A stretch of DNA of 64,000 nucleotides from Butyrivibrio fibrisolvens 16/4 (GTDB taxonomy: Bacteria > Bacillota > Clostridia > Lachnospirales > Lachnospiraceae): assembly GCA_000209815.1 (NCBI GenBank), contig FP929036.1, positions 415,340 to 479,339 of the forward strand. Direction: 5' to 3'. The notes under the pieces were generated by a model, which saw only the letters and a program-made list of their open reading frames with translations, was not told the DNA's origin and did not search any database. Shown here piece after piece: positions 1 to 64,000 of the stretch (the stretch's first letter is position 1; every line of letters starts with the position of its first letter). The position numbers and the translations under genes are program-made.

Positions 1-1
1 C

Positions 2-529
2 GAATATGGTTCAGAAATGTATAGAATCTTTAATGCACAGTGTTCTGCAGAAGAAATGTACGGCAAGTATAAAAACAATATGTACCTTTGCCAGGTAAGA
101 TATGGTAGCAATGATAGTGCTACAAGAATACCATTAATGGGCTCATTCCATGGCATATTTGTTCCAATGCTTACCAATAATCATTCTTACGGAAGTTTTG
201 CTGATTTCAGTAATGCAGGCTATCAGAATATGGCCCACGTATTTGATCAGTACCTTACAAATTTTATGGTTACAGGCAATCCTAATGGTGAAGGTTTGAA
301 TAAGTGGAGTAACTGGACAAGTGCAAATCCTGTTTCTCTTGTTCTTGATGCTGATTCAGAAAAAGCTATTGTTTCTCTTGAAAACGTTTCTTCATCATAT
401 GGAAAAATTATAGGTCAGATGAGCTCTGATGATATTGTTTCTGAAAATGTAAAAGACCTTATGGGTAAGAACGTTCTTAATGGAAGATGGTTCTCATCAA
501 CATTAGATAACTACTACAAAAACAAATAA
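2..529 (+). CDS. type-B carboxylesterase, C-terminal part (cut by window edge)
   Basis: The reading frame is open from the left window edge and ends at TAA 527-529, so only the last ~175 residues are present. The protein resembles the C-terminal third of alpha/beta-hydrolase carboxylesterases of the p-nitrobenzyl esterase type. A GSFHG segment fits the catalytic-histidine loop, and a later segment (FMVTGNPNGEG...W) matches the family's 'F..tGdPN...W' region before the C-terminus. The nucleophile (GxSxG) lies outside the window. Such enzymes hydrolyse acyl or acetyl esters, in rumen and gut Lachnospiraceae often on plant-derived substrates; that role is inferred. A palindromic terminator follows directly, so this is the last gene of its transcript. 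Confidence 0.75.
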   Translation, partial: EYGSEMYRIFNAQCSAEEMYGKYKNNMYLCQVRYGSNDSATRIPLMGSFHGIFVPMLTNNHSYGSFADFSNAGYQNMAHVFDQYLTNFMVTGNPNGEGLNKWSNWTSANPVSLVLDADSEKAIVSLENVSSSYGKIIGQMSSDDIVSENVKDLMGKNVLNGRWFSSTLDNYYKNK

Positions 530-540
530 TCTATTTTAAA

Positions 541-586
541 GAGGCGGCACATTGTGCCGCCTGGCACATTGTGCCGCCTCCTCTTT
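541..586 (+). terminator. GC-rich double-palindrome terminator after the esterase
   Basis: A perfect 9+1+9 palindrome (543-561) is followed at once by a second copy of most of it (563-578). The outer arms AAGAGGCGGC and GCCGCCTCCTCTT can also pair, so two alternative hairpins are possible. A T-rich stretch follows. It sits 12 bases past the esterase stop codon and only 15 bases before the end of the convergent cstA gene, so it may serve both. Confidence 0.7.
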
Positions 587-600
587 ATCTATCCGCTAAA

Positions 601-2061
601 CTATGCGTGATGATGTAAATGGAAATGCTTAAAGAACTCGTGATGCTCAACAGTTGCGTGGAAGAACAAACCTAAGAATATCAGTGCTGCTATAAGTCCT
701 ATTGGATAAGCTATTGTTGTTGATAAGTGCAAGCACTCTGGTGCGCAGAAGAAATAGGTTACTGATACTGCTGACATAAAGGTTGCTGGTACAACTGTAA
801 TCCAATAATTCTTAGCATTCTTATATAGATACATTGAAGCTGTCCAAAGAGCTATCATTGCAAGAGTCTGATTTGACCAGCTGAAATATCTCCAAATTAC
901 ACCGTAATTTAACTGGCTGATTAATGCACCTGCTGCAAGAAGTGGTACACAGATATATAAACGATTACGATAATGCTTCTGCTCAATCTTGAACCAGTCT
1001 GCAATAACAAGTCTAGCTGAACGGAATGCTGTATCACCTGAGGTAATAGGACATGCAATAACACCAAGCATTGCAAGAATGATACCTACACCACCCATTG
1101 TCTTTGTGCAAATATCGTATACACATGTTGCCTGACCATTTGCAAGCATCTCTGTTAATCCTACTGTCAATCCACCAGTTCTGGCATATACTGCACTACC
1201 TGCTGCCGCCCAAATAAGAGCGATTACACCTTCGCATACCATAGCGCCGTAGAATACCATATGACTTTCCTTCTCTGTCTTACAGCAACGAGCCATAAGT
1301 GGAGACTGTGTAGCATGAAAACCTGAAATAGCACCACAGGCAACAGATACAAACATCATTGGCCATATAGGTGTATTTGCTGGATGAAGATTTGATAACT
1401 GAATCTCAGGAATTGTATATCCATGAGTAACGATACCAATTCCAACACCAACAGCCATAACTAAAAGGCAAATACCAAATACTGGATAAAGCTTTCCAAT
1501 AATCTTATCGATTGGAATAAATGTTGCTATGAAGTAATAAATCAATATAATTGCAAGCCAGAAATATGTATTAGTAAGAAGACCAGAGCCTCCGTGATTA
1601 CCAATCAAAAGTGAAATCAAACCAGCTGGTCCAACTGCAAATACTGTACCAACCATTACAAGAAGAACTACACTAAAAATTCTCATGATAGTCTTCATGA
1701 TGTTTCCAAGATAAATACCTGTAAGTTCCGATACACTTGCGCCGTCGTGACGCATGCTCATAAATCCTACTGAAAAATCATGAACACCACCTGCAAGGAT
1801 TGTACCAAGTGTAATCCAAAGGAATACTGATGTACCCCACTGAGCACCTGCTAATGCTCCGTAGATAGGTCCAAGTCCAGCTATATTTAAAAGCTGAATA
1901 AGGAACAACTTCCATTTTGGCATTACTACGAAATCAACACCATCATTGATTCGTACCGCAGGAGTTTCTCTGTCGTCTGGACCATAGATGCCCTCGACAA
2001 TTCTGCCATAAACAAAGTAGCCACCAATGAGTACTGCTAAACAAACTAGAAAGCTAATCAT
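601..2061 (-). CDS. cstA: CstA-family carbon-starvation transporter
   Basis: A polytopic membrane protein of ~486 residues with the CstA N-terminal signature region (PKWKLFLIQLLNIAGLGP..GA, then GGVHDF and MSMRHDG) and about 12 hydrophobic segments. CstA proteins take up pyruvate or peptides during carbon limitation. This is the shorter Firmicute form; the E. coli protein is ~700 residues. A longer start exists at 2079, but its first codons (ATGGGGGTG) contain the GGGGGTG ribosome binding site for the ATG at 2061, so the inner start is preferred. The C-terminus is histidine-rich (HHEFFKHFHLHHHA). It stands alone, with the chemotaxis gene's terminator just upstream. The substrate is not determinable here. 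Confidence 0.88.
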   Translation of the reverse strand: MISFLVCLAVLIGGYFVYGRIVEGIYGPDDRETPAVRINDGVDFVVMPKWKLFLIQLLNIAGLGPIYGALAGAQWGTSVFLWITLGTILAGGVHDFSVGFMSMRHDGASVSELTGIYLGNIMKTIMRIFSVVLLVMVGTVFAVGPAGLISLLIGNHGGSGLLTNTYFWLAIILIYYFIATFIPIDKIIGKLYPVFGICLLVMAVGVGIGIVTHGYTIPEIQLSNLHPANTPIWPMMFVSVACGAISGFHATQSPLMARCCKTEKESHMVFYGAMVCEGVIALIWAAAGSAVYARTGGLTVGLTEMLANGQATCVYDICTKTMGGVGIILAMLGVIACPITSGDTAFRSARLVIADWFKIEQKHYRNRLYICVPLLAAGALISQLNYGVIWRYFSWSNQTLAMIALWTASMYLYKNAKNYWITVVPATFMSAVSVTYFFCAPECLHLSTTIAYPIGLIAALIFLGLFFHATVEHHEFFKHFHLHHHA

Positions 2062-2179
2062 AAAATAATTCACCCCCATTCATTTAAACGTCCCAATCGG
2101 ACCCTTTTCAGCTTGATTATAGTTCTCGTAAATAGACAGTTCAATAATGTTGGTAAAAATTTCACAGTAAAACATAAAA

Positions 2180-2209
2180 AGGCAAGGGCCTTTATCTGTG
2201 CCCTTGCCT
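2180..2209 (-). terminator. Rho-independent terminator of the chemotaxis receptor gene
   Basis: Arms GGCAAGGGC (2181-2189) and GCCCTTGCC (2200-2208) form a 9-bp stem. On the minus strand it is followed by a run of five T. It lies 16 bases past the receptor's stop codon. Confidence 0.9.
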
Positions 2210-2224
2210 CTATATTTTTACTTA

Positions 2225-4279
2225 TTAATCCACATTAAACTGATTAATAGCAACCTTCAAATCGTTAGCATTATTCTTTGTTTCCTTAGCCAGATTCTCG
2301 ATACCCTGAGACAGCTCATCAGTCTGAGTGTTCTTTCCTAAGATACTTGCAACGCCTTCTGTATTTTCTACAGATGCATCATTTACAGATTCAATCTGCT
2401 TTGCAATCTCATCAACTGATGCTGATAGATTATTCATCACATCGCCTATATCTGCCACCGCCTGCTTTATAGTAGATATACCCTCATCATAGTGTTCGCT
2501 CTGAGCTGAGAATACTTCAAAGCTGGCAATAACGTCATTCTTAATGAAGTCGATAAGATTAGAAACCTGATTTCTTACATTAACAACAGATTCATTGCTG
2601 GCGGCTACGATCTCCGTAATGTTCATAGCTGTTTCCTTTGACTGGTCTGCCAATGCACCGATTTCTCCAGCAACAACTGCAAAGCCACGTCCTGCTTCTC
2701 CAGCTCTTGCAGCCTCAATTGAAGCATTTAATGATAGCAGGTTAGTCTGTGAGGTAATGGACATGATATCTTCTGCCAGTTCATTAATCTGCTCAACAGC
2801 CTTCAGGCTTTCCAATGCCTCCTGCATTGAAGCCATTGTCTCCTGAAGTGTAGCCATATTCTTCTGAATTTCATCATTAATCTTTTCGTTAATTTCAGAA
2901 GCAGATTTAATTAAGTCCTCGGAATCAGACTGGCCCTCCTCAACCTTTGTGGAAACCTCGGCTACCAATGAAACAATGTTTTCAATCTCTGCATGAACTG
3001 TTTCGATAGCATCATTTGTCTCATTAATCTTTACTGCAAGATTATCTGCTATGCTCTTATTTTCTGAGGTGATATCAGCCAGAACTTTTGATGCATCATC
3101 CAAATCACCAGCACTTCCATCCATCACATTACTATATTCTTTGAATACACTTACTGCACCTCTCAAGCTAAAAATAACTCGTTTGGTATCTGCAGCAAGT
3201 TTTCCTATTTCATCTGCTCGTTTTTCAAATCCTACAATCTCATTACTATCACTCAAGTCTAATGCTGCAACCTTTGACAATGCCTCCTGTATCTTTGAAA
3301 TTGGCTTAATCATATGGCCTATTATCAAAACAAGTAATAATCCAATTAGAATAATAATTATAAGACCATTTATTACCATCTTGTTTGTGGCGGCATATGC
3401 CTGACCATAAAACTCATTTGTGTCTGTTCCTACAAACAGCAGCCAGTCATTCTCAGGCAGGTACTCATAGTATCCATACATAGGTCGGCCTGTTCCAACC
3501 TGATCATAGCGAACAACACCTTCTATTGTTTCATCAGTACCTGTGGATATTTTCTCCATAACTGACAAAACAGCAGGATTTTCTGGTGCTAAGGTAATTT
3601 CATCTGGATTGCTTGAATAGTAAACCGTAGGGTTTCTAACACCTGTTAGTATTACATCCTGATTTTCCGCAAGATGAATTCCTTTTTCAAGTATCTCATA
3701 AAACTCCGTTGTGTCTATCTCGACAGAACAGTAACCTGCAGGCTGCCCGTTGTTTTTATATGATGAGCGGGCGAAAATAATACTAATTTCATTCGTAGCC
3801 GGTGATACTGCGGTAACACTGTTGTAAACAGTTTTTCCTTCATCATTATAATATAGCCCCTGAATCATCTTAATTCTATCAGGATCATTCTGATAGCCTA
3901 TCATATCAGAATTGGTGTGAGTAAGAACCTTTCCATTGTATTCTACGTAAAATAAACTTTTACTATTTGGAATGGCTTTCATATATTCTTTTGTATATAT
4001 CTCAGCAGTTTCCTGGATTGCAGAATCTTCCGGATACTCTTTCAAAGATGCCATTTCTTTTGAAATCATAAAGCCGTCCAGATATGCATATTGCTTCTGA
4101 GTGTATGCATCAAGACGTGCAGTAATTTGCTCAACAAATCCAGTAAGAGTCTTTTCTGCATTATCCCGCATCATATTATACATGCTAAATGATGCTATCA
4201 GATTCTGCACAATAATACCGATTGCTGTGGCTATAATAATATAAAAGGTAATTCTTACAGAAAGTTTCTTGAATCGCAT
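2225..4279 (-). CDS. methyl-accepting chemotaxis protein with extracellular Cache-type sensor
   Basis: A 684-residue receptor. Transmembrane segment 1 is at ~10-30, followed by a ~270-residue extracellular sensor that looks like a dCache domain. Transmembrane segment 2 is at ~302-325, then a HAMP-like linker and a long coiled-coil signalling domain. The conserved hairpin tip ([20 protein letters not shown]) identifies it as an MCP coupling to CheA/CheW. The ligand is unknown; dCache domains commonly bind amino acids or other small metabolites. A GGGAGG site lies 6 bases before the ATG. It is monocistronic, with terminators on both sides. It fits a flagellated host, as do the sigma-D-like promoters elsewhere in the window. 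Confidence 0.92.
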
Positions 4280-4388
4280 AAAAACCTCCCTACAAAGTTT
4301 TATGTAGACAATGCCCCATTACATCACTCCTACTATAACAAACAAATCCAAACAAATTGTTTTCTATTTGTGTTTTTTATTTAAAAAA

Positions 4389-4418
4389 AGGCAAGGACAA
4401 TAGTCCCTGCCTAAAAAA
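4389..4418 (-). terminator. terminator of the small-protein gene at 4434
   Basis: Arms GGCAAGGAC (4390-4398) and GTCCCTGCC (4403-4411) pair with one mismatch around a 4-base loop. On the minus strand it is followed by a T-rich tract. It closely resembles the terminator at 2180. Confidence 0.8.
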
Positions 4419-4433
4419 TCTTATGATATTTTT

Positions 4434-4697
4434 CTATGCAAAAGCATCAAATCTATTTCCTGCCATACCATAGGAATTTCCGATTCCTGCTTTGCTGTAG
4501 CCTGTGTTGGCTGTCTTAAACTGAGAAGCAATTTCATTGAAAGCATTAGCAGTTTTTCTACGTTGCTCCAACATAGCTGTTGGGTCAATGAGCTGTTCCT
4601 TTTCAATAGACTCTGTCTTTACATTGGCATTAGGATACTGCTGAACACTTGCTACCTGACTATATGAATTTATTCCATTGATAGGTGCTAAAGCCAT
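4434..4697 (-). CDS. small Asn/Ser/Tyr-rich protein of unknown function (87 aa)
   Basis: No family recognised. The start is taken at 4697 (MALAPINGINSYSQ), not at the upstream ATG 4712, because that ATG sits inside ATGGAGGGT, whose GGAGGG is the ribosome binding site 7 bases before the inner ATG. There is no signal peptide or membrane segment. The middle (residues ~30-60) is charged and probably helical. The tail is Gly/Asn/Tyr-rich (IGNSYGMAGNRFDAFA) and faintly recalls the C-terminus of the FliD-like protein at 30564. It lies alone between two hairpins, downstream of suf and upstream of a chemotaxis receptor. Its ribosome binding site is locked in a hairpin (next entry), so expression is probably controlled after transcription initiation. 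Confidence 0.6.
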   Translation of the reverse strand: MALAPINGINSYSQVASVQQYPNANVKTESIEKEQLIDPTAMLEQRRKTANAFNEIASQFKTANTGYSKAGIGNSYGMAGNRFDAFA

Positions 4698-4704
4698 ATA
4701 AAAA

Positions 4705-4746
4705 CCCTCCATAGGTGAGTAAACTCATACTAACACCTTTGGAGGG
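4705..4746 (-). promoter_or_regulatory. 5'-leader hairpin sequestering the ribosome binding site
   Basis: On the minus strand CCCTCCAAAGGTG pairs with CACCTATGGAGGG across a 16-base loop. The GGAGGG in the 3' arm is the ribosome binding site of the 87-residue gene. A 13-position stem with a two-base internal mismatch would block translation unless opened by temperature, a ligand, an antisense RNA or a protein. No known riboswitch consensus was recognised. Confidence 0.55.
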
Positions 4747-4800
4747 TTGAAAACTAAAATACACAAAGAATAGATATTAAATTCTTTGTTTTTTCACTAA

Positions 4801-4850
4801 AGGACAGGGTGAGGTTTTTACCCCTCATCAGTCATCTTCGGTGACATCCT
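4801..4850 (-). other. possible three-way-junction RNA element just after the suf operon
   Basis: Directly after the sufB stop, the minus strand reads AGGA, then a small hairpin GTCAC-CGAA-GATGAC, then a hairpin TGAGG...CCTCA with an 8-base loop, then TCCT. The outer AGGA/TCCT can close a junction. No T-run follows, so it is not a standard terminator. It could stabilise the suf mRNA 3' end. No known family recognised. Confidence 0.3.
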
Positions 4851-4852
4851 AA

Positions 4853-5776
4853 TTATCTAAGGAAGCCTGCTACAATCTGCTCCTCAGCTTCTTCCTCTGT
4901 AAGGCCAAGAGACATAAGCTTTATAAGCTGATCTCCAGCAATCTTTCCGATGGCTGCCTCGTGGATAAGTGCAGCATCTACATTCTTAGCATCAAGCTTT
5001 GGAATAGCAACAACGTGTGCATTACCCATGATGATAGCATCGCAGGCAGCGTGTCCATTGCAGGCTGTGTTTCCTTCAATAGAAACCTCAAAAATCTGCT
5101 CTGAATCATCCTTTGCAACAGAACGAGAAACTACATCTGCACTTGAGCCCTCACCATTAAGTGCTACCTTGTAATCTGAAGTAGCTGTCTGAGAACCGTG
5201 AGTCATAAGTGCCTCGTGGATGAGAAGTGTAGCACCTTCCTTAAGCTCTGCAAGATTAGTACGAACTGTAGAGTCAACGCCCTTAATCTGCACCATCTCC
5301 ATCTCTACATAGCTGCCTTCCTCCTGATAAACCTCTGTAACAGGATTAAGGATACGGGCTCCCTTTCCGTCGCCCTCGCCATAGTGCTTCTCAACGTATT
5401 TAACCTTGGCATTCTTTCCTACGTGGAATGTATGAATACCATCGTGCTGTGAATCCTGATCTCCACAATTGTGAATACCACAACCTGCAACGATAGTAAC
5501 ATCGGCATCCTCACCGATGTAGAAATCGTTGTATACCATATCCTTAAGGCCGCTCTCTGAAAGGACTACTGGGATATGAACACTTTCCCCCTTTGTGCCA
5601 GCCTTAACAATAATATCAATACCTGGCTTGTCTTCCTTTGAAACAATATCGATGTTTGCAGTAGTGTTGCGACCAGCGCTTGCTCCATTGGCACGAATGT
5701 TGTACGCACCCTGTGGAATACTATCTAAATCTGCAACCTCGTGCAGAATGTTCTTTTGAATTGCATCAAGAGCCAT
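4853..5776 (-). CDS. sufB: SufB/SufD-family Fe-S cluster scaffold protein (short form)
   Basis: A 307-residue SufB/SufD-type protein with the parallel beta-helix core and the family's C-terminal helical motif (HEAAIGKIAGDQLIKLMSLGLTEEEA...). It forms a complex with the SufC ATPase on which Fe-S clusters are assembled in the cytoplasm. It is shorter than classical SufB (~470) or SufD (~420). sufC lies immediately upstream with a TAATG stop/start overlap, so the two are translationally coupled. No sufS, sufU or a second SufB/D is adjacent, so this is a two-gene 'minimal SUF' arrangement of the kind known in strict anaerobes. The gene symbol is by homology; one protein may do the work of both B and D. 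Confidence 0.85.
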   Translation of the reverse strand: MALDAIQKNILHEVADLDSIPQGAYNIRANGASAGRNTTANIDIVSKEDKPGIDIIVKAGTKGESVHIPVVLSESGLKDMVYNDFYIGEDADVTIVAGCGIHNCGDQDSQHDGIHTFHVGKNAKVKYVEKHYGEGDGKGARILNPVTEVYQEEGSYVEMEMVQIKGVDSTVRTNLAELKEGATLLIHEALMTHGSQTATSDYKVALNGEGSSADVVSRSVAKDDSEQIFEVSIEGNTACNGHAACDAIIMGNAHVVAIPKLDAKNVDAALIHEAAIGKIAGDQLIKLMSLGLTEEEAEEQIVAGFLR

Positions 5777-6516
5777 TACTCGTCACCTCCTAATTTCTCG
5801 CAGGCAATGCTTGCTGCGGAATCTGTACCAAGGAGTCCTGGAAGGATTTCATCCTTTGGGCCCTGCTTCTTAACCTTGCCGTTTTCAATAACTACAATTT
5901 CATCGGCGATGTTAAGAATACGCTCCTGGTGAGAGATAACGATAATTGTACCATTAATAGTCTTTCTCATATTTTCAAAAACCTTGATAAGGTTCTGGAA
6001 ACTCCAAAGATCGATACCAGCCTCTGGCTCGTCAAAAATAGAAAGCTTTGTGCCACGAGCAAGAACTGTAGCGATTTCGATACGCTTGAGCTCTCCACCT
6101 GAAAGTGATGAATTTACCTCACGCTCTACATAATCCTTTGCGCAAAGGCCTACCTTTGAAAGGTACTCACAAGCTGCTGCAACAGAAATATTCTCTCCTG
6201 CTGCAAGACGAAGTAAATCAATTACTCTAATTCCCTTGAAATGAACAGGTGCCTGGAAAGCAAAGCTGATGCCCATTTTTGCACGCTCAGTAATATTTTT
6301 ATCAGAGATATCCACACCATCCAGAATAATCTGACCTGATGTGAGCTGATTAACACCCATGATGAGCTTTGCAAGTGTAGACTTACCGCCACCATTTGGG
6401 CCTGTAATAACAATGAATTTTCCATCATCTACTGTAAGGTTGAGACCGTCGATGATTTCCTTTGTAGTATCACCTTCATCATCAACCCTATAGGTAAGGT
6501 TTTTGATTTCTAACAT
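5776..6516 (-). CDS. sufC: SufC Fe-S cluster assembly ATPase
   Basis: A 246-residue ABC ATPase with Walker A GPNGGGKST, a Q-loop at SFAFQAP, signature LSGGELKRIE, Walker B LSIFDEPEAGID and a switch histidine in ISHQE. The LSGGELKR signature and EAGID after Walker B are typical of SufC rather than transport ATPases. It powers the SufB-type scaffold encoded by the overlapping downstream gene. A good GAGGAG ribosome binding site precedes the ATG, and an imperfect inverted repeat lies ~60 bases upstream. The operon ends after sufB. Confidence 0.93.
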   Translation of the reverse strand: MLEIKNLTYRVDDEGDTTKEIIDGLNLTVDDGKFIVITGPNGGGKSTLAKLIMGVNQLTSGQIILDGVDISDKNITERAKMGISFAFQAPVHFKGIRVIDLLRLAAGENISVAAACEYLSKVGLCAKDYVEREVNSSLSGGELKRIEIATVLARGTKLSIFDEPEAGIDLWSFQNLIKVFENMRKTINGTIIVISHQERILNIADEIVVIENGKVKKQGPKDEILPGLLGTDSAASIACEKLGGDE

Positions 6517-6576
6517 TTTAGTACTCCTCTAACTATGTAACTAATATATCTTCTGTAATTATCCTGCCAGGGACAA

Positions 6577-6599
6577 TTACCCTACAACTTTTAGGTCAA
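6577..6599. promoter_or_regulatory. candidate operator upstream of sufCB (inverted repeat)
   Basis: TTACCCTA, 7 bases, then TAGGTCAA: an 8-bp inverted repeat matching at six positions. On the minus strand it lies just before a possible -35/-10 pair (TTGTAG, 18 bases, GATAAT). Rrf2-type regulators such as IscR often control suf genes, but no regulator gene is adjacent, so this is inference. Confidence 0.35.
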
Positions 6600-6659
6600 T
6601 TAATTATGCCAAAATATAATAACACAGAAGTCCTAATTGTCTAAGCTTTTTTTCAAAAT

Positions 6660-6689
6660 AAAAAGCCTACTGATAAATGTTATCAGTAG
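6660..6689 (-). terminator. terminator of the SGNH hydrolase gene
   Basis: A perfect 10-bp stem, CTACTGATAA (6667-6676) with TTATCAGTAG (6680-6689), and a 3-base loop. On the minus strand GCTTTTTATTTT follows. Confidence 0.92.
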
Positions 6690-6699
6690 ACCTTTCTCA

Positions 6700-7416
6700 T
6701 TAGCAAAGTTCTGCCATCTTTTCTGTTACCTTGTCGTTTATTATACCCTGATTTATAAGAGTATAGATGGTCTGATATGTGGTTTTATTATAATGAATAC
6801 CATCCTTAGACTGGACATTTCCAAGCATGGTGGAGTATGTATCAATGTACTTAACATTCTCGCTAAGCCCCTGCTGCATACGAGTGTTCCAGCTCTCAAT
6901 AAGGTCGTTTGTAATTCCTGGATATGCCTTTGTCTCAAATGCCATTGGATTTACTGAAACGTAATATACATTCGCTCCAAGAGCTGTCCAGGCGGCTGCC
7001 TTTTCATTAATATACTCTGTATACTTTCCAGTGTATGATAGACTTCTCACATCATTTACACCCATCAGAATTACTACATCTGTATTAGCGTTAATTGCTG
7101 ATTCTACAGCAGGTACACCAGTCTTTTTCATCCAGGAAAGACCCATACCAACCTTTGCAGACCAGACATTTGCATTCTTTCCAACTGCACTCTTCATTCC
7201 AACTGTTCTGGAGTCTCCTATGATAACTAGCTGACGTGTTGCCTGCTCGGCTGTCACCTGTGCAATCTGCTGCTGCAAAACAATATCATCCTGCTGCTCT
7301 ACTGTCTCTATTGTTTCTACACTCTCCTGAGCCTCAGCATTTTGAAGAGGAACAAGACATAAAACAAAAAGCATTATAACAGTTACTGTTCTTAAAAATT
7401 TCTTCTTATTACTCAT
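6700..7416 (-). CDS. secreted SGNH/GDSL-family hydrolase
   Basis: A 238-residue protein with an N-terminal signal peptide (lysine-rich start, hydrophobic residues 9-24, likely cut after the AEA near residue 29). The SGNH blocks are all visible: GDSRTVG carries the nucleophile Ser, a glycine occurs in VGMGLSWM, the GVND segment carries the Asn, and DGIHYN near the end carries the catalytic Asp/His pair. Enzymes of this family remove acyl groups, for example from polysaccharides or peptidoglycan. The substrate cannot be told from sequence. It is a single-gene unit with its own terminator, divergent from the AraC gene. Confidence 0.85.
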   Translation of the reverse strand: MSNKKKFLRTVTVIMLFVLCLVPLQNAEAQESVETIETVEQQDDIVLQQQIAQVTAEQATRQLVIIGDSRTVGMKSAVGKNANVWSAKVGMGLSWMKKTGVPAVESAINANTDVVILMGVNDVRSLSYTGKYTEYINEKAAAWTALGANVYYVSVNPMAFETKAYPGITNDLIESWNTRMQQGLSENVKYIDTYSTMLGNVQSKDGIHYNKTTYQTIYTLINQGIINDKVTEKMAELC

Positions 7417-7574
7417 AACTTTCTTTCTTAAAACTTAACAAAAAAACTTTCTGCATTATAATACCTGATTGTGTCTAAATTATGTCCAATATTTTTAACA
7501 TAATTCTCATAATCTGTCAAATAACACAGAATTTTAATAATATATTTAAGGGTATATAAATACTATTTTAGGTT

Positions 7575-7603
7575 GTTTCATACCCATAATTTTCTGCTAT
7601 AAT
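7575..7603 (+). promoter_or_regulatory. likely promoter of the AraC/PHP pair
   Basis: A consensus -10 TATAAT (7598-7603) lies 17 bases after GTTTCA (7575-7580), a weak -35, with an alternative TTGTTT two bases earlier. The weak -35 suggests activation. A long A/T-rich spacer separates it from the divergent SGNH gene. Confidence 0.5.
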
Positions 7604-7670
7604 CAATTTGTTCACGTTGTATCTAAAGGTTTTAACGAGTTTTCATACTCATTTTTAAGGGAGGGTATCC

Positions 7671-8498
7671 TTGGAAGTATTAGGCGTAGACAAAGTAAAA
7701 TATGTGGATATGACCAAATCCAACGACTTCTTCTTATTTGAAGTAGGACGATATAAATCCTATCCGGGCTACAGCTTTGGCCCTGTTATCCGCACCAGAA
7801 CCATATTTCACTATGTTATTTCTGGCAAAGGTCATCTTATAATGAATGACAATAAATACGAGCTAAAGGCAGGCCAAGGTTTTCTTATTCCAGCCCAGTG
7901 CAAGGCTTTTTATCAGGCTGATATGGAGGACCCTTGGGAATATACCTGGATTCACATAGACGGTCCCCGTGCCTCAGAGCTATTTCACGCTGCCGGGCTT
8001 TCAAAGGACAGTCCTATTTTCATTCCTACAGAAGATGCCAGCGAGATTCTAGATTATATCGAAGCTATCTACGATAATGATGACAAAGAATGCATCTGCT
8101 ATTCAAAGGTCTATGAATTTTTCCAATGCCTTCTTTCAAAATCATCTACCAAGCCTGAGGTTGAAAAGGCAGACCCACGTCTTGCATATGTAAAAAGTGC
8201 CATCAGCTATATTCAGCTTAAATATTCCGAGCCGATTAATGTTGATGATCTGGCAAATGCCTGCGGTTTGAACAGAAGCTATCTAACACGAGTTTTTAAG
8301 CATGCAACAGGCTATACACCTCAATCCTATCTTGCTTTTTATCGCATGAAAAAGGCTTCTAAAATGTTGGAAGAAACCAATGAATCCGTAAGCAATATTG
8401 CATTTATGGTTGGATATTCTGATTCATTTACCTTTTCAAAAGCTTTCAAGCGATATAGCAGTATGTCACCTCGTGAATACAGAATCACACATCAATAA
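7671..8498 (+). CDS. AraC-family transcriptional regulator with cupin sensor domain
   Basis: A 275-residue protein. Residues ~25-165 form an AraC-type cupin ligand-binding domain (FHYVISGKGHLIMNDNKYELKAGQGFLIPA). Residues ~180-275 form the double helix-turn-helix DNA-binding domain (DDLANACGLNRSYLTRVFK..., NIAFMVGYSDSFTFSKAFKRY...SPREYR). The start is a TTG with a strong GGGAGGG site 5 bases before it; no better ATG exists. Proteins of this layout usually respond to sugars and control carbohydrate genes. The PHP phosphatase begins 18 bases downstream, so the two are probably co-transcribed. The effector and targets are unknown. Confidence 0.88.
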   Translation: MEVLGVDKVKYVDMTKSNDFFLFEVGRYKSYPGYSFGPVIRTRTIFHYVISGKGHLIMNDNKYELKAGQGFLIPAQCKAFYQADMEDPWEYTWIHIDGPRASELFHAAGLSKDSPIFIPTEDASEILDYIEAIYDNDDKECICYSKVYEFFQCLLSKSSTKPEVEKADPRLAYVKSAISYIQLKYSEPINVDDLANACGLNRSYLTRVFKHATGYTPQSYLAFYRMKKASKMLEETNESVSNIAFMVGYSDSFTFSKAFKRYSSMSPREYRITHQ

Positions 8499-8516
8499 AG
8501 ATTATTGGAGAAAATA

Positions 8517-9290
8517 ATGCTAGCTAACTATCACACACATACAGTGCGCTGCAACCATGCCATTGGTACAGAGCGAGAATATATAGAAGAGGCCATCAAA
8601 AACGGCTTCAAAATACTTGGCTTTTCGGACCACACTCCTCAGCCTTATCCTGAGGATTTTTATTCCCGTATACGAATGAAAATGAGTGAAGTGGAAGATT
8701 ACACAAGTACTCTTGTAAAGCTCCGTGAAGAATATAAAAATGATATTCAGATTCTTATAGGATATGAGGTGGAGTACACCCACGAATATTTTGATAAGCT
8801 TATTGAATATCTTCGTCAATATCCTTTGGATTATATTATTCAGGGACAGCATTTTGCCCCAAATGAAATAGATGGATTCTATTCCGGGTCGGAAACCACC
8901 GACGAAGCCAAGGTGAAAGAATATGTTGACCTTACTATAGAAGGAATGCAGACTGGATTATTCAGCTATCTTGCTCATCCAGATTTAATGAACTATGTTG
9001 GACCTGATAAAGTATATCAGCATCATATGAAGAGAATCGTGCAGGCTTCTATTGATTTGGATATTCCACTTGAAATAAATATGCAGGGATTCTTTTTAAA
9101 TAGAAATTATCCTAGTGACCGATTCTTCTCTATAGCATCAGCTATGGGTGCTCGCTTTGTAATTGGATGTGATGCCCATCATCCTGAGGATGTGATGCAG
9201 CCTTGGCAAATGGACGGGCTGATGGAGTTTTTGGAGAGAAATAATATAGAGTTTGGGGATAATGTAATAGAGCTAAGGCCTGTAAAATAG
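8517..9290 (+). CDS. PHP-family phosphatase, histidinol-phosphatase type
   Basis: 257 residues with the metal-binding motifs of PHP-domain histidinol phosphatases (HisK/HisJ type): YHTHTVRCNHA at the N-terminus, GFSDHTP, GYEVEY, GQHF, LAHPDL and GCDAHHPED. These bind a multinuclear metal centre that hydrolyses a phosphomonoester. The start is ATG 8517, with GGAG six bases before it; the upstream in-frame TTG (8505) is part of that ribosome binding site. No other histidine-biosynthesis genes are nearby, and pairing with an AraC regulator suggests another phosphorylated substrate is possible. Confidence 0.85.
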   Translation: MLANYHTHTVRCNHAIGTEREYIEEAIKNGFKILGFSDHTPQPYPEDFYSRIRMKMSEVEDYTSTLVKLREEYKNDIQILIGYEVEYTHEYFDKLIEYLRQYPLDYIIQGQHFAPNEIDGFYSGSETTDEAKVKEYVDLTIEGMQTGLFSYLAHPDLMNYVGPDKVYQHHMKRIVQASIDLDIPLEINMQGFFLNRNYPSDRFFSIASAMGARFVIGCDAHHPEDVMQPWQMDGLMEFLERNNIEFGDNVIELRPVK

Positions 9291-9302
9291 GCCTTAGCTC
9301 TT
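9269..9302. terminator. bidirectional terminator between PHP gene and response regulator
   Basis: AGAGCTAAGGCC (9269-9280) and GGCCTTAGCTCT (9290-9301) form a 12-bp perfect stem. The plus-strand gene's last codons lie inside it, and the convergent minus-strand gene ends at 9304. Confidence 0.85.
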
Positions 9303-9303
9303 C

Positions 9304-9936
9304 TTAGTTCTTTAGATAAAATATTGCCAGTTGGGTGCGATCGCGAAGCTCCAGCTTTTCCAAGATGGTAGAGAGATAGTTTCGAACAGTTCCCTCTGAT
9401 AAAAATAGCTTCTGTGCGATTTCTTTATTGGAAAATCCTTCCGCTACAAGCTGGATAACCTCGTATTCCTTTTCTGAAATATCCTTAGACTGATAATCAA
9501 ATCCGCTGTCTTCTTCTGTGGCACTATTCATAAGAGCTGGAAGCTTATCTACTATGGCTCCACCAAATACGCTCTGACCATCCATAGCTGCATGTAAGGC
9601 TGCAGGTAGTGACTTATAATCCTGCTTTAAAAGATAGCCACGTACACCAAGCTTTAACGCCTTTACGATATATTCATCATCAGAAAAAGTGGTAAGGAAA
9701 AGAATGATTGCATCCTTATGCTTTGCCAGGATTTCCTCTGCCGCTTCTAATCCATTCATATCTGCCATACGAATGTCCATTAGGAGCAGGTCTGGCTGTA
9801 GCTCGTCATAAAGCTTTACGCCTTCTCTTCCGCTATTCCCCTTTCCTATTACTTCAAAGCCTTCTTCGGCGTTTATGATCATTTCCAGCGACATTGTAAT
9901 TAGTTCGTCGTCATCGATTAGTAAAATTCGTTTCAT
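9304..9936 (-). CDS. NarL/LuxR-family response regulator
   Basis: A 210-residue regulator. The N-terminal receiver domain has the acidic pair in LLIDDDE, the phospho-acceptor Asp in LLMDIRM (~res 56), Thr in FLTTFSD and Lys in LLKQDY. A linker leads to a C-terminal LuxR-type helix-turn-helix (~150-210; FSNKEIAQKLFLSEGTVRNYL). Its start overlaps the end of the sensor kinase gene by 4 bases (ATGA). It is the last gene of an operon running ATPase, two ABC-2 permeases, kinase, regulator, so it very likely responds to substrates of that exporter. The layout resembles LiaSR/DesKR-type systems. Confidence 0.93.
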   Translation of the reverse strand: MKRILLIDDDELITMSLEMIINAEEGFEVIGKGNSGREGVKLYDELQPDLLLMDIRMADMNGLEAAEEILAKHKDAIILFLTTFSDDEYIVKALKLGVRGYLLKQDYKSLPAALHAAMDGQSVFGGAIVDKLPALMNSATEEDSGFDYQSKDISEKEYEVIQLVAEGFSNKEIAQKLFLSEGTVRNYLSTILEKLELRDRTQLAIFYLKN

Positions 9937-10921
9937 AGAGGTAACCTCGCAAATACTGTAAATCCATTATCTGTGTAGAAGTATGCATCTCCCCCAAGGG
10001 AAGCCGCCCTGTTTTTTATATTGGAAAGACCGATGCCTTCGTAATTTTCTGTAGTAAGCTTTTCCCTTATATCATCTGATATTATTCCGTTATCTGTTAT
10101 GGATAACGTGCAGAAGCTGTAGTTTTTCTGCATGATAATTGAAACTGAATCCCCATTGGAGTGCTTCAAAATGTTGGTGACAGCTTCTTTTAGAATTCCT
10201 ATCAGTGACAACTTCACATTAGTCGGAATAGCTTCGTCCAAATCTAAATCCGTATTTACGGTATAAGTTTTCAGCTCGCCAATTATATCATCAAAATTCT
10301 TCTTCAAATCAATAGAGTCATCATGCAAATCATGAACGGAAGCTCGCATCTTTGCCATGGATTCATCCAAAGTATCTGCTAGCATTCTAAGCTGAGGCTC
10401 CAGCTTTTCATCCTTATTTACTGTGTTTATTGCGCCTAAAAGCAAGATTGCTCGTGAAAGAAGATGTCCTACATTATCATGAATCTCTCTGGCAATTCTA
10501 TTTCGCTCTGCAAGAGTGGCTAGATGCACCTGCTGATCCTGCTCCGCCATAAGTCTGCGGTTCTTATCCTGCAAGATTTCTTCCAGCTCCTTGCTATCAT
10601 CACGGGTTCTATGAAGAAGATTTTTATATTGCATCATCTGCTCATAGAGAATGGTTGAAATCAAAGTAAATCCTGCCAAAACCAGAAGTGAGAATATACG
10701 GAGCGCTATCCTGTCCTGCTGCAACACATAGCCTGTGGTTATAACAAACGGGATTACAGATAACGTGCCATACACCCACTTATTATCAAAAAGCAGACTA
10801 ATTTCAAGAATCAAAAAACGCAAATAGACATTACAACCGAAAGAGTTGTAATGCCACTTGCGTTAATAAGTACTGTTAATCCTAATGCTGCTAAAACTCT
10901 AATGATTACATCAAATAGCAT
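9933..10921 (-). CDS. HisKA_3-type sensor histidine kinase (apparent 1-base frameshift near N-terminus)
   Basis: Two frames join to a ~329-residue DesK/LiaS-like kinase. The first ATG (10921) overlaps the upstream permease's stop (ATGCTATTTGA) and has an AAGGA ribosome binding site. It encodes ~36 hydrophobic residues, then hits TGA after a run of six A/T (10813-10818). One extra base there restores the frame into the long ORF, which otherwise has only a weak TTG start (10823). Then come ~5 membrane segments, a coiled coil, the phospho-acceptor His in REIHDNVGHLL, an N-box (ILKEAVTNILKHS) and a G-box (GIGLSNIKNRA). It partners the overlapping response regulator. Sequencing error, true mutation or slippage at the run are all possible. 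Confidence 0.8.
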
Positions 10922-12074
10922 ATTGTTCCTTTTTCCTTGAAATTATCATCCCTGCCATAAAGAACGCTGCTGCAAAGAGGATTTCAATCATTAAGTATGT
11001 GCCAAACTGTCGACTCCAAATATTGTTAATCGGAGTATCATTTATAAATTTAATTGTTGTGGTGTACCAGTATAGTGGCATAAAATGTGCTGCCTTAACT
11101 ATGGATTCTGATAGGTATTCAGTATCAACAAACACGCCACATAAGAAGCTCATTGAAAGTACAAACATGTTTGCAACCATGTTTATCAGGTTTTCATTTG
11201 AAGTAATTGAACAGATGAAATATGCCATTCCCAGTCCTACAAACATAAGAGTGTAGGTATCAATTGCATAGTAGAGAAGCTTATCATTTGCATATTCCAG
11301 TCCCATCAATTGTATTACTATAATTACAACTGTTGTAATCACAAAGCCAATAAAGAATACTGCTGCAATCGTTGCAAGGTTTCTAGTGAAGAAATGCATT
11401 CCACTTACGGAAATACGATTGCTCACATCTCTGTCCTTCATGAAAGTCAGTGTGCAAGCTCCACAGATGCAAAGGAGCATCATCATTGTGTATCCATTAA
11501 AGGTGAACATTCCTGTGAAGAATGAACGATGATTTTCCTCCTGCTCATCAATTACTGTAGCCTGTGTTTTGCTAAGCTCTACCATCTGTTCATGAGTAAG
11601 ATCAATTGCTTCTTCCTCTGAATAACCACTATTTAAATATATCACAATATCCTGCATATAGTCATTAAGCTTCTGAGTTAATAAGTACTGTGACATTGTT
11701 GTTCCAGGTACAATGTAAGTAAGTGCATCCTCCGCATTTCCCGACTTAATCTGCTCCTCAAATCCCTCTGGAATAATAAGTGCATAATCGTAAATTAAGA
11801 AGCGCACATTATCATTCATTACCTGTGGATCATCTGTCTTAGGATCAACTACTTCCTGTGTTTCTGCTAGATAATCAACAACAGCCTTACTAAGCTGTGA
11901 TTTATCATTATCCGTTACAGCCACCCTTATTATCGCTTCCTCAAAGGTAGTTTCCTGAGTCGAAACTGTAGCCTTTGCCTGCATATTTCCAAATACTGTG
12001 AAAATCGCTAAGTAAACTATGATTGTTGTAATATTTGCTTTTAATGATTTTATTATTGCATTAAAGACTGACAT
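10911..12074 (-). CDS. ABC-2-type exporter permease (second of pair)
   Basis: 387 residues. There is one N-terminal membrane segment (~15-32), then a ~150-residue extracytoplasmic region, then five C-terminal membrane segments (~195-380). This is the layout of ABC2_membrane_3 / YhgE-like permeases. It starts inside the last codons of the preceding permease (14-base overlap) and overlaps the kinase start, so the five genes are translationally coupled. With the ATPase it would form an exporter, for a drug, lipid or peptide. The substrate is unknown. Confidence 0.82.
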   Translation of the reverse strand: MSVFNAIIKSLKANITTIIVYLAIFTVFGNMQAKATVSTQETTFEEAIIRVAVTDNDKSQLSKAVVDYLAETQEVVDPKTDDPQVMNDNVRFLIYDYALIIPEGFEEQIKSGNAEDALTYIVPGTTMSQYLLTQKLNDYMQDIVIYLNSGYSEEEAIDLTHEQMVELSKTQATVIDEQEENHRSFFTGMFTFNGYTMMMLLCICGACTLTFMKDRDVSNRISVSGMHFFTRNLATIAAVFFIGFVITTVVIIVIQLMGLEYANDKLLYYAIDTYTLMFVGLGMAYFICSITSNENLINMVANMFVLSMSFLCGVFVDTEYLSESIVKAAHFMPLYWYTTTIKFINDTPINNIWSRQFGTYLMIEILFAAAFFMAGMIISRKKEQYAI

Positions 12075-13206
12075 ATTTTCTCCTCCTTAAAAGGAATGCA
12101 CTAATAATGAGGCATCCTATAACCATACAGCTCATGGTGATAATATCCTGATAATACATAGATGTTTTGCCGTAAGTGGCTCTAGTGTACAGACAGTCAA
12201 CTAAAAGTGATGCCGGGTTAATTCTGTTAAAGATTGGTACTCTGCTTTCTATGTACTGTCTAATCTGATGCCACATAAGGCCGCTGAAGAATGAGCATGT
12301 CATTGTAAAACAAAGTGGAACTACTATTAATAGTTTTTCATTCTTAATCAATGAGCCTATAAGTACACCAGATGAAACTCCAACTGCACTTCCAAGTGTT
12401 GTGATAAGTATTATGTTCCAAAGTGGAGCACCTAAACTAATCTTCAAAATCTCCTGAACGTATATAACAACTACAGCGTTTGAAACTGACTGCATTACCA
12501 TTGCTGCACAGATACCTGCCAGTATCGTCATAAGCTTGCTTGTTGGTGAGCATTCAAATCTCTTTCCACGCTCGGTCATGTTTGCACAAATACCTTCAAG
12601 AATTGCTGTGCTAATCCACGAACTGAATAATGATGACATAGCGATTAGTGCAAAAAAGTACTGCACGTAAGGTGATGTGTTATTTCCAAAATCATGTTCC
12701 TTCATTATGGTGATATTATCAGTTACCATATCCATAGCTGCCTGAATTTTTTCTGGATGATCCTTAGCTATGGTTTCGACCACATTCTTTTTGTTATCAT
12801 ACTCTCTGACAATCTGATTCATTATTGTTGCATGGTATCCGTTCTTAGGAACTATGGTTTCGATTTCATCTCCATCCTCAACATAGAATCCAAAAACCTC
12901 ATCTGAATTCATGGCATCCATTGCAGCTTGCCTTGTATCGTATTTACGAAGCGAAAGGATTGGAACATTACCATCGGTTTCCTCTTCCAAATCTTCCAGC
13001 ACCTTCTCAAAATTTGATTCTTCCTGATTCGTATTTACGTATCCAGCCTCTATAGTATGAAAATTGTCTGGGTCATCCTTTATAAGATTTCCGAAGCCCA
13101 TATAAAAGACTGTGGCAAGTACGATTGGGAATAAGAAATTCCAGCCCACCATGTAGCGGTTTCGGATAATCTCTTTAAATTTATATACAAAAATTCGTCC
13201 GAACAT
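12061..13206 (-). CDS. ABC-2-type exporter permease (first of pair)
   Basis: 381 residues with the same topology as its downstream neighbour: one N-terminal helix (WNFLFPIVLATVFYMGF, ~27-44), a large external loop rich in acidic residues, and a C-terminal block of about five helices ending RRRKYVSL. The two permeases probably form a heterodimer driven by the ATPase at 13206. The start ATG is adjacent to the ATPase stop (1-base overlap). Confidence 0.83.
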   Translation of the reverse strand: MFGRIFVYKFKEIIRNRYMVGWNFLFPIVLATVFYMGFGNLIKDDPDNFHTIEAGYVNTNQEESNFEKVLEDLEEETDGNVPILSLRKYDTRQAAMDAMNSDEVFGFYVEDGDEIETIVPKNGYHATIMNQIVREYDNKKNVVETIAKDHPEKIQAAMDMVTDNITIMKEHDFGNNTSPYVQYFFALIAMSSLFSSWISTAILEGICANMTERGKRFECSPTSKLMTILAGICAAMVMQSVSNAVVVIYVQEILKISLGAPLWNIILITTLGSAVGVSSGVLIGSLIKNEKLLIVVPLCFTMTCSFFSGLMWHQIRQYIESRVPIFNRINPASLLVDCLYTRATYGKTSMYYQDIITMSCMVIGCLIISAFLLRRRKYVSL

Positions 13207-14147
13207 TAGTCTCTGAGCTCCTTTCCTGTGATTTCAAGGAATACATCATTAAGTGTAGGAAGTTCTGTTGATACGTGTCCAAATGGAATGTTGTTATCAG
13301 TCAAATAACTAAGTACATGTACCAGGTTATGATCTCCACCATCGCATTTAATAACCAAATCATCTCCATCCTCCTTAATCTTATAAACGTGATTGATTTC
13401 CTTTAATCCTTTGATTACCTCATCGTTTTTATTAGGAAGATTTACTCTGATAGTCTCGCGGTTCATAAGTGATGATTTGAGCTCACTCGTTGTACCATTT
13501 GCAATGTTCTTGCCGTGATCCATGATTACCACTCTTGAGCATAGCTCTTCAACCTCTTCCATGTAGTGACTGGTGTAGATTATTGTTGCTCCATCCTTGT
13601 TCATCTTTTTGATTCCCTCAAGGATTGCATTTCGGCTCTGTGGATCAACTGCAACTGTAGGCTCATCAAAGATAATTAACTTTGGCTTGTGAGCTATTCC
13701 GCAGGCGATGTTAAGTCGTCTAAGGAGACCACCTGAAAGCTTCTTTGGCTTGTATTTTTTGTACTCGGTAAGACCTGTAAATTCCAGCGCTTCTTCAACA
13801 TACTGTTTTCTTGTTGCCTTATCTCTGATGTAGAGACCGCAGAAGAAATCTACGTTTTCATAAACATTAAGTGTGTCGATAACCGCTACGTTCTGCATCA
13901 CCACACCAATCTGTGATTTTATGTCGTAGGCCTCTGGCTTCATCTCCTTATCAAAGATTGTTACTGTTCCCTTGTCATACTGAAGTAGTGAAAGCAGGCA
14001 ATTAATTGTTGTGGTCTTTCCAGAACCATTTGGTCCGAGGAGTCCTAAGATTTCTCCTTCATTTACATTTAATGAAAAGTGGTCAACTGCCACCTTGTCT
14101 CCATATCTTTTTACTAAGTTTTCTATTTCTACTACACACTGGCTCAT
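13206..14147 (-). CDS. ABC exporter ATP-binding protein (CcmA/DrrA type)
   Basis: A 313-residue ATPase with Walker A GLLGPNGSGKTTT, Q-loop VVMQN, signature LSGGLLRRLNIA, Walker B LIIFDEPTVAVDP, switch His in TSHYMEE, and a ~90-residue C-terminal extension typical of drug or lipid exporters. It is the first gene of the five-gene exporter plus two-component operon. A good GGAG site precedes the ATG. The upstream ABC-F gene is separated by a strong terminator, so the promoter must lie in 14148-14196, where a TATAT-rich stretch is seen but no clear -35. Confidence 0.92.
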   Translation of the reverse strand: MSQCVVEIENLVKRYGDKVAVDHFSLNVNEGEILGLLGPNGSGKTTTINCLLSLLQYDKGTVTIFDKEMKPEAYDIKSQIGVVMQNVAVIDTLNVYENVDFFCGLYIRDKATRKQYVEEALEFTGLTEYKKYKPKKLSGGLLRRLNIACGIAHKPKLIIFDEPTVAVDPQSRNAILEGIKKMNKDGATIIYTSHYMEEVEELCSRVVIMDHGKNIANGTTSELKSSLMNRETIRVNLPNKNDEVIKGLKEINHVYKIKEDGDDLVIKCDGGDHNLVHVLSYLTDNNIPFGHVSTELPTLNDVFLEITGKELRD

Positions 14148-14195
14148 ATCCTTCTCCTTTTTGTGTTTGTGTTTTCTGTTTCTGATAATAATATA

Positions 14196-14230
14196 TGAAA
14201 AAAAGACAGCCCTCTGTAGTGAAGGCTGTC
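14196..14230 (-). terminator. terminator of the ABC-F gene
   Basis: GACAGCC (14205-14211) pairs with GGCTGTC (14224-14230). On the minus strand a run of eight T follows. It separates the ABC-F gene from the exporter operon. Confidence 0.9.
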
Positions 14231-14271
14231 ATTATGTTAAGTGACATTTGTCATTATGTGGTGTGAAAAAT

Positions 14272-15837
14272 CTATATTGTCTTAGTTGTCCATTTACTGC
14301 AATCCCATACATCCGTCGCGAGTCCTTCATAGAATTCAGGCTCATGGCATACCATAAGGATGCTTCCATTGTATTCCTTGAGGGCACGCTTCAATTCATC
14401 CTTGGCATCTACGTCTAAGTGGTTTGTAGGCTCATCTAAAAGAAGAAGGTTTGTCTCGCGGTTCAAAAGCTTGCAAAGACGAACCTTTGCCTGCTCACCA
14501 CCGGAAAGAACTCGGCATAAGCTTTCAATATGCTTTGTTGTCAGTCCGCACTTTGCAAGGGCGGCACGTACCTCATTCTGATTATATGAAGGGAACTCGT
14601 TCCAGATTTCCTCGATACAGGTAGTGGAAATGTGCTGGTCCATCTCCTGCTCGAAGTATCCAATCTCAAGGAACTCTCCCTGATATACTGTACCTGAAAG
14701 TGGTGGAATAAGACCTAAGATACTCTTTAAAAGAGTAGTCTTTCCGATACCGTTGGCACCTGTAAGTACAATCTTCTGCTTGCGCTGCATCTCCAGATTC
14801 AAAGGAATTGAAAGTGGCTCGTTCTTGTCGTAGCCGATAACAAGCTCCTTTGTAGAGAAGATTACACGGCTAGGAGTACGTGCCTCCTTGAAGTAAAACT
14901 CTGGCTTTGGCTTTTCTGCTGCAAGCTCAATCATATCCATCTTATCAAGCTTCTTCTGACGTGACATGGCCATGTTTCTTGTGGCAACATTTGCCTTGTT
15001 GCGGGCAACGAAATCCTTAAGCTCTGCAATTTCCTTCTGCTGTCTGTTATATGCAGCCTGAAGCTGACTCTGCTTCATTGCATATACTTCCTGGAACTTG
15101 TCATAATCTCCCACATAGCGGTTAAGCTGCTTGTTATCCATGTGGTAAATGAGATTGATAACTGAATTCAGGAATGGAACGTCATGGGAAATAAGGATAA
15201 ATGCATTCTCATAATCGTTCAGATATCTCTTAAGCCACTCAATGTGCTCCACATCAAGGTAGTTTGTAGGCTCGTCCAATAAAAGAATGTCTGGCTTTTC
15301 AAGCAAAAGCTTTGCCATAAGGACCTTAGTACGCTGGCCACCGGATAGCTCAGTAACATCCTTATCAAGACCAAGGTCTAATACACCAAGTGCACGGGCA
15401 ACTTCCTCCACCTTTGCATCTATCATATAAAAATCGTGCATAGTCAGGAGGTCTGCGATGGTGCCTGCCTCCTCCATGCGCTTGTTCATCTCATCATCGT
15501 CAGTGACATCTCCCAGACTGGCATAGATGTCATTCATCTCCTGCTCCATGTCATAAAGGAAATCGAAAGCAGAGTGAAGAACGCTACCAATTGTCATTCC
15601 CTTCTCAAGAACTGTGTGCTGGTCCAAATAACCTACACGAACCTTCTTTGACCATTCGATTTTTCCCTCATCAGGCTGAAGCTTGCCTGTGATGATATTC
15701 ATAAAAGTAGACTTGCCTTCGCCGTTTGCTCCGACAAGCCCGATATGCTCTCCCTTTAAAAGTCTAAATGACACGTCTTCAAAAATAGCACGGTCACCAA
15801 AACCATGGGATAAATGTTCTACGTTTAAAATACTCAT
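14272..15837 (-). CDS. ABC-F family ATPase (ribosome-associated, YkpA/YbiT-like)
   Basis: A 521-residue soluble protein with two ABC domains and no membrane segments. Domain 1 has Walker A GLVGANGEGKST, signature LSGGQRTKV and Walker B LLLDEPTNYLD. Domain 2 has Walker A LTGANGIGKTT, signature LSGGEQAKV and Walker B LLLDEPTNHLD. The linker between them (~245-300) is charged and helical, as in ABC-F proteins that act in the ribosomal E-site. It matches the YkpA/YbiT housekeeping branch better than known antibiotic-protection members, but that is by impression only. Patatin and ABC-F read in the same direction, 33 bases apart. Confidence 0.88.
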   Translation of the reverse strand: MSILNVEHLSHGFGDRAIFEDVSFRLLKGEHIGLVGANGEGKSTFMNIITGKLQPDEGKIEWSKKVRVGYLDQHTVLEKGMTIGSVLHSAFDFLYDMEQEMNDIYASLGDVTDDDEMNKRMEEAGTIADLLTMHDFYMIDAKVEEVARALGVLDLGLDKDVTELSGGQRTKVLMAKLLLEKPDILLLDEPTNYLDVEHIEWLKRYLNDYENAFILISHDVPFLNSVINLIYHMDNKQLNRYVGDYDKFQEVYAMKQSQLQAAYNRQQKEIAELKDFVARNKANVATRNMAMSRQKKLDKMDMIELAAEKPKPEFYFKEARTPSRVIFSTKELVIGYDKNEPLSIPLNLEMQRKQKIVLTGANGIGKTTLLKSILGLIPPLSGTVYQGEFLEIGYFEQEMDQHISTTCIEEIWNEFPSYNQNEVRAALAKCGLTTKHIESLCRVLSGGEQAKVRLCKLLNRETNLLLLDEPTNHLDVDAKDELKRALKEYNGSILMVCHEPEFYEGLATDVWDCSKWTTKTI

Positions 15838-15870
15838 TCTTAAAACCTTTCAAAACTACACACAGGCAAA

Positions 15871-16734
15871 TTACGCCTGTGCTAAATACTGCTTTAATCC
15901 CTCAAGGGATCTGATTGCCTCTGCTCGGCCCATTTCGTATACACGCTGAAGCTCCTCAGGATTTTTCTCTGTAGGATGAATGTTTGGTGCTACCGATGGC
16001 CTAATAACAAAGACCTCACCTGCCTGCTCCTTTTCTCTGATGTAAGCCTTCTCCTGATTGTACATGATATATCTGTCCTTCATGACCTTTATCATGTTTG
16101 GATATTTGCCAAGCATCAGCTTTACAAGCCCCATGTACTTTTGAGGCTTCTTAACATAATCTGCAGGCTGGGTTTCGATTACAAGGATTCTATCACATTT
16201 TTGGTCTTCCATAAACCTTAAAGGTATGGAATCTGACATTCCACCGTCTAAATATAATCCACCATCTATTTCCACTGGACGTGAAAACATAGGCATGGAT
16301 GCAGATGCTCGTATCCATTTAATATCTATTCCATCACGGCTCTCATCCCTGTTATTGCAATTATGATAGACAGCCTTTCCTGTGTTAATGTCTGTCGCAA
16401 CACAGAAGAAATCCATAGGGTTATTGTAAAAGGTGTCCACATCCCAAACATCTAATTCATATGGAAGTGTGCCGTAGCAAAATGGCACATTGTAAAGGTC
16501 GCCAGTCTTAAAAAGTGAGCGAACACTACAGTACCTCTTATCGTTACAGTAAATCTTATTGTATCTAAGAGGTCTGCCTATCTGCTTTGATTTAAAATTA
16601 AGCCCAAATGTGGCTCCTGCTGATACTCCTACCGCACTATCAAACTCAATACCATTCTCCATTAATACATCAATTACACCGCAGGTGAAGATTCCGCGCA
16701 TTGCTCCACCTTCCATAACAAGTCCCTTTTTCAT
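15871..16734 (-). CDS. patatin-like phospholipase
   Basis: A 287-residue patatin-fold lipid hydrolase. The oxyanion motif GGAMRG (~res 9-14), the nucleophile elbow GVSAG (Ser ~40) and the catalytic Asp in DGGMSD (~165) are all present, so the Ser-Asp dyad is intact. There is no signal peptide, so it is cytoplasmic or membrane-peripheral. This group resembles the YjjU/RssA-like bacterial patatins. A hairpin (CACAGGC / GCCTGTG, 15853-15874) overlaps its stop codon and may be a weak terminator. The upstream terminator (16750-16776) isolates it from the LytTR operon. Confidence 0.88.
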   Translation of the reverse strand: MKKGLVMEGGAMRGIFTCGVIDVLMENGIEFDSAVGVSAGATFGLNFKSKQIGRPLRYNKIYCNDKRYCSVRSLFKTGDLYNVPFCYGTLPYELDVWDVDTFYNNPMDFFCVATDINTGKAVYHNCNNRDESRDGIDIKWIRASASMPMFSRPVEIDGGLYLDGGMSDSIPLRFMEDQKCDRILVIETQPADYVKKPQKYMGLVKLMLGKYPNMIKVMKDRYIMYNQEKAYIREKEQAGEVFVIRPSVAPNIHPTEKNPEELQRVYEMGRAEAIRSLEGLKQYLAQA

Positions 16735-16749
16735 TATGCCTAAACCTCC

Positions 16750-16776
16750 AAAAAGAGGGACCTGCTCTGGTCCCTC
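16750..16776 (-). terminator. terminator of the LytTR/LiaF-like operon
   Basis: GAGGGACC (16755-16762) and GGTCCCTC (16769-16776) form a perfect 8-bp stem. Five T follow on the minus strand. Confidence 0.93.
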
Positions 16777-16798
16777 TGTGTTATGTCATATTAAACCT

Positions 16799-17521
16799 TT
16801 ACTCGAAGTAAAAATCAATAGTTCCCATTCCATTATCTACATTTGCCTTGATAAGTGGCTGAGACATATCCTGTGAGCACTCACCGTGCATATTGATTTT
16901 GCCCATTCCATTATCGCAATTGAAGGATACTCTAAAGTCTCTTGGGAAATAGATTGAAAGACTTCCCATACCATTGTCGATATCAAGGATTGCACCATTT
17001 TGATCAACTGTTGTTCCATTGAAATATACAGTCAGCTGGCCAAGAGCATTGTCGATGCTTCCCTTTTTCATATCATTAATCTTGATGTACTGTGTTCTAG
17101 AGCCAAGACTATTATCAAGGTCGAAATTACCCTCATCTTCCCAGTACTCTGCCTTTCCACTTACATCAACTGTATGGCTATCCCCATTACTTACGATGTT
17201 TATATGATGTGACTTTTTCCCAAAAATCAGCGAAAGACCTGCGCCAATGAGTACAAAAGCAAGCATTATGATAGCAAAATGAATATCACCAAGTCCAAGC
17301 TCTGACTGGAATAAGCAAGTCATAACACCCAAAGGAATAGACATTCCTAAGAAGCTTCTCTCAACAAGCTGCTCTACAAATACTACAACCATAATGATAC
17401 ATACTGCCATTTTTACCATTGGAAACTCTGTGAAATAGTTTGATCTGCTAAGTAATAAACATACCGCAAATGCGATAAGTGCCAGACCTCTAATAATGTT
17501 TCTAATCTTTGATTTTGTCAT
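16799..17521 (-). CDS. LiaF-like membrane protein with beta-repeat C-terminal domain
   Basis: 240 residues. The N-terminal half has four membrane helices (~10-120) and the C-terminal half (~125-240) is a beta-rich domain. That domain has repeated 'DNGMG' and 'DNSLG' turns (LDNSLGS, DNALGQ, DNGMGSLSIYFP, DNGMGKINMHG, DNGMGTIDFYF). This is the architecture of the LiaF/YvqF cell-envelope stress family. Its start overlaps the end of the LytTR gene by 4 bases (ATGA). LytTR regulator plus membrane partner pairs of this kind are common in Firmicutes, where the membrane protein often restrains the regulator. That function is inferred here. Confidence 0.78.
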   Translation of the reverse strand: MTKSKIRNIIRGLALIAFAVCLLLSRSNYFTEFPMVKMAVCIIMVVVFVEQLVERSFLGMSIPLGVMTCLFQSELGLGDIHFAIIMLAFVLIGAGLSLIFGKKSHHINIVSNGDSHTVDVSGKAEYWEDEGNFDLDNSLGSRTQYIKINDMKKGSIDNALGQLTVYFNGTTVDQNGAILDIDNGMGSLSIYFPRDFRVSFNCDNGMGKINMHGECSQDMSQPLIKANVDNGMGTIDFYFE

Positions 17522-17979
17522 CTCTTTATCCTCTTTTCATCCATTATTTCTATAAGTGCTTTAATGTAGTTGCGCGATGCATAAGCCTTCTTAGTGGAAT
17601 TTCTAAATGAAATCTCACTTGCTCCAGTGATGTTCTTTTTGATTGATGAAATCAAATCCGTATTTACGATACTTGATTTCGATACTCGTGTGAACTCACG
17701 TGGGAGTATTTCTTCTAGCTCATAAAGTTTTTGTCTTACCCTGTAGATGGATTTCCCCGTGTGGATTGATATGTAATTTCCATCAGCCTCAACAAATATT
17801 ATTGATTTGACTTCCACGTAGTACTCCGTGTCATCAATATAGGCCGATATCTTTTGTGCCCCCATCTGCCTGCTGGACAACAGTCGCTGCAGCTCCAATA
17901 TCTCCTCTGTTATCTCTTTGCAGTGGATGGTTATCATATCCTGCTGTAAAGAATCATCTACGTCAATATTTATCTTCAT
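17518..17979 (-). CDS. LytTR-domain transcriptional regulator without receiver domain
   Basis: 153 residues. A short N-terminal part (~1-50) is followed by a LytTR DNA-binding domain (~55-150; VKSIIFVEADGNYISIHTG..YELEEILP..FTRVSKSSIVNTDLI). No receiver domain is present, so it is not a classic response regulator. The start at 17979 (MKINIDVDD) is preferred: the upstream frame to 18006 contains its AAGGAGG ribosome binding site, although the 11-base spacing is a little long. It is co-transcribed and overlaps with the LiaF-like membrane protein, which probably modulates it. Confidence 0.85.
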   Translation of the reverse strand: MKINIDVDDSLQQDMITIHCKEITEEILELQRLLSSRQMGAQKISAYIDDTEYYVEVKSIIFVEADGNYISIHTGKSIYRVRQKLYELEEILPREFTRVSKSSIVNTDLISSIKKNITGASEISFRNSTKKAYASRNYIKALIEIMDEKRIKR

Positions 17980-18086
17980 AACTATTGGCGCCTCCTTGAT
18001 TATCATTTTACATATCTATAAAACATATACAACAATTTGGGACAAGAGGTAATTATTTTAACGTCAAAGGTAAATAATCTATTTAC

Positions 18087-18119
18087 AAAAGGAACAGCCA
18101 GCTATGTGACTGTTCCTTT
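18087..18119. terminator. terminator after the DUF2298 gene
   Basis: AAAAGGAACAG (18087-18097) pairs with CTGTTCCTTT (18110-18119). T-rich ends on both strands make it potentially bidirectional. It separates DUF2298 from the LytTR gene. Confidence 0.85.
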
Positions 18120-18129
18120 ATTGCCTGTC

Positions 18130-19149
18130 TTATTTCACCTTAATCAGGTAGTTATGATAGCCTCCATAAACGCTTGATTCCAACTGTAGCTCCACATCTC
18201 CAAGCTGTAATAGCTTGTAAAGATTAATAGGTGTTCCAGCAAAATCATACTTCTCATATTCAAATGCACCAATGTAGATGTACTGAATATTATATTTCTT
18301 TAGAAGCTCTTTTGTGGTTTCTACATCATATCCAGTATAGATTTCTCTAATATCTGTAGCCCTCTCCTCTACGGCCTCCTGACTAAACCGCCATAGCCAT
18401 TCGTGTGCATACCAGCCTAGCACTGTTGGACATCCGGAAGCAACAGACATTCTGCCTGCATCTGAATATGCATCACCGTAATTCTCCAAGACCACTGGTG
18501 GTTTCTCATAGTCCAGATTATTGAGATAATCTACCACTTCTTTATCCTCAAAAAACTGAGGGTTATTATCCATAAATGCCAGCGCATTTAATGTTCTAGG
18601 ACGGGTGGTATCTGCTATATTTCCAAACCAACTATGACAACTTACAAAGAAGTAAGACATGCATACAAGGGTAGGTACAAGAATAACCCATCCCCATATC
18701 CTCTTTGACTTTTTAGGCTTGTAGCAGAAAAGGGAAATTAACGCATATCCAGTAATTATTCCAAGCATTATGCAAGACTGATAGGTAAGCTTAAAGGTGG
18801 TGTTGGCTCTTGCATAATCGATGTTGTAAATATCCTTTACATAAATGATTTCTGGAATAATTATCAAACCAATAGAGCAGCAGGCAAATAGCATTACCAT
18901 AAGGTCTGCAATATTAGCATTAAGAATTATTCTTCCTAGGACATTTATATTTTTATTGGTATTCCGATCTTCATCCTTCAGATAATCTTTTATCGCATAT
19001 ACGATACATACTATTGCTGTGGCAACTGGCAAAAGCCAAAGCACTAGTAGCTGATGGAACAATGTATGATTTTCGCAAAGGAAAATACCGCCCTCCATTT
19101 TTGTAAAGTTTAGCTTAAATGGCAAGATAACCACATTGGCAATTACCAT
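18130..19149 (-). CDS. DUF2298-family membrane protein, C-terminal part (frameshifted from 19143)
   Basis: 339 residues that continue the preceding ORF in another frame. There are several membrane helices, then a soluble tail (NNPQFFEDKEVVDYLNNL...VASGCPTVLGWYAHEWLWR) typical of the end of DUF2298/YYY-type proteins, which are distantly like glycosyltransferase membrane enzymes. The nominal ATG at 19149 lies inside what should be a membrane helix. Adding one base to the run at 19187-19191 gives a continuous helix (NSTLFSAIQIIFTMVIANVV). The joined protein would be ~765 residues. Function unknown; a role in envelope glycoconjugate synthesis is possible. Confidence 0.7.
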   Translation of the reverse strand: MVIANVVILPFKLNFTKMEGGIFLCENHTLFHQLLVLWLLPVATAIVCIVYAIKDYLKDEDRNTNKNINVLGRIILNANIADLMVMLFACCSIGLIIIPEIIYVKDIYNIDYARANTTFKLTYQSCIMLGIITGYALISLFCYKPKKSKRIWGWVILVPTLVCMSYFFVSCHSWFGNIADTTRPRTLNALAFMDNNPQFFEDKEVVDYLNNLDYEKPPVVLENYGDAYSDAGRMSVASGCPTVLGWYAHEWLWRFSQEAVEERATDIREIYTGYDVETTKELLKKYNIQYIYIGAFEYEKYDFAGTPINLYKLLQLGDVELQLESSVYGGYHNYLIKVK

Positions 19150-20432
19150 TGTAAAGATAATCTGAATTGCCGAAAACAGCGTACTATTTTTGTAAATCCA
19201 TATACCTTGTAATCCACAAATAAAATAGTAAGCCCGGAAATCATCATATAAATCGCATAATCCCAGTAATTGTTACCCTGGAAGAATCCTGTGAAGAAAC
19301 CACAGAGAAGCACTGTAGGATTAAGAGCCTTGGGGATGAAATCCTTTGGTGCAAAATCCAGAGGAAGCTTTTGGCTGGTTCCCTTCTTATCTGACAACTG
19401 TGTAGCGAATGCAATAATGATTCCAATTATAGTAAGCACGAACATTATATTAATAACATGTGCGTGTAAATCTCCAATTACAAAGGAGTATGATGGTGTT
19501 TCTGTTATGGTTTTATCTAGTCTTTCTGGAACATAGCCTACATATCGGGTACTCTCTGGGAACCAATAAGAGTATTCCGTATTTCCGATAATTTTGTTGT
19601 AAAGCTTTAGTACAATTCCAAATACGATAAAATGAGCACTTCCTTCAAAGCACACACCTGCTCCGCCGAGAATACCGCCGATAATTCCCTGCACCATTTT
19701 AAACTGTGTGCCAAACTTCACCTGGATAAGCTTAAATGTGCAAGAAAACGCCTCGATGAATGCCATAGCACAAACTGTGTAGAACATAATATTGTAGCTA
19801 AATCTTACATCATTAAAAGAAAGCTGATTTAGAAAAGCTGCAAAATACTGCCCCAGGTAATAGTAATTCAAATTCTTATTGGCAAACCAAATATCCTCTA
19901 CCGGGAAATATGTAAGCTTTGTCATGGTATTCATAAAGCCAAAATCCATGAACTTCTCAGTACCATAGGCATCTGCCTTAAAGGATTTCATATAAAGGAA
20001 AACTGTCAAAAGAGCTAGGAATAACAGCTCTTCTGCAATTATAAATTTCAGATTGTCCTTATCAATAGAAACACAATCCTTGCTCTTCTTGTCCCATAAT
20101 ACTGAAATAACAGTGGTAGCAACAGCAAGAAGAACTGTCACTAAAAGGCACCCAACTGATGTAAACTTTAATATTTTCAAGTTTGATAGCCAGAATACTG
20201 CCATTCCTGATATGGAAATACCTATAATTTTCGAGAATATATAACCTCTATCACTAAAATTTCTAAAGATTTTTTTAGTCAAAGAAAAAAAGCCTATACC
20301 TACTAATAAAAGGGTAAAATACCACTTATAGATGTATACGCTTTCTTCCTTAAACAGGAGACCTACCAATCCAATAAGAATAAAGAAAATAAGCCCTGAT
20401 GGTAGAATCTCCCTATAGTTTATTTTTTTGTT
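19143..20432 (-). CDS. DUF2298-family membrane protein, N-terminal part
   Basis: ~429 residues with about ten membrane helices and the DUF2298 signatures MDFGFMNTM, NYYYLGQYFAAFL, FVIGDLHAHVIN and GNNYWDYAIY. The start is placed at the GTG 20432, which has GGGGGA 6 bases before it; the ORF also opens upstream at 20453. It ends in an artificial-looking tail (VRCFRQFRLSLQW) caused by the frame change at 19187-19191. With the downstream ORF it forms one gene. DUF2298 proteins are large integral membrane proteins of unknown activity. An upstream TATAAT may serve as -10. Confidence 0.78.
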   Translation of the reverse strand, partial: NKKINYREILPSGLIFFILIGLVGLLFKEESVYIYKWYFTLLLVGIGFFSLTKKIFRNFSDRGYIFSKIIGISISGMAVFWLSNLKILKFTSVGCLLVTVLLAVATTVISVLWDKKSKDCVSIDKDNLKFIIAEELLFLALLTVFLYMKSFKADAYGTEKFMDFGFMNTMTKLTYFPVEDIWFANKNLNYYYLGQYFAAFLNQLSFNDVRFSYNIMFYTVCAMAFIEAFSCTFKLIQVKFGTQFKMVQGIIGGILGGAGVCFEGSAHFIVFGIVLKLYNKIIGNTEYSYWFPESTRYVGYVPERLDKTITETPSYSFVIGDLHAHVINIMFVLTIIGIIIAFATQLSDKKGTSQKLPLDFAPKDFIPKALNPTVLLCGFFTGFFQGNNYWDYAIYMMISGLTILFVDYKVYGFTKIVRCFRQFRLSLQW

Positions 20433-20550
20433 CACCGTTATTCCCCCAATCACATGATGTCATACTCATAATCCCCGCATTGGTAAATTATATCGTAAAA
20501 TCATTGTGATTCATAGGGAAAACCGAAAAATATTACAATTTTGTTACTTT

Positions 20551-22083
20551 TTATTGATTGGCTTTATCGTCCCAAACACTTACGTCAATGCCTACTACCT
20601 TTGAAGTAAATGGTGTGCCATCTTCCAATTCGTAGTGCATTTGTGCTTTCTTTACATATTTGAAGCCGATGTATAAAAGTGGAATATTGCAGTATGCAAT
20701 AAGGATATTGGCGAAATCTGAAAGATCCCAAAGTGCGCCCAAATCCATACCAACAATAGATGTAAGCATACCGAAGCAAATAACAATAATATCTAATACT
20801 CTAACTACATTAATGAATGCCTTACTACGATTGATTCTGTTTGCGCAGATTTCTGAGAAAGACATAAAGCCAAGCAGACAAGTAAATGCAAATAATCCAA
20901 AGCACAAAGAAATCAAAAGTGTTACCACATTATTGAATGCTGTACCTGGTGTAAGCTCTGCTGCAGATGCAAGATACTTTGGAAGCTTTCCTAGCTCAAA
21001 CCATGCTGCGCCATTATCTGTAAGCCATACGCGGCCCATTATTACAACGAAACCTGTAAGAGTACAAATTACGATTGTATCAAGGAATACACCGATTGCC
21101 TGTACACAACCTTGATCACAAGGATGATCTGCATCTGATGCAGCTGCTGGCATTGTGATAGTACCTTGACCTGCCTCATTAGACATAAGTCCTCGCTTAA
21201 CGCCCTGCATCAAAGCAATACCGAATGCTCCACCGAATACTGCCTCTGGCTTGAATGCCTCAGTAAATACAGCATAGAAAAACCAAGGGATTCTTGTGAT
21301 GTTGATAACGATAAGAACGAGTACAGTAAGTACATATACAATTGCCATAACCGGTACAAGTATATCTGTTACGTGAGAAATCTTCTTTGTACCTCCAAAT
21401 GAAACGGCAACTGTAGCAATGATAACGATAACAAAGCCAATCCAGTAAACTGCATGTGTTGTAGGAAGCTCTGTACCGCTGATAATGCTGGCAATCTGTC
21501 CCATAGCAGATACTGTGTTAAATCCCTGAGCTGGGAAACAAAGTAATGCATAGATGATATACATAAGTGAAAGTACAACACCTACGATTGCAGAATTCTT
21601 AAGTAATCTTCTGCCATAAAATGCCATACCACCAATGTATTCATCATCTTTTTTCTCTTTGAATATCTGTGATAATGTAGACTCCACGAATGCTGTAGAC
21701 ATTCCAAAGAATGCTGAAATCCACATCCAAAGAAGTGCCCCAGGGCCACCTACTGATACGGCACCTGTAACACCTAAAATATTTCCAGGTCCTACTCGCA
21801 TGGCTGTAGATAAGAAGAATGAGGCCAGTGGTGAAATACCTGTTTTTGCTTTACTGTTCTTCAGTACCTCTATACCACGCTTGAACTTACGAACCTGAAT
21901 AAATCTAAGTCTGATTGAAAAATAAATACCTGATCCAATCAGCAAAATAATAGCAAGTGAGAAATTTCCAAGGATTGGAATGTTTGCATACCAATCAAAG
22001 TTTGTAGGAAAATCCCAGAACAAATCTGAAACAACTTGAATCTTACCGCAGACTGCAGTAATAACGCTTAATAGTGTTTCCAT
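20551..22083 (-). CDS. AGCS-family sodium:alanine/amino-acid symporter
   Basis: A ~510-residue transporter with about 11 helices and the family's hallmark blocks: the N-terminal YFSIRLRFIQVRKF, MRVGPGNILGVTGA, and GGAFGIALMQGVKRGLMSNEAGQGT. AGCS carriers import alanine, glycine or glutamine with sodium. The start at 22083 (METLLSV) is chosen because GAAGGGAG lies 7 bases upstream; the longer frame to 22113 encodes that site. It is a single-gene unit with no obvious partner. Confidence 0.92.
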   Translation of the reverse strand: METLLSVITAVCGKIQVVSDLFWDFPTNFDWYANIPILGNFSLAIILLIGSGIYFSIRLRFIQVRKFKRGIEVLKNSKAKTGISPLASFFLSTAMRVGPGNILGVTGAVSVGGPGALLWMWISAFFGMSTAFVESTLSQIFKEKKDDEYIGGMAFYGRRLLKNSAIVGVVLSLMYIIYALLCFPAQGFNTVSAMGQIASIISGTELPTTHAVYWIGFVIVIIATVAVSFGGTKKISHVTDILVPVMAIVYVLTVLVLIVINITRIPWFFYAVFTEAFKPEAVFGGAFGIALMQGVKRGLMSNEAGQGTITMPAAASDADHPCDQGCVQAIGVFLDTIVICTLTGFVVIMGRVWLTDNGAAWFELGKLPKYLASAAELTPGTAFNNVVTLLISLCFGLFAFTCLLGFMSFSEICANRINRSKAFINVVRVLDIIVICFGMLTSIVGMDLGALWDLSDFANILIAYCNIPLLYIGFKYVKKAQMHYELEDGTPFTSKVVGIDVSVWDDKANQ

Positions 22084-22201
22084 ATAATTCTCCCTTCGAA
22101 AAATTGATTCCAATTACAGTATAACCTATTAAACCTCAAGTTCTATAAAAAATTTTTTTGTAGATATAGCAAATGATAAGTTGTTCTAGGGTGCTTTCTT
22201 T

Positions 22202-22687
22202 TTAGCATTCTATAGATACCAAATCCGCTAGCTTTCCATTTGAAACTTTTAGCAGATCTTCAGGTGATAATTCTATCTGTGCTCCCACTTTTCCTGCACT
22301 GACAAACATCATTTCATAGCTTCCTGCTGTTTCATGAATGAATGTAGGAAACTGTTTTTTCATACCAATAGGAGAGCATCCTCCATGCACATAGCCAGTC
22401 AGGCCTAGCAAATCCTTTTGCTTTATCATACTAATGGATTTTTCACCTGCAGCCTTAGCTGCCTTCTTTAAATCAAGCTCTGCTTCTACTGGAACTACAA
22501 ACACATAGTATCCACCACTTTTCCCCTGAGTCACAAGTGTCTTGAAAACTTTTTTTGCATCCTCTCCAAGGATTCCCGCAATCTGTTCTCCTGTAAGGGT
22601 TGAGTCTGCTTCGTAAGTATGACTTTCATACTTTATTTTCTTCGAGTCTAGGACTCGCATTACATTTGTTTTGTCTTTACTTTTCAT
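22202..22687 (-). CDS. ybaK: YbaK/EbsC-family Cys-tRNA(Pro) deacylase
   Basis: A 161-residue editing-domain protein with the YbaK-type features: GEDAKKVFKTLVTQG carries the conserved Lys, and GLTGYVHGGCSPIGMKKQFPTF carries the substrate-binding GxxSPxG segment. It hydrolyses cysteinyl-tRNA(Pro) formed by prolyl-tRNA synthetase. Full length for the family (~155-160). It is followed 21 bases upstream (minus-strand order) by the YczE-type membrane protein and may share its transcript. Confidence 0.92.
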   Translation of the reverse strand: MKSKDKTNVMRVLDSKKIKYESHTYEADSTLTGEQIAGILGEDAKKVFKTLVTQGKSGGYYVFVVPVEAELDLKKAAKAAGEKSISMIKQKDLLGLTGYVHGGCSPIGMKKQFPTFIHETAGSYEMMFVSAGKVGAQIELSPEDLLKVSNGKLADLVSIEC

Positions 22688-22708
22688 TTTATAGACTCCT
22701 TTATTGTA

Positions 22709-23385
22709 TTAGCAAGGATTCATGACTTTCAAGGTCTCTATTATAGTCTGATGCCTAATCTCCGTGGCATTAAACTTCACAGTAAAGAATGCGAACTGCA
22801 TAATAGGTCCCATTCCAAAAGCACAAATAATTGTACCTATTCCAACAGGTCCACCAAGTAGCCATCCTACTACAGTAGCTGTGGCAAGTAACATAATGCT
22901 TACTAAACCGATAGATACATGCTTAGTTCTTCTTGTTAATCCAATAAGTAGAGTGTCACGTGGACCACATCCTAAGGATGCACTCATGTATGTGAACTGT
23001 GTATAACCCATTATGAATAACCCTAAAATCATCATTGGAATTGCCAAGAAAATTGAATCACACTTTTCAACTAAATTTATTCTATTAAAAAGATCTACAG
23101 TTTTACCTACTACAATAGAATCTATTATCATAGCGATTCCGATAGGCTCTTTCATCAAAATATCTATTCCTAGAATTGAAAAAGACACTATAATCGCAGC
23201 CGTACCATAAAGGATTCCAAATGTATTTGATAAGCCAAGATTAAGCACATCCCAAGGTGATGCGCCGATATTCGCCTGAATAGTAAGATATACACCAAAT
23301 CCGTTTACAAAAAGGCTAACTGCTGCCATAAGCATGTTTAATACTATCTTTTTGGTGTATCATTGTCTTTATTTCTCTGAAACAC
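22709..23385 (-). CDS. YczE/YitT-like integral membrane protein (apparent frameshift near start)
   Basis: The long ORF begins at 23335 inside the first membrane helix (MLMAAVSLFVNGFGVYLTIQANIGASPWDVL). Upstream there is a GTG at 23385 with an AGAGG site. It opens a frame of ~12 residues that stays in register only if one more A/T is present in the 5-base run at 23349-23353. The restored protein is ~225 residues with five or six helices and the YczE motifs GxSPWDVL and SxGxGPRDTLLIGLTRR. YczE proteins are of unknown function, though B. subtilis yczE affects surfactant production. Confidence 0.78.
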
Positions 23386-23437
23386 TATTACTACCTCTGT
23401 GTTTATATATTTCTATTATTGGATTTCTACAAAATAT

Positions 23438-24067
23438 CTAGAAACCTAATGTATCATTTACTAAAATTACATGAATTCTATCAGTATGACGAGAATATCT
23501 TGTAATTAAAAACTGACAGCAAATAGTATCTGGTGACTTGCAATTCATACATGAACCAGTCTTAGCGCATGGAGTACTTAAACCAAAACGCTGTGCATTA
23601 ATAGGTGCCGCCACGTTTCTTGCACGCTTCATAGCTCCATCCACATCGTCACAAATTTTATTCATTCCTACGATTACAAGAACATGCTTTGGTCCCTGAG
23701 CTATTGCAGACACACGATTGGAATTACCATCGATATTAACCATTACGCCATCCTCAGTCATTGCATTTGCACTGGTAAGGAAATAATCTGCATCATAACC
23801 TTCTAGCATAGCAGCCCTTTTGTCTTCAGCAGCATCTCTATCTATAAAATTATAATTGCCATTTTTAAGAGCATCTACCAGTCCAATTTCGTGAGCTGAC
23901 ATAGCTCCACCCATACTGATTGATGAATTTTCAGGGATGAGCTCCAGGGCAATCTTTAATGCCTCTTCCTTATCAGCAGCATAATACCCCTTCATATTTC
24001 TTGACTCAAGTCCCTTAATAACCTTCTGTGCCAGCAGTTGGTTTCGTTTTGTAATATTCTCGTTCAT
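23438..24067 (-). CDS. LUD-domain protein (lactate-utilisation family, DUF162)
   Basis: 209 residues with the LUD fold signature: NSSISMGGAMSAHEIGL near the N-terminal third and GPKHVLVIVGMNKIC in the second half. The C-terminal Cys-rich stretch CAKTGSCMNCKSPDTICC may bind metal or an Fe-S cluster. Related LutC/YkgG proteins act with Fe-S partners in lactate oxidation, but no lutA/lutB is adjacent. The start at 24067 has AAAGGAG five bases before it; the TTG at 24082 is part of that site. The VOC gene ends 17 bases upstream, so the two form an operon. Confidence 0.85.
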   Translation of the reverse strand: MNENITKRNQLLAQKVIKGLESRNMKGYYAADKEEALKIALELIPENSSISMGGAMSAHEIGLVDALKNGNYNFIDRDAAEDKRAAMLEGYDADYFLTSANAMTEDGVMVNIDGNSNRVSAIAQGPKHVLVIVGMNKICDDVDGAMKRARNVAAPINAQRFGLSTPCAKTGSCMNCKSPDTICCQFLITRYSRHTDRIHVILVNDTLGF

Positions 24068-24084
24068 AATGACTCCTTTCAATA

Positions 24085-24459
24085 TTATATTTTTTCGCTC
24101 ATTGGAGTTCCAACTTCAATGAGATTTCCATCCAAATCATAGAAACGTATAACCTTCTGTCCCCAAGAGTGGGTCATCAATCTGTTTACATACTTAATAT
24201 CAGGATAAAGTCTCTCAAGCTTTTCTACAAATTCTTCTATGTTTCGTTCCTCGAAATATAGCTCAGTGGCATTATTCTGGTATTTGATATCTTTACCAAG
24301 GAATTTCTTCCAAATGGCCTCATCCTGTAAAACAAGTCCCTCTGTAAGAATCATATTGCCATCATTGTCTAAAAGCATATCAAGTCCAAATAGGTCATGA
24401 TAAAACTTCTTTGATTTTTCTATGTCTTTTACAACTATGAGAATGTTTCTGAGCTTCAT
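24085..24459 (-). CDS. VOC/glyoxalase-fold protein
   Basis: A 124-residue single-unit vicinal-oxygen-chelate protein with two beta-alpha-beta-beta-beta halves. The start motif is MKLRNILIVVKDIEKSKKFYHDLFG and the C-terminal DLDGNLIEVG carries the conserved metal-ligand Glu. Members include glyoxalases, dioxygenases and antibiotic-binding proteins; the actual reaction is unknown. A GAGGAG site precedes the ATG. It is probably co-transcribed with the LUD gene. Confidence 0.85.
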   Translation of the reverse strand: MKLRNILIVVKDIEKSKKFYHDLFGLDMLLDNDGNMILTEGLVLQDEAIWKKFLGKDIKYQNNATELYFEERNIEEFVEKLERLYPDIKYVNRLMTHSWGQKVIRFYDLDGNLIEVGTPMSEKI

Positions 24460-24501
24460 TATATATTCTCCTCATCTACAAAGTATACTTAATCTTTTTA
24501 T

Positions 24502-25848
24502 CTACTCACTTACGCTCTGCTTCCAGCTATTTTCCAATTCCACATAGGACTTTCCGAAAAATTCTTCATAAGACTTATCAGAAGCCATGAAATCAAATAA
24601 GCCATCAAGACCCTTCAAATCTATCAAATAAGCAGTAAAACTCATGGCTTCTGTGTATGATAGATCTAAACCATAATATTTTGATTGTTCGTTTGGACCA
24701 AAGTTTGTTGCCACCTTTTCCTTTAACTTAGGATAATCCGAAACATCTTTACCTTGATACAGACGATTTACAACATAGTCAAAATACAATCTTACTATAT
24801 CATTATCATCGTAATTTTTAGATTGTAGGTAACGCTTAAAATCACCATCTTCATATGAATCATCAACCGACATTTTACTTATACCCTCAACCAATTTATT
24901 GTCCGGGTATAAAATATATGCTACAAATTCACAAAAGCCTTCTTCAATCCAATACTTATTTAAGTCACTATAATCTACAAAAAAGCCATGCATCAATTCA
25001 TGTTCTAGCGTGCGTATAGTCAAATTATTTAATGTGATATCTATTTTCCCGTCAGAATCTATGCTTGTATAACTTCTTCCACCTTTATTTTCTATATGAT
25101 AGGTAATATCATCAACATTTCCACCATACATAGACTGGTCAATATTTATATCTTTTAAAAGCTTTTTCAGATTTTCTTTTGTGATAGATTCGACTTGAAT
25201 TAGATCTATTATTTTTTCATAGGTACTATCATCTATTAGATTACTATTTATAATAAATTCAGACCCATCAGTTTTAAATATACAATTATTATCACCATTT
25301 ATGAACAATTCGGTTTCATCTACAGTTTCCAGTTGTTCTTCACTAAATCCTGTAGTCGAAAAAATCACTGGTTGTTCAGCAGATTCCACATTGAAAATAT
25401 TCTTATACTCATCAAAGGACTCCTTGCATAGTCCTTTTTTCAGCATCAGCTGGACAAACCAATATCTATAATCATATTCATCGAGATATTTCTTCGATAG
25501 AAACAGAGCATCATCCTCCACAACTGGTCCTACTATTCTGTCATCAGCCACCACATAAATGTTTAATTTTTCTTGAGTCACCTTATCTGATGAACGTATT
25601 ATCTGCTTGCGTGATTCGTCAAAATCTTTTACTAATTTTTTTGCTTCCTTTTCTTCAACTATGTTGCTTTCAAAATTATATTTACAACCATTGTAGTCTG
25701 CTGTAATAGTGTCAAATACTCCCGAATAGGTATAATTTCTTTTGTATGAGTCCTCGTAAAATGTTATTCTTGATTTTAAAAATATAAGTACTCCAGCAAC
25801 GCACACTAATAGTATAAGAGGGATTATTATTAAGTATTTTCTACGCAC
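24502..25848 (-). CDS. membrane-anchored gluzincin-type zinc metalloprotease
   Basis: ~448 residues. There is an N-terminal membrane anchor (KYLIIIPLILLVCVAGVLIFL), then a ~260-residue extracytoplasmic region without recognised domain. Then comes the zinc site HELMH (in TLEHELMHGFF), with a downstream glutamate helix WIEEGFCEFVAY ~24 residues later, the HExxH...E arrangement of gluzincin peptidases. A C-terminal helical part follows. The start is the GTG at 25848 with AAAGGAG eight bases upstream; an ATG at 25890 overlapping the preceding gene's stop is possible but its spacing is poor. The family is not further identified. Active-site residues look intact. Confidence 0.72.
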   Translation of the reverse strand: MRRKYLIIIPLILLVCVAGVLIFLKSRITFYEDSYKRNYTYSGVFDTITADYNGCKYNFESNIVEEKEAKKLVKDFDESRKQIIRSSDKVTQEKLNIYVVADDRIVGPVVEDDALFLSKKYLDEYDYRYWFVQLMLKKGLCKESFDEYKNIFNVESAEQPVIFSTTGFSEEQLETVDETELFINGDNNCIFKTDGSEFIINSNLIDDSTYEKIIDLIQVESITKENLKKLLKDINIDQSMYGGNVDDITYHIENKGGRSYTSIDSDGKIDITLNNLTIRTLEHELMHGFFVDYSDLNKYWIEEGFCEFVAYILYPDNKLVEGISKMSVDDSYEDGDFKRYLQSKNYDDNDIVRLYFDYVVNRLYQGKDVSDYPKLKEKVATNFGPNEQSKYYGLDLSYTEAMSFTAYLIDLKGLDGLFDFMASDKSYEEFFGKSYVELENSWKQSVSE

Positions 25849-25889
25849 GTAAATATCTCCTTTATCATTTTTAAGTCGATTTTTGAACA

Positions 25890-26246
25890 TTATCTCCCCC
25901 GCTTAAAATCAAAATCTTCAGCTTCTATCAAGTTTCCAATTTTTGTCTTAAGAATTGTTTTCCTTAAGCTATTGTTCAAATAATAAATATTTTCCTTTTC
26001 TATATTGGGAACAATACAGCTATCATCCCAGCCATACATTTTGCACAGTGCTTTGTTGAAAGCATAATGCGATATAGGCTCATCTTCAGAAATATTAATT
26101 ATTCCGGTGTAATTATTTGAGATTAATTCGATTATTGCATCAGCTAAATCATTGACATTCACAATGCTAAAAATGATATTTGTGGCTCTTACATATTCTT
26201 CATTAGATTCAATATGTTCTTTTAATATAAGGCTCCTGTTATCCAT
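25890..26246 (-). CDS. NAD-dependent epimerase/dTDP-4-dehydrorhamnose reductase-like, C-terminal part
   Basis: 118 residues that complete the upstream ORF in another frame. It reads as the substrate-binding half of an RmlD/extended short-chain dehydrogenase (VNVNDLADAIIELISNNYTGIINI). The nominal ATG (26246) is internal: adding one base at 26286-26287 gives ...IIVLFRSGSIYGINP..., the expected active-site-distal motif. The joined protein would be ~278 residues. It is either one functional gene with a sequencing error or a broken gene. Confidence 0.68.
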   Translation of the reverse strand: MDNRSLILKEHIESNEEYVRATNIIFSIVNVNDLADAIIELISNNYTGIINISEDEPISHYAFNKALCKMYGWDDSCIVPNIEKENIYYLNNSLRKTILKTKIGNLIEAEDFDFKRGR

Positions 26247-26251
26247 GATTT

Positions 26252-26716
26252 CTATAGGATTGATACCGTAAATACTTCCTGAGCGAACAATACAATAATT
26301 TGGGAGTTTTTTATGTTTTCCTCAGATTTAATCTTTCCGTTGAAATAATGGTGATTATAGCTTGTTTCATCTCTCAATAATGGTTTCACATCTTCGGACA
26401 TATTTGGCTCATAGGCAACAGATGTAGATATAAATATAAATCTAATGTCACCAATGGCTTCGCAAAGAATGGGCATTACATTTTCTGCAATTTCTTCTTC
26501 CTGCTGGTGATTCATTATGGACCAAATTATAACGTCAGGTTTATAGCTATTAACAAGATGTAAAAGGCTATCTACATCAAAAACATCCTGTTCTATAAGA
26601 TTGGTATTATTTGTATTTTTGTTGCATGTACCTAAAACATCATTCCCTACATTTTTTAGCTTGAAATAAATAGTTCCGCCAAGAAATCCACTGGCCCCTA
26701 AAATTAGAATTTTCAT
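26252..26716 (-). CDS. NAD-dependent epimerase/RmlD-like, N-terminal part
   Basis: ~154 residues with the Rossmann dinucleotide motif GASGFLGG at the N-terminus (MKILILGASGFLG) and the sugar-nucleotide reductase pattern FIFISTSVAYEP...RDETSYNHHYFNGKIKSE, where Tyr/Lys of the YxxxK active site fit YFNGK. The start at 26716 has GGAG six bases upstream; the ATG at 26728 is part of that site. It ends in a spurious tail (AQEVFTVSIL) where the frame changes into the downstream ORF. Likely acts on nucleotide sugars; the exact substrate is unknown. Confidence 0.72.
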   Translation of the reverse strand: MKILILGASGFLGGTIYFKLKNVGNDVLGTCNKNTNNTNLIEQDVFDVDSLLHLVNSYKPDVIIWSIMNHQQEEEIAENVMPILCEAIGDIRFIFISTSVAYEPNMSEDVKPLLRDETSYNHHYFNGKIKSEENIKNSQIIVLFAQEVFTVSIL

Positions 26717-26820
26717 TTTGTGCTCCATAATAGTTTCGATATGAGAAAAGGTGATTTGTAATTAGATTATTATATTATACAAATTGTGTGGGGTATACTG
26801 GAATCCTTTTTTGTCCTTTA

Positions 26821-27318
26821 TTATTCTTCATTATCTAGTAATAATTTGATAGCTACTCCAATATCGTCTTCAGTAAGTCCTATTTTAGAATCTGGTCTGA
26901 TTTGGCATCTTCTAATATCCTCATCATTCAGATTAAGATCATCTATCACTATCCAATTATCAACATCCTGATTCTTTATAAGCCAGTTTTTTATTTCATT
27001 TGCTTTTACCTTACTGAATTTCTTTGTCTTTCGAATTTCCTCTGTAGATAAATCTGGAGTAACCCCTGAAATTCTTAAATTATTCGTCAAGAATGCTTGC
27101 GATAAAATTTCTCCACCTTTCTCTATCGGATTAAATTTTTCATCAAACCAAAATCTCCAAGCTGAATGAAGTACTATCTCTGCATTTGTTTTCTCTACAA
27201 TTGAAGCTAACATTTTAACTTTGTCAGCATCTATACTGTATTCTTTATTTAATTCTTCCTTGAAGTCATTTGAATTAAGAACACCATCAATATCTAGAAA
27301 TATAATTTTTCTCTTCAT
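26821..27318 (-). CDS. HAD-superfamily protein (HAD_SAK-like)
   Basis: A 165-residue phosphatase-fold protein starting MKRKIIFLDIDGVLNS. This is HAD motif I, with nucleophile Asp and DxD. Motif II fits VLHSAWRF, and the acidic motif IV fits WIVIDDLNL...D. It resembles the small HAD domains seen in RNA-repair-associated 'Swiss army knife' proteins, but here it stands alone. It ends 7 bases before the GNAT gene's stop region in the same transcript direction. Substrate unknown. Confidence 0.78.
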   Translation of the reverse strand: MKRKIIFLDIDGVLNSNDFKEELNKEYSIDADKVKMLASIVEKTNAEIVLHSAWRFWFDEKFNPIEKGGEILSQAFLTNNLRISGVTPDLSTEEIRKTKKFSKVKANEIKNWLIKNQDVDNWIVIDDLNLNDEDIRRCQIRPDSKIGLTEDDIGVAIKLLLDNEE

Positions 27319-27324
27319 AAATAA

Positions 27325-27873
27325 TTACATACTTTGTTTCTTTATAACATACATTTGAATTGTCTCTTTATACTTATCACTGTAGAATTCGTCCTTGAGT
27401 ATGCCTCCACATTTCTGAATCACTTTTGCTGAAGCTAGATTACTTTTATCACAAGAAACTAGCACTTCACTGATATCCCTATTGTTACAAATCTCAACTC
27501 CGAAATTAAGTATTTCTATGGCATAGCCCTTATTTCTTTCAGTTGGTCTTACAGAATATCCAATATGACCTCCCTCTTTACGAAGCTTGTCATTTAACGC
27601 AAGTCTAATATTAATCATACCAATTATCTTGTTATCGTCTTCTCTAACGTAAAAATATGTCATCTTAGGCACGTTTGGTTCTTGGATATTTGGGATATCA
27701 ATATCACATTGAATTTTTTCTATCCATTTTTCATAATCATATTTCTCTAGATACTCATCAAGTGCTCCTGTTCCATTAATGTCAGAATTGTATTTATCAA
27801 ATTCATTTATATAATCAATCGCCTTATCTTTGTATTCATGTACTGGAAACACGAATTTGAATCCCACCTTCAT
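27325..27873 (-). CDS. GNAT-family N-acetyltransferase
   Basis: ~182 residues with the acetyl-CoA-binding core. A strand (MTYFYVREDDNKIIGMINIR) is followed by GGHIGYSVRPTERNKGYAIEIL (motif A, R-x-x-G-x-G/A) and CDKSNLASAKVIQKCGG (motif B). The ATG at 27873 has AGAGG nine bases upstream. The frame continues upstream to 27948, but that part only translates the terminator hairpin of the preceding gene. The acetyl acceptor is unknown. Confidence 0.85.
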   Translation of the reverse strand: MKVGFKFVFPVHEYKDKAIDYINEFDKYNSDINGTGALDEYLEKYDYEKWIEKIQCDIDIPNIQEPNVPKMTYFYVREDDNKIIGMINIRLALNDKLRKEGGHIGYSVRPTERNKGYAIEILNFGVEICNNRDISEVLVSCDKSNLASAKVIQKCGGILKDEFYSDKYKETIQMYVIKKQSM

Positions 27874-27898
27874 TGTTTTTAACCTCTTATATACAAAC

Positions 27899-27926
27899 AA
27901 CCCTCCGAGGAAATCCTCGAAGGGCC
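27899..27926 (-). terminator. terminator of the P-loop kinase gene; copy of the tuf terminator hairpin
   Basis: A 24-base hairpin core (27901-27924, CCCTCCGAGG...CTCGAAGGG) is identical to the cores at 29035-29058 and 38442-38465. It ends the gene at 27939 and lies 26 bases before the GNAT start. Confidence 0.8.
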
Positions 27927-27938
27927 ATATATCAATTA

Positions 27939-28583
27939 TTACTTCCAACCAAAATGTTTCTCAACTATGGCTACAGTGTCATTGACACTTCCTAGTGTTT
28001 CTCTCTCAAGCCAAAAGAATTCACTATTTTTAATATCAGTGTATGGTTCCATATTTAATTCATACAATGTCTGAGTGCATAATCTTTTAGCCTTCTCATA
28101 GTCAGTTGCGCTATGGATGAAATCACTGAAATCTTGATGATCTGCTCTATCACAATATGTCTCAACCAAATCCGATGGATCTGTTATCATGAATGCTACT
28201 CTGGATGAATCTGAAAACCGTTTTATCTGGTCCATAGTAAAATGACAATCACAAATAACTTTTCCTGTTTGAGAAAGCTTTATCAAATCTAAGATTATAA
28301 AATCTAGCTGCTCTCTTAGATTTCCCATAAGCCAAGCTTTATATTCTTCAACACTTCTTCCAAAAAATTCATCAGCATCTCGAAACTCTTTCAGCATATT
28401 AGGCTGATGTGCTTCATCTGCAATACCCTGATGTGTTGGGAACATTTCATCTATATCGTATACAGGTAGTCCATACTTTTTCCCTAATGCCCTTGATACT
28501 GTAGTTTTTCCTCCACAGGGTGTACCTGTAATAAAATATACGTTACTTAAATACTCTTTTATTATATTGTCTTGAAATACCAT
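27939..28583 (-). CDS. P-loop kinase-like protein
   Basis: A 214-residue protein. The Walker A motif GTPCGGKTT (~19-27) is in a shikimate/nucleoside-kinase-like setting (VYFITGTPCGGKTTVSRALGKKYGLPVYDIDEM), and DCHFTMD may serve as a Walker B-like or base segment. No membrane segments. The phosphate acceptor cannot be told. It sits next to the tuf-flanked island and shares the tuf-type terminator hairpin, so the gene may have arrived with a duplication of that sequence. Confidence 0.72.
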   Translation of the reverse strand: MVFQDNIIKEYLSNVYFITGTPCGGKTTVSRALGKKYGLPVYDIDEMFPTHQGIADEAHQPNMLKEFRDADEFFGRSVEEYKAWLMGNLREQLDFIILDLIKLSQTGKVICDCHFTMDQIKRFSDSSRVAFMITDPSDLVETYCDRADHQDFSDFIHSATDYEKAKRLCTQTLYELNMEPYTDIKNSEFFWLERETLGSVNDTVAIVEKHFGWK

Positions 28584-29027
28584 TTTTAGTTATCTCCTTA
28601 ATGTAAATAGTTAGTTGTTCTTGATAACAAGGCACGAAACTATTTATCTAAGGTTTCATGCCTATTAGATATTTCTTAACTTTAAAAACATTACCATATT
28701 CCTATTCCTCCTTTTTTGAAATTTGTAGAGTATTATATCATATACTATTTTTAAAACTAGTTTATACTCAAAATCCTTTAATTCTAGATGCTATATTTAT
28801 TGAATATCTACCTGTACTCTTTCAACTCCTCCCTTATCATTTGGCCATAGAAGAAGAGATTTAATCTGTGAAATATCAATTACTCTATCAAAGCCTCTAC
28901 TGCTTACTACAGTAAGCCTTACATCTATATAGACAGGAAATAGAACTATATATTACATAAATTACATATTATTTTTTAAAAATATAACGCATAATTAAAG
29001 TATTGTCTATAATTGGATTTTGGGCAT
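28584..29027. other. A/T-rich intergenic stretch, no gene recognised
   Basis: No credible gene. A 68-codon plus-strand frame (28658-28864) has no ribosome binding site and an unremarkable hydrophobic sequence. One hairpin is visible: AGGCACGAAAC (28630-28640) with GTTTCATGCCT (28653-28663), in the leader of the kinase gene, without a T-run. The rest is very A/T-rich and ends at the left copy of the tuf terminator. Confidence 0.5.
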
Positions 29028-29088
29028 AAAAAAACCCTCCGAGGAAATCCTCGAAGGGCATAATTTTATAATTTGGGTTGGGCTGTTC
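29028..29088 (-). repeat. left copy of the tuf terminator region (direct repeat)
   Basis: Positions 29035-29088 are identical over 54 bases to 38442-38495, the terminator just downstream of tuf, and in the same orientation. The hairpin is followed on the minus strand by seven T, so it is still a functional-looking terminator. It marks the left border of the island. Confidence 0.85.
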
Positions 29089-29210
29089 AATTAATATTCT
29101 TAATTGATTTTTTCATTTTATCTCCTAAATATAGAAGTATGGCGCTCGTTTGCTCGCAAATTCAGATTGCTTCGCAATCTTCATGTTCGCGTCTGTCGCC
29201 GCAAACATTT

Positions 29211-29269
29211 ATGAAATAAAAAATGCTCAGCTCCAAGCAAGCTTGTGCTGAGCATTTTAATTATTTCAT
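29211..29269. terminator. long fold-back hairpin near the island's left end
   Basis: ATGAAATA...AAAATGCTCAG pairs with CTGAGCATTTT...TATTTCAT, with further pairing CAAGC/GCTTG at the tip. The stem is nearly perfect, with A/T-rich outer arms. It fits a bidirectional terminator. It lies within the 210 bases that separate the two halves of the left tuf repeat. Confidence 0.7.
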
Positions 29270-29297
29270 TAAGAATTTGCTTCTCGTCACTCGCGAC

Positions 29298-29350
29298 TAT
29301 TCGATGATTGTAGCAACACGACCAGAACCTACTGTTCTACCACCCTCACG
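29298..29350 (-). pseudogene. tuf: remnant of a tuf gene 3' end
   Basis: Fifty bases (29301-29350) are identical to the last coding part of tuf (38508-38557) and would encode the end ...VATIIE. The final codons differ: GAA TAG here, GAG TAA in the real gene. Upstream of 29350 the similarity stops abruptly. It is therefore a displaced tuf 3' end, the expected footprint of a recombination event at tuf, and not a gene. Confidence 0.85.
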
Positions 29351-29480
29351 ATTCACTCCATAGTTTATCGTGATTATGAATGGCGTATTTTCGGTGTTTC
29401 TTTTAATGTGATTATTCATATTCGCATTATTTTTTATAGTTTTTAGAATTTTTGGTACCAAAACAGTACCAAAGTTAATC

Positions 29481-30464
29481 CTAGTTAAGTAAATTTTGAT
29501 TAGGTTTGCTCTCGTGCCATTCCTTCACCATTTTTCGATATTCCTCTTGTTTTTCATAATGCTTCTTTAAATCCGCTTTCCTTTTTGCAGCCTTCTGAGC
29601 TCTTGCTTTTGCCTCTCTTTGAGCATTATTATTATTTCTCCTGCTTCGGCTCTGATTAGATTTTATGTTATCCAAGACCTGTTCCATTTGTTCTTCTACT
29701 GTCAACAATTCATTTTCTCTGCCTTTTATAGCTAAATCGACATGCTGGATGGTACCTGCCTCACCATTTTCTTTCAGGAAAAACCCTGTTCTTCTTAATT
29801 TACCATCTAATGCCTCATCGTTTCCTTCCATTGTGAATTCAGTAGATTCAGAACATAAATAAATTGCTCCAACGCCAGCTTCTTTCAGATCTATTAAACG
29901 GTCAATCCCATTTTCATCTCGATACCATACCTTTAAATCATTAAAAATCTCATCATCTTCATCAATCCAGCCATTATTATCCTTATCATACTCGGCCAGA
30001 TCTTTAAAACCATCTCCGCTCTTCACACCAAATAACTCAGTGCCATCATTTATATGTCCATCACCATTTTTATCTAATGCCAGAAATCCGCTCCCTTTGC
30101 CTAGACAAGAAATCTCATCATCCTTTCCATCTGCGTCTAAGTCAAATTTAAACTTTGAATCACTTAGGCTTGCAGATTTTGCATCTATATTGATAATTAA
30201 TGGATCACACAATGCATCCAACGGAGAACTCATCTGAATAAAAGTATCATGCTTTTTGGTTCTTGCCATTTCCATCTTTAAGTCAACATCTATTTCTCTC
30301 CCATCCTGAGTTTTAACTTTTCCCTCTGCTCCATAATTAGTTTGCTCCTTTTCAACTCTACTTTCAACAAAGCCTCCAAAGGAAGCGCCTTGTGCCACTC
30401 CTCCACCATATGTCTTTGAATATTGTCTGCTTGAATAGCTATTTACATTACTTTCGCCAATTCT
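29481..30464 (-). CDS. calcium-binding-type (EF-hand/VCBS-like) protein without signal peptide
   Basis: ~327 residues. The start at 30464 (MRIGESNVNSYSSRQ) is chosen because GAGGTG lies 6 bases upstream. The centre holds three acidic loops like those of large calcium-binding adhesins: FDLDADGKDDE, LDKNGDGHINDGTELFG and YDKDNNGWIDEDDE, then LKVWYRDENG. The C-terminal ~70 residues are a basic, Lys/Arg/Ala-rich helix (QREAKARAQKAAKRKADLKK). The N-terminus is Ser/Asn-rich with no signal peptide. It follows the FliD-like gene, with a strong hairpin between them. Inference: an exported or surface protein secreted by a non-Sec route. Function unknown. Confidence 0.72.
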   Translation of the reverse strand, partial: RIGESNVNSYSSRQYSKTYGGGVAQGASFGGFVESRVEKEQTNYGAEGKVKTQDGREIDVDLKMEMARTKKHDTFIQMSSPLDALCDPLIINIDAKSASLSDSKFKFDLDADGKDDEISCLGKGSGFLALDKNGDGHINDGTELFGVKSGDGFKDLAEYDKDNNGWIDEDDEIFNDLKVWYRDENGIDRLIDLKEAGVGAIYLCSESTEFTMEGNDEALDGKLRRTGFFLKENGEAGTIQHVDLAIKGRENELLTVEEQMEQVLDNIKSNQSRSRRNNNNAQREAKARAQKAAKRKADLKKHYEKQEEYRKMVKEWHESKPNQNLLN

Positions 30465-30486
30465 CATATGTAACACCTCACAAAAC

Positions 30487-30530
30487 AAAAGCATCTGCAC
30501 TCTATCCATCCATAGAATGCAGATGCTTTC
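30487..30530 (-). terminator. strong hairpin between the FliD-like and calcium-binding genes
   Basis: AAAGCATCTGCA (30488-30499) pairs perfectly with TGCAGATGCTTT (30518-30529). The loop sequence can extend the stem. On the minus strand TTTTGTTTT follows, then the ribosome binding site of the 29481 gene. It acts as a terminator or partial attenuator, since no separate promoter was found for that gene. Confidence 0.85.
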
Positions 30531-30563
30531 CTTAACACCTATTGCTTTTAAATTTCTAATCTG

Positions 30564-31274
30564 TTAAATAAACCAGCTTCCAAAGAACGAAGATAGTCCG
30601 TAATTATTCAACGCACTATACTTTCCGTTCATTCCGTAACTGTTATATAATCCTGCCAATCCGTTTTGCTGATACATTGATGACGCCGCTGTGTTTTGAG
30701 TCACTACAGCACTAGCTCTTACGTTTTGTCCAAATGAACCATTGGTACCGAACACTCTCTGTAGATCACCTGCATCAGCACTCTTTAGTTTTTCTTCATC
30801 CATTGACAACGCACCTGTTTTAAAGTCATAACTAATACCAACTTTTTCGAGATCTGCCTTGTTTGTTAATGCAATTCTCTTCATCACAGATGCCCTGTTA
30901 CTTATTTGTACTGATGAACTATTTGATGTCCCCTCAACTATCTCATTGTATCCATCAATCAAGTTCTTGGCATTTGAATATAATGAATCTCGGTTTCCAT
31001 CTTGATAAATTGATTTGTTACTTAGCTGCCGTCCTGCGGTATCTGCTTTACTTGCGCCATTTAGAATTTTATCATTGGTTTTCGATGCCATCTTATAAAG
31101 CGAGCCAAACACCTTACTATTATCGATAGTACTAAAGGCTCCATAAGATTTTTGGATTCCGTTCCCCTTTGAATTCTTTCCTACTTTTTGCTTGCCATAC
31201 TGATTTAAAATAGAGTTTGTACTACTATTAATACCTCCAGTTAACAAGCTGAAATAATCCATTCCAAAATTCAT
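30564..31274 (-). CDS. FliD-like/flagellar-hook-associated-like protein of unknown function
   Basis: 236 residues, Ser/Asn/Gly-rich, no signal peptide. The region LSMDEEKLKSADAGDLQRVFGTNGSFGQNVRASA resembles the pattern near the end of FliD caps ('gtlsld..kl..al..dp..v..lF'). The preceding LIDGYNEIV also occurs in such proteins. It is much shorter than FliD (>400), so it may be a minor cap-like or secreted protein rather than FliD itself. AGGAGG lies 6 bases before the ATG. A weaker copy of the composite 21-bp-repeat/sigma-D promoter lies 46-109 bases upstream. That promoter link supports a flagellum-related role. Confidence 0.6.
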   Translation of the reverse strand: MNFGMDYFSLLTGGINSSTNSILNQYGKQKVGKNSKGNGIQKSYGAFSTIDNSKVFGSLYKMASKTNDKILNGASKADTAGRQLSNKSIYQDGNRDSLYSNAKNLIDGYNEIVEGTSNSSSVQISNRASVMKRIALTNKADLEKVGISYDFKTGALSMDEEKLKSADAGDLQRVFGTNGSFGQNVRASAVVTQNTAASSMYQQNGLAGLYNSYGMNGKYSALNNYGLSSFFGSWFI

Positions 31275-31319
31275 AAGTGCCTCCTTATCTGCTTGGATGA
31301 TTAACTACTGTTAAATCTA

Positions 31320-31383
31320 GTATCGTCCATCAAAACATGATAAAGAATAGCTTTGTAACAACTGGGCACCGGGGTGTCATAAC
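31320..31383 (-). promoter_or_regulatory. composite LytTR-repeat/sigma-D-like promoter C (weak copy)
   Basis: On the minus strand: GTTATGACA (31375-31383), 12 bases, GTTGTTACA (31354-31362), 6 bases, TTCT as a poor -35 (31344-31347), 16 bases, GACGATAC (31320-31327; six of eight match GCCGATAA). Period and order match sites A and B, but the -35 and spacer deviate. It overlaps the last codons of the agrC-like gene and precedes the FliD-like gene. Confidence 0.4.
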
Positions 31384-32057
31384 TGGTCTAAATTCTGCAA
31401 CATCACCATTGCGCTATACCATCCGTCCTTATTCTCTATAGTAATACCACCAAGATATTTCTCCGCTATCTGTTTAACACTTTTTAACCCCAATCCATGT
31501 TCTCCAGATTTTGTTGTCACAGGGAGCCCATCATCAAATTTAGTTATCGTCCCTGTAAAGGTATTCTTAACTTCCACTATAAAGAAACTATCTTTTTTGA
31601 TGCCCCTTAATATTATCCTTCTTTCATGATTATATTCCATGCACTCGGTAATCGCATTGTCCAACAAGTTTGTCATAATAACCCCTATGTCATATGGAAG
31701 AATACTAATTGCATTAGACCATAAAAAATCACTTTCAAATAATATCCCTTTTTCTTCTGCCAATGCACTCTTTTCGTTAACAATTACATCTATCAACGCA
31801 TTTCCAGTATTAAACCTATGCATAGTACTATTAAGTTCTATTCCCATTTGAGATAAATATTCTATTACCTCTTCATTACTATGAGACTCTATCAATCCGC
31901 GTAATGTCGTAAGTTTGCCAGCCATATCATGTCTAAGTATACGGATTTTAGTATGATAAGAATCTAAATCTTCTATATACTTTTTTGCATAATTTGTACT
32001 TGCTATAATTTTCTGATTTTCAAGTTCTTGTTCTTTAACTTTTGGAACTCCTGCCAT
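31377..32057 (-). CDS. AgrC-like histidine kinase, catalytic C-terminal part (frameshifted)
   Basis: A 226-residue ORF that is the cytoplasmic half of a GHKL/HATPase_c_5 sensor kinase. The phospho-acceptor His is in ILRHDMAGKLTTL (~res 42), the N-box is IMTNLLDNAITEC, and the G-box is GEHGLGLKSVKQIA. The nominal start (MAGVPKVK) is an out-of-frame artefact. Adding one A in the run at 32034-32036 joins it to the middle fragment as ...WQEFQKLKEQELENQKI. It belongs to one ~450-residue gene spanning 31377-32763. Partner: the LytTR response regulator immediately upstream. Confidence 0.8.
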   Translation of the reverse strand: MAGVPKVKEQELENQKIIASTNYAKKYIEDLDSYHTKIRILRHDMAGKLTTLRGLIESHSNEEVIEYLSQMGIELNSTMHRFNTGNALIDVIVNEKSALAEEKGILFESDFLWSNAISILPYDIGVIMTNLLDNAITECMEYNHERRIILRGIKKDSFFIVEVKNTFTGTITKFDDGLPVTTKSGEHGLGLKSVKQIAEKYLGGITIENKDGWYSAMVMLQNLDQL

Positions 32058-32506
32058 AACACTACTCCAGAAAGTTGGCCTAAAAAGAGTAATACACCCA
32101 TCACTGGCAATTTAATTCTTATACTTATGTCCTGCTCACTAAAGATAAAGACTTCTTTATCCAACGGAATAATAGATATTTCACTTAGCATATACATCAT
32201 CAATAATGCAACTACTGAATATACCGACAACAAGCATGCCTGCTTAACCGTCATAAGGTATTTCTTTCTAACTATTCTTTTCACTATCACCAGCTCGAAG
32301 GTCACACAAACCACATAGATAAATGCCATTATTACTATCCAGATTGTAAGCTGATTATACACGCTTTCCATAGCATTGCCTGAGGCATAATCTATGTGCT
32401 CTAAAAGAAAATCAGAAATACTATCAGATAAAAACCCTGTAAAAATAAAGCAAATACTAAAAATACTATTCCATAAGAAATAAAGAAATACCAACAATGG
32501 CAACAT
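32003..32506 (-). CDS. AgrC-like histidine kinase, middle membrane part (frameshifted)
   Basis: 167 residues with about four hydrophobic helices, ending in the signalling helix before the catalytic domain. Its ATG (32506) is not a real start: one extra base at 32506-32508 joins it to the N-terminal fragment as ...FFIREIGKMLPLLVFLYF. Its own tail (NKNLKIRKL) is out of frame. Taken together, the three fragments give the six-to-seven-helix sensor of AgrC/ComD-type kinases, which usually bind peptide pheromones. Confidence 0.72.
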   Translation of the reverse strand: MLPLLVFLYFLWNSIFSICFIFTGFLSDSISDFLLEHIDYASGNAMESVYNQLTIWIVIMAFIYVVCVTFELVIVKRIVRKKYLMTVKQACLLSVYSVVALLMMYMLSEISIIPLDKEVFIFSEQDISIRIKLPVMGVLLFLGQLSGVVLWQEFQKLKNKNLKIRKL

Positions 32507-32763
32507 TTCCCTATCTCTCTTATAAAAAACAATAATACTGTCACGGCAGAAATAACCAAAAACACCCCTTTTGTTTCAGCTGTAACAAAACAAATCAGCA
32601 AACGCTCTACTGATATAGTTGCTATAAAAAGATTCCTCTTACGTATTGTAATTCCTTCGTTCGGAACAAAAATGAAAAATAAGCTCACAATAATCCCTAA
32701 TTGAATAAGAATTAATGTAAGCTCATATATCTTCTGTATAATTTGAAATGTTGCCTCTGTCAT
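32401..32763 (-). CDS. AgrC-like histidine kinase, N-terminal membrane part
   Basis: About 120 residues, three to four helices. The start is ATG 32763 (MTEATFQIIQ), which follows the regulator's stop codon by one base and has GGGAG seven bases upstream. The longer TTG frame to 32784 lies inside the regulator gene. The true coding part ends near 32508, where the frame changes. No agrB or agrD homologue is visible nearby, so the signal is unknown. Confidence 0.7.
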   Translation of the reverse strand: MTEATFQIIQKIYELTLILIQLGIIVSLFFIFVPNEGITIRKRNLFIATISVERLLICFVTAETKGVFLVISAVTVLLFFIREIGKCCHCWYFFISYGIVFLVFALFLQGFYLIVFLIFF

Positions 32764-32764
32764 A

Positions 32765-33118
32765 TCAACTCTCCCTATCTGCAATATAATTCATATAACT
32801 TTGGACAAAATCATTATACCTATACTTTGACAGTAATGCCTGTTGACCGCTAGCCATTGTGATGTCTCCTCTGGTAAAATTTTTCACATGCTTCATGTTT
32901 ACGAGATAGCTTTTATGCACTCTGAAAAATGTATCACCCAAGTTCTGTTCCCATTCGCCAATTTTTCCATAAATTTCAATTTTCCGTCCAAGTGCATGAA
33001 TAACAACTTTTCTTCCCACACTTTCAATGCAAACTATATTTTCCTCATTCAATGAAAAAGTAGTTCCACCATTTTTTATTGTTATATGGTTTTCTTCTCT
33101 GCAAGAATTAGGCAGCAA
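32765..33118 (-). CDS. AgrA-like response regulator, LytTR DNA-binding part (frameshifted)
   Basis: 117 residues carrying a complete LytTR domain (HITIKNGGTTFSLNEENIVCIESVGRKVVIHALGRKIEIYG...FFRVHKSYLVNMKHVKNF). LytTR domains bind paired 9-bp sites ~21 bp apart, the pattern found three times in this island. The upstream receiver ORF and this one are a single ~240-residue regulator: removing one A/T from the run at 33158-33161 joins them as ...NKDKFKYSIECCRGNKRIDLLPNS. The stop overlaps the ribosome binding site of the kinase gene. Confidence 0.8.
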   Translation of the reverse strand: MLPNSCREENHITIKNGGTTFSLNEENIVCIESVGRKVVIHALGRKIEIYGKIGEWEQNLGDTFFRVHKSYLVNMKHVKNFTRGDITMASGQQALLSKYRYNDFVQSYMNYIADRES

Positions 33119-33146
33119 ATCAATTCTTTTATTTCCTCTGCAGCAC

Positions 33147-33521
33147 TCAATACTGTATTTTAAATTTATCTTTGTTTATAGGCTTAACTATGTAATCGAA
33201 GGCATTAACATTAAATGCTTCAGCCATTCTATCCTGTATCCCAGTCACAAAAATAATTAAAGGTTTTGTAATTCTCACACTTTGCTCTTTTTCCTTTATT
33301 TTAGCCTGAATGGTTTCTGCAACAACCATACCATCCATTTCAGCCATAGCTAAATCTAGAAGCAGAATATCTATTTCAGGTTTATCTGGGCATAAATAAT
33401 AGTGTAAAATTTCATCTCCAGAGGAAAATTGAACACATTTGGCAGTACCAAGTAATTCAGATACATACTTTTCTAAAGATTCTCTAACTATTATTTCATC
33501 ATCACATATACCTACAACCAT
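33147..33521 (-). CDS. AgrA-like response regulator, receiver part
   Basis: 124 residues forming a CheY-like receiver. The acidic pair is in GICDDE (~7-8), the phospho-acceptor Asp is in LLLDLAM (~56), and the conserved Thr and Lys are in IIFVTGI and DYIVKPINK. It ends prematurely in IQY where the frame changes to the LytTR part. A GAAAAAGGGG site lies a few bases before the ATG. It is part of the transcript starting at the 281-residue gene or its own promoter; no convincing -35/-10 was found in the 111-base gap. Confidence 0.82.
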   Translation of the reverse strand: MVVGICDDEIIVRESLEKYVSELLGTAKCVQFSSGDEILHYYLCPDKPEIDILLLDLAMAEMDGMVVAETIQAKIKEKEQSVRITKPLIIFVTGIQDRMAEAFNVNAFDYIVKPINKDKFKIQY

Positions 33522-33632
33522 TTTTTCCCCTTTTTCATCTTATTAAAAAGTATACCTTAAATATATCTCAACTAGAATTTATTGTCACAAATGGACTGAT
33601 AAATGTCATAAATAGAATAAACGCACTACGTT

Positions 33633-34478
33633 CTACTGTGCTGCTCCATTTCCTGTTCCTGTGAACATCATCATAAAAAATTCAGCTGCTGCACTAATCT
33701 CTCCACCCAAATAACTAGTTTCAGAAAAAACATTATCGACCCCCTTAGCTCCGAATAAACTAAAAGTATCCGAAGCAATCATTCTTTCTGCATTTTTCTT
33801 CGTAGCTGCTTCTCTTTCCATATGACGTTTTTCATAATATTTTTCCATAAGCTCCATTAACATATCATGACGTTTCTGTCTCTTTTCCCACCAGCTTTCA
33901 TCATCTTTAGAATCAGCAAACTCTAAAGGATAGCCTTCCCCATGATGTTCTTCTATTGAAGCTCCAAAGTGTTCAGCATGGTAGTGTCCCTGAGCTCCAA
34001 TAGGAAAATGCACAGCCCTGTCAATTTTAAAATATCCAAGTACCCATGCCTCATATTTAGGATCTGATTTCATCTGTTTATAGCCATATTCCGTAATATT
34101 TATATATTCAACATCATTAAGTTGACTGGAATCATAAGGAATCTTAGAAATCACATCATTAATGAGACTCTTATATTCTTCTAATGTCAAATCATCAGGA
34201 TTGTAATTTTCACCAAGATACTGCTTTATAACATTTTCACCAGCACTAACCATCTTATCAACATCAGCTTTTCTATCCTTATGTTTTGATATGTATTTAT
34301 CTACTGTACTTTCTTCTGGCTGGATTCTTTTCCTTCCGGAGCTCTTTGCAGAGTCAATCTTTGAAAGTGTTTCTGAGAAACTACTGTTTGAGCTATTAAT
34401 TTTAGTATATTTCTGCATTCCTTGTATTACAGAACTGGAATAGTTAAATATTGCCTGTTGCACTGACATACCATACAT
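33633..34478 (-). CDS. hypothetical protein without signal peptide, downstream of promoter B (281 aa)
   Basis: No family recognised. The N-terminus (MYGMSVQQAIFNYSSSVIQGMQKY, then Ser/Asn-rich residues 27-50) has no signal peptide. The middle is helical and acidic. There is a His-rich segment (GAQGHYHAEHFGASIEEHHGEGYP, ~res 160-185), a charged coiled-coil-like helix (EKRQKRHDMLMELMEKYYEKRHMEREAA) and a hydrophobic Gly/Ala C-terminus. The start has GGAGG ten bases upstream. The composite sigma-D/LytTR promoter B and a leader hairpin lie directly upstream. Probably co-regulated with, or co-transcribed with, the two-component genes. Possible metal binding at the His cluster is speculative. Confidence 0.62.
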   Translation of the reverse strand: MYGMSVQQAIFNYSSSVIQGMQKYTKINSSNSSFSETLSKIDSAKSSGRKRIQPEESTVDKYISKHKDRKADVDKMVSAGENVIKQYLGENYNPDDLTLEEYKSLINDVISKIPYDSSQLNDVEYINITEYGYKQMKSDPKYEAWVLGYFKIDRAVHFPIGAQGHYHAEHFGASIEEHHGEGYPLEFADSKDDESWWEKRQKRHDMLMELMEKYYEKRHMEREAATKKNAERMIASDTFSLFGAKGVDNVFSETSYLGGEISAAAEFFMMMFTGTGNGAAQ

Positions 34479-34494
34479 AGTTCTTACACCTCCA

Positions 34495-34566
34495 TTAAAA
34501 ATGGCATTGCTTCAAATTAGATTTCCTCCTTGAAACAATGCCACCAAAAGCACTCATAACTTCCAT
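34495..34566 (-). other. possible 23-codon leader ORF spanning the promoter-B hairpin
   Basis: An ATG at 34566, about five bases after the expected transcription start of promoter B, opens a 23-codon frame (begins MEVMSAFGGI). It runs through both arms of the leader hairpin and stops just after it. No ribosome binding site is seen. Translation here would open the hairpin. Low confidence as a gene. Confidence 0.25.
34496..34542 (-). terminator. terminator/attenuator in the leader of the 281-residue gene
   Basis: GGCATTGCTTCAA (34503-34515) pairs with TTGAAACAATGCC (34530-34542), 13 positions with one wobble. Five T follow on the minus strand. It lies between promoter B and the coding start, so it attenuates that transcript as well as ending the upstream 466-residue gene's message. 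Confidence 0.75.
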
Positions 34567-34576
34567 GATGTAATAT

Positions 34577-34639
34577 CTATCGACCATTACATCTGCTCAT
34601 TTATAGAGATGTAATCAATAGCAGTAATAATGTATTGAA
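34577..34639 (-). promoter_or_regulatory. composite LytTR-repeat/sigma-D promoter B
   Basis: On the minus strand: TTCAATACA (34631-34639), 12 bases, TTGATTACA (34610-34618), 6 bases, TAAA (34600-34603), 15 bases, GTCGATAG (34577-34584). The last two match the sigma-D/sigma-28 consensus TAAA-N15-GCCGATAA at ten of twelve positions with exact spacing. The two 9-mers repeat with a 21-bp period, as LytTR dimers require. Confidence 0.6.
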
Positions 34640-34646
34640 TAGATAT

Positions 34647-36047
34647 CTATATTTCTTCTGCGACCTGTTCGTCTAATTCATCTTCTTTCTGATGAGTCTC
34701 TTTTGCTTTTTCGGCTTCTTCTCTAATAAGCTCAATCATAGCATTAATATCATTATCAACTCGATCAAGAAGCTTTTCCCATTCCTCACCAGACATGCCT
34801 CGCCAATCATCCTCTTCATTCTTTGATTCTAGCTTACTGTATGTCTCAATGAGCATCTTTAATACATCCTGTACATCCATAACTTCACCAGTTGATTCTC
34901 TTTTAAATGATACGTCAGCCTCAGAAATAGCTTGCACCCAGTTTAATTTCTTAGTTGCTGCTTCTTCAACAGATGAAAATTCTAGTCCACCTAATGGGTC
35001 CATAAAACTCTTGAGGGCACTCCAACTACCAAAATGATTTCCAGCTATTCCCGTACCATTTTCATCAGCATACTGACAATAAGCAAACATTTCTATAGCT
35101 GTAGCATTTCTTGGATCTACCTCAGAAAGATTTACATCATAAGATGAGCCATTAGAAATATTTACTCTAACAATGACATCATCATTATCTTCATTGATTA
35201 GCTGTGTAGCCGTCATTCCATGTCCCATACCAGGCGTAAGAACAAATCCCATGCCTAAATCTTTTTCCTGAACCTTATTATCTTTCGGCTCTGACTCACT
35301 TAAATCAACATCATATTCAAGGTTTAGTGAGGAAATAATTCCTGTACTAGATATAATACTTCCTGTTGGTACCACATTAATCCTTGCACCTTCAATATTC
35401 CCTATACCTGAATTAATCAAAACTTCCATTAGCCTATTGATATGCGGCATTAATTTTTCAGCAGCTAAATTACTAAGTCCAGCAAATTCAAATTTTCCTA
35501 CCTCAGCAGAAAATGCTGAAAGATAATTCATTCGCTCAAAAATATCATCAGCTGCTACATTATCCACAAATTTCATAGTTTCATCAGCCAAGTTTTCTGT
35601 ATCTCGAATATAGGAGCATAATGCTACAAATTCAGTAAAATCGGCATCTGTAGGATCAACATTATAAGGATCAATTTCTTTAGAAAATTCCTTTCCATCC
35701 TTATCTGTTCCAGTAGCTGTATACTTTCGCTCGTCACCATTAACATCAATTCTAATTTCAAATTTTTGCATAACTCCCTGATATGAATACGCTGTTCCCC
35801 CATCAGAACTGGCTATGGCACTCATCTGACTAGTCATTACACTTACGGAAACTATACGAGTGTAACTTGTCTTCCCCTTTGAATCATCTTCAAAAGATGC
35901 ATCTACATCATTTAATGTTTCATTTGTTGACGTTTCAATAGCATTTTTGAAATCGTAATTTTTATAATTTTGATTTGTAAAGAAGTAGCTACTACTAAAA
36001 CTGCTACTCTGATAATACAAACTATTTTCTGTTAAAAAATCTGTCAT
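34647..36047 (-). CDS. hypothetical acidic protein without signal peptide, downstream of promoter A (466 aa)
   Basis: No family recognised. The N-terminus (MTDFLTENSLYYQSSSFSSSYFFTN) is Ser/Tyr/Asn-rich and not a signal peptide. Residues ~60-130 are beta-rich and include FEIRIDVNGDERKYTATGTDKDGKEF. The middle is largely helical (LNYLSAFSAEVGKFEFAGLSNLAAEKLMPHINRLMEVL). The last ~60 residues are a Glu/Lys-rich coiled-coil-like tail. The composition suggests an extracellular or filament-associated protein. GAAAGGG lies six bases before the ATG. The composite promoter A and a hairpin lie 160-330 bases upstream. It belongs to the same putative regulon as the 281- and 236-residue proteins. Confidence 0.62.
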   Translation of the reverse strand: MTDFLTENSLYYQSSSFSSSYFFTNQNYKNYDFKNAIETSTNETLNDVDASFEDDSKGKTSYTRIVSVSVMTSQMSAIASSDGGTAYSYQGVMQKFEIRIDVNGDERKYTATGTDKDGKEFSKEIDPYNVDPTDADFTEFVALCSYIRDTENLADETMKFVDNVAADDIFERMNYLSAFSAEVGKFEFAGLSNLAAEKLMPHINRLMEVLINSGIGNIEGARINVVPTGSIISSTGIISSLNLEYDVDLSESEPKDNKVQEKDLGMGFVLTPGMGHGMTATQLINEDNDDVIVRVNISNGSSYDVNLSEVDPRNATAIEMFAYCQYADENGTGIAGNHFGSWSALKSFMDPLGGLEFSSVEEAATKKLNWVQAISEADVSFKRESTGEVMDVQDVLKMLIETYSKLESKNEEDDWRGMSGEEWEKLLDRVDNDINAMIELIREEAEKAKETHQKEDELDEQVAEEI

Positions 36048-36210
36048 ATAAACCCTTTCTTCAGCCTATCTGTCATTCAAAGCTGATCCACTTTCCCTTG
36101 TCAAAAGCTTTTGCTTTCTTTGGGTCCAAGTGGTAAAAAAACATTACTCATAACTACTCATACACAATCAATAAAACCACCCCATTCATCAACCTTTGAA
36201 ATAATTTGTT

Positions 36211-36304
36211 TTAATCAAAAAAGGACATCAAAAGATTTTTCAATCCATTGATATCCTTTAAATCCATTTCTTATCATTACTTCCAAAGACTATTTATATT
36301 TTCT
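36211..36304 (-). ncRNA. candidate small RNA or attenuated leader from promoter A
   Basis: Expected transcript from promoter A: it starts near 36304 and ends in a 12-bp stem (AAAGGATATCAA with TTGATGTCCTTT, one G-U pair; ~36220-36258) followed by a T-run, giving ~90 bases. An 18-codon frame at 36211-36267 (MDLKDINGLKNLLMSFFD) overlaps the hairpin but has a poorly spaced ribosome binding site. Could be a regulatory RNA, a leader peptide or a pheromone precursor. Not related to a known RNA family by eye. Confidence 0.4.
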
Positions 36305-36310
36305 ATATTT

Positions 36311-36373
36311 ATATCGGCACATCATATTACATCGTTAACCATATGTAATGAAAAGCACTTTTATTGTAATGAA
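36311..36373 (-). promoter_or_regulatory. composite LytTR-repeat/sigma-D promoter A
   Basis: On the minus strand: TTCATTACA (36365-36373), 12 bases, an identical TTCATTACA (36344-36352), 6 bases, TAAC (36334-36337), 15 bases, GCCGATAT (36311-36318). This matches TAAA-N15-GCCGATAA at ten of twelve positions. The perfect direct repeat has a 21-bp period and ends 6 bp before the -35, the position of an activator such as AgrA or ComE. Confidence 0.62.
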
Positions 36374-36422
36374 ACACAAAAAGGATTATGTCACCAACCA
36401 CAATTTCTCTATTAATAAAATT

Positions 36423-36452
36423 AAGGAGCCCCATTAGATGGCGACTCCCTAT
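36423..36452 (-). terminator. terminator of the Abi_2 gene
   Basis: On the minus strand GGAGTCGCCAT pairs with ATGGGGCTCC around CTA, with small internal mismatches. TTAATTTTATT follows. It lies 33 bases past the abi stop codon. Confidence 0.7.
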
Positions 36453-36484
36453 AAAAGCTCATGCTTTTCAATTGTGTAATTAGT

Positions 36485-37402
36485 CTAGCCTACTTTATTC
36501 AAACTGTCAATAATTTTCGTTAAAAATTCATACTGCGACTTAATTAAGTTATTCTTGCTGAAATAATCCTTATTTCTAGTAAAACGATTATCAAACATCT
36601 CTTTTATGTCTTCAAATCTGCGCTGCTTCATCACATCATTTTTCACTATATTATTATAAACATATAAAAGGACAACAAAATTATACACAAAACTATGCTT
36701 TAAATTATTGCTAATAGACGACTTACCTACCGCATTAAGACTTTTAACAAAATCAATAATTCTTTTATCTGGAGCCCCCTTTATTTCGTCCGATAAACGA
36801 TTAATCAAACAATTACTATGTGCTGATGCATTTCTTAAATCACGAACTATATTCAGGAACTTTCTATCTTCAATTTCCTCACCATATGTTTTGAAATAGA
36901 AATCACAAAGGTAAGTTAAATCACCAAAAGAAATCAATTCTACAAACACCCAAATAGGAAATTTAGGATAATATTTTTCAATTAACCCTCTACAGTACTC
37001 ACTAGCCCTATGCCCATGAATAACTTTTAAAACCTTATCATTTTGAGCAATAAAATCAGCAACCAGCTTATATCCATCATCTCCCGCATTCTCAACTCCA
37101 TTCAATAATGCAAGTTTCATATTATGTTCTATATCTAAACACATTTCTATAATTTTATATCTAAGATGCATATCTATTGTCGATAATTCTTTTAAATACG
37201 CAAACTCTAAATTAATATATTGTCCCTTAGTATCACAATCTGCTTTTTGCTTCTCATAATTAGTTCTATAGGCCGCGAGCTTCATATAATAATTGTTATT
37301 TACTAAAAATATCTTTGCATCAGTCTCATCAACTATAGAAAATTTGATTCCCTTTTTCTTCATATGTTCAATGAGCTGGTCTGGTGATAAAAGTTTCTTC
37401 AT
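36485..37402 (-). CDS. Abi_2/AbiD-AbiF-family abortive-infection protein (HEPN)
   Basis: A 305-residue protein of the Abi_2 family. The N-terminus fits (LLSPDQLIEHMKKKGIKFSIVDETDAKIFLVNNNYYMKLAAYR), as does the first helix pair (IDMHLRYKIIEMCLDIEHNMKLALL). The HEPN active-site motif R-x4-H is at residues 190-195 (RNASAH). HEPN Abi proteins are RNases that halt the cell on phage infection, and some AbiF loci carry a structured antitoxin RNA. The gene has its own promoter (TTGAAG-17-TATTAT). It lies between a truncated relaxase and the sigma-D cluster, a typical mobile-element cargo position. Full length, active-site residues present. Confidence 0.82.
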   Translation of the reverse strand: MKKLLSPDQLIEHMKKKGIKFSIVDETDAKIFLVNNNYYMKLAAYRTNYEKQKADCDTKGQYINLEFAYLKELSTIDMHLRYKIIEMCLDIEHNMKLALLNGVENAGDDGYKLVADFIAQNDKVLKVIHGHRASEYCRGLIEKYYPKFPIWVFVELISFGDLTYLCDFYFKTYGEEIEDRKFLNIVRDLRNASAHSNCLINRLSDEIKGAPDKRIIDFVKSLNAVGKSSISNNLKHSFVYNFVVLLYVYNNIVKNDVMKQRRFEDIKEMFDNRFTRNKDYFSKNNLIKSQYEFLTKIIDSLNKVG

Positions 37403-37435
37403 CTACTATCATCCCTCTTCTTTAGTCTTAGATAT

Positions 37436-37464
37436 ATAATACATATATAATTTATATGCTTCAA
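37436..37464 (-). promoter_or_regulatory. promoter of the Abi_2 gene
   Basis: TTGAAG (37459-37464 on the minus strand), 17 bases, TATTAT (37436-37441), 33 bases before the ATG. It leaves only a short leader. Confidence 0.6.
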
Positions 37465-37473
37465 TATTTTTCT

Positions 37474-38343
37474 CTATAGCTCGATGTCATTTATTCTATG
37501 AGTACTTTTAGTTTTATTTGTATTATTTCGCTCACCATATTTTTTCAGCTTGTCCAATACACTTTCTCGTGCTTCTTTTAATACTCTAGGCTTTCTTTCC
37601 TGCTCCCACCATACTTTAAATTTTTTAAACGCTGTTGAAACAATTTTTCCAAGCATACTCTTAGGCTCATCTAGCAATGCGTATCTCATAAACTCTTTCT
37701 TCATTTCTGAGTCTGCCATTTTTTCAGCTGCTTCATTAACTAGTTTATCAGTTGCATCCATAATCTCTTTTTGATTCTCAATCAAATTACCACGTTCAAT
37801 TTCGAGTATTGATATTTCCTCAGAAATATCTTCATACTGTTTCTGCTTCATCCTTATATAGAACTCCTTGGACATATCACTATTACGCCCTTTCTCTTTG
37901 GGTTTAAGCGTTTCTTCCCCAAAAATCTCTGGATGTTCCAAGATAAGCTTTTCTGCTTTATCATGCAATAAATCCTGAATTTGCTCCATTCTTTCTTTTG
38001 TGAATACCTTTGTTTTTGCTACCTGCTTTTTCATTCCTCTCTGATAACCACTTGCTACGGGTACACCTACAACCTGCATATGAGGTGATGATTCATCAAA
38101 GTGTATAACAGCAGACGCCACTTTGAATTCAGGAACTGCAGCTTTAAAAGCTTCCAGTTGCTCCTTCAAAAGTGGCGTCATCGCTTTCCATTCTTCTATT
38201 GTTTTCTGTCCCCAAAATTCTTTATCACCAATTTGTAGAATTACCTCTGCAGCTACATCATTCTTTTTACTATCAGAGACATAATTCAAATAATCTTTTA
38301 TTTGTCTATCCGCTCTCTTACCTTCATTGTACTCCTTCAACAC
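37474..38343 (-). pseudogene. MobV/Pre-type plasmid mobilization relaxase, N-terminally truncated
   Basis: 289 codons resembling the central and C-terminal parts of Mob/Pre relaxases. The metal-binding motif is present as HFDESSPHMQVVGVP, followed by KTKVFTKERMEQIQD and a long coiled-coil tail. The N-terminal DNA-binding start of the family (~60-70 residues) is missing. Upstream, the matching frame resumes after one more A/T in the run at 38367-38373 (NGTSILDELKKIYKDEF) and then ends at 38412, just before the tuf terminator repeat. So the gene was cut by the island's right junction. It points to a mobilizable-plasmid origin. Confidence 0.78.
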
Positions 38344-38434
38344 TTCTGAAAATTCATCTTTATAGATTTTTTTAGCTCATCAAGTATGCTTGTACCATTG
38401 CCCTCATTTATTTAAGTTAACCTATTTTTAAAAT

Positions 38435-38495
38435 AAAAAAGCCCTCCGAGGAAATCCTCGAAGGGCATAATTTTATAATTTGGGTTGGGCTGTTC
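38435..38495 (-). terminator. tuf terminator; right copy of the island-flanking direct repeat
   Basis: The hairpin core at 38442-38465 is followed on the minus strand by a run of six T. Positions 38442-38495 are identical to 29035-29088. It lies 9 bases past the tuf stop codon. Confidence 0.88.
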
Positions 38496-38503
38496 GCTCG
38501 TTA

Positions 38504-39691
38504 TTACTCGATGATTGTAGCAACACGACCAGAACCTACTGTTCTACCACCCTCACGGATAGCGAATGTAAGACCCTGCTCCATAGCGATTGGGTGGATG
38601 AGCTCGATTGTCATCTCTACGTTATCGCCAGGCATGCACATCTCTGTACCTGCTGGAAGCTCGCAAACACCTGTAACGTCTGTTGTTCTGAAGTAGAACT
38701 GTGGACGATAGTTGTTGAAGAATGGAGTATGACGACCACCTTCATCCTTTGTAAGAACGTAAACCTGAGCTGTAAACTTTGTGTGGCATGTTACAGTACC
38801 TGGCTTAGCAAGTACCTGTCCACGCTGGATCTGATCACGGTTAACACCACGAAGAAGTGCACCGATGTTATCACCAGCCTGAGCCTCATCAAGAAGCTTA
38901 CGGAACATCTCGATACCAGTTACAACAGTCTTCTGTGTATCTTCCTTGATACCGATGATTTCAAGTTCGTCGTTAAGGTGAAGAACACCACGCTCTACTC
39001 TACCTGTAGCAACAGTACCACGACCTGTGATTGTGAATACGTCCTCTACTGGCATAAGGAATGGCTTATCTGTCTCACGCTGTGGATCTGGGATGTAAGA
39101 ATCAACAGTATCCATAAGCTCCATGATCTTGTCGCCCCACTCGCCGTTTGGATCCTCAAGAGCCTTAAGAGCTGATCCCTTAATGATTGGGCAATCATTG
39201 AAGTCGTACTCTTCAAGCTGCTCTGTAACTTCCATCTCTACGAGCTCGATAAGCTCCTCATCGTCAACCATATCACACTTGTTAAGGAATACAACGATGT
39301 AAGGTACACCTACCTGACGAGAAAGAAGGATGTGCTCCTTTGTCTGAGCCATAACACCGTCAGTTGCAGCAACTACAAGGATAGCGCCGTCCATCTGAGC
39401 AGCACCAGTAATCATGTTCTTTACATAGTCAGCATGGCCTGGGCAGTCAACGTGTGCGTAATGTCTCTTCTCTGTCTGATACTCAACGTGAGCTGTAGAA
39501 ATTGTGATACCTCTTTCACGCTCTTCTGGAGCCTTATCGATGTTCTCGAAATCTACCTTAGCGTTACCAGCTACACGCTCAGCAAGTACCTTTGTGATAG
39601 CTGCTGTAAGAGTTGTTTTACCGTGATCTACGTGTCCGATAGTACCGATGTTACAATGTGGTTTGGTTCTGTCAAAATGCTCTTTTGCCAT
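38504..39691 (-). CDS. tuf: elongation factor Tu
   Basis: 395 residues, full length. GTP-binding motifs G1 [10 protein letters not shown]3 DCPGHADY and G4 NKCD are present, with switch-I ERGITI. Domains 2 and 3 are complete through [15 protein letters not shown]. It delivers aminoacyl-tRNA to the ribosome. It is the last gene of the str operon (rpsL-rpsG-fusA-tuf), with AAGGAGG upstream. A stem-loop lies in the 117-base fusA-tuf gap. Its 3' end is the site where the 29-38 kb island is inserted; the coding sequence is intact. Confidence 0.98.
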
Positions 39692-39745
39692 TTTTAAAAA
39701 TCCTCCTTAAGATAATGCCCTTCAATGGGCTGTTTAGTTCTAAAC

Positions 39746-39785
39746 TCTCGATATTTCCGATTATAATGGAAATATCGAGATTTTT
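39746..39785. other. strong stem-loop between fusA and tuf
   Basis: TCTCGATATTTCC (39746-39758) pairs perfectly with GGAAATATCGAGA (39768-39780), a 13-bp stem with a 9-base loop. The T-run is on the plus strand, where no gene is present. On the minus strand it is a stable intergenic hairpin that may limit decay or set the tuf/fusA ratio. A second small hairpin (GCCC..GGGC) lies near 39716-39730. Confidence 0.6.
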
Positions 39786-39808
39786 CAACTATCTAGTATT
39801 TTTCTATA

Positions 39809-41926
39809 TTATTTAGCGTGGTTAGAGATAATCTGCTCCTGAACGTTCTTTGGAACTGGCTCATACTTCTCGAAGAACATTGAGTAGTTACCACGTCCCT
39901 GAGTAGATGAACGAAGCTCTGTAGAGTATCCGAACATCTCTGCAAGTGGAACAAGTGCTCTAACGATCTTGCCGCCGCCAAGATCATCCATTGACTGGAT
40001 CTGACCTCTCTTAGCGTTAAGAGAACCGATTACATCACCCATGTATTCCTCAGGCATAGTAACTTCAACCTTCATGATAGGCTCAAGAAGTACTGGAGCT
40101 GCCTTAGCCATAGCTTCCTTGAAGCACATTGAACCAGCAATGTGGAATGCCATTTCTGATGAATCGACTTCGTGGTATGAACCATCGTAAACGTCTGCTT
40201 CAATACCAAGTACAGGGAATCCGCAAAGGATACCAGCCTTAGCTGCTTCCTCGATACCCTCACCAACAGATGGGATGTATTCCTTAGGAATAGCACCACC
40301 AACTACTGAAGACTTAAATCTGAATGTCTCTTCAGCGTTAGCATCCATTGGAGTAAATCTAACCTTACAATGACCGTACTGACCACGTCCACCAGACTGC
40401 TTAGCATACTTGTATTCCTGATCAACTGCCTTTGTAAATGTCTCTTTGTATGCAACCTGAGGTGCACCAACGTTAGCCTCAACCTTGAACTCTCTAAGAA
40501 GACGATCAACAATGATCTCAAGGTGAAGCTCACCCATACCAGCGATGATTGTCTGGCCTGTCTCTGGATCAGTATGCTGACGGAATGTTGGATCCTCTTC
40601 AGCAAGCTTAGCAAGAGCTTCGCCCATCTTCTGCTGTCCAGCCTTAGTCTTAGGCTCGATAGCAAGCTCAATAACTGGCTCTGGGAATTCCATAGACTCA
40701 AGGATTACTGGATGCTGCTCATCGCAGATTGTATCACCAGTTGTTGTAAACTTAAGACCTACAACAGCTGCGATATCACCAGAGTAAACCTTGTCTAACT
40801 CTGTACGCTTGTTAGCGTGCATCTGAAGAATACGACCTACACGCTCCTTCTTATCCTTTGTAGCGTTAAGGCAGTATGAACCTGAGTTCAATGTACCTGA
40901 GTATACACGGATAAATGCGAGCTTTCCAACGAATGGATCAGCCATAATCTTGAATGCTAAAGCTGCAAATGGCTCTTCATCAGAAGAGTGCTTAACAACT
41001 TCGTTGCCATCCAAATCTACACCCTGGATAGCTGGTACGTCTGTAGGAGCTGGCATGAACTCAAGGATAGCGTCAAGAAGCTTCTGAACGCCCTTGTTTC
41101 TGTAAGCTGAACCACAACATACTGGGATAGCCTTACACTCGCAAGTTGCCTTACGAAGTACAGCCTTTAACTCGTCAACTGAAGGCTCTTCACCCTCAAG
41201 ATAAGCCATCATAAGATCATCATCTAACTCACAGATCTTCTCAACAAGCTCTGTGTGATAAAGCTCAGCATCCTCTGCCATATCAGCTGGGATGTCTGTG
41301 ATAGAAATATCATCACCCTTATCATCGTTATAGATGTATGCCTTCATCTCGAAAAGATCGATGATTCCCTTGAAATCATCTTCCTTACCGATTGGAAGCT
41401 GAAGAACGATAGCGTTCTTCTTAAGTCTGTCACGGATCTGATCAACAGCTCCGTAGAAGTTTGCACCAAGGATATCCATCTTATTGATGAAAGCCATTCT
41501 TGGTACGTTATATGTGTCAGCCTGTCTCCAAACATTCTCTGACTGTGGCTCAACGCCACCCTTTGCACAGAAGACACCAACGGCGCCATCAAGTACACGA
41601 AGGGAACGCTCAACCTCAACAGTGAAATCTACGTGGCCTGGTGTATCAATGATATTGATACGGTGCTCAAGAGCACCCTTCTTAGGCTTGCAGTTTTCCT
41701 GCTCAGTCCAGTGACATGTTGTAGCAGCTGAAGTGATTGTGATACCTCTCTCAGCTTCCTGCTCCATCCAGTCCATGGTTGCAGTACCTTCGTGAGTATC
41801 ACCAATCTTGTAATTTACGCCAGTATAGTAAAGAATACGCTCTGTAAGTGTAGTCTTTCCGGCATCGATATGAGCCATAATACCGATATTTCTGGTACGC
41901 TCAAGTGGATATTCTCTTCCTGCCAC
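39809..41926 (-). CDS. fusA: elongation factor G
   Basis: 705 residues. G-domain motifs are [23 protein letters not shown] and NKMD, followed by domains II-V ([47 protein letters not shown]). It catalyses ribosomal translocation. GGAGG precedes the ATG, and the rpsG stop is 15 bases upstream. It is a full-length str-operon member with no unusual residues noticed. Confidence 0.98.
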
Positions 41927-41941
41927 TGTTCGTCCCTCCTA

Positions 41942-42412
41942 TTAGAATCTGTAATGAGCAAATGCCTTATTAGCTTCTGCCATTCTATGCATTTCTTCTT
42001 TTCTCTTAACAGCTGAACCTGTGTTTCCAGCTGCATCCATGATCTCGTTTGCAAGACGCTCTTCCATTGTCTTCTCTGTACGTGAACGTGAGAACATTGT
42101 GAGCCATCTAAGGCCAAGGGCCTGACGACGATCTGGTCTTACTTCGATAGGTACCTGATATGTAGCACCACCGATACGTCTAGCCTTTACTTCAAGTACA
42201 GGCATAACGTTGTTCATTGCTTCCTCGAAAACCTCAAGTGCTGGTCTTCCAGTCTTTTCTTCGACTTTGCCAAATGCACCATATACAATCTTCTGAGCTA
42301 CACCCTTCTTACCATCAAGCATGATGTTGTTGATAAGCTTTGTAACTACCTTGCTGTTGTATATAGGATCTGCCAATACGTCTCTCTTTTGAGTATGTCC
42401 TTTTCTTGGCAC
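41942..42412 (-). CDS. rpsG: ribosomal protein S7
   Basis: 156 residues, the standard length. It begins [21 protein letters not shown] and ends NKAFAHYRF, with the typical [21 protein letters not shown] core. It binds the 3' domain of 16S rRNA and is a known translational regulator of the str operon in other bacteria. AAGGAGG lies upstream. Confidence 0.98.
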
Positions 42413-42553
42413 GATACTTCCCTCCTTAACTAAAATTTGTTAGATCAACGGTACTCACACTTAAAACTATGTGTTCATGCGCTATTTATTCTATAGAGAA
42501 AAATAACAACATTAACCAAAATAAATGTGAATTACAACTTTTTGCTAAATATC

Positions 42554-42973
42554 TTATTTAGCGTCCTTAGGTCTCTTAGCGCCGTACTTTGAACGTCCCT
42601 GCTTGCGGTTAGCAACGCCGGCTGTATCAAGTGTACCTCTGATTACGTGATAACGTGTACCTGGTAAATCCTTAACACGACCACCACGAATCAAAACAAC
42701 GCTATGCTCCTGAAGATTGTGACCCTCGCCTGGAATGTAAGATGTTACTTCGATTCCGTTTGAAAGACGAACTCTGGCAATCTTTCTAAGAGCTGAGTTA
42801 GGCTTCTTAGGTGTAGCTGTCTTAACAGCTGTACATACACCACGCTTCTGTGGAGAAGAAGTGTTTGTAGGCTTCTTCTGAAGAGAATTGTAACCTCTCT
42901 GAAGTGCTGGTGCTGTAGACTTCTTTACAGATGTCTGACGACCTTTTCTAACTAGCTGGTTGAATGTTGGCAT
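42554..42973 (-). CDS. rpsL: ribosomal protein S12
   Basis: 139 residues with the decoding-site loops [11 protein letters not shown] (Lys43 equivalent) and GRVKDLPG (Lys88 equivalent) both unchanged, so no streptomycin-resistance change is visible. It is the first gene of the str operon. A perfect sigma-A promoter lies ~70 bases upstream, and the leader holds a hairpin (ATGCGCT/AGCGCAT, ~43009-43034) before the AGGAGG. A 140-base gap to rpsG holds no gene. Confidence 0.98.
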
Positions 42974-43042
42974 TCTTTTTACCTCCTAATTTATTCTTTA
43001 TGCGCTTTTAGGCATAGTTATCCTCTTAGCGCATGCTAGAAC

Positions 43043-43071
43043 ATTATATTAACTTAAAATCATAATGTCAA
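43043..43071 (-). promoter_or_regulatory. str-operon promoter
   Basis: Consensus TTGACA (43066-43071 on the minus strand), 17 bases, TATAAT (43043-43048). It lies between the rpoC terminator and rpsL. Confidence 0.92.
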
Positions 43072-43084
43072 CCCTAAAAATGTG

Positions 43085-43113
43085 AAAAAACTAGGGTCAT
43101 TTCTGACCCTAGT
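43085..43113 (-). terminator. rpoBC terminator
   Basis: ACTAGGGTCA (43090-43099) and TGACCCTAGT (43104-43113) form a perfect 10-bp stem with a 4-base loop. On the minus strand TTTTTTCAC follows. Confidence 0.95.
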
Positions 43114-43137
43114 CCATCAATTTGAATATATAATTTA

Positions 43138-46100
43138 TTACTCTTCGATTTCTACTAAATCATCTGAAACCAATCCCTCAGACTCTCCAGCTAAACCTTC
43201 GAAATCCTCAGGAATTTCAACGTTTGCTAAATCATTGTCTGTTGAAAGAGGGATATTTGAGTATCTCTTCATACCTGTACCAGCAGGGATTAAGCGACCG
43301 ATAATAACGTTCTCTTTAAGACCGTTAAGTGGGTCAACCTTACCCTTGATAGCTGCATCAGTAAGAACCTTTGTTGTCTCCTGGAATGAAGCTGCTGAAA
43401 GGAATGAGTTTGTAGCAAGTGCTGCCTTTGTGATACCAAGAAGCTCCTGTGTACCTGTAGCAACTTCCTTGCCTTCTGCTTCCATCTGCTCGTTTGCTTC
43501 CTCAAAATCAAGCCAATCAACAAGTGAACCTGGCATAAATCCTGTATCACCTGCTTCGTCGATTCTGATTCTCTTAAGCATCTGACGGCAAAGTACTTCG
43601 ATATGCTTATCGTTGATATCAACACCCTGTAAACGGTAAACACGCTGAACTTCACGGATGAGGTAATCCTGAACGGCTGCCTTACCCTTGATAGCAAGGA
43701 TATCGTGTGGGTTTACAGAACCTTCTGTAAGCTCATCACCAGCCTCAAGCTCCTGTCCTGAAAGAACCTTGATACGTGATCCGTAAGGGATGAGATATTT
43801 CTCAACATCGCCTGTAGAAGAGTTTGTTACAACAACTTCTCTCTTCTTTGTCTTAGAGTCCTCTTCAATAGAAACTGTACCAGCAATCTCTGTGATGATA
43901 GCAAGTCCCTTAGGCTTTCTAGCCTCGAAAAGCTCCTCGACACGAGGAAGACCCTGTGTAATATCGTTACCAGCAACACCACCAGTATGGAATGTTCTCA
44001 TAGTAAGCTGTGTACCTGGCTCACCGATTGACTGTGCAGCGATGATACCGATTGCTTCACCGACCTGAACGGCACGACCTGAAGCCATGTTAGCACCATA
44101 ACACTTAGCACAAACACCAACGTGTGAACGACAGTTAAGTACGTTTCTAATCTTAACCTTCTTAATTGGCTCACCCTTATCATCAACACCGCGCTCAATG
44201 ATTGCAGCTGCACGCTTAGGTGTAATCATGTGATTAGCCTTAACAATCATCTCGCCCTTAGCATCGTAGATAGAGTAACAAGAGAATCTACCTGTGATAC
44301 GATCCTTGAGAGACTCAATCTCTTCACGACCATCCATGAATGCGTATACCCACATACCTGGAATCTCACGGTTTGTTCCAGCAACACAGTCTGACTCGCG
44401 GATAATAAGCTCCTGAGCAACGTCAACCATTCGACGTGTCAAGTATCCTGAATCGGCTGTACGAAGCGCTGTATCTGAAAGACCCTTACGAGCACCGTGA
44501 GCTGACATGAAGTACTCAAGTACATCAAGACCTTCACGGAAGTTTGACTTAATAGGAAGCTCGATAGTCTTACCTGTTGTATCAGCCATCAAACCACGCA
44601 TACCAGCAAGCTGCTTGATCTGCTTTTCAGAACCACGGGCACCTGAATCAGCCATCATGAAGATGTTGTTGTACTTATCAAGACCATCAAGAAGGTCTCT
44701 AGTAAGCTGATCATCAGTCTCTTTCCAAGTATCAACTACTTCACGATAACGCTCTTCTTCAGTAATAAGACCACGCTTGTACTGACGTGTAATCTTATCA
44801 ACTGTCTCTTCAGCCTGTGAGATAAGCTCTGGCTTCTGAGGTGGAACTGTCATATCTGAAATTGAAACTGTCATGGCAGCAATTGTTGAGTAGTGATAAC
44901 CCATAGCCTTGATATCATCAAGAACTTCTGCTGTCTTTGTAGCTCCGTGTGTATTAATAACTTTTTCAAGAATCTGCTTTAACTGCTTCTTACCAACGTG
45001 GAAGTCTACTTCTGGAACAAGGTCATTCTCAGGATTTGTACGATCTACATAACCAAGATCCTGTGGAATAATCTCGTTGAAGAGAAGTCTACCAAGTGTT
45101 GATGAAACATCACCTGTAACTACAGAACCGTCAGCCATTGTCTTTGACATACGAACTGTAATACGTGCATGCATTGTAAGAGCATTATTCTCGTAAGCAA
45201 GTATTGCTTCGTTAAGGTTCTTAAATACCTTACCTTCACCAACTGCTGGTGTCTCATCGCCTACTGTAGTACCACGCTCCTGTGTAAGGTAGTAGATACC
45301 AAGTACCATATCCTGTGAAGGAACGGCAACAGGACCACCGTCTGAAGGCTTAAGTAAGTTGTTAGGTGAGAGAAGCATAAATCTACACTCAGCCTGGGCC
45401 TCCTGAGTAAGTGGAAGGTGAACAGCCATCTGGTCACCGTCGAAGTCGGCGTTGAAAGCTGTACATACAAGTGGATGAAGCTTGATAGCTCTACCTTCTA
45501 CAAGGATAGGCTCGAAAGCCTGAATACCAAGTCTATGAAGTGTAGGAGCACGGTTAAGCATAACTGGATGCTCTTTAATGACATCTTCAAGGATGTCCCA
45601 AACCTCTGGCTCAAACTTCTCAACCATCTTCTTAGCATATTTAATGTTGTGGGCCATACCGTTACCAACGAGCTCCTTCATAACGAAAGGCTTGAAGAGC
45701 TCGAGAGCCATCTCCTTTGGAAGACCACACTGGTAAATCTTAAGCTCTGGTCCAACGACGATAACTGAACGTCCTGAGTAGTCAACACGCTTACCAAGAA
45801 GGTTCTGTCTGAATCGTCCTGACTTACCCTTAAGCATATCTGAAAGTGACTTAAGAGGTCTGTTACCAGGACCAGTAACTGGACGACCACGTCTACCGTT
45901 ATCGATAAGAGCATCAACAGCTTCCTGAAGCATACGCTTTTCGTTACGTACGATGATATCAGGAGCGCCAAGCTCTAATAATCTACGGAGACGGTTATTT
46001 CTATTAATGATACGACGATATAAGTCGTTCAAATCAGATGTAGCGAAACGGCCACCATCAAGCTGTACCATAGGACGAAGATCTGGTGGAATAACAGGGA

Positions 46101-46812
46101 TAACTGTCATAATCATCCATTCAGGTCTGTTTCCTGACTCGCGGAATGCCTCAACAACCTCAAGTCTCTTAATGATACGTGAACGCTTCTGGCCTGTAGC
46201 GTTATCTAATTCAATCTGAAGCTTTGTAGCCTCTTCATCGAGATCGATATCTCTAAGAAGCTCCTGGATAGCCTCAGCACCCATTCCTACTCTGAAGCCG
46301 TTACCATACTGCTCTCTAGCTTCCTGATACTCAGCCTCTGTAAGAACCTGCTTGTACATAAGAGCTGTCTCTCCTGCATCAAGTACGATGTATGATGCAA
46401 AGTAGAGAACCTTCTCTAATGTCTTTGGTGAAAGATCAAGAATAAGTCCCATACGTGAAGGAATACCCTTGAAATACCAAATATGTGAAACTGGTGCAGC
46501 AAGCTCGATGTGACCCATACGTTCACGACGAACTGATGCCTTTGTAATTTCTACACCACAACGGTCACAAACTACACCCTTATAACGAATCTTCTTGTAC
46601 TTTCCGCAGTGACATTCCCAGTCCTTGCTAGGTCCAAAAATCTTCTCGCAGAAAAGACCATCCTTTTCAGGCTTCAGTGTACGATAATTGATTGTCTCAG
46701 GCTTTTTAACCTCGCCACGAGACCACTGTCTGATCTTCTCAGGTGATGCCAATCCAATCTGTATTGCGTCAAATGCTATTGGTTGATATGTCGCTTCTTT
46801 ATTCTCTGGCAT
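43138..46812 (-). CDS. rpoC: RNA polymerase beta' subunit
   Basis: 1224 residues. The N-terminal zinc-binding site ([20 protein letters not shown]), catalytic magnesium loop [15 protein letters not shown], bridge/trigger region ([14 protein letters not shown]..., [25 protein letters not shown]) and second zinc site ([13 protein letters not shown]) are all intact. It starts 19 bases after rpoB with GGAAGGGAG upstream. A terminator follows, and no L7Ae-type gene lies between rpoC and rpsL, unlike in many Firmicutes. Confidence 0.98.
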
Positions 46813-46831
46813 TTTGTAGCTCCCTTCCTAT

Positions 46832-49800
46832 TTATTCCTCATCAAAATCTGTTGGTATATCAGAAAAATCATCTTCTTCATCTTCGAACTGCTCTTCCTC
46901 GTCATCTACGAGCTCGCCCTCAGTATCAAACTTCTTTGTAGAGAAGCCTGCCTGTGCGAATGAGTTGTCATCCTCGAATGCGAAGTTTCTGTCACTACCT
47001 GCAATGATTGCGTTGAGGTCTGTATTTCCATATTCACTTGTCTCCATGAGCTCAACTTCTTCGCGGTTCTCATCAAGAACACGAACGTCAAGACCAAGTG
47101 ACTGTAATTCCTTAAGTAATACCTTGAATGACTCAGGGATACCTGGCTCAGGGATGTTTTCACCCTTGATAATAGCCTCGTATGTCTTAACACGACCGAT
47201 AACATCATCTGACTTCATTGTAAGGATTTCCTGAAGTGTATATGATGCACCGTAAGCCTCGAGGGCCCAAACTTCCATTTCTCCGAAACGCTGTCCACCG
47301 AACTGTGCTTTACCACCGAGTGGCTGCTGTGTAACAAGAGAGTAAGGACCAGTTGAACGTGCGTGAATCTTATCATCTACAAGGTGGTGAAGCTTCAGGT
47401 AGTGCATGTGTCCGATTGTAACAGGACCATCGAATGGCTGACCTGTACGTCCGTCACGAAGCTGAACCTTTCCATCTCTAGAGATTGGAACACCCTTCCA
47501 AAGTGCACGATGTGCACGGTTTGTTGAGAGATATTCCATAACATCCTCACGAAGAATATCAACATACTTATCGTAGAATGTCTCCTCACCGTTCTCTGCC
47601 TCTTCCTTATCAAATGGCATATTTACATAGTCATTTGCAAGCTCAAGAGTATCCTGAATATCAATTTCCTTTGCACCATCGAATACTGGTGTCTCAATGT
47701 CAAATCCCAGGGCCTTTGCAGCAAGTGAAAGGTGAATCTCAAGGACCTGACCAATGTTCATACGTGAAGGTACGCCCAATGGGTTAAGTACGATATCAAG
47801 TGGACGACCGTTTGGAAGATATGGCATATCTTCTACTGGAAGTACGCGGGAAACTACACCCTTGTTACCGTGACGACCGGCCATCTTATCACCTACACCA
47901 ATCTTTCTCTTCTGAGCGATGTAGATACGAACTGACTTATTAACACCTGGAGAAAGCTCATCGCCATTCTCGCGAGTAAATACCTTAGCATCAACAACGA
48001 TACCGTATGCTCCGTGTGGTACACGAAGTGAAGTATCACGAACCTCTCTTGCCTTCTCACCGAAGATTGCAAGAAGAAGTCTCTCTTCTGGAGTACGCTC
48101 TGTCTCACCCTTTGGTGTAACCTTACCAACAAGGATATCACCGGCACGAACCTCTGCACCGATACGGATGATACCGCTCTCATCAAGATCCTTAAGAGCA
48201 TCATCACCAACACCAGCTACATCACGTGTGATTTCTTCTGGTCCGAGCTTTGTATCACGAGCATCAATCTCGTACTCTTCAATATGAATAGATGTATAAA
48301 CATCATCCTGAACGAGGCGCTCTGAAAGAAGAACGGCATCCTCGTAGTTGTAACCTTCCCAAGTCATGAAACCGATAAGTGGGTTCTTTCCAAGGGCAAG
48401 CTCACCATTCTTTGTAGAAGGACCATCAGCGATAACCTCGCCAGCCTCTACATGGTCACCCTTAAATACGATAGGGCGCTGGTTATAGCAGTTAGACTGG
48501 TTAGAACGTGTGAACTTGAAGAGTGTGTACTCATCTCTTGTTCCGTCCTCGTCAGCCTTAACGATAATTCTGTTTGTCTCAGACATCTCAACGATACCTG
48601 CGCGCTTAGCAACTACGCAGACACCTGAATCGACTGCTGTCTTTGGCTCCATACCTGTACCAACAACTGGTGCTTCTGTAGTAAGAAGTGGAACGGCCTG
48701 ACGCTGCATGTTTGAACCCATGAGGGCACGAGTAGGGTCATCGTTCTGAAGGAATGGAATAGACGCTGTAGCAACTGAGAATACCATCTTTGGAGATACG
48801 TCCATGTAATCAAACATAGTCTTATCGTACTCCTGTGTCTCCTCACGGAAACGACCAGATACGTTCTTTCTCATGAAGTGACCTTCTTCGTCAAGCTTGA
48901 CGTTAGCCTGTGCTACGTGGTAATTATCCTCTTCATCAGCAGTCATATATACTACCTCGTCAGTTACGCGAGGATTCTGTGGATCTGATTTATCAATACG
49001 TCTGTATGGCGCCTCAACAAAACCATACTCATTAATACGAGCATAGCTAGCAAGAGAGTTGATAAGACCGATGTTTGGTCCTTCAGGAGTCTCGATAGGG
49101 CACATACGTCCATAGTGTGAATAGTGAACGTCTCGAACCTCGAAACCTGCACGGTCTCTTGAAAGACCACCAGGACCAAGAGCTGAAAGACGTCTCTTAT
49201 GTGTCAACTCTGAAAGTGGGTTGTTCTGAACCATGAACTGTGACAACTGTGATGAACCAAAGAACTCTTTGATTGCAGCTGTAACAGGCTTAATGTTAAT
49301 TAAGTTCTGTGGAGAAATGTCCTCAAGGTCACGAGTAGTCATACGCTCACGTACAACCTTCTCAAGACGTGAAAGACCAATTCTATACTGATTCTGTAAC
49401 AACTCACCAACTGCACGAATACGACGGTTACCAAGGTGATCGATATCATCTTCCTTACCAATGCCGTACTCAAGGTGCATATTGTAATTGATAGATGCAA
49501 ATATATCCTCTACAGTAATGTGCTTTGGAATAAGATCTGCTACTGAACGAGCAATTGCATCTTCGATATCTTCTTTTGTAGTGTTCTCCTCGAGAATTCT
49601 CTCGAGAACTGGATAGTAAACGAGCTCTGTAATACCAAGAGCCTTTGCATCACAATCAACGAACTTAGTGATGTCTACCATCATGTTAGAAAGAACCTTT
49701 ACATTGCGAGTCTCTGTCTGGATGAATACATGTGTAACAGCTGCGTTCTGGATTTCCTCAGCCATTTCAAGTGTAACCTTATCTCCAGCCTTTGCGATAA

Positions 49801-50737
49801 TCTCGCCTGTTGTTGTATCAATAACATCCTCTGCAAGAACATGTCCTGTGATACGGTTCTTGAGCATAAGCTTCTTATTGAACTTATAACGACCAACCTT
49901 TGCAAGATCGTAACGTCTAGGATCGAAGAACATACCATGAATAAGTGACTCAGCACTATCCTTAGCAAGTGGCTCGCCTGGACGAAGTCTACGATAGAGC
50001 TCTAAAAGACCTCCTTCGTAGCTACCCTGTGGATTCTTCTCTGTGATAGCTGGATCCTTTGCAAATGTAGCAAGAATCTTTGGCTCCTCACCGAAAACAT
50101 CGATAATTTCCTGATTAGTACCTAAACCAAGGGCACGAATAAGAACAGTAACAGGTACCTTTCTGTTACGGTCTACACGTACATAGAAAACGTCGTTGGA
50201 ATCTGTTTCATATTCAAGCCATGCACCACGGTTAGGGATTACAGTACATGAATATAACTCCTTACCGATTTTATCATGGCCAATTGCATAGTAAATGCCT
50301 GGTGAACGGACAAGCTGTGATACGATAACACGCTCTGCTCCATTAATTACGAATGTGCCTGTATCTGTCATAAGTGGCAAGTCACCCATGAAGATTTCGT
50401 GCTCCTGCATGTCTCCGGACTCTTTGTTTACAAGGCGTACTTTAACCTTTAAAGGTGCTGCGTATGTTGCATCTCTTTCCTTGCACTGTGGAATTGTGTA
50501 CTTCACCTCATCTTTGCACAGTGTGAAGTCAACAAAATGCAATTCAAGCTGGTTACCCCTGTCTTGAATAGGTGAGATATCTGCGAATGCTTCTTTTAAT
50601 CCGTCCTTAACGAACCAGTCATAACTGTCTTTCTGGACCTCGATTAAATTAGGCATCTCAAGTACCTCTTTTTGTCTCGAGTAACTCATACGCAAGTTCT
50701 TTCCAGCTTTCACTGGACGTATTCTGTTTTTCTCCAT
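46832..50737 (-). CDS. rpoB: RNA polymerase beta subunit (Val at the Asp516-equivalent site)
   Basis: 1301 residues from the preferred start [12 protein letters not shown] (50737; GGTGG upstream). The longer frame to 50797 is not needed. All beta landmarks are present, including the rifampicin pocket, the [12 protein letters not shown] active-site region and the C-terminal KSDDVIGR...[13 protein letters not shown], plus an acidic tail. The rifampicin cluster reads [26 protein letters not shown]. The third position after F-M is Val (codon GTT, 49229-49231, residue ~503) where E. coli has Asp516. The His526 and Ser531 equivalents are unchanged. Cotranscribed with rpoC. Confidence 0.97.
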
Positions 50738-50857
50738 TGACGTTCCACCTCTCATTTTATTTTTAATTTGGATATATCTTTTAAAGAAATTGGGCATTAT
50801 CTTTGCTCATAAAAATAAGCATAGAAATGCACACTGCACCATAATAGTGCAAACTAC

Positions 50858-50887
50858 ATTCTATGCCAAAAGCAATAATAAAGTCAA
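50858..50887 (-). promoter_or_regulatory. rpoBC promoter
   Basis: TTGACT (50882-50887 on the minus strand), 18 bases, TAGAAT (50858-50863). The leader can fold (TGCAC/GTGCA inside GCATAG/CTATGC). It lies between the rplL terminator and rpoB. Confidence 0.65.
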
Positions 50888-50925
50888 GTATTTATTTGTA
50901 TTTATTTCAAAGCATTATTATAAAT

Positions 50926-50956
50926 AAAAATTGGCAGGTCTGTAAAGACCTGCCAA
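50926..50956 (-). terminator. rplL terminator
   Basis: TTGGCAGGTC (50931-50940) and GACCTGCCAA (50947-50956) form a perfect 10-bp stem. On the minus strand TTTTTATTTAT follows. Confidence 0.95.
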
Positions 50957-50978
50957 CAATAAATTTCGAAAGCAATTC

Positions 50979-51353
50979 TTACTTAAGAGTAACCTTTGCA
51001 CCGATCTCCTCAAGCTGAGCCTTGATTGACTCTGCTGTAGCCTTATCAGCTGCTTCCTTGATGAGCTTTGGAGCGCCATCAACGAGTTCCTTAGCTTCCT
51101 TAAGTCCAAGACCAGTAGCCTCACGAACAACCTTGATAACCTTAACCTTCTCAGAACCTACTTCTGTAAGCTCTACGTCGAACTCATCCTTCTCCTCAGC
51201 TGCTGCTGCATCGCCAGCTGCTGCTGCAACTACAACGCCTGCTGCTGCAGAAACGCCGAACTCTTCCTCACATGCCTTTACAAGGTCATTTAACTCTAAT
51301 ACGCTAAGCTCTTTGATAGCTGCGATAAACTCTTCTGTTGTCATCTTTGCCAT
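50979..51353 (-). CDS. rplL: ribosomal protein L7/L12
   Basis: 124 residues. An N-terminal dimerisation helix ([30 protein letters not shown]) leads to an Ala-rich hinge and the C-terminal factor-binding domain ([26 protein letters not shown]). It forms the ribosomal stalk with L10, encoded 56 bases upstream. It is the last gene of its transcript, before a strong terminator. Confidence 0.98.
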
Positions 51354-51409
51354 GATAATTTTCCTCCATTAAAAATTAATAAAATATAAAATATTACGAG
51401 TAAACTAGA

Positions 51410-51967
51410 TTACTCAGCTGGAGCCTCAGCTGGCTCTTCTGCTGGTGCCTCTGCCTCTGCTGCTGCAGGAGCTTCTGTAGATGCACCACCCTGCTCTGCG
51501 ATCTGATTGAGAACACGAGCGAAGTTTGTGATTGGTGACTGTAAGCTTCCAAGTAACTTTGAAAGAAGTTCCTCTCTGCTTGGTACAGCTGCAACTGCTG
51601 TCATACCCTTAGCGTCATAGAATGTTCCTTCAACTACACCTGCCTTGATTTCAAGGTTCTGAGCTGTCTTACCAAACTTAGCAAGAATTCTTGCTGGTGC
51701 TGTAGCATCATCCTTTGATACAGCGATTGCGCTAGGTCCTTCAAGAACCTCGTCAAGCTGTGCAAAGTCTGTTCCTTCGAAAGCGCGCTTCATAAGAGTG
51801 TTCTTGTAAACCTTATATGTAACGCCAGCTTCACGAAGCTGCTTACGTAACTGTGTGTCTTCTGCAACTGTAAGTCCACGAGCATCAACAACTACAACTG
51901 AAGCTGCATCTTTAATCTGTGCTGAAATCTCGTCAACGATAGGCTGCTTTAATTCAACTTTTGCCAC
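51410..51967 (-). CDS. rplJ: ribosomal protein L10
   Basis: 185 residues; the family core starts MAKVELKQPIVDEISAQIKDAASVVVVDARGLTV and contains VYKNTLMKRAF and GPSAIAVSKDD. The C-terminus is an Ala/Glu/Pro-rich tail after the L7/L12-binding helix. It is controlled by the L10 leader RNA immediately upstream. The stop is followed by rplL in the same transcript. Confidence 0.97.
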   Translation of the reverse strand: MAKVELKQPIVDEISAQIKDAASVVVVDARGLTVAEDTQLRKQLREAGVTYKVYKNTLMKRAFEGTDFAQLDEVLEGPSAIAVSKDDATAPARILAKFGKTAQNLEIKAGVVEGTFYDAKGMTAVAAVPSREELLSKLLGSLQSPITNFARVLNQIAEQGGASTEAPAAAEAEAPAEEPAEAPAE

Positions 51968-52021
51968 GAATTTTTCCTCCTTATAATATTTTTGTGTTGC
52001 TTATATGAGGATTATTCATCT

Positions 52022-52150
52022 AAAAAATCCCCTGCATCCAAAGACACAGGGGATAAGTAATCGATAAATACTTAATCGTCCTCGGCTGGTAGAGATAAAT
52101 CTCTTTACGGCTAACGCCACCTGCTGTCTTCGGCAACAACTTTGTGCATT
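52022..52150 (-). ncRNA. L10 (rplJ-rplL) leader RNA with attenuator
   Basis: The rplA-rplJ gap holds the characteristic L10 leader: GTTGTTGCCGAAGACAGC..GGTGGCGTTAGCC, then CCAGCCGAGGAC. This is the kink-turn region bound by the L10-L12 complex. It is followed by a possible antiterminator hairpin (AAGTA/TACTT, ~52055-52073). A strong terminator comes last: ATCCCCTG/CAGGGGAT, 52027-52034 with 52047-52054, then six T. Excess L10-L12 is expected to favour termination. Confidence 0.88.
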
Positions 52151-52180
52151 ATATCATTATGTATATTGGATTGTCAACAA

Positions 52181-52876
52181 TTAGTTAGAAACCTTAGCAA
52201 CATTAAGCTTAACACCAGGTCCCATTGTAGGAGCAAGTGAAATGCTCTTAATGTACTGACCCTTTAAGCTTGCTGGCTTAGCCTTGTTGATTGCATCCAT
52301 AAGAGTCTGGAAGTTGTCCGCTAACTGCTCCTCTGAGAAAGAAGCCTTTCCGATAGGTACATGGATAATGTTTGTCTTATCAAGTCTATACTCAATCTTA
52401 CCTGCTTTGATTTCCTCAACAGCCTTAGCAACATCCATAGTTACTGTACCAGCCTTAGGGTTTGGCATAAGTCCTCTAGGTCCAAGTACACGACCAAGAC
52501 GACCAACAACACCCATCATATCTGGAGTAGCAACTACTGAATCGAAATCACTCCATCCTTCGTTCTGGATCTTTGGAATGAGTTCCTCGCCACCAACGAA
52601 ATCAGCACCAGCAGCCTGAGCCTCATCAAGCTTAGCACCCTTAGCGAATACTAAAACTCGTACTGTCTTACCTGTTCCGTGTGGAAGTACAACAGCACCA
52701 CGGATCTGCTGCTCTGCGTGACGTCCGTCACAACCAGTTCTGATATGAGCCTCAATTGTCTCATCAAATTTAGCAGTAGCATTCTTCTTAACCTGAGCGA
52801 TTGCTTCTGCTGGATCGTATGCAACTGACTTATCGTATGACTGTGCAGCTGCTACGTATTTCTTTCCTCTTTTCAT
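52181..52876 (-). CDS. rplA: ribosomal protein L1
   Basis: 231 residues from [15 protein letters not shown] (52876), which has GGAGG nine bases upstream. The in-frame start at 52906 is too far upstream and adds an unlikely leader. Typical L1 segments include [28 protein letters not shown] and [13 protein letters not shown]. It binds the 23S stalk and can autoregulate rplKA. It follows rplK. Confidence 0.97.
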
Positions 52877-52958
52877 GTTTACCTCCTGTGGTTTATCGAG
52901 CCTCAAGCTCTCCCACTCAAATAATTATTAAAGAACGTTGTTTTCGCTAAGCTGTAAA

Positions 52959-53384
52959 TTACTCTACAACCTCAACGCCCATTGATCTACAAGTTCCCTC
53001 GATCATGCTCATAGCTGCCTCAAGTGAAGCTGCGTTAAGATCAGGCATCTTTGTCTCTGCGATTTCCTGAACCTGAGCCTTTGTAATCTTTGCAACCTTT
53101 GTCTTATTAGGTGTGCCAGATGCCTTATCGATCTTGCAAGCCTTCTTAATAAGAACTGCTGCTGGTGGAGTCTTTGTGATGAAGCTGAAGCTTCTATCTG
53201 CATAAACAGTGATGATTGTAGGAACGATTGTGTCTCCCATATCTGCTGTCTTTGCGTTAAACTGCTTTGTAAACTCCACGATATTTACACCGTGCTGACC
53301 AAGTGCTGGACCTACAGGTGGGGCTGGTGTAGCCTTGCCTGCTGGAATCTGCAACTTGATATAGCCTTCAATTTTCTTTGCCAT
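52959..53384 (-). CDS. rplK: ribosomal protein L11
   Basis: 141 residues, standard length. The N-terminal domain is [26 protein letters not shown] and the C-terminal RNA-binding domain ends [12 protein letters not shown]. It is part of the GTPase-associated centre, with a GGAGGA site upstream. It lies between nusG and rplA in the same operon. Confidence 0.98.
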
Positions 53385-53441
53385 GATATCCTATTCCTCC
53401 TGCAAAACTGTCCGACACGTTAATTTTTCGATTGTGTCGAA

Positions 53442-53972
53442 TTAATCCATTTTTCGTACGTCCGTGAAATCAATCTCAACTGGTGTCTCACGTCCGAACA
53501 TCTCAACGCTGATTGTAACAGTCTGCTTCTTAGCATTGATAGACTTAACAACGCCAACAGTATCTTTCCAGGTACCATCGATGACACTAAGAGTATCTCC
53601 GACCTCGAAGTCAACCTCAACGTTAACCTTTTCAGTGTTATCACCTAGTAAGTAAGCTTTAACCTCGGCCTCTGACAATGGCACTGGTTTACTTCCTGGT
53701 CCTACGAAGCCTGTAACACCTCTGGTATTTCTGACAACGTACCAGGTCTCGTCATTCATAATCATCTCAATAAGAACGTAACCAGGGTACATCTTTTTAG
53801 AAACTTGCTTCTTTACGCCATCCTTAGTCTCTGTAACCTCAACCATTGGTACGCGTACATCAAGAATCTGCTCCTCGAGCTTCTGTGTCTCGATAGCCTT
53901 TTCAATGTTTGTCTTGACTTTGTTCTCATAGCCTGAGTAAGTATGAACTACATACCACTTTGCCTCTGCCAT
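53442..53972 (-). CDS. nusG: transcription elongation/termination factor NusG
   Basis: 176 residues from MAEAKWYVVHTYSGYENKVK (53972). The ATG at 53987 is part of its GGAGG site. The NGN domain (~1-115, with KMYPGYVLIEMIMNDETWYVVRNTRGVTGFVG) and C-terminal KOW domain (VGDTLSVIDGTWKDTVGVVKSINAKKQTV) are complete. It couples RNA polymerase to Rho or the ribosome. It lies between secE and rplK as in most bacteria. Confidence 0.98.
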   Translation of the reverse strand: MAEAKWYVVHTYSGYENKVKTNIEKAIETQKLEEQILDVRVPMVEVTETKDGVKKQVSKKMYPGYVLIEMIMNDETWYVVRNTRGVTGFVGPGSKPVPLSEAEVKAYLLGDNTEKVNVEVDFEVGDTLSVIDGTWKDTVGVVKSINAKKQTVTISVEMFGRETPVEIDFTDVRKMD

Positions 53973-53986
53973 ATTTGATGCCTCCA

Positions 53987-54184
53987 TTATAAATTAACTA
54001 GGATATTTACACCTTTGTTGATCACTGCATCTAATACGATGATGATCACTGCTACAACTACTGACACAGCAACAACTGCTGTTGTCTGTTTTGACACGTC
54101 CTTAGGGTCAGCCCAAACAATTTTGTTAAACTCGGCCTTGAGCCCTGTAAAACGTCCTGACTTAGTTTTCTTGTCTTCTGCCAT
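53987..54184 (-). CDS. secE: preprotein translocase subunit SecE
   Basis: 65 residues: a short amphipathic cytoplasmic part with the conserved GLKAEFNKIVWADPKDVSKQT and one C-terminal membrane helix (AVVAVSVVVAVIIIVLDAVI). It is an essential SecYEG subunit. It sits between rpmG (18 bases upstream) and nusG, the canonical position. Confidence 0.96.
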   Translation of the reverse strand: MAEDKKTKSGRFTGLKAEFNKIVWADPKDVSKQTTAVVAVSVVVAVIIIVLDAVINKGVNILVNL

Positions 54185-54202
54185 TTCGCACCTCCGCTAT
54201 GA

Positions 54203-54352
54203 CTATTTAGTCTCCTTGTGCATTGTGTGTCTCTTGCAAAATCTACAGTACTTCTTTGTTTCCATTCTGTCAGGGTGTGTCTTCTTGTCTTTTGTCATGT
54301 TGTAATTACGCTGCTGGCATTCTGTACATGCCAATGTTATCTTTGTGCGCAC
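54203..54352 (-). CDS. rpmG: ribosomal protein L33
   Basis: 49 codons from a GTG start (54352) with GGAGG upstream, ending TAG. The protein reads [18 protein letters not shown] and continues with K-rich turns and [14 protein letters not shown]. Both Cys pairs (CTEC and CRFC) are present, so this is the zinc-binding form of L33. It is the first gene of the operon, ~120 bases after a consensus promoter. Confidence 0.95.
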
Positions 54353-54471
54353 AACTTCCACCTCCGTTAAATTTCTACTTTGGTCTACTTATACTCACTC
54401 ATCATAGCGAACAATTTGATGAGGCGAAAAAAGAGCATAAAAAAAGACCTGCTTTTCTTAGTCGCTAGCTA

Positions 54472-54500
54472 AATTTATCACACGACGCAAGAACTGTCAA
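54472..54500 (-). promoter_or_regulatory. promoter of the rpmG-secE-nusG-rplKA operon
   Basis: TTGACA (54495-54500 on the minus strand), 17 bases, TAAATT (54472-54477). A ~120-base leader follows before rpmG. The promoter lies within 20 bases of the sugar-transporter gene's stop (54521). Confidence 0.88.
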
Positions 54501-54520
54501 GTCTTTTTCTTTATTACATT

Positions 54521-55399
54521 TTAGCCCTTAACTCCACCAAGTGTTACACCACCAACGATGTGCTTTGAAAGAATAAGGTAAACAATGATTACAGGGAAAA
54601 TTGAGAATGCAATCATCATATAAACCTGTCCCATATCAAACTTAAGCCAATCAGCAGAACGAAGCTGAGCTATTAATATAGGAAGAGTCTTCTTTGTATC
54701 ATCGTGGAGCACAAGCGCTGGAGTGAAGTAATTGTTCCAGCTGTTTACGAAGCTGAAGATTGCCTGAACAGCAATAGCTGGCTTCATAAGAGGTACTACA
54801 ATCTGATTGAATGTTCTAAATTCTCCAGAACCATCGATTCGAGCTGCCTCTACAAGTGAAAGAGGAAGTGTAGAATCCATGTACTGCTTCATATAGAAGA
54901 ATACAGCTGGAGATGCAATTGCAGGCACAATAAGTGCTGCTGGATTGTTATCAAGTCCCATCTTACCAATTAACTGTAAGAAACCAAGTACAGTAACCTG
55001 TGTTGGAATCATCATAATCATAAGAATGAATGTGAACATGAACTTCTTGCCTTTAAAATCATAGGCGTGAATTGCATAAGCAGTCATTGCAGAGAAGTAA
55101 GTTGCAAGACCTGCTGTTAAGAATGCAATTACAAGTGAGTTAATCAAACCATTAAGAATAGGAAGTGTTCCATTTTTAAGGTTTGTCCAGTTCTCAACAA
55201 AATGAGTACTTGGAACTGCTGAAAATCCTAAGCTAAGCTCAGAATTGCTTCTTGTGGCATTGATAAACAATACATAAAACCAAAACAGACACAAGAATGA
55301 AATTAAAATCAATACTACATATGATACTACTCTTCTAGCATGTACAGAGGCACCAGTGTCCTGCTTGCCTGCTATAGTAGTGTTAGCTGCCATATCCAT
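54521..55399 (-). CDS. carbohydrate ABC transporter permease (MalG type)
   Basis: 292 residues, six membrane helices, with the inner-membrane permease EAA loop LVEAARIDGSGEFRTFNQIVVPLMKPAI. It starts after a Cys-free N-terminal tail (MDMAANTTIAGKQDTGASVHARR) and ends LSKHIVGGVTLGGVKG, typical of MalG/LacG-like CUT1 permeases. It pairs with the MalF-type permease 37 bases upstream. The ATPase subunit is not here; a shared MsmK-type ATPase encoded elsewhere is the usual solution. Confidence 0.92.
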   Translation of the reverse strand: MDMAANTTIAGKQDTGASVHARRVVSYVVLILISFLCLFWFYVLFINATRSNSELSLGFSAVPSTHFVENWTNLKNGTLPILNGLINSLVIAFLTAGLATYFSAMTAYAIHAYDFKGKKFMFTFILMIMMIPTQVTVLGFLQLIGKMGLDNNPAALIVPAIASPAVFFYMKQYMDSTLPLSLVEAARIDGSGEFRTFNQIVVPLMKPAIAVQAIFSFVNSWNNYFTPALVLHDDTKKTLPILIAQLRSADWLKFDMGQVYMMIAFSIFPVIIVYLILSKHIVGGVTLGGVKG

Positions 55400-55436
55400 A
55401 ATATTTTACCTCGTTTCTATTTAAATAACTATAGAA

Positions 55437-56344
55437 TTACTTCACCTTATCAGAATTTGTAAACTTGAATACGATCAAGCTTAAGATACCAGTTATTACA
55501 AACAGGAATACTGAAAGTGCACCAGCTAAACCGTAGTTCTTGCTGAACAGGTGCTTGTTCAAATACATAATAAGTGTCATTGATGAACGCATTGGATCTC
55601 CAGTTCCGTTTGTTAAAATCTGTGGAACGTCGAACATCTGCAAACCACCAATAAGTGATGTAATCATAACGAAGATTAGAATAGGTCTAAGTAGTGGTAA
55701 TGTAATTTTATAGAAAATCTGAGTAGATGTAGCTCCATCTACCTGTGCAGCCTCAAAGAGTGATGGGTCAATGCCCAACATTCCGGCCATCAGAAGAATT
55801 GTCGTATTTCCAAACCACATAAGGCAGTTCATTGTAGCTACAAGTGTACGAACTGTCCAAACATGACTCATAAACTGATATGCTGACTTAAAAACTCCCA
55901 TTTGCATAAGCATAGAATTAATAGGACCGCTATCTGAGAATAATGTAAAGAATAACATTGCAAAAGCCGAAGCCATAATCAAGTTTGGTAAGTAAATTAC
56001 CGTCTTGAAGAATGTCTGGCATTTTAATCTAAGTGATGGATCTGTAAACCATGCTCCTAAGAGAAGCGATAAAAGAATCTGTGGAATGAATCCCATCAAC
56101 CACATAATCATTGTGTTGATAAAATATGTTGGCAAATCACCATTTGAAATAATTGTGCCATAATTCTGAAGCCCTACGAAGTTAGGGCCAATCTGAGTAA
56201 GACCTGAACGGTAATTCTCAAAAAATGAATTGTAAATAGTTGTTGCAAGTGGCACCAACTGGAAAATTAAAAGATTACAGTAAATGGAATTAAGAATATG
56301 TAGCCCCATTTGTTGTAGCTTACTACTTTGCTCTTCTTGTTCAT
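55437..56344 (-). CDS. carbohydrate ABC transporter permease (MalF type; apparent frameshift near N-terminus)
   Basis: The long ORF starts poorly at 56309 (MGLHILNSIYC...). The real start is the ATG at 56344 (MNKKSKVVSYNKWGYIFLIPFTVIF), with GGGAG upstream. That frame joins the long ORF at ...VIFLIFQLVPLATTIYNSFF if one more A/T is present in the 4-base run at 56269-56272. The joined protein has ~302 residues, six helices and the EAA loop LFEAAQVDGATSTQIFYKITLPLLRPI. It forms the translocation pore with the MalG-type partner. The neighbouring genes are intact, so a sequence error is the simplest explanation. Confidence 0.85.
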
Positions 56345-56374
56345 AAGTGCTCCCTTTTGAATATCTTTAATATA

Positions 56375-56401
56375 GGGCGCACAGGACTAACCCATGCGCC
56401 C
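56375..56401 (-). other. intergenic hairpin between binding-protein and permease genes
   Basis: GGGCGCA (56375-56381) pairs with TGCGCCC (56395-56401). It has no good T-run on the minus strand. Such hairpins often give the binding protein higher expression than the permeases. Confidence 0.6.
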
Positions 56402-56437
56402 CCATTATTTTATTTCCCGCTAAGTGTAATTGTAAAA

Positions 56438-57832
56438 TTACTCTGCTGTAAGCTCTGGATACTTCTCAACTACAGCCTTCTTGAACATATCAAGTGCCTC
56501 TTCCTTTGTAGCATTGCCCTGGAAGTAGTTCTTGATTGCCTTCTGAAGCTCTTCGTTACATCCCTGATCGTATGCAGAAATATTTGAAAGGTCTACCTTC
56601 TCAGCACCTTCTGCAAGCTGCTTGTATGGGTTCTGTCCGCCGAGGAGATCAAGGTTACCTGAATCATCAGCTGCAAGCTCTGAAAGAACTGTCTTGCTGT
56701 TTACACAGTCAGCATCCTGCTGAGCGATATCCTTAAGGATACCCTTATCTGTTGTCATCTTAAGGATGATATCCTTTACAAGGTTAGCATTGTCTGTACC
56801 TGTTGCAGCGCAGATCCATGTACCACCCCAGTAGTAAGACTGTGGTCCTACACAGTATCCCCAGCCGCCCTGGCCAGCGATTGAAGCAGGATCATCTGCG
56901 TTAAGGCAGAAGTTGAAGAACCAAGCTGGTCCAAAGTAGCAGAATACCTTTCCTTCTGGGTTCTTACCCTTTGCCCAGTCATCGCCCCAAAGGTCATCTG
57001 TATCCTCAGCCTTTGCGTCTACGAGTTCCTTAGAATCATCAATCCACTTATCAATGTTCTTGTCGATAACAACCTTGTTATCCTGTACCCACTTACCTGA
57101 TACATTGTTTGAATATACACGGAATGTATCATAAGCAGAACACATTGTATAACCAGCCTCAGCAACCTTTGCTGCTGTCTCGTTGTACTTGCCCCAATCA
57201 GCTACTGCTGCCTGTACTTCGTCTGGATCATCTGTTCCAAGAACTTCCTTAGCTGCTTCTCTGTTGTAGATAAGACCAGCTGAGCAAGCCTGCCATGAAG
57301 AACCCTTTAACTTACCGTTGCTATCTGTAACGATAGACTGTGTATACTTATACTGATCTGCAAGATCTGCATCTGTGATACCAAGATCTGATAATGCCAT
57401 AGCATAATCTGTATCAACATACTTAAGAGCGTAATCAGCTTCTACTAAGAATAAGTCAACCTTATCATCAGCAGCTGCTGACTCCTGTGCGAGAAGAGCC
57501 TCGTCAAGGTTGTTCTGGTATGCATTATCTGTAGATGGAGTAATTGTCCAAACTACATCAACATCACCAATCTTACCGTGTGTAGCATCTACCTCTTCGT
57601 ATCCAGGATAGTGAGCCTTAAGTCTTGACTGGAACTCATCATTCCAGCACTGGATGTTAAGAACTTTACCTGTATCTGCAGGTAACTCTGCTGCAGCTTC
57701 TGTAGCCTCTGTCTCAGTAGCTGCTGTGTCTGTTGCTGGTTCTGCATCATTTGATGCTGCGCCGCCGCAACCAGCGAACATTGTTGCTGTCATTGTTGTT
57801 AATGCAAGCAAACTAACAATTCTTCTTTTCAT
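56438..57832 (-). CDS. extracellular sugar-binding lipoprotein of the ABC importer
   Basis: 464 residues. The lipoprotein signal peptide ends in the lipobox MFAGC (Cys22), followed by a Thr/Glu/Ala-rich linker. The mature protein is a CUT1 substrate-binding protein (VLNIQCWNDEFQSRLKAHYPGYEEV..., AYQNNLDEALLAQESAAADDKVDLFLVEADYALKYV). It delivers an oligosaccharide to the two permeases encoded downstream. A GGGAGG site is upstream, and a small hairpin (TACGTG/CACGTA) lies in the leader. The adjacent LacI regulator and GH94 phosphorylase suggest cellobiose or cellodextrins. Confidence 0.92.
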   Translation of the reverse strand: MKRRIVSLLALTTMTATMFAGCGGAASNDAEPATDTAATETEATEAAAELPADTGKVLNIQCWNDEFQSRLKAHYPGYEEVDATHGKIGDVDVVWTITPSTDNAYQNNLDEALLAQESAAADDKVDLFLVEADYALKYVDTDYAMALSDLGITDADLADQYKYTQSIVTDSNGKLKGSSWQACSAGLIYNREAAKEVLGTDDPDEVQAAVADWGKYNETAAKVAEAGYTMCSAYDTFRVYSNNVSGKWVQDNKVVIDKNIDKWIDDSKELVDAKAEDTDDLWGDDWAKGKNPEGKVFCYFGPAWFFNFCLNADDPASIAGQGGWGYCVGPQSYYWGGTWICAATGTDNANLVKDIILKMTTDKGILKDIAQQDADCVNSKTVLSELAADDSGNLDLLGGQNPYKQLAEGAEKVDLSNISAYDQGCNEELQKAIKNYFQGNATKEEALDMFKKAVVEKYPELTAE

Positions 57833-57920
57833 TTTGTGTTCCTCCCAAAATTTTTACGTGTTCCTCACGTATTTTTTTAAGTTACTGCATTTATCTAAAG
57901 TTGATACCTCAACTAAATGC

Positions 57921-58954
57921 CTAATTAAGTTTCTTAAGAGTGTCTCCCTCAAGAACCCAACCTTTAACGGTTATCTGTTGAATCAAAGTGGTTTTGGTTT
58001 TTCAATCAGTGCCACAAGACTTTGTGCCGCAAGTATTCCCATCTCTTCTGTATTTTGTCTGTATGTCGTAAGACGTGGTCTAATATGTCTTGCAACCTTG
58101 ATTCCATCAAATCCTACTACCGAAATATCATCAGGAACCTTTAAGCCTCTTTCAGCTATGGCTCTCATTCCACCGTAAGTAGCATAATCATCTGGGTAAA
58201 AAATACAGGTAGGTCTTGTTCTGAGTTTCAAAAGCTCCAAAGTCTTTTCGTAAGCACCGTGTGTATCTCTATAAGGAGATTCCTTAATGTACTCTTCAGG
58301 AATTTCTATCCCGTATTCTTCAAGCTTTCTATTAAATGTAACCAGTCTTAAGTTTGTTGTTGCGGATTCAGCTCCGTGTATGTATGCGATTTTTCTATGT
58401 CCATTCTGGACTACAAAATCTACAAGATCTGACATTCCGTCAACATTATCAGAAAGGATTGTTGTTGTCTCATTATATATATGATCAATTGTGACTACTG
58501 GGATGTTGCTCTTAACCAGTTCAACAACCTCAGGATCGTCAAAATGAACATTTGCAATAATGACACCATCGAATCTTCTATAGCGTGCGTGTTCCAAATA
58601 GGATGCCCTACCTGGTCTGCTTCTGTCATTCGATATAAATGTTATATCGTAACCTTCTTTTTCGACTTCCTTCTTAAAACTTTCAAGAACCCCTGCAAAG
58701 AAATCATGAGTCAAACCGCTGTTTGCATCGTCCATAAAAAGGACTCCTATATTATGTGTGCGATTTGTTTTCATTGATTTCGCTGCTGCGTTTGGAACAT
58801 ATCCCATATCCTTTGCAGCTTTTCGAATTCTGATTTTCGTATCTGCACCGATATCGCTGTGATCATTCAATGCTTTACTAACTGTAGCTATTGAAACACC
58901 ACACTCTGATGCAATGTCCTTCAATGAAACCATTGCGCTCTCCCTATATATCAA
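57921..58954 (-). CDS. LacI-family transcriptional regulator (apparent frameshift at C-terminus)
   Basis: The uninterrupted frame ends at 57983 after ...VALIEKPKPL. One more base near 57989-57995 continues it as KPTLIQQITVKGWVLEGDTLKKLN to 57921, the expected LacI C-terminus, giving ~344 residues. The N-terminal helix-turn-helix (VSLKDIASECGVSIATVSKALNDHSDI) and hinge (AAKSMKTNRT) are followed by a sugar-binding domain. An ORF start upstream of the MVSLKDIA methionine (58934) is possible; MVSLKDIA is the likelier start. Three matching operator sequences lie between it and the divergent GH94 gene, so it probably controls both. Confidence 0.88.
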
Positions 58955-58961
58955 ATCTCCC

Positions 58962-58973
58962 TTAATCGTTTTC
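58962..58973. promoter_or_regulatory. LacI-type operator 1
   Basis: TTAATCGTTTTC, identical to the copy at 59203-59214. The central CG is typical of LacI-family operators. It lies just upstream of the regulator gene, so it may mediate autoregulation. Confidence 0.5.
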
Positions 58974-58976
58974 GCA

Positions 58977-59000
58977 ACTTAAATATAGCTCTATTTAAGT
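58977..59000. promoter_or_regulatory. 24-bp palindrome in the LacI/GH94 intergenic region
   Basis: ACTTAAATA, 6 bases, TATTTAAGT: a perfect 9-bp inverted repeat directly next to operator 1. It could be a second regulator's site or overlap the lacI-type promoter. The rest of the 300-base region holds no gene. Confidence 0.35.
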
Positions 59001-59145
59001 ATTTAAACAAGTACTTTTCGAAAATTTGTCTTTTCGTGTCAGTTTCGTATCTTGTTTTAGTGCATGTTCTACAAAAAAATATATAGGGATTTCCATTTAA
59101 CCCCCCGTATGCTATTCTTTATGTGGGATAACCCTGTTTATCTAC

Positions 59146-59157
59146 TTAAACGTTTAC
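59146..59157. promoter_or_regulatory. LacI-type operator 2
   Basis: TTAAACGTTTAC, near-palindromic around CG, matching the TTAAnCGTTTnC pattern of the other two sites. It lies ~110 bases before the GH94 start. Confidence 0.5.
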
Positions 59158-59202
59158 GGGTTAAAAATCTTGAAAACGGCTTATGTAAATGCTCTTACTT
59201 AC

Positions 59203-59222
59203 TTAATCGTTTTCATTATAAG
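59203..59222 (+). promoter_or_regulatory. LacI-type operator 3 overlapping the GH94 promoter
   Basis: TTAATCGTTTTC (59203-59214) is followed by TATAAG (59217-59222), a plausible -10 for the GH94 gene. Repressor binding here would block RNA polymerase. Confidence 0.5.
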
Positions 59223-59267
59223 CTTTTTCGAGGTTAGAAAATATAACTACTACAAAGGGAGGAAAAC

Positions 59268-61703
59268 ATGAAATACGGATTTTTCGATGATAACAATAAG
59301 GAATATGTTATCACAACTCCAAAGACTCCTTTGCCTTGGATCAACTATCTGGGCTGCAAGGATTTCTTTACATTATTATCAAATACTTGCGGAGGTTATA
59401 CCTTCTATAAAGATGCAAAGCTTCTTAGAATGACTAGATATCGTTACAACGATACTACTCCAGATACAAACGGTAAGTACTTCTATATTAAGGATGGCGA
59501 TACTATTTGGAACCCAGGTTGGCAGCCAACAAAGACAGAGCTTGATTCTTACGAATGCCGTCACGGTATTGGCTACAGCAAATTCACAGGTACTAAGAAT
59601 GATGTAGAGGCAGCTCTTGTTACTTTCGTTCCTGTTAATGATTCAGTAGAGCTTACAAAAGTAACTCTTACAAATAAGGGTACTGCAAAGAAGGATATTC
59701 AGCTTTTCTCTTATGTAGAATGGTGTTTATGGAATGCCGATGATGATATGAAGAACTTCCAGCGTAACCTTTCAATAGGTGAAGTTGAAGTTGTTGATTC
59801 TACTATTTATCACAAGACAGAGTATAGAGAGCGCCGTAATCACTACGCTGTTTACTCTGTAAACTCAAAGATTGACGGTTTCGAAACAAGCCGTGACGAG
59901 TTTAGAGGTGCCTACAACGGACCTGATAAGCCAGCAGCAGTTATTGAAGGAAAGCTTCATAACACAATCGCTTCTGGTTGGTATCCAATCGCTTCTCATC
60001 AGATTAATGTATCTCTCAACCCAGGCGAGTCAAAGACATTTGTATTTGCTCTTGGTTATATCGAGAATGCCGAAGATGACAAGTGGGAAGCTCCAAGCGT
60101 AATTAATAAGAAGAAAGCAACAGCTCTTCTCTCAAAATATCAGACAGTAGAAGCATTTGATTCAGCTCTTGCCGAGCTTTGTAGCTACTGGGATGGACTT
60201 CTTGCTAAGTTCCACATTGAATCTAAGGACGAGCATGTAAACCGTATGGTTAATATCTGGAACCAGTATCAGTGTATGGTTACATTTAATATGTCTCGTT
60301 CAGCTTCTTACTACGAGTCAGGTATTGGCCGTGGAATGGGATTCAGAGATTCTTGCCAGGATCTTCTCGGTTTCGTTCACCTTATTCCTGATCGTGCTCG
60401 TGAAAGAATTATTGATATTGCATCAACACAGTTCCAGGATGGTTCAGCTTATCATCAGTATCAGCCACTTACAAAGAAAGGCAATTCTGATATCGGTTCT
60501 GGATTTAACGACGATCCACTTTGGCTCATTGCAGGAACTTCAGCTTACATCCGTGAGACAGGTGATACATCAATCCTTAACGAGACTGTTCCATATGACA
60601 ATGATATGTCAGTTGCAACATCTCTTATGGAGCACTTAAAGCGTTCATTTGATTACATCGTAAATCACAAGGGTCCACACGATCTTCCACTTATAGGTCG
60701 TGCCGATTGGAATGACTGCTTGAACCTTAACTGCTTCTCAGAGCATCCAGGTGAAAGCTTCCAGTGCTTTGGTCCTTCAGAAGGTCCTGTTGCTGAGTCA
60801 GTATTCATCGCTGGTATGTTTGTAAAATATGGTCGCGAGTACGCAGATCTTTGCAAGCTTATGGGAGACAATGCAGAGGCAGACAGAGCTCTTGCTGAGG
60901 TTGATAAGATGATTAAGGCCATCGAAAAGGATGGTTGGGACGGCGAGTGGTTCGTACGTGCCTATGATGCTTACAGCCATAAAGTTGGTTCTAAGGAATG
61001 TGAAGAGGGACAGATTTACATCGAGCCACAGGGTATGTGTGTAATGGCTGGCGTAGGTATAGATGATGGCAATGCCGTAAAGGCCCTTAATTCAGTTAAA
61101 GAAAAGCTTGATACAAAGTATGGTGTTATGATTCTTCAGCCTGCTTACACAAGATATCATCTTGAGCTTGGTGAAATCTCATCATATCCACCAGGATACA
61201 AGGAAAATGCTGGTATCTTCTGCCACAATAATCCTTGGATTTCTATTGCAGAGACATGTATCGGTCGTGGTGATAGAGCATTTGAAGTTTACAAGAAAAC
61301 ATGTCCATCATACATCGAGGACATTTCAGAAATTCATAGAACCGAGCCTTATGTATACTCACAGATGGTTGCTGGCGCTGATGCCAAGTTCCACGGTGAG
61401 GCAAAGAACAGCTGGCTTACAGGTACAGCTGCTTGGACATTTACAAATATTTCTCAGTACATTTTGGGAATTTATCCTACACTTGAGGGACTTTCTGTTA
61501 ACCCTTGTACACCAGCAGAGTTTGGCGATTTCAATGTAACACGTGTTTACCGTGGAGTTACATACAACATCGAAATCAAGAACCCTAACAAGGTACAGAA
61601 GGGTGTAGCAAGCTTACTTGTTGATGGTAAGGAAGTTGAAGGAAACATCATTCCATTCGACGGCAGCAAGAAGACAGTAAGCGTAGTTGCTACAATGAAG
61701 TAG
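59268..61703 (+). CDS. GH94 cellobiose phosphorylase
   Basis: 811 residues, full length. It has the GH94 N-terminal beta-sandwich ([30 protein letters not shown]) and an (alpha/alpha)6 barrel with [19 protein letters not shown] and [11 protein letters not shown], which carries the general-acid Asp. It phosphorolyses cellobiose to glucose-1-phosphate and glucose in the cytoplasm, since there is no signal peptide. GGGAGG lies six bases before the ATG. It is divergent from the LacI regulator and sugar-importer genes, and together they form a cellobiose uptake and cleavage locus. A terminator follows. Cellobiose rather than cellodextrin or chitobiose is the best guess by resemblance. Confidence 0.93.
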
Positions 61704-61743
61704 TTTATTTCATTAATCTTCATATACAATTTATTCTCCTTCT

Positions 61744-61777
61744 AAAAGAGCCAGCGTTTGACACGTCTGGCTCTTTT
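61744..61777 (+). terminator. terminator of the GH94 gene
   Basis: AAAAGAGCCAG (61744-61754) and CTGGCTCTTTT (61767-61777) form an 11-bp stem ending in a T-run. Confidence 0.93.
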
Positions 61778-61794
61778 GCTGTTTAATTATAACT

Positions 61795-62678
61795 ATGAAT
61801 AGAACACTTACATATATTATTTCAACTGAATATGATGGATTTCAAATAGATAAATTTCTTAAAACCCAAGGTTATTCTTCCGCCAATATCACCGCCATTA
61901 AAAAGATGCCTAATAACGTTGTAATTGACGGCGAGTGGGTTCATATGAATAGAAAGCTGTCTGCTGGCGAACTGCTGACAGTGAATATATCTGAAGAGGA
62001 TTCTTCCGAAAAGATTCCTGCTGTTAAGATGGATTTAGATATTGTTTATGAAGACGAGGATATTATTGTGATTAATAAGCCCGCTGGGCTGCCTATACAT
62101 CCTAGTCTTAATCACTATGAGGATTCTTTGGCTAACGGGCTGGCATATTACTATGAGCAGCAGGGCAAACCATTTATATTCAGATGTGCTAATAGATTAG
62201 ATAAGAACACTTCTGGGCTAACGGTTATTTCCAAGCACCTTGTCAGTGCCAATATCCTTTCTACGATGGTTAAGAACAGAGAATTTCACAGAGAATACTA
62301 TGCCATCGTTCGTGGTACTTTAGAGCAGCCTGAAGGCACTATAGATGCACCAATAGGCCGAGTAGATGATTCTATTATTACAAGACAGGTGGATTTCGAA
62401 AATGGTGAAAGAGCTGTCACCCACTACAAAGTTATGGACGAAAAAAATGGGCACAGCCTGGTTTCAATTCATCTTGAAACCGGTCGTACCCATCAGATTC
62501 GTGTGCATTTTAAATATATTGGTCATCCATTGATTGGAGACCATCTTTATAATCCTGATTTTGAGTATATGCAGAGACAGGCGCTACATTCCCATAGGAT
62601 TGAGTTTGTGCATCCCATAACCAAAAAGCAATGGAGTTTGTGGCTCCATTGCCTAATGATATGCAAAGAATATTTTAA
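61795..62678 (+). CDS. RluA/RluD-family pseudouridine synthase (apparent frameshift at 3' end)
   Basis: ~294 residues. It has an N-terminal S4-like region and a catalytic domain with the active-site motif ANRLDKNTSGLTVISK (catalytic Asp in RLD) and the family's RTHQIRVHFKYIGHPLIGDHLY. The uninterrupted frame runs to 62682 but ends oddly (LWLHCLMICKEYFK). One more A in the run at 62623-62627 gives ...AMEFVAPLPNDMQRIF and a stop at 62678, the expected family C-terminus. It isomerises uridines in rRNA or tRNA; the target site is not determinable. Its last codons also hold the terminator of the convergent J-domain gene. Confidence 0.88.
62623..62652 (-). terminator. terminator of the J-domain gene, embedded in the rluA-type coding sequence
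   Basis: GCAATGGAG (62628-62636) and CTCCATTGC (62644-62652) form a perfect 9-bp stem. On the minus strand five T follow. It lies 33 bases past the J-domain gene's stop. Confidence 0.8.
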
Positions 62679-62684
62679 GTAGCC

Positions 62685-63149
62685 TTAATTCATCTGAGCC
62701 TTAAGGTCTTCGTATTCTCTATTGATTTCAGCTACCGTAGCTGTATCGCCAGCGTCCCCATCCGGATGATAAATCTTAATAAGGTCCTTGTAACGCTTTT
62801 TAAGAGCCTTTTTATCAGAAACACCAGAGAAGAACATCTCACCCTGGACGACATTATCCGTGGTGGTAACGCCGTAGCTGTACTCTTCCTGGACATTGGA
62901 CTGAACATGCTCGTAGAACTTTTTCTTGCGTTCAAACTGCTTTTTATCATCAGCAAGCTGCTGAGTTTCGCGAATGAGCATTTCCCATTTCATCTCAAAC
63001 TGCTTTTCCTGCTGCTCAAGTGTGCGAATTCTCGCATCAACTTCTCTTTTTTCTTTTAATAAATCATTCCATGCTTTTTCTAACTCAAGCTGTCTATCTT
63101 CAAGTGCCTGCATGTCGATTTTACCTTGACATGTGCGTTCTTTTGCCAT
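62685..63149 (-). CDS. coiled-coil protein with C-terminal J-domain
   Basis: 154 residues from MAKERTCQG (63149), which has GGGAGAG upstream; the longer frame to 63203 is unlikely. Residues ~10-95 are a charged coiled coil (DRQLELEKAWNDLLKEKREVDARIRTLEQQEKQFE). The C-terminal ~45 residues are a J-domain (KKALKKRYKDLIKIYHPDGDAGDTATVAEINREYEDLKAQ) with the HPD tripeptide. A J-domain at the C-terminus, without Gly/Phe or zinc regions, suggests a specialised DnaK recruiter. The partner is unknown. It converges on the rluA-type gene. Confidence 0.82.
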   Translation of the reverse strand: MAKERTCQGKIDMQALEDRQLELEKAWNDLLKEKREVDARIRTLEQQEKQFEMKWEMLIRETQQLADDKKQFERKKKFYEHVQSNVQEEYSYGVTTTDNVVQGEMFFSGVSDKKALKKRYKDLIKIYHPDGDAGDTATVAEINREYEDLKAQMN

Positions 63150-63265
63150 ACTAACTCTCCCACTAATTAAAACTAAACATTCTGTTGGGGGATGTTCGCC
63201 CAACTTTTAATAAATTATATCGTAAATTCAATTAGCTTGTAAATTAGAAGAATGGGCTAATATTT

Positions 63266-64000
63266 TTATATTCTCTTGTATACTATGCCGGAATATGCTC
63301 CAACTGTAGTATGAAGGTTTCCTCCTTCAACAGTTATATCGGTCGGCATGATTGAATACCCAACCTCATTACTTAAAATCAATCTCTCCAGCTGACAATT
63401 TAATGGAACTCCAGCTATCCAAACAGGCACATCTACTTCGATTTCATTGCCATTGGAATTTATTATCACAATTATCTGCTCATTTCCAGTAAATCTGCCA
63501 TAGCTGATAAATCCCTGTCCGCAATTCAGGAATACAAAAGAGCCTTCCTTAATAGCCTGACTCTGCTTGTGAATCATAATAATGTCTCTGGTGTAATCTA
63601 CAAGATCGTAGTTAGCATTTCCCCAAGGATATGTGCGGCGTGAATCAGGATCTGTGAACCCGCATACACCAGCCTCATCGCCATAATACAGGGTAGGAGC
63701 ACCTGGCCAGGTGAACTGTACCATCTCGGCCAGCTTCATAACAGGAATGCTAACACCATACTCTGCAGCCTGAGTTCCCTTTGTCTCAATTCGACCAACC
63801 ATATGATTAGTTCTCGTAAGGAATCTGGAATGGTCGTGATTAGAGAGCTGATTCATGGCGCAATACAACGAAGGTGTTTTTAATCTGGCCATAAAATGAA
63901 GCATAGTATTTTTGAAGCGCTCACCATCTCCTAATGCGCTAGGCTGGAATTCATCAGAATGCTTTTCCATACCTGTCAGGAAATATGTAAGAGGCTCCAT
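63266..64000 (-). CDS. GH13 alpha-glycosidase, C-terminal part (cut by window edge)
   Basis: 244 residues are visible and the frame is open to the right edge. The segment contains GH13 conserved region IV (MNQLSNHDHSRF, with the transition-state-stabilising Asp), the YYGDE region (GAPTLYYGDEAGVCGFTDPDSRRTYPWG) and the C-terminal beta domain. This resembles neopullulanase, maltogenic amylase or alpha-glucosidase proteins. It acts on alpha-glucans or malto-oligosaccharides. Part of the same carbohydrate-use neighbourhood as GH94. The nucleophile and acid/base residues lie outside the window. Confidence 0.85.
   Translation of the reverse strand: MEPLTYFLTGMEKHSDEFQPSALGDGERFKNTMLHFMARLKTPSLYCAMNQLSNHDHSRFLTRTNHMVGRIETKGTQAAEYGVSIPVMKLAEMVQFTWPGAPTLYYGDEAGVCGFTDPDSRRTYPWGNANYDLVDYTRDIIMIHKQSQAIKEGSFVFLNCGQGFISYGRFTGNEQIIVIINSNGNEIEVDVPVWIAGVPLNCQLERLILSNEVGYSIMPTDITVEGGNLHTTVGAYSGIVYKRI

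What the first reader, a model, noticed from the sequence alone, without database searches (positions are those of the whole stretch)
34577..36373. Composite promoter: 21-bp direct repeat fixed 6 bp upstream of a sigma-D promoter
Two regions 1.7 kb apart share one layout to the base: 9-mer, N12, 9-mer, N6, TAAA or TAAC, N15, GCCGATAT or GTCGATAG. The four 9-mers are TTCATTACA (twice), TTCAATACA and TTGATTACA. The 21-bp period is what LytTR dimers such as AgrA and ComE recognise; the TAAA-N15-GCCGATAA core is the flagellar sigma-D consensus. Each lies before an unknown gene (466 and 281 residues), and a LytTR regulator with an AgrC-like kinase is encoded in the same cluster. Joint control by a peptide-type two-component system and the flagellar sigma factor is, to my knowledge, not a described arrangement.
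Basis: partly seen in the sequence, partly recalled or inferred. Interest (0 to 1): 0.82.

Follow-up and report, generated by a model that had tools for sequence, protein, structure and literature searches.

The report
LytTR-gated flagellar sigma-D promoters
In gut and rumen bacteria of the family Lachnospiraceae, some promoters combine a binding site for a signalling regulator with a promoter for the flagellum-building sigma factor, so certain flagellum-related genes are probably switched on only when both a signal and a finished flagellar base are present.

Summary
The layout recurs in other Lachnospiraceae genera beside LytTR genes. In loci fetched by protein homology, 9-mer pairs occur 16 times at period 21 and at most once at any other period from 10 to 60. 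The -10 resembles flagellin promoters of the same genomes, which lack the repeat; fliA was found in 10 of 10 genomes tested. Best reading: a LytTR regulator activates sigma-D polymerase, giving AND control of FliD-like, FlxA-like and unknown soluble proteins. Unexpected extra: 8 of 22 leaders hold a terminator-like hairpin, mostly with a CsrA-type ANGGAN hexaloop. Caveats: 13 other 466-family loci lack the repeat; the window's regulator, kinase and fliA read as frameshifted, probably sequencing errors; peptide sensing is unsupported; binding and transcription are untested. Activators at sigma-28 promoters are known (CRP, MarA); my searches listed no LytTR one. New variant of a known kind.

The parts
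34577..34639 (-). Composite promoter W1: 9-mers 34631-34639 and 34610-34618, TAAA 34600-34603, -10 GTCGATAG 34577-34584
   Evidence: the same 62 bp before the 281-aa gene of G300
36311..36373 (-). Composite promoter W2: 9-mers 36365-36373 and 36344-36352, TAAC 36334-36337, -10 GCCGATAT 36311-36318
33633..34478 (-). 281-aa target protein; no Pfam (E up to 1) or NCBIfam (E up to 0.1) match, no Cys, no strongly hydrophobic segment (hydropathy only)
   Evidence: homologues in 14 of 145 relatives
34647..36047 (-). 466-aa target protein; no match over a curated cut-off
   Evidence: G252 homologue behind a composite site
32765..33521 (-). LytTR response regulator, in this assembly two ORFs (receiver 33147-33521, LytTR domain 32765-33118); intact in G300 (L024:2198-2956)
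31377..32784 (-). GHKL sensor kinase, in this assembly three ORFs; intact in G300 (L024:2937-4346)
34502..34543 (-). W1 leader: terminator-like hairpin followed by a T run, with hexaloop AAGGAG (34526-34531) closable by GTTTC/GAAAT
   Evidence: covariance-model match weak, E 0.079
36223..36256 (-). W2 leader: terminator-like hairpin followed by a T run, with hexaloop ATGGAT (36243-36248) closable by TCA/TGA
   Evidence: not found by the covariance model at E up to 1
30564..31274 (-). 236-aa FliD_C-like protein (weak), same cassette
   Evidence: (E 3.6e-4, below the curated cut-off)
29481..30509 (-). 342-aa protein with weak Flagellin_C similarity, same cassette
   Evidence: E 0.0019, below the curated cut-off
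29035..29088 (.). Left copy of a 54-bp perfect direct repeat bounding the island (region just downstream of tuf)
38442..38495 (.). Right copy of the 54-bp perfect direct repeat

Best explanation
W1 and W2 belong to a LytTR/sigma-D regulon found in motile Lachnospiraceae. A GHKL kinase phosphorylates a LytTR response regulator, which binds as a dimer to two 9-mers one 21-bp period apart. From there it recruits or stabilises RNA polymerase carrying FliA/sigma-D at a promoter with a good -10 and often an imperfect -35. Transcription then needs both the kinase's signal and active sigma-D, which in known systems (recalled) is freed from FlgM when the hook is complete. In some genomes the regulator genes lie behind the same kind of composite promoter (positive feedback); in three Pseudobutyrivibrio genomes the regulator operon has the repeat before a sigma-A-like -10. 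Cluster proteins are soluble and lack obvious signal peptides, several with FliD_C, FlxA or DUF6033 similarity, so late flagellar export substrates or accessories are likely. Some leaders add a terminator-like hairpin that contains a CsrA/RsmE-type ANGGAN hexaloop, suggesting a third layer. Shown: sequence layout, recurrence, gene neighbourhood, fliA in the genomes, csrA and fliW in this genome. Inferred: phosphorylation, binding, activation, AND logic, export, CsrA control.
For: (1) Not chance. Family scan: 3 of 299 genomes, 4 places, reversed control 0; relaxed pattern: 8 of 397 genomes, 11 places, reversed control 0. (2) Periodicity in loci fetched by protein homology: 16 pairs at period 21, at most 1 at any other period 10-60, 27 loci, 452,632 bases; with a -10 required, 15 at period 21, at most 2 at any other period 12-31, 26 loci. 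Orthologous copies in related genomes count separately in both. (3) Pairs found without asking for a -10: 12 of the 16 have CGA[AT] starting 27 or 28 bases after the second 9-mer; without W1, W2 and the near-identical L024 copy, 9 of 13. (4) G252's site, found by promoter pattern only, precedes a homologue (E 2.9e-24, 30% identity) of W2's 466-aa protein. (5) LytTR genes lie beside sites in G300, R. faecis, RUI362, L101, G268, G184, G031, G431 and three Pseudobutyrivibrio, all confirmed by Pfam; GHKL kinases confirmed beside those of G300, R. faecis, RUI362, L101, G268 and RGIG9167. (6) 12 flagellin promoters of these genomes read TAAA-like-N15-N[CTA]CGA[TA]A[AT] and score at most 13/18 for the pair. 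(7) FliA in 10 of 10 composite genomes, one copy split, and in all 14 genomes with a 281-family gene against 102 of 145 overall. (8) At exactly N6 the -35 is TAAA in 4 of 25 composite sites, one base off in 6, worse in 15. (9) Known LytTR operons have 9-mers 11-13 bp apart, mostly 12, within 4-11 bp of the -35 (PMC6193735, passages).
Against: The LytTR site is not tied to the 466 family: 13 other fetched loci (12 in the genus) score 14/18 or less for the pair, five with a plain CTCGATAT box. Among 26 DUF6033 loci only two have a composite site nearby, both already counted, while three have a strong plain sigma-D promoter. The weak -35 depends on fixed N6: allowing one base of shift, 16 of 25 reach 3/4 or better. 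A sigma-A-like hexamer (5/6) overlaps many composite -10s, including W2 (TATAAA). One pair (L027:7318) has no sigma-D -10. W1 fails the stricter scan. Three sites overlap predicted ORFs (L091:6347, L078:1143, L100:9770), where starts are uncertain. G031 and G431 have a LytTR protein without a receiver domain match, and G184's kinase fragment had no Pfam match. The window's RR, HK and fliA read as frameshifted. No binding or transcript data exist.
Confidence: 0.77

Rival explanations
1. The LytTR repeat serves an overlapping sigma-A promoter, and the CGATA box is a separate, second promoter; the two inputs add rather than combine.
For: Three Pseudobutyrivibrio RR-HK operons have the same repeat before TATACT with no CGATA; 5/6 sigma-A-like hexamers lie 30-31 bases after the repeat in W2, G431, G268b, G268c, G184, R. 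faecis 2 and RUI362b and d.
Against: Several composite sites have CGAAA-type boxes with sigma-A matches of 4/6 or less (G252, RUI362a, RUI362c, RGIG9167_1, L098, L100a, L100b); such boxes also occur at flagellin promoters of the same kind of genomes (TCCGAAAT, GCCGAAAT); GATATAA contains TATAA by itself.
Confidence: 0.13
2. The repeat binds a LytTR repressor, or tunes sigma-D promoters only slightly, rather than an essential activator.
For: No functional data; W1 has a full TAAA -35 and 16 of 25 sites reach 3/4 within one base of shift.
Against: The site lies wholly upstream of the -35, the activating position of LytTR regulators in PMC6193735 (passages); at exactly N6, 15 of 25 composite -35s have two or more mismatches.
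Confidence: 0.07
3. Chance or low-complexity similarity.
For: AT-rich DNA gives background pairs at 2-3 mismatches (53 against 23 reversed).
Against: 0 of 100 shuffles, period-21 peaks, recurrence beside LytTR genes in other genera.
Confidence: 0.01

Closest known systems
CRP-activated sigma-28 promoters aer and trg of E. coli (PMC2859248, abstract and conclusions section read)
   Same: A DNA-bound activator upstream of a sigma-28 core, giving a subset of late flagellar genes an extra input; site centred at -49.5 there, about -54 here if transcription starts about 7 bp after the -10 (inferred).
   Different: A CRP site at two chemoreceptor-type genes in E. coli; here a LytTR direct repeat with its regulator encoded beside the targets, at many operons in several genera.
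LytTR-controlled promoters (HdrR/BrsR type operons; PMC6193735, passages read; ComE and AgrA recalled)
   Same: Two 9-mers with about 12 bp between, a few bp upstream of the -35; autoregulation of the regulator operon.
   Different: Promoters in the passages read are sigma-A type; here the core is sigma-D.
C. difficile agr effect on flagellar genes (PMC3754575, passages read)
   Same: A LytTR regulator influences flagellar expression.
   Different: There most flagellar genes fall in an agrA mutant and the passages show no direct site; here a site is fused to selected promoters.
MarA at sigma-28 promoter flgBP2 (PMC12781870, passages read)
   Same: An activator makes a sigma-28 promoter with a poor -35 usable.
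   Different: MarA binds between -35 and -10; here the site is upstream.
CsrA-FliW control of flagellin leaders (recalled; listings)
   Same: ANGGAN hexaloops in leaders (RsmE NMR, in PMC7652899, passages read); csrA and fliW in this genome.
   Different: Here the hexaloop is nested in a terminator-like hairpin; no binding data.

Membership tests
LytTR-regulated promoter | Two 9-mer direct repeats with about 12 bp between, close upstream of the -35 | tested here: met
   geometry compared with PMC6193735
LytTR-regulated promoter | LytTR regulator encoded nearby | tested here: met
   split in this assembly, intact in G300
LytTR-regulated promoter | Binding of the regulator to the repeats | not testable with these tools
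   needs EMSA or footprinting
Sigma-D (sigma-28, FliA) promoter | TAAA-N15-GCCGATAA-like core, as in the genome's own flagellin promoters | tested here: met
   -10 matches 6/8 at W1 and 7/8 at W2, -35 4/4 at W1 and 3/4 at W2
Sigma-D (sigma-28, FliA) promoter | FliA encoded in the genome | tested here: met
   9 of 10 genomes over the cut-off, the window genome's copy split and below it
Sigma-D (sigma-28, FliA) promoter | Transcription by FliA holoenzyme | not testable with these tools
   needs 5'-end mapping and a fliA mutant
Agr-type peptide quorum sensing | AgrB-like processing protein in the locus | tested here: not met
   no AgrB hit among the 16 window ORFs given to Pfam; other genomes' clusters not tested in full
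Agr-type peptide quorum sensing | AgrD-like precursor peptide | not tested
   short ORFs were not examined
Agr-type peptide quorum sensing | GHKL kinase paired with LytTR regulator | tested here: met
CsrA target leader | ANGGAN hexaloop hairpins in the leader beyond chance | tested here: met
   11 of 19 leaders, expected 0.83; 18 sites, expected 0.85; motif chosen after seeing these leaders. Flagellin leaders, not used to choose it: 17 of 23
CsrA target leader | CsrA binding or csrA-dependent expression | not testable with these tools
   csrA and fliW are present

The most novel reading that the evidence does not exclude
Motile Lachnospiraceae share a three-key control for a flagellum-coupled set of proteins: a LytTR two-component system reads an outside signal, sigma-D reports a finished hook, and CsrA (itself set by FliW and flagellin level) decides read-through at an attenuator whose ANGGAN hexaloop excludes the upper terminator stem. 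The proteins leave through the flagellar exporter, and the whole regulator-plus-target cassette moves between species.
Probability: 0.27. Interest if true: 0.82.

Novelty: new variant of a known kind. Interest (0 to 1): 0.64.

Why it matters
Late flagellar promoters are usually thought to be governed mainly by sigma-28 itself (so stated in the conclusions of PMC2859248). A dedicated two-component system wired base-exactly into a chosen subset of sigma-D promoters, in gut and rumen commensals, would mean that these bacteria make certain flagellum-linked proteins only on an external signal. It gives a testable role to several protein families of unknown function and offers a natural series of activator-dependent sigma-28 promoters with matched plain sigma-D controls.

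Tried and rejected
Chance: rejected. A first loose scan for sigma-D cores was too noisy and was dropped. The triple repeat at G000:C1:503378-503428 lies inside a long ORF (L046, L047; I take it for uvrA by eye) and was set aside. Of the 11 places, G243 and G038 lie inside long ORFs and are treated as chance. Scan of the class: 5 of 391 genomes matched, one being the window's own; the other 4 are 2-mismatch hits, against 2 reversed-control hits. Rfam: no match up to E 1 in window 33500-36600; at gathering scores only a T-box and a tRNA in 16 other loci. A profile of the 281 family found no convincing relative among solved structures (best E 0.87). No paper in the library names DUF6033. Literature searches for LytTR with sigma-28 or flagella (capped lists, 458 papers of which 20 were listed) showed no title or abstract start describing such a promoter; the library holds open-licence papers only and I did not open every hit. 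PMC12323615 was fetched but the searched words were not in it. Structure prediction could not be done.

Full report
THE OBSERVATION. The two sites are in the sequence exactly as written. The full pattern with up to 3 mismatches occurs twice in the window and in none of 100 shuffles, twice in the 3,164,379-bp genome and never when read backwards. The pair of 9-mers alone is near background genome-wide once 2-3 mismatches are allowed (53 against 23 for the reversed control), so only W1 and W2 stand out.

WHERE THE WINDOW COMES FROM. The genomes of the genome search are unnamed; matching contig lengths with the titles shows G300, G304, G305, G319, G322 and G325 to be Pseudobutyrivibrio genomes or MAGs (SIG315, RGIG9167, RUI423, xylanivorans DSM 14809, SIG311, ACV-2), and these are 'same genus' as the window. 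The family is Lachnospiraceae.

RECURRENCE. The full pattern (3 mismatches) was found in 3 of 299 family genomes: the window's genome, G031 (0 mismatches, before a LytTR gene and a FliD_C-like gene) and G268 (before a 297-aa gene followed by LytTR RR and GHKL kinase). A relaxed pattern (2 mismatches) hit 8 of 397 family genomes at 11 places, reversed control 0: the window's two, G031, G431, three in G268, G184 (before a LytTR RR), G252, and two (G243, G038) inside long ORFs that I treat as chance. The G252 site was found by promoter pattern alone and lies before a 433-aa protein that is 30% identical to the window's 466-aa protein (E 2.9e-24). In the genus, 5 of 29 genomes match with 3 mismatches, three of them with CGAAA instead of CGATA. 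In the class (391 genomes) the hits besides the window's own are 4 two-mismatch ones against 2 control hits; two of these (G524, G551) have a LytTR-like pair before TGCTATA. Within these samples the arrangement is a Lachnospiraceae one.

LESS BIASED TEST. Loci fetched because they encode a 281-family protein were scanned for pairs of 9-mers (at most 1 mismatch in all) at every period from 10 to 60: 16 pairs at period 21, single pairs at periods 10, 24, 30, 41 and 45 (27 loci including the window and its near-identical G300 copy, 452,632 bases; orthologous copies counted separately). Of the 16, 12 have CGA[AT] starting 27 or 28 bases after the second 9-mer; leaving out W1, W2 and the G300 copy, 9 of 13. 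The other four are three RR-kinase operons of Pseudobutyrivibrio with TATACT 29 bases after the repeat, and one pair with neither. Requiring a -10 and allowing looser 8-mers gives 15 hits at period 21 and at most 2 at any other period from 12 to 31 (26 loci); W1 itself misses that filter. R. faecis M72 (L091) has two sites, one overlapping the predicted start of a 168-aa ORF that precedes RR and kinase, one before its 281-family gene; RUI362 (L088) has three clear and one weak; L098, L100, L101 and L095 have variant words, found with the -10 in the search. Pfam confirms LytTR domains in the regulators beside the sites of G268, G184, G031, G431, RUI362, R. faecis, L101 and three Pseudobutyrivibrio; the G031 and G431 proteins show no receiver match.

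SIGMA-D. FliA was found in 10 of 10 genomes with composite sites (9 over the curated cut-off; the window genome's copy is split). Of 30 flagellin loci fetched, 12 gave a recognisable promoter, TAAA-like-N15-N[CTA]CGA[TA]A[AT], in line with the Butyrivibrio sigma-28 motif TAAA-N16/17-MCGATAa quoted in PMC3720852 (passages). In these 12 (13 rows, one promoter printed twice) the repeat position scores at most 13/18, against 18/18 at W1 and W2. At the composite sites the -10 is kept while the -35 at exactly N6 is TAAA in 4 of 25, one base off in 6 and worse in 15; allowing one base of shift, 16 of 25 reach 3/4 or better. The flagellin set had been selected for a good -35, so I do not compare the two formally.

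TARGETS. The 281-aa family is found in 14 of 145 relatives, all 14 of which have FliA, against 102 of 145 overall (cross-tabulated by hand; seven of the 14 are one genus). Cluster proteins hit FliD_C (E 1e-8 to 4e-4, the window's own below the cut-off), FlxA (2e-17) and DUF6033 (down to 6e-11); none of 26 cluster proteins has a membrane-like segment by hydropathy (best 19-residue mean 1.23, kinase 2.81). Export by the flagellar apparatus is an inference.

AGAINST. The 466 family has matches in 22 of 145 relatives; of the loci fetched, 13 others with a readable leader (12 in the genus) have no repeat (best 14/18) and five have a plain CTCGATAT box. Among 26 DUF6033 loci, only two, which belong to clusters already counted, show a composite site within the fetched flanks, while three have a strong plain sigma-D promoter. 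So the LytTR site is added to some sigma-D genes, not a property of a gene family.

LEADERS. Of 22 leaders between promoter and gene, 8 carry a long hairpin with a T run: W1, W2, G031, G431, G252, RUI362b and the 304-aa gene leaders of two Pseudobutyrivibrio; the short leaders have none. Leaders of seven other 466-family genes, with or without a recognised sigma-D box and without the LytTR repeat, have one with loop CAACGGAATG. A covariance model from these seven gave 32 matches (E up to 1) in 95 held loci: the seven themselves, seven antisense copies of palindromic hits, and new ones, of which L024:11193 (E 9e-13), L033:8362 (7e-5) and L089:9764 (1.6e-4) lie 24-26 bp before a FliD_C-like or 281-family gene, L027:11420 and L028:4432 (0.005) and the weak L026, window W1 (0.079) and L079 (0.64) before composite-promoter genes; L176:52 is 606 bp from the next ORF; W2 is not found. 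ANGGAN hexaloops closed by 3 or more pairs occur 18 times in 19 of these leaders (expected 0.85 from shuffles), in 11 of 19 (expected 0.83); the motif was chosen after seeing them, so these odds flatter it. Flagellin leaders, not used to choose it, have one in 17 of 23 (background 0.37 per kb). RsmE contacts this hexaloop (PMC7652899, passages). csrA and fliW are in the window genome's flagellar region. In five leaders folded, the hexaloop hairpin and the upper terminator stem exclude each other, the terminator being about 10-14 kcal/mol more stable. I read this as a CsrA-sensitive attenuator, unproven.

THE CASSETTE. Window 29378-30620 and 31235-35643 are 98.2% identical to G300, while three neighbouring shared segments are 79-83% and the fliA region 78% identical: the regulator and its targets were probably exchanged recently as a unit. 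It lies between 54-bp perfect direct repeats just downstream of tuf, with an N-terminally short Mob_Pre protein and an Abi_2 gene inside. The four frameshifting differences in RR and HK from G300 are single-base deletions in A/T runs, and the split fliA also has a one-base gap in an A run, most simply sequencing errors.

VERDICT. Observation confirmed; the joint LytTR/sigma-D reading is well supported by comparative evidence; peptide sensing is not. New variant of a known kind.

Noticed in passing
29035-29088 and 38442-38495: 54-bp perfect direct repeats bound a 9.4-kb island holding the cassette, an Abi_2 gene and an N-terminally short Mob_Pre relaxase; the cassette is 98.2% identical to another species while neighbouring shared segments are 79-83% identical.
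   Followed up: partly
36047-36200 and leaders in L164-L176, L079: 466-family leaders share a second conserved element near the start codon (CCGCTCGGACCTTTCTGGAGAGCGG, then GCAGCTTTGACTGACAGATGAGCTGC before AAAGGAG), apparently two hairpins; no Rfam match in the loci scanned.
   Followed up: no
flagellin leaders, L102-L131: 17 of 23 flagellin leaders examined carry one or more ANGGAN hexaloop hairpins, several over the AAGGAG just before the start codon, suggesting CsrA control of flagellin in Lachnospiraceae.
   Followed up: no
G000:C1:1912963-1913624 (L177): The window genome's fliA is split, with a one-base gap in an A run against G300, like its RR and HK genes.
   Followed up: partly
L026:15261-17377 and L027 from 18171: A second LytTR RR / GHKL kinase pair flanks the FliD-like/FlxA-like gene cluster (Pfam on L026 only; L027 kinase by phmmer).
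   Followed up: partly
L082: A 4-kb contig binned as Cellulosilyticum sp. SIG270 carries the cassette at 98-99% identity; mis-binning or transfer.
   Followed up: no
L132, L133 (G524, G551): A LytTR-like repeat pair shared by two genomes outside the family lies before a TGCTATA box.
   Followed up: no
L038:7609-8157 and L077:1732-2280: The LytTR proteins beside the G031 and G431 composite sites show no receiver match and have no kinase listed next to them, so their input differs from the two-component type.
   Followed up: partly
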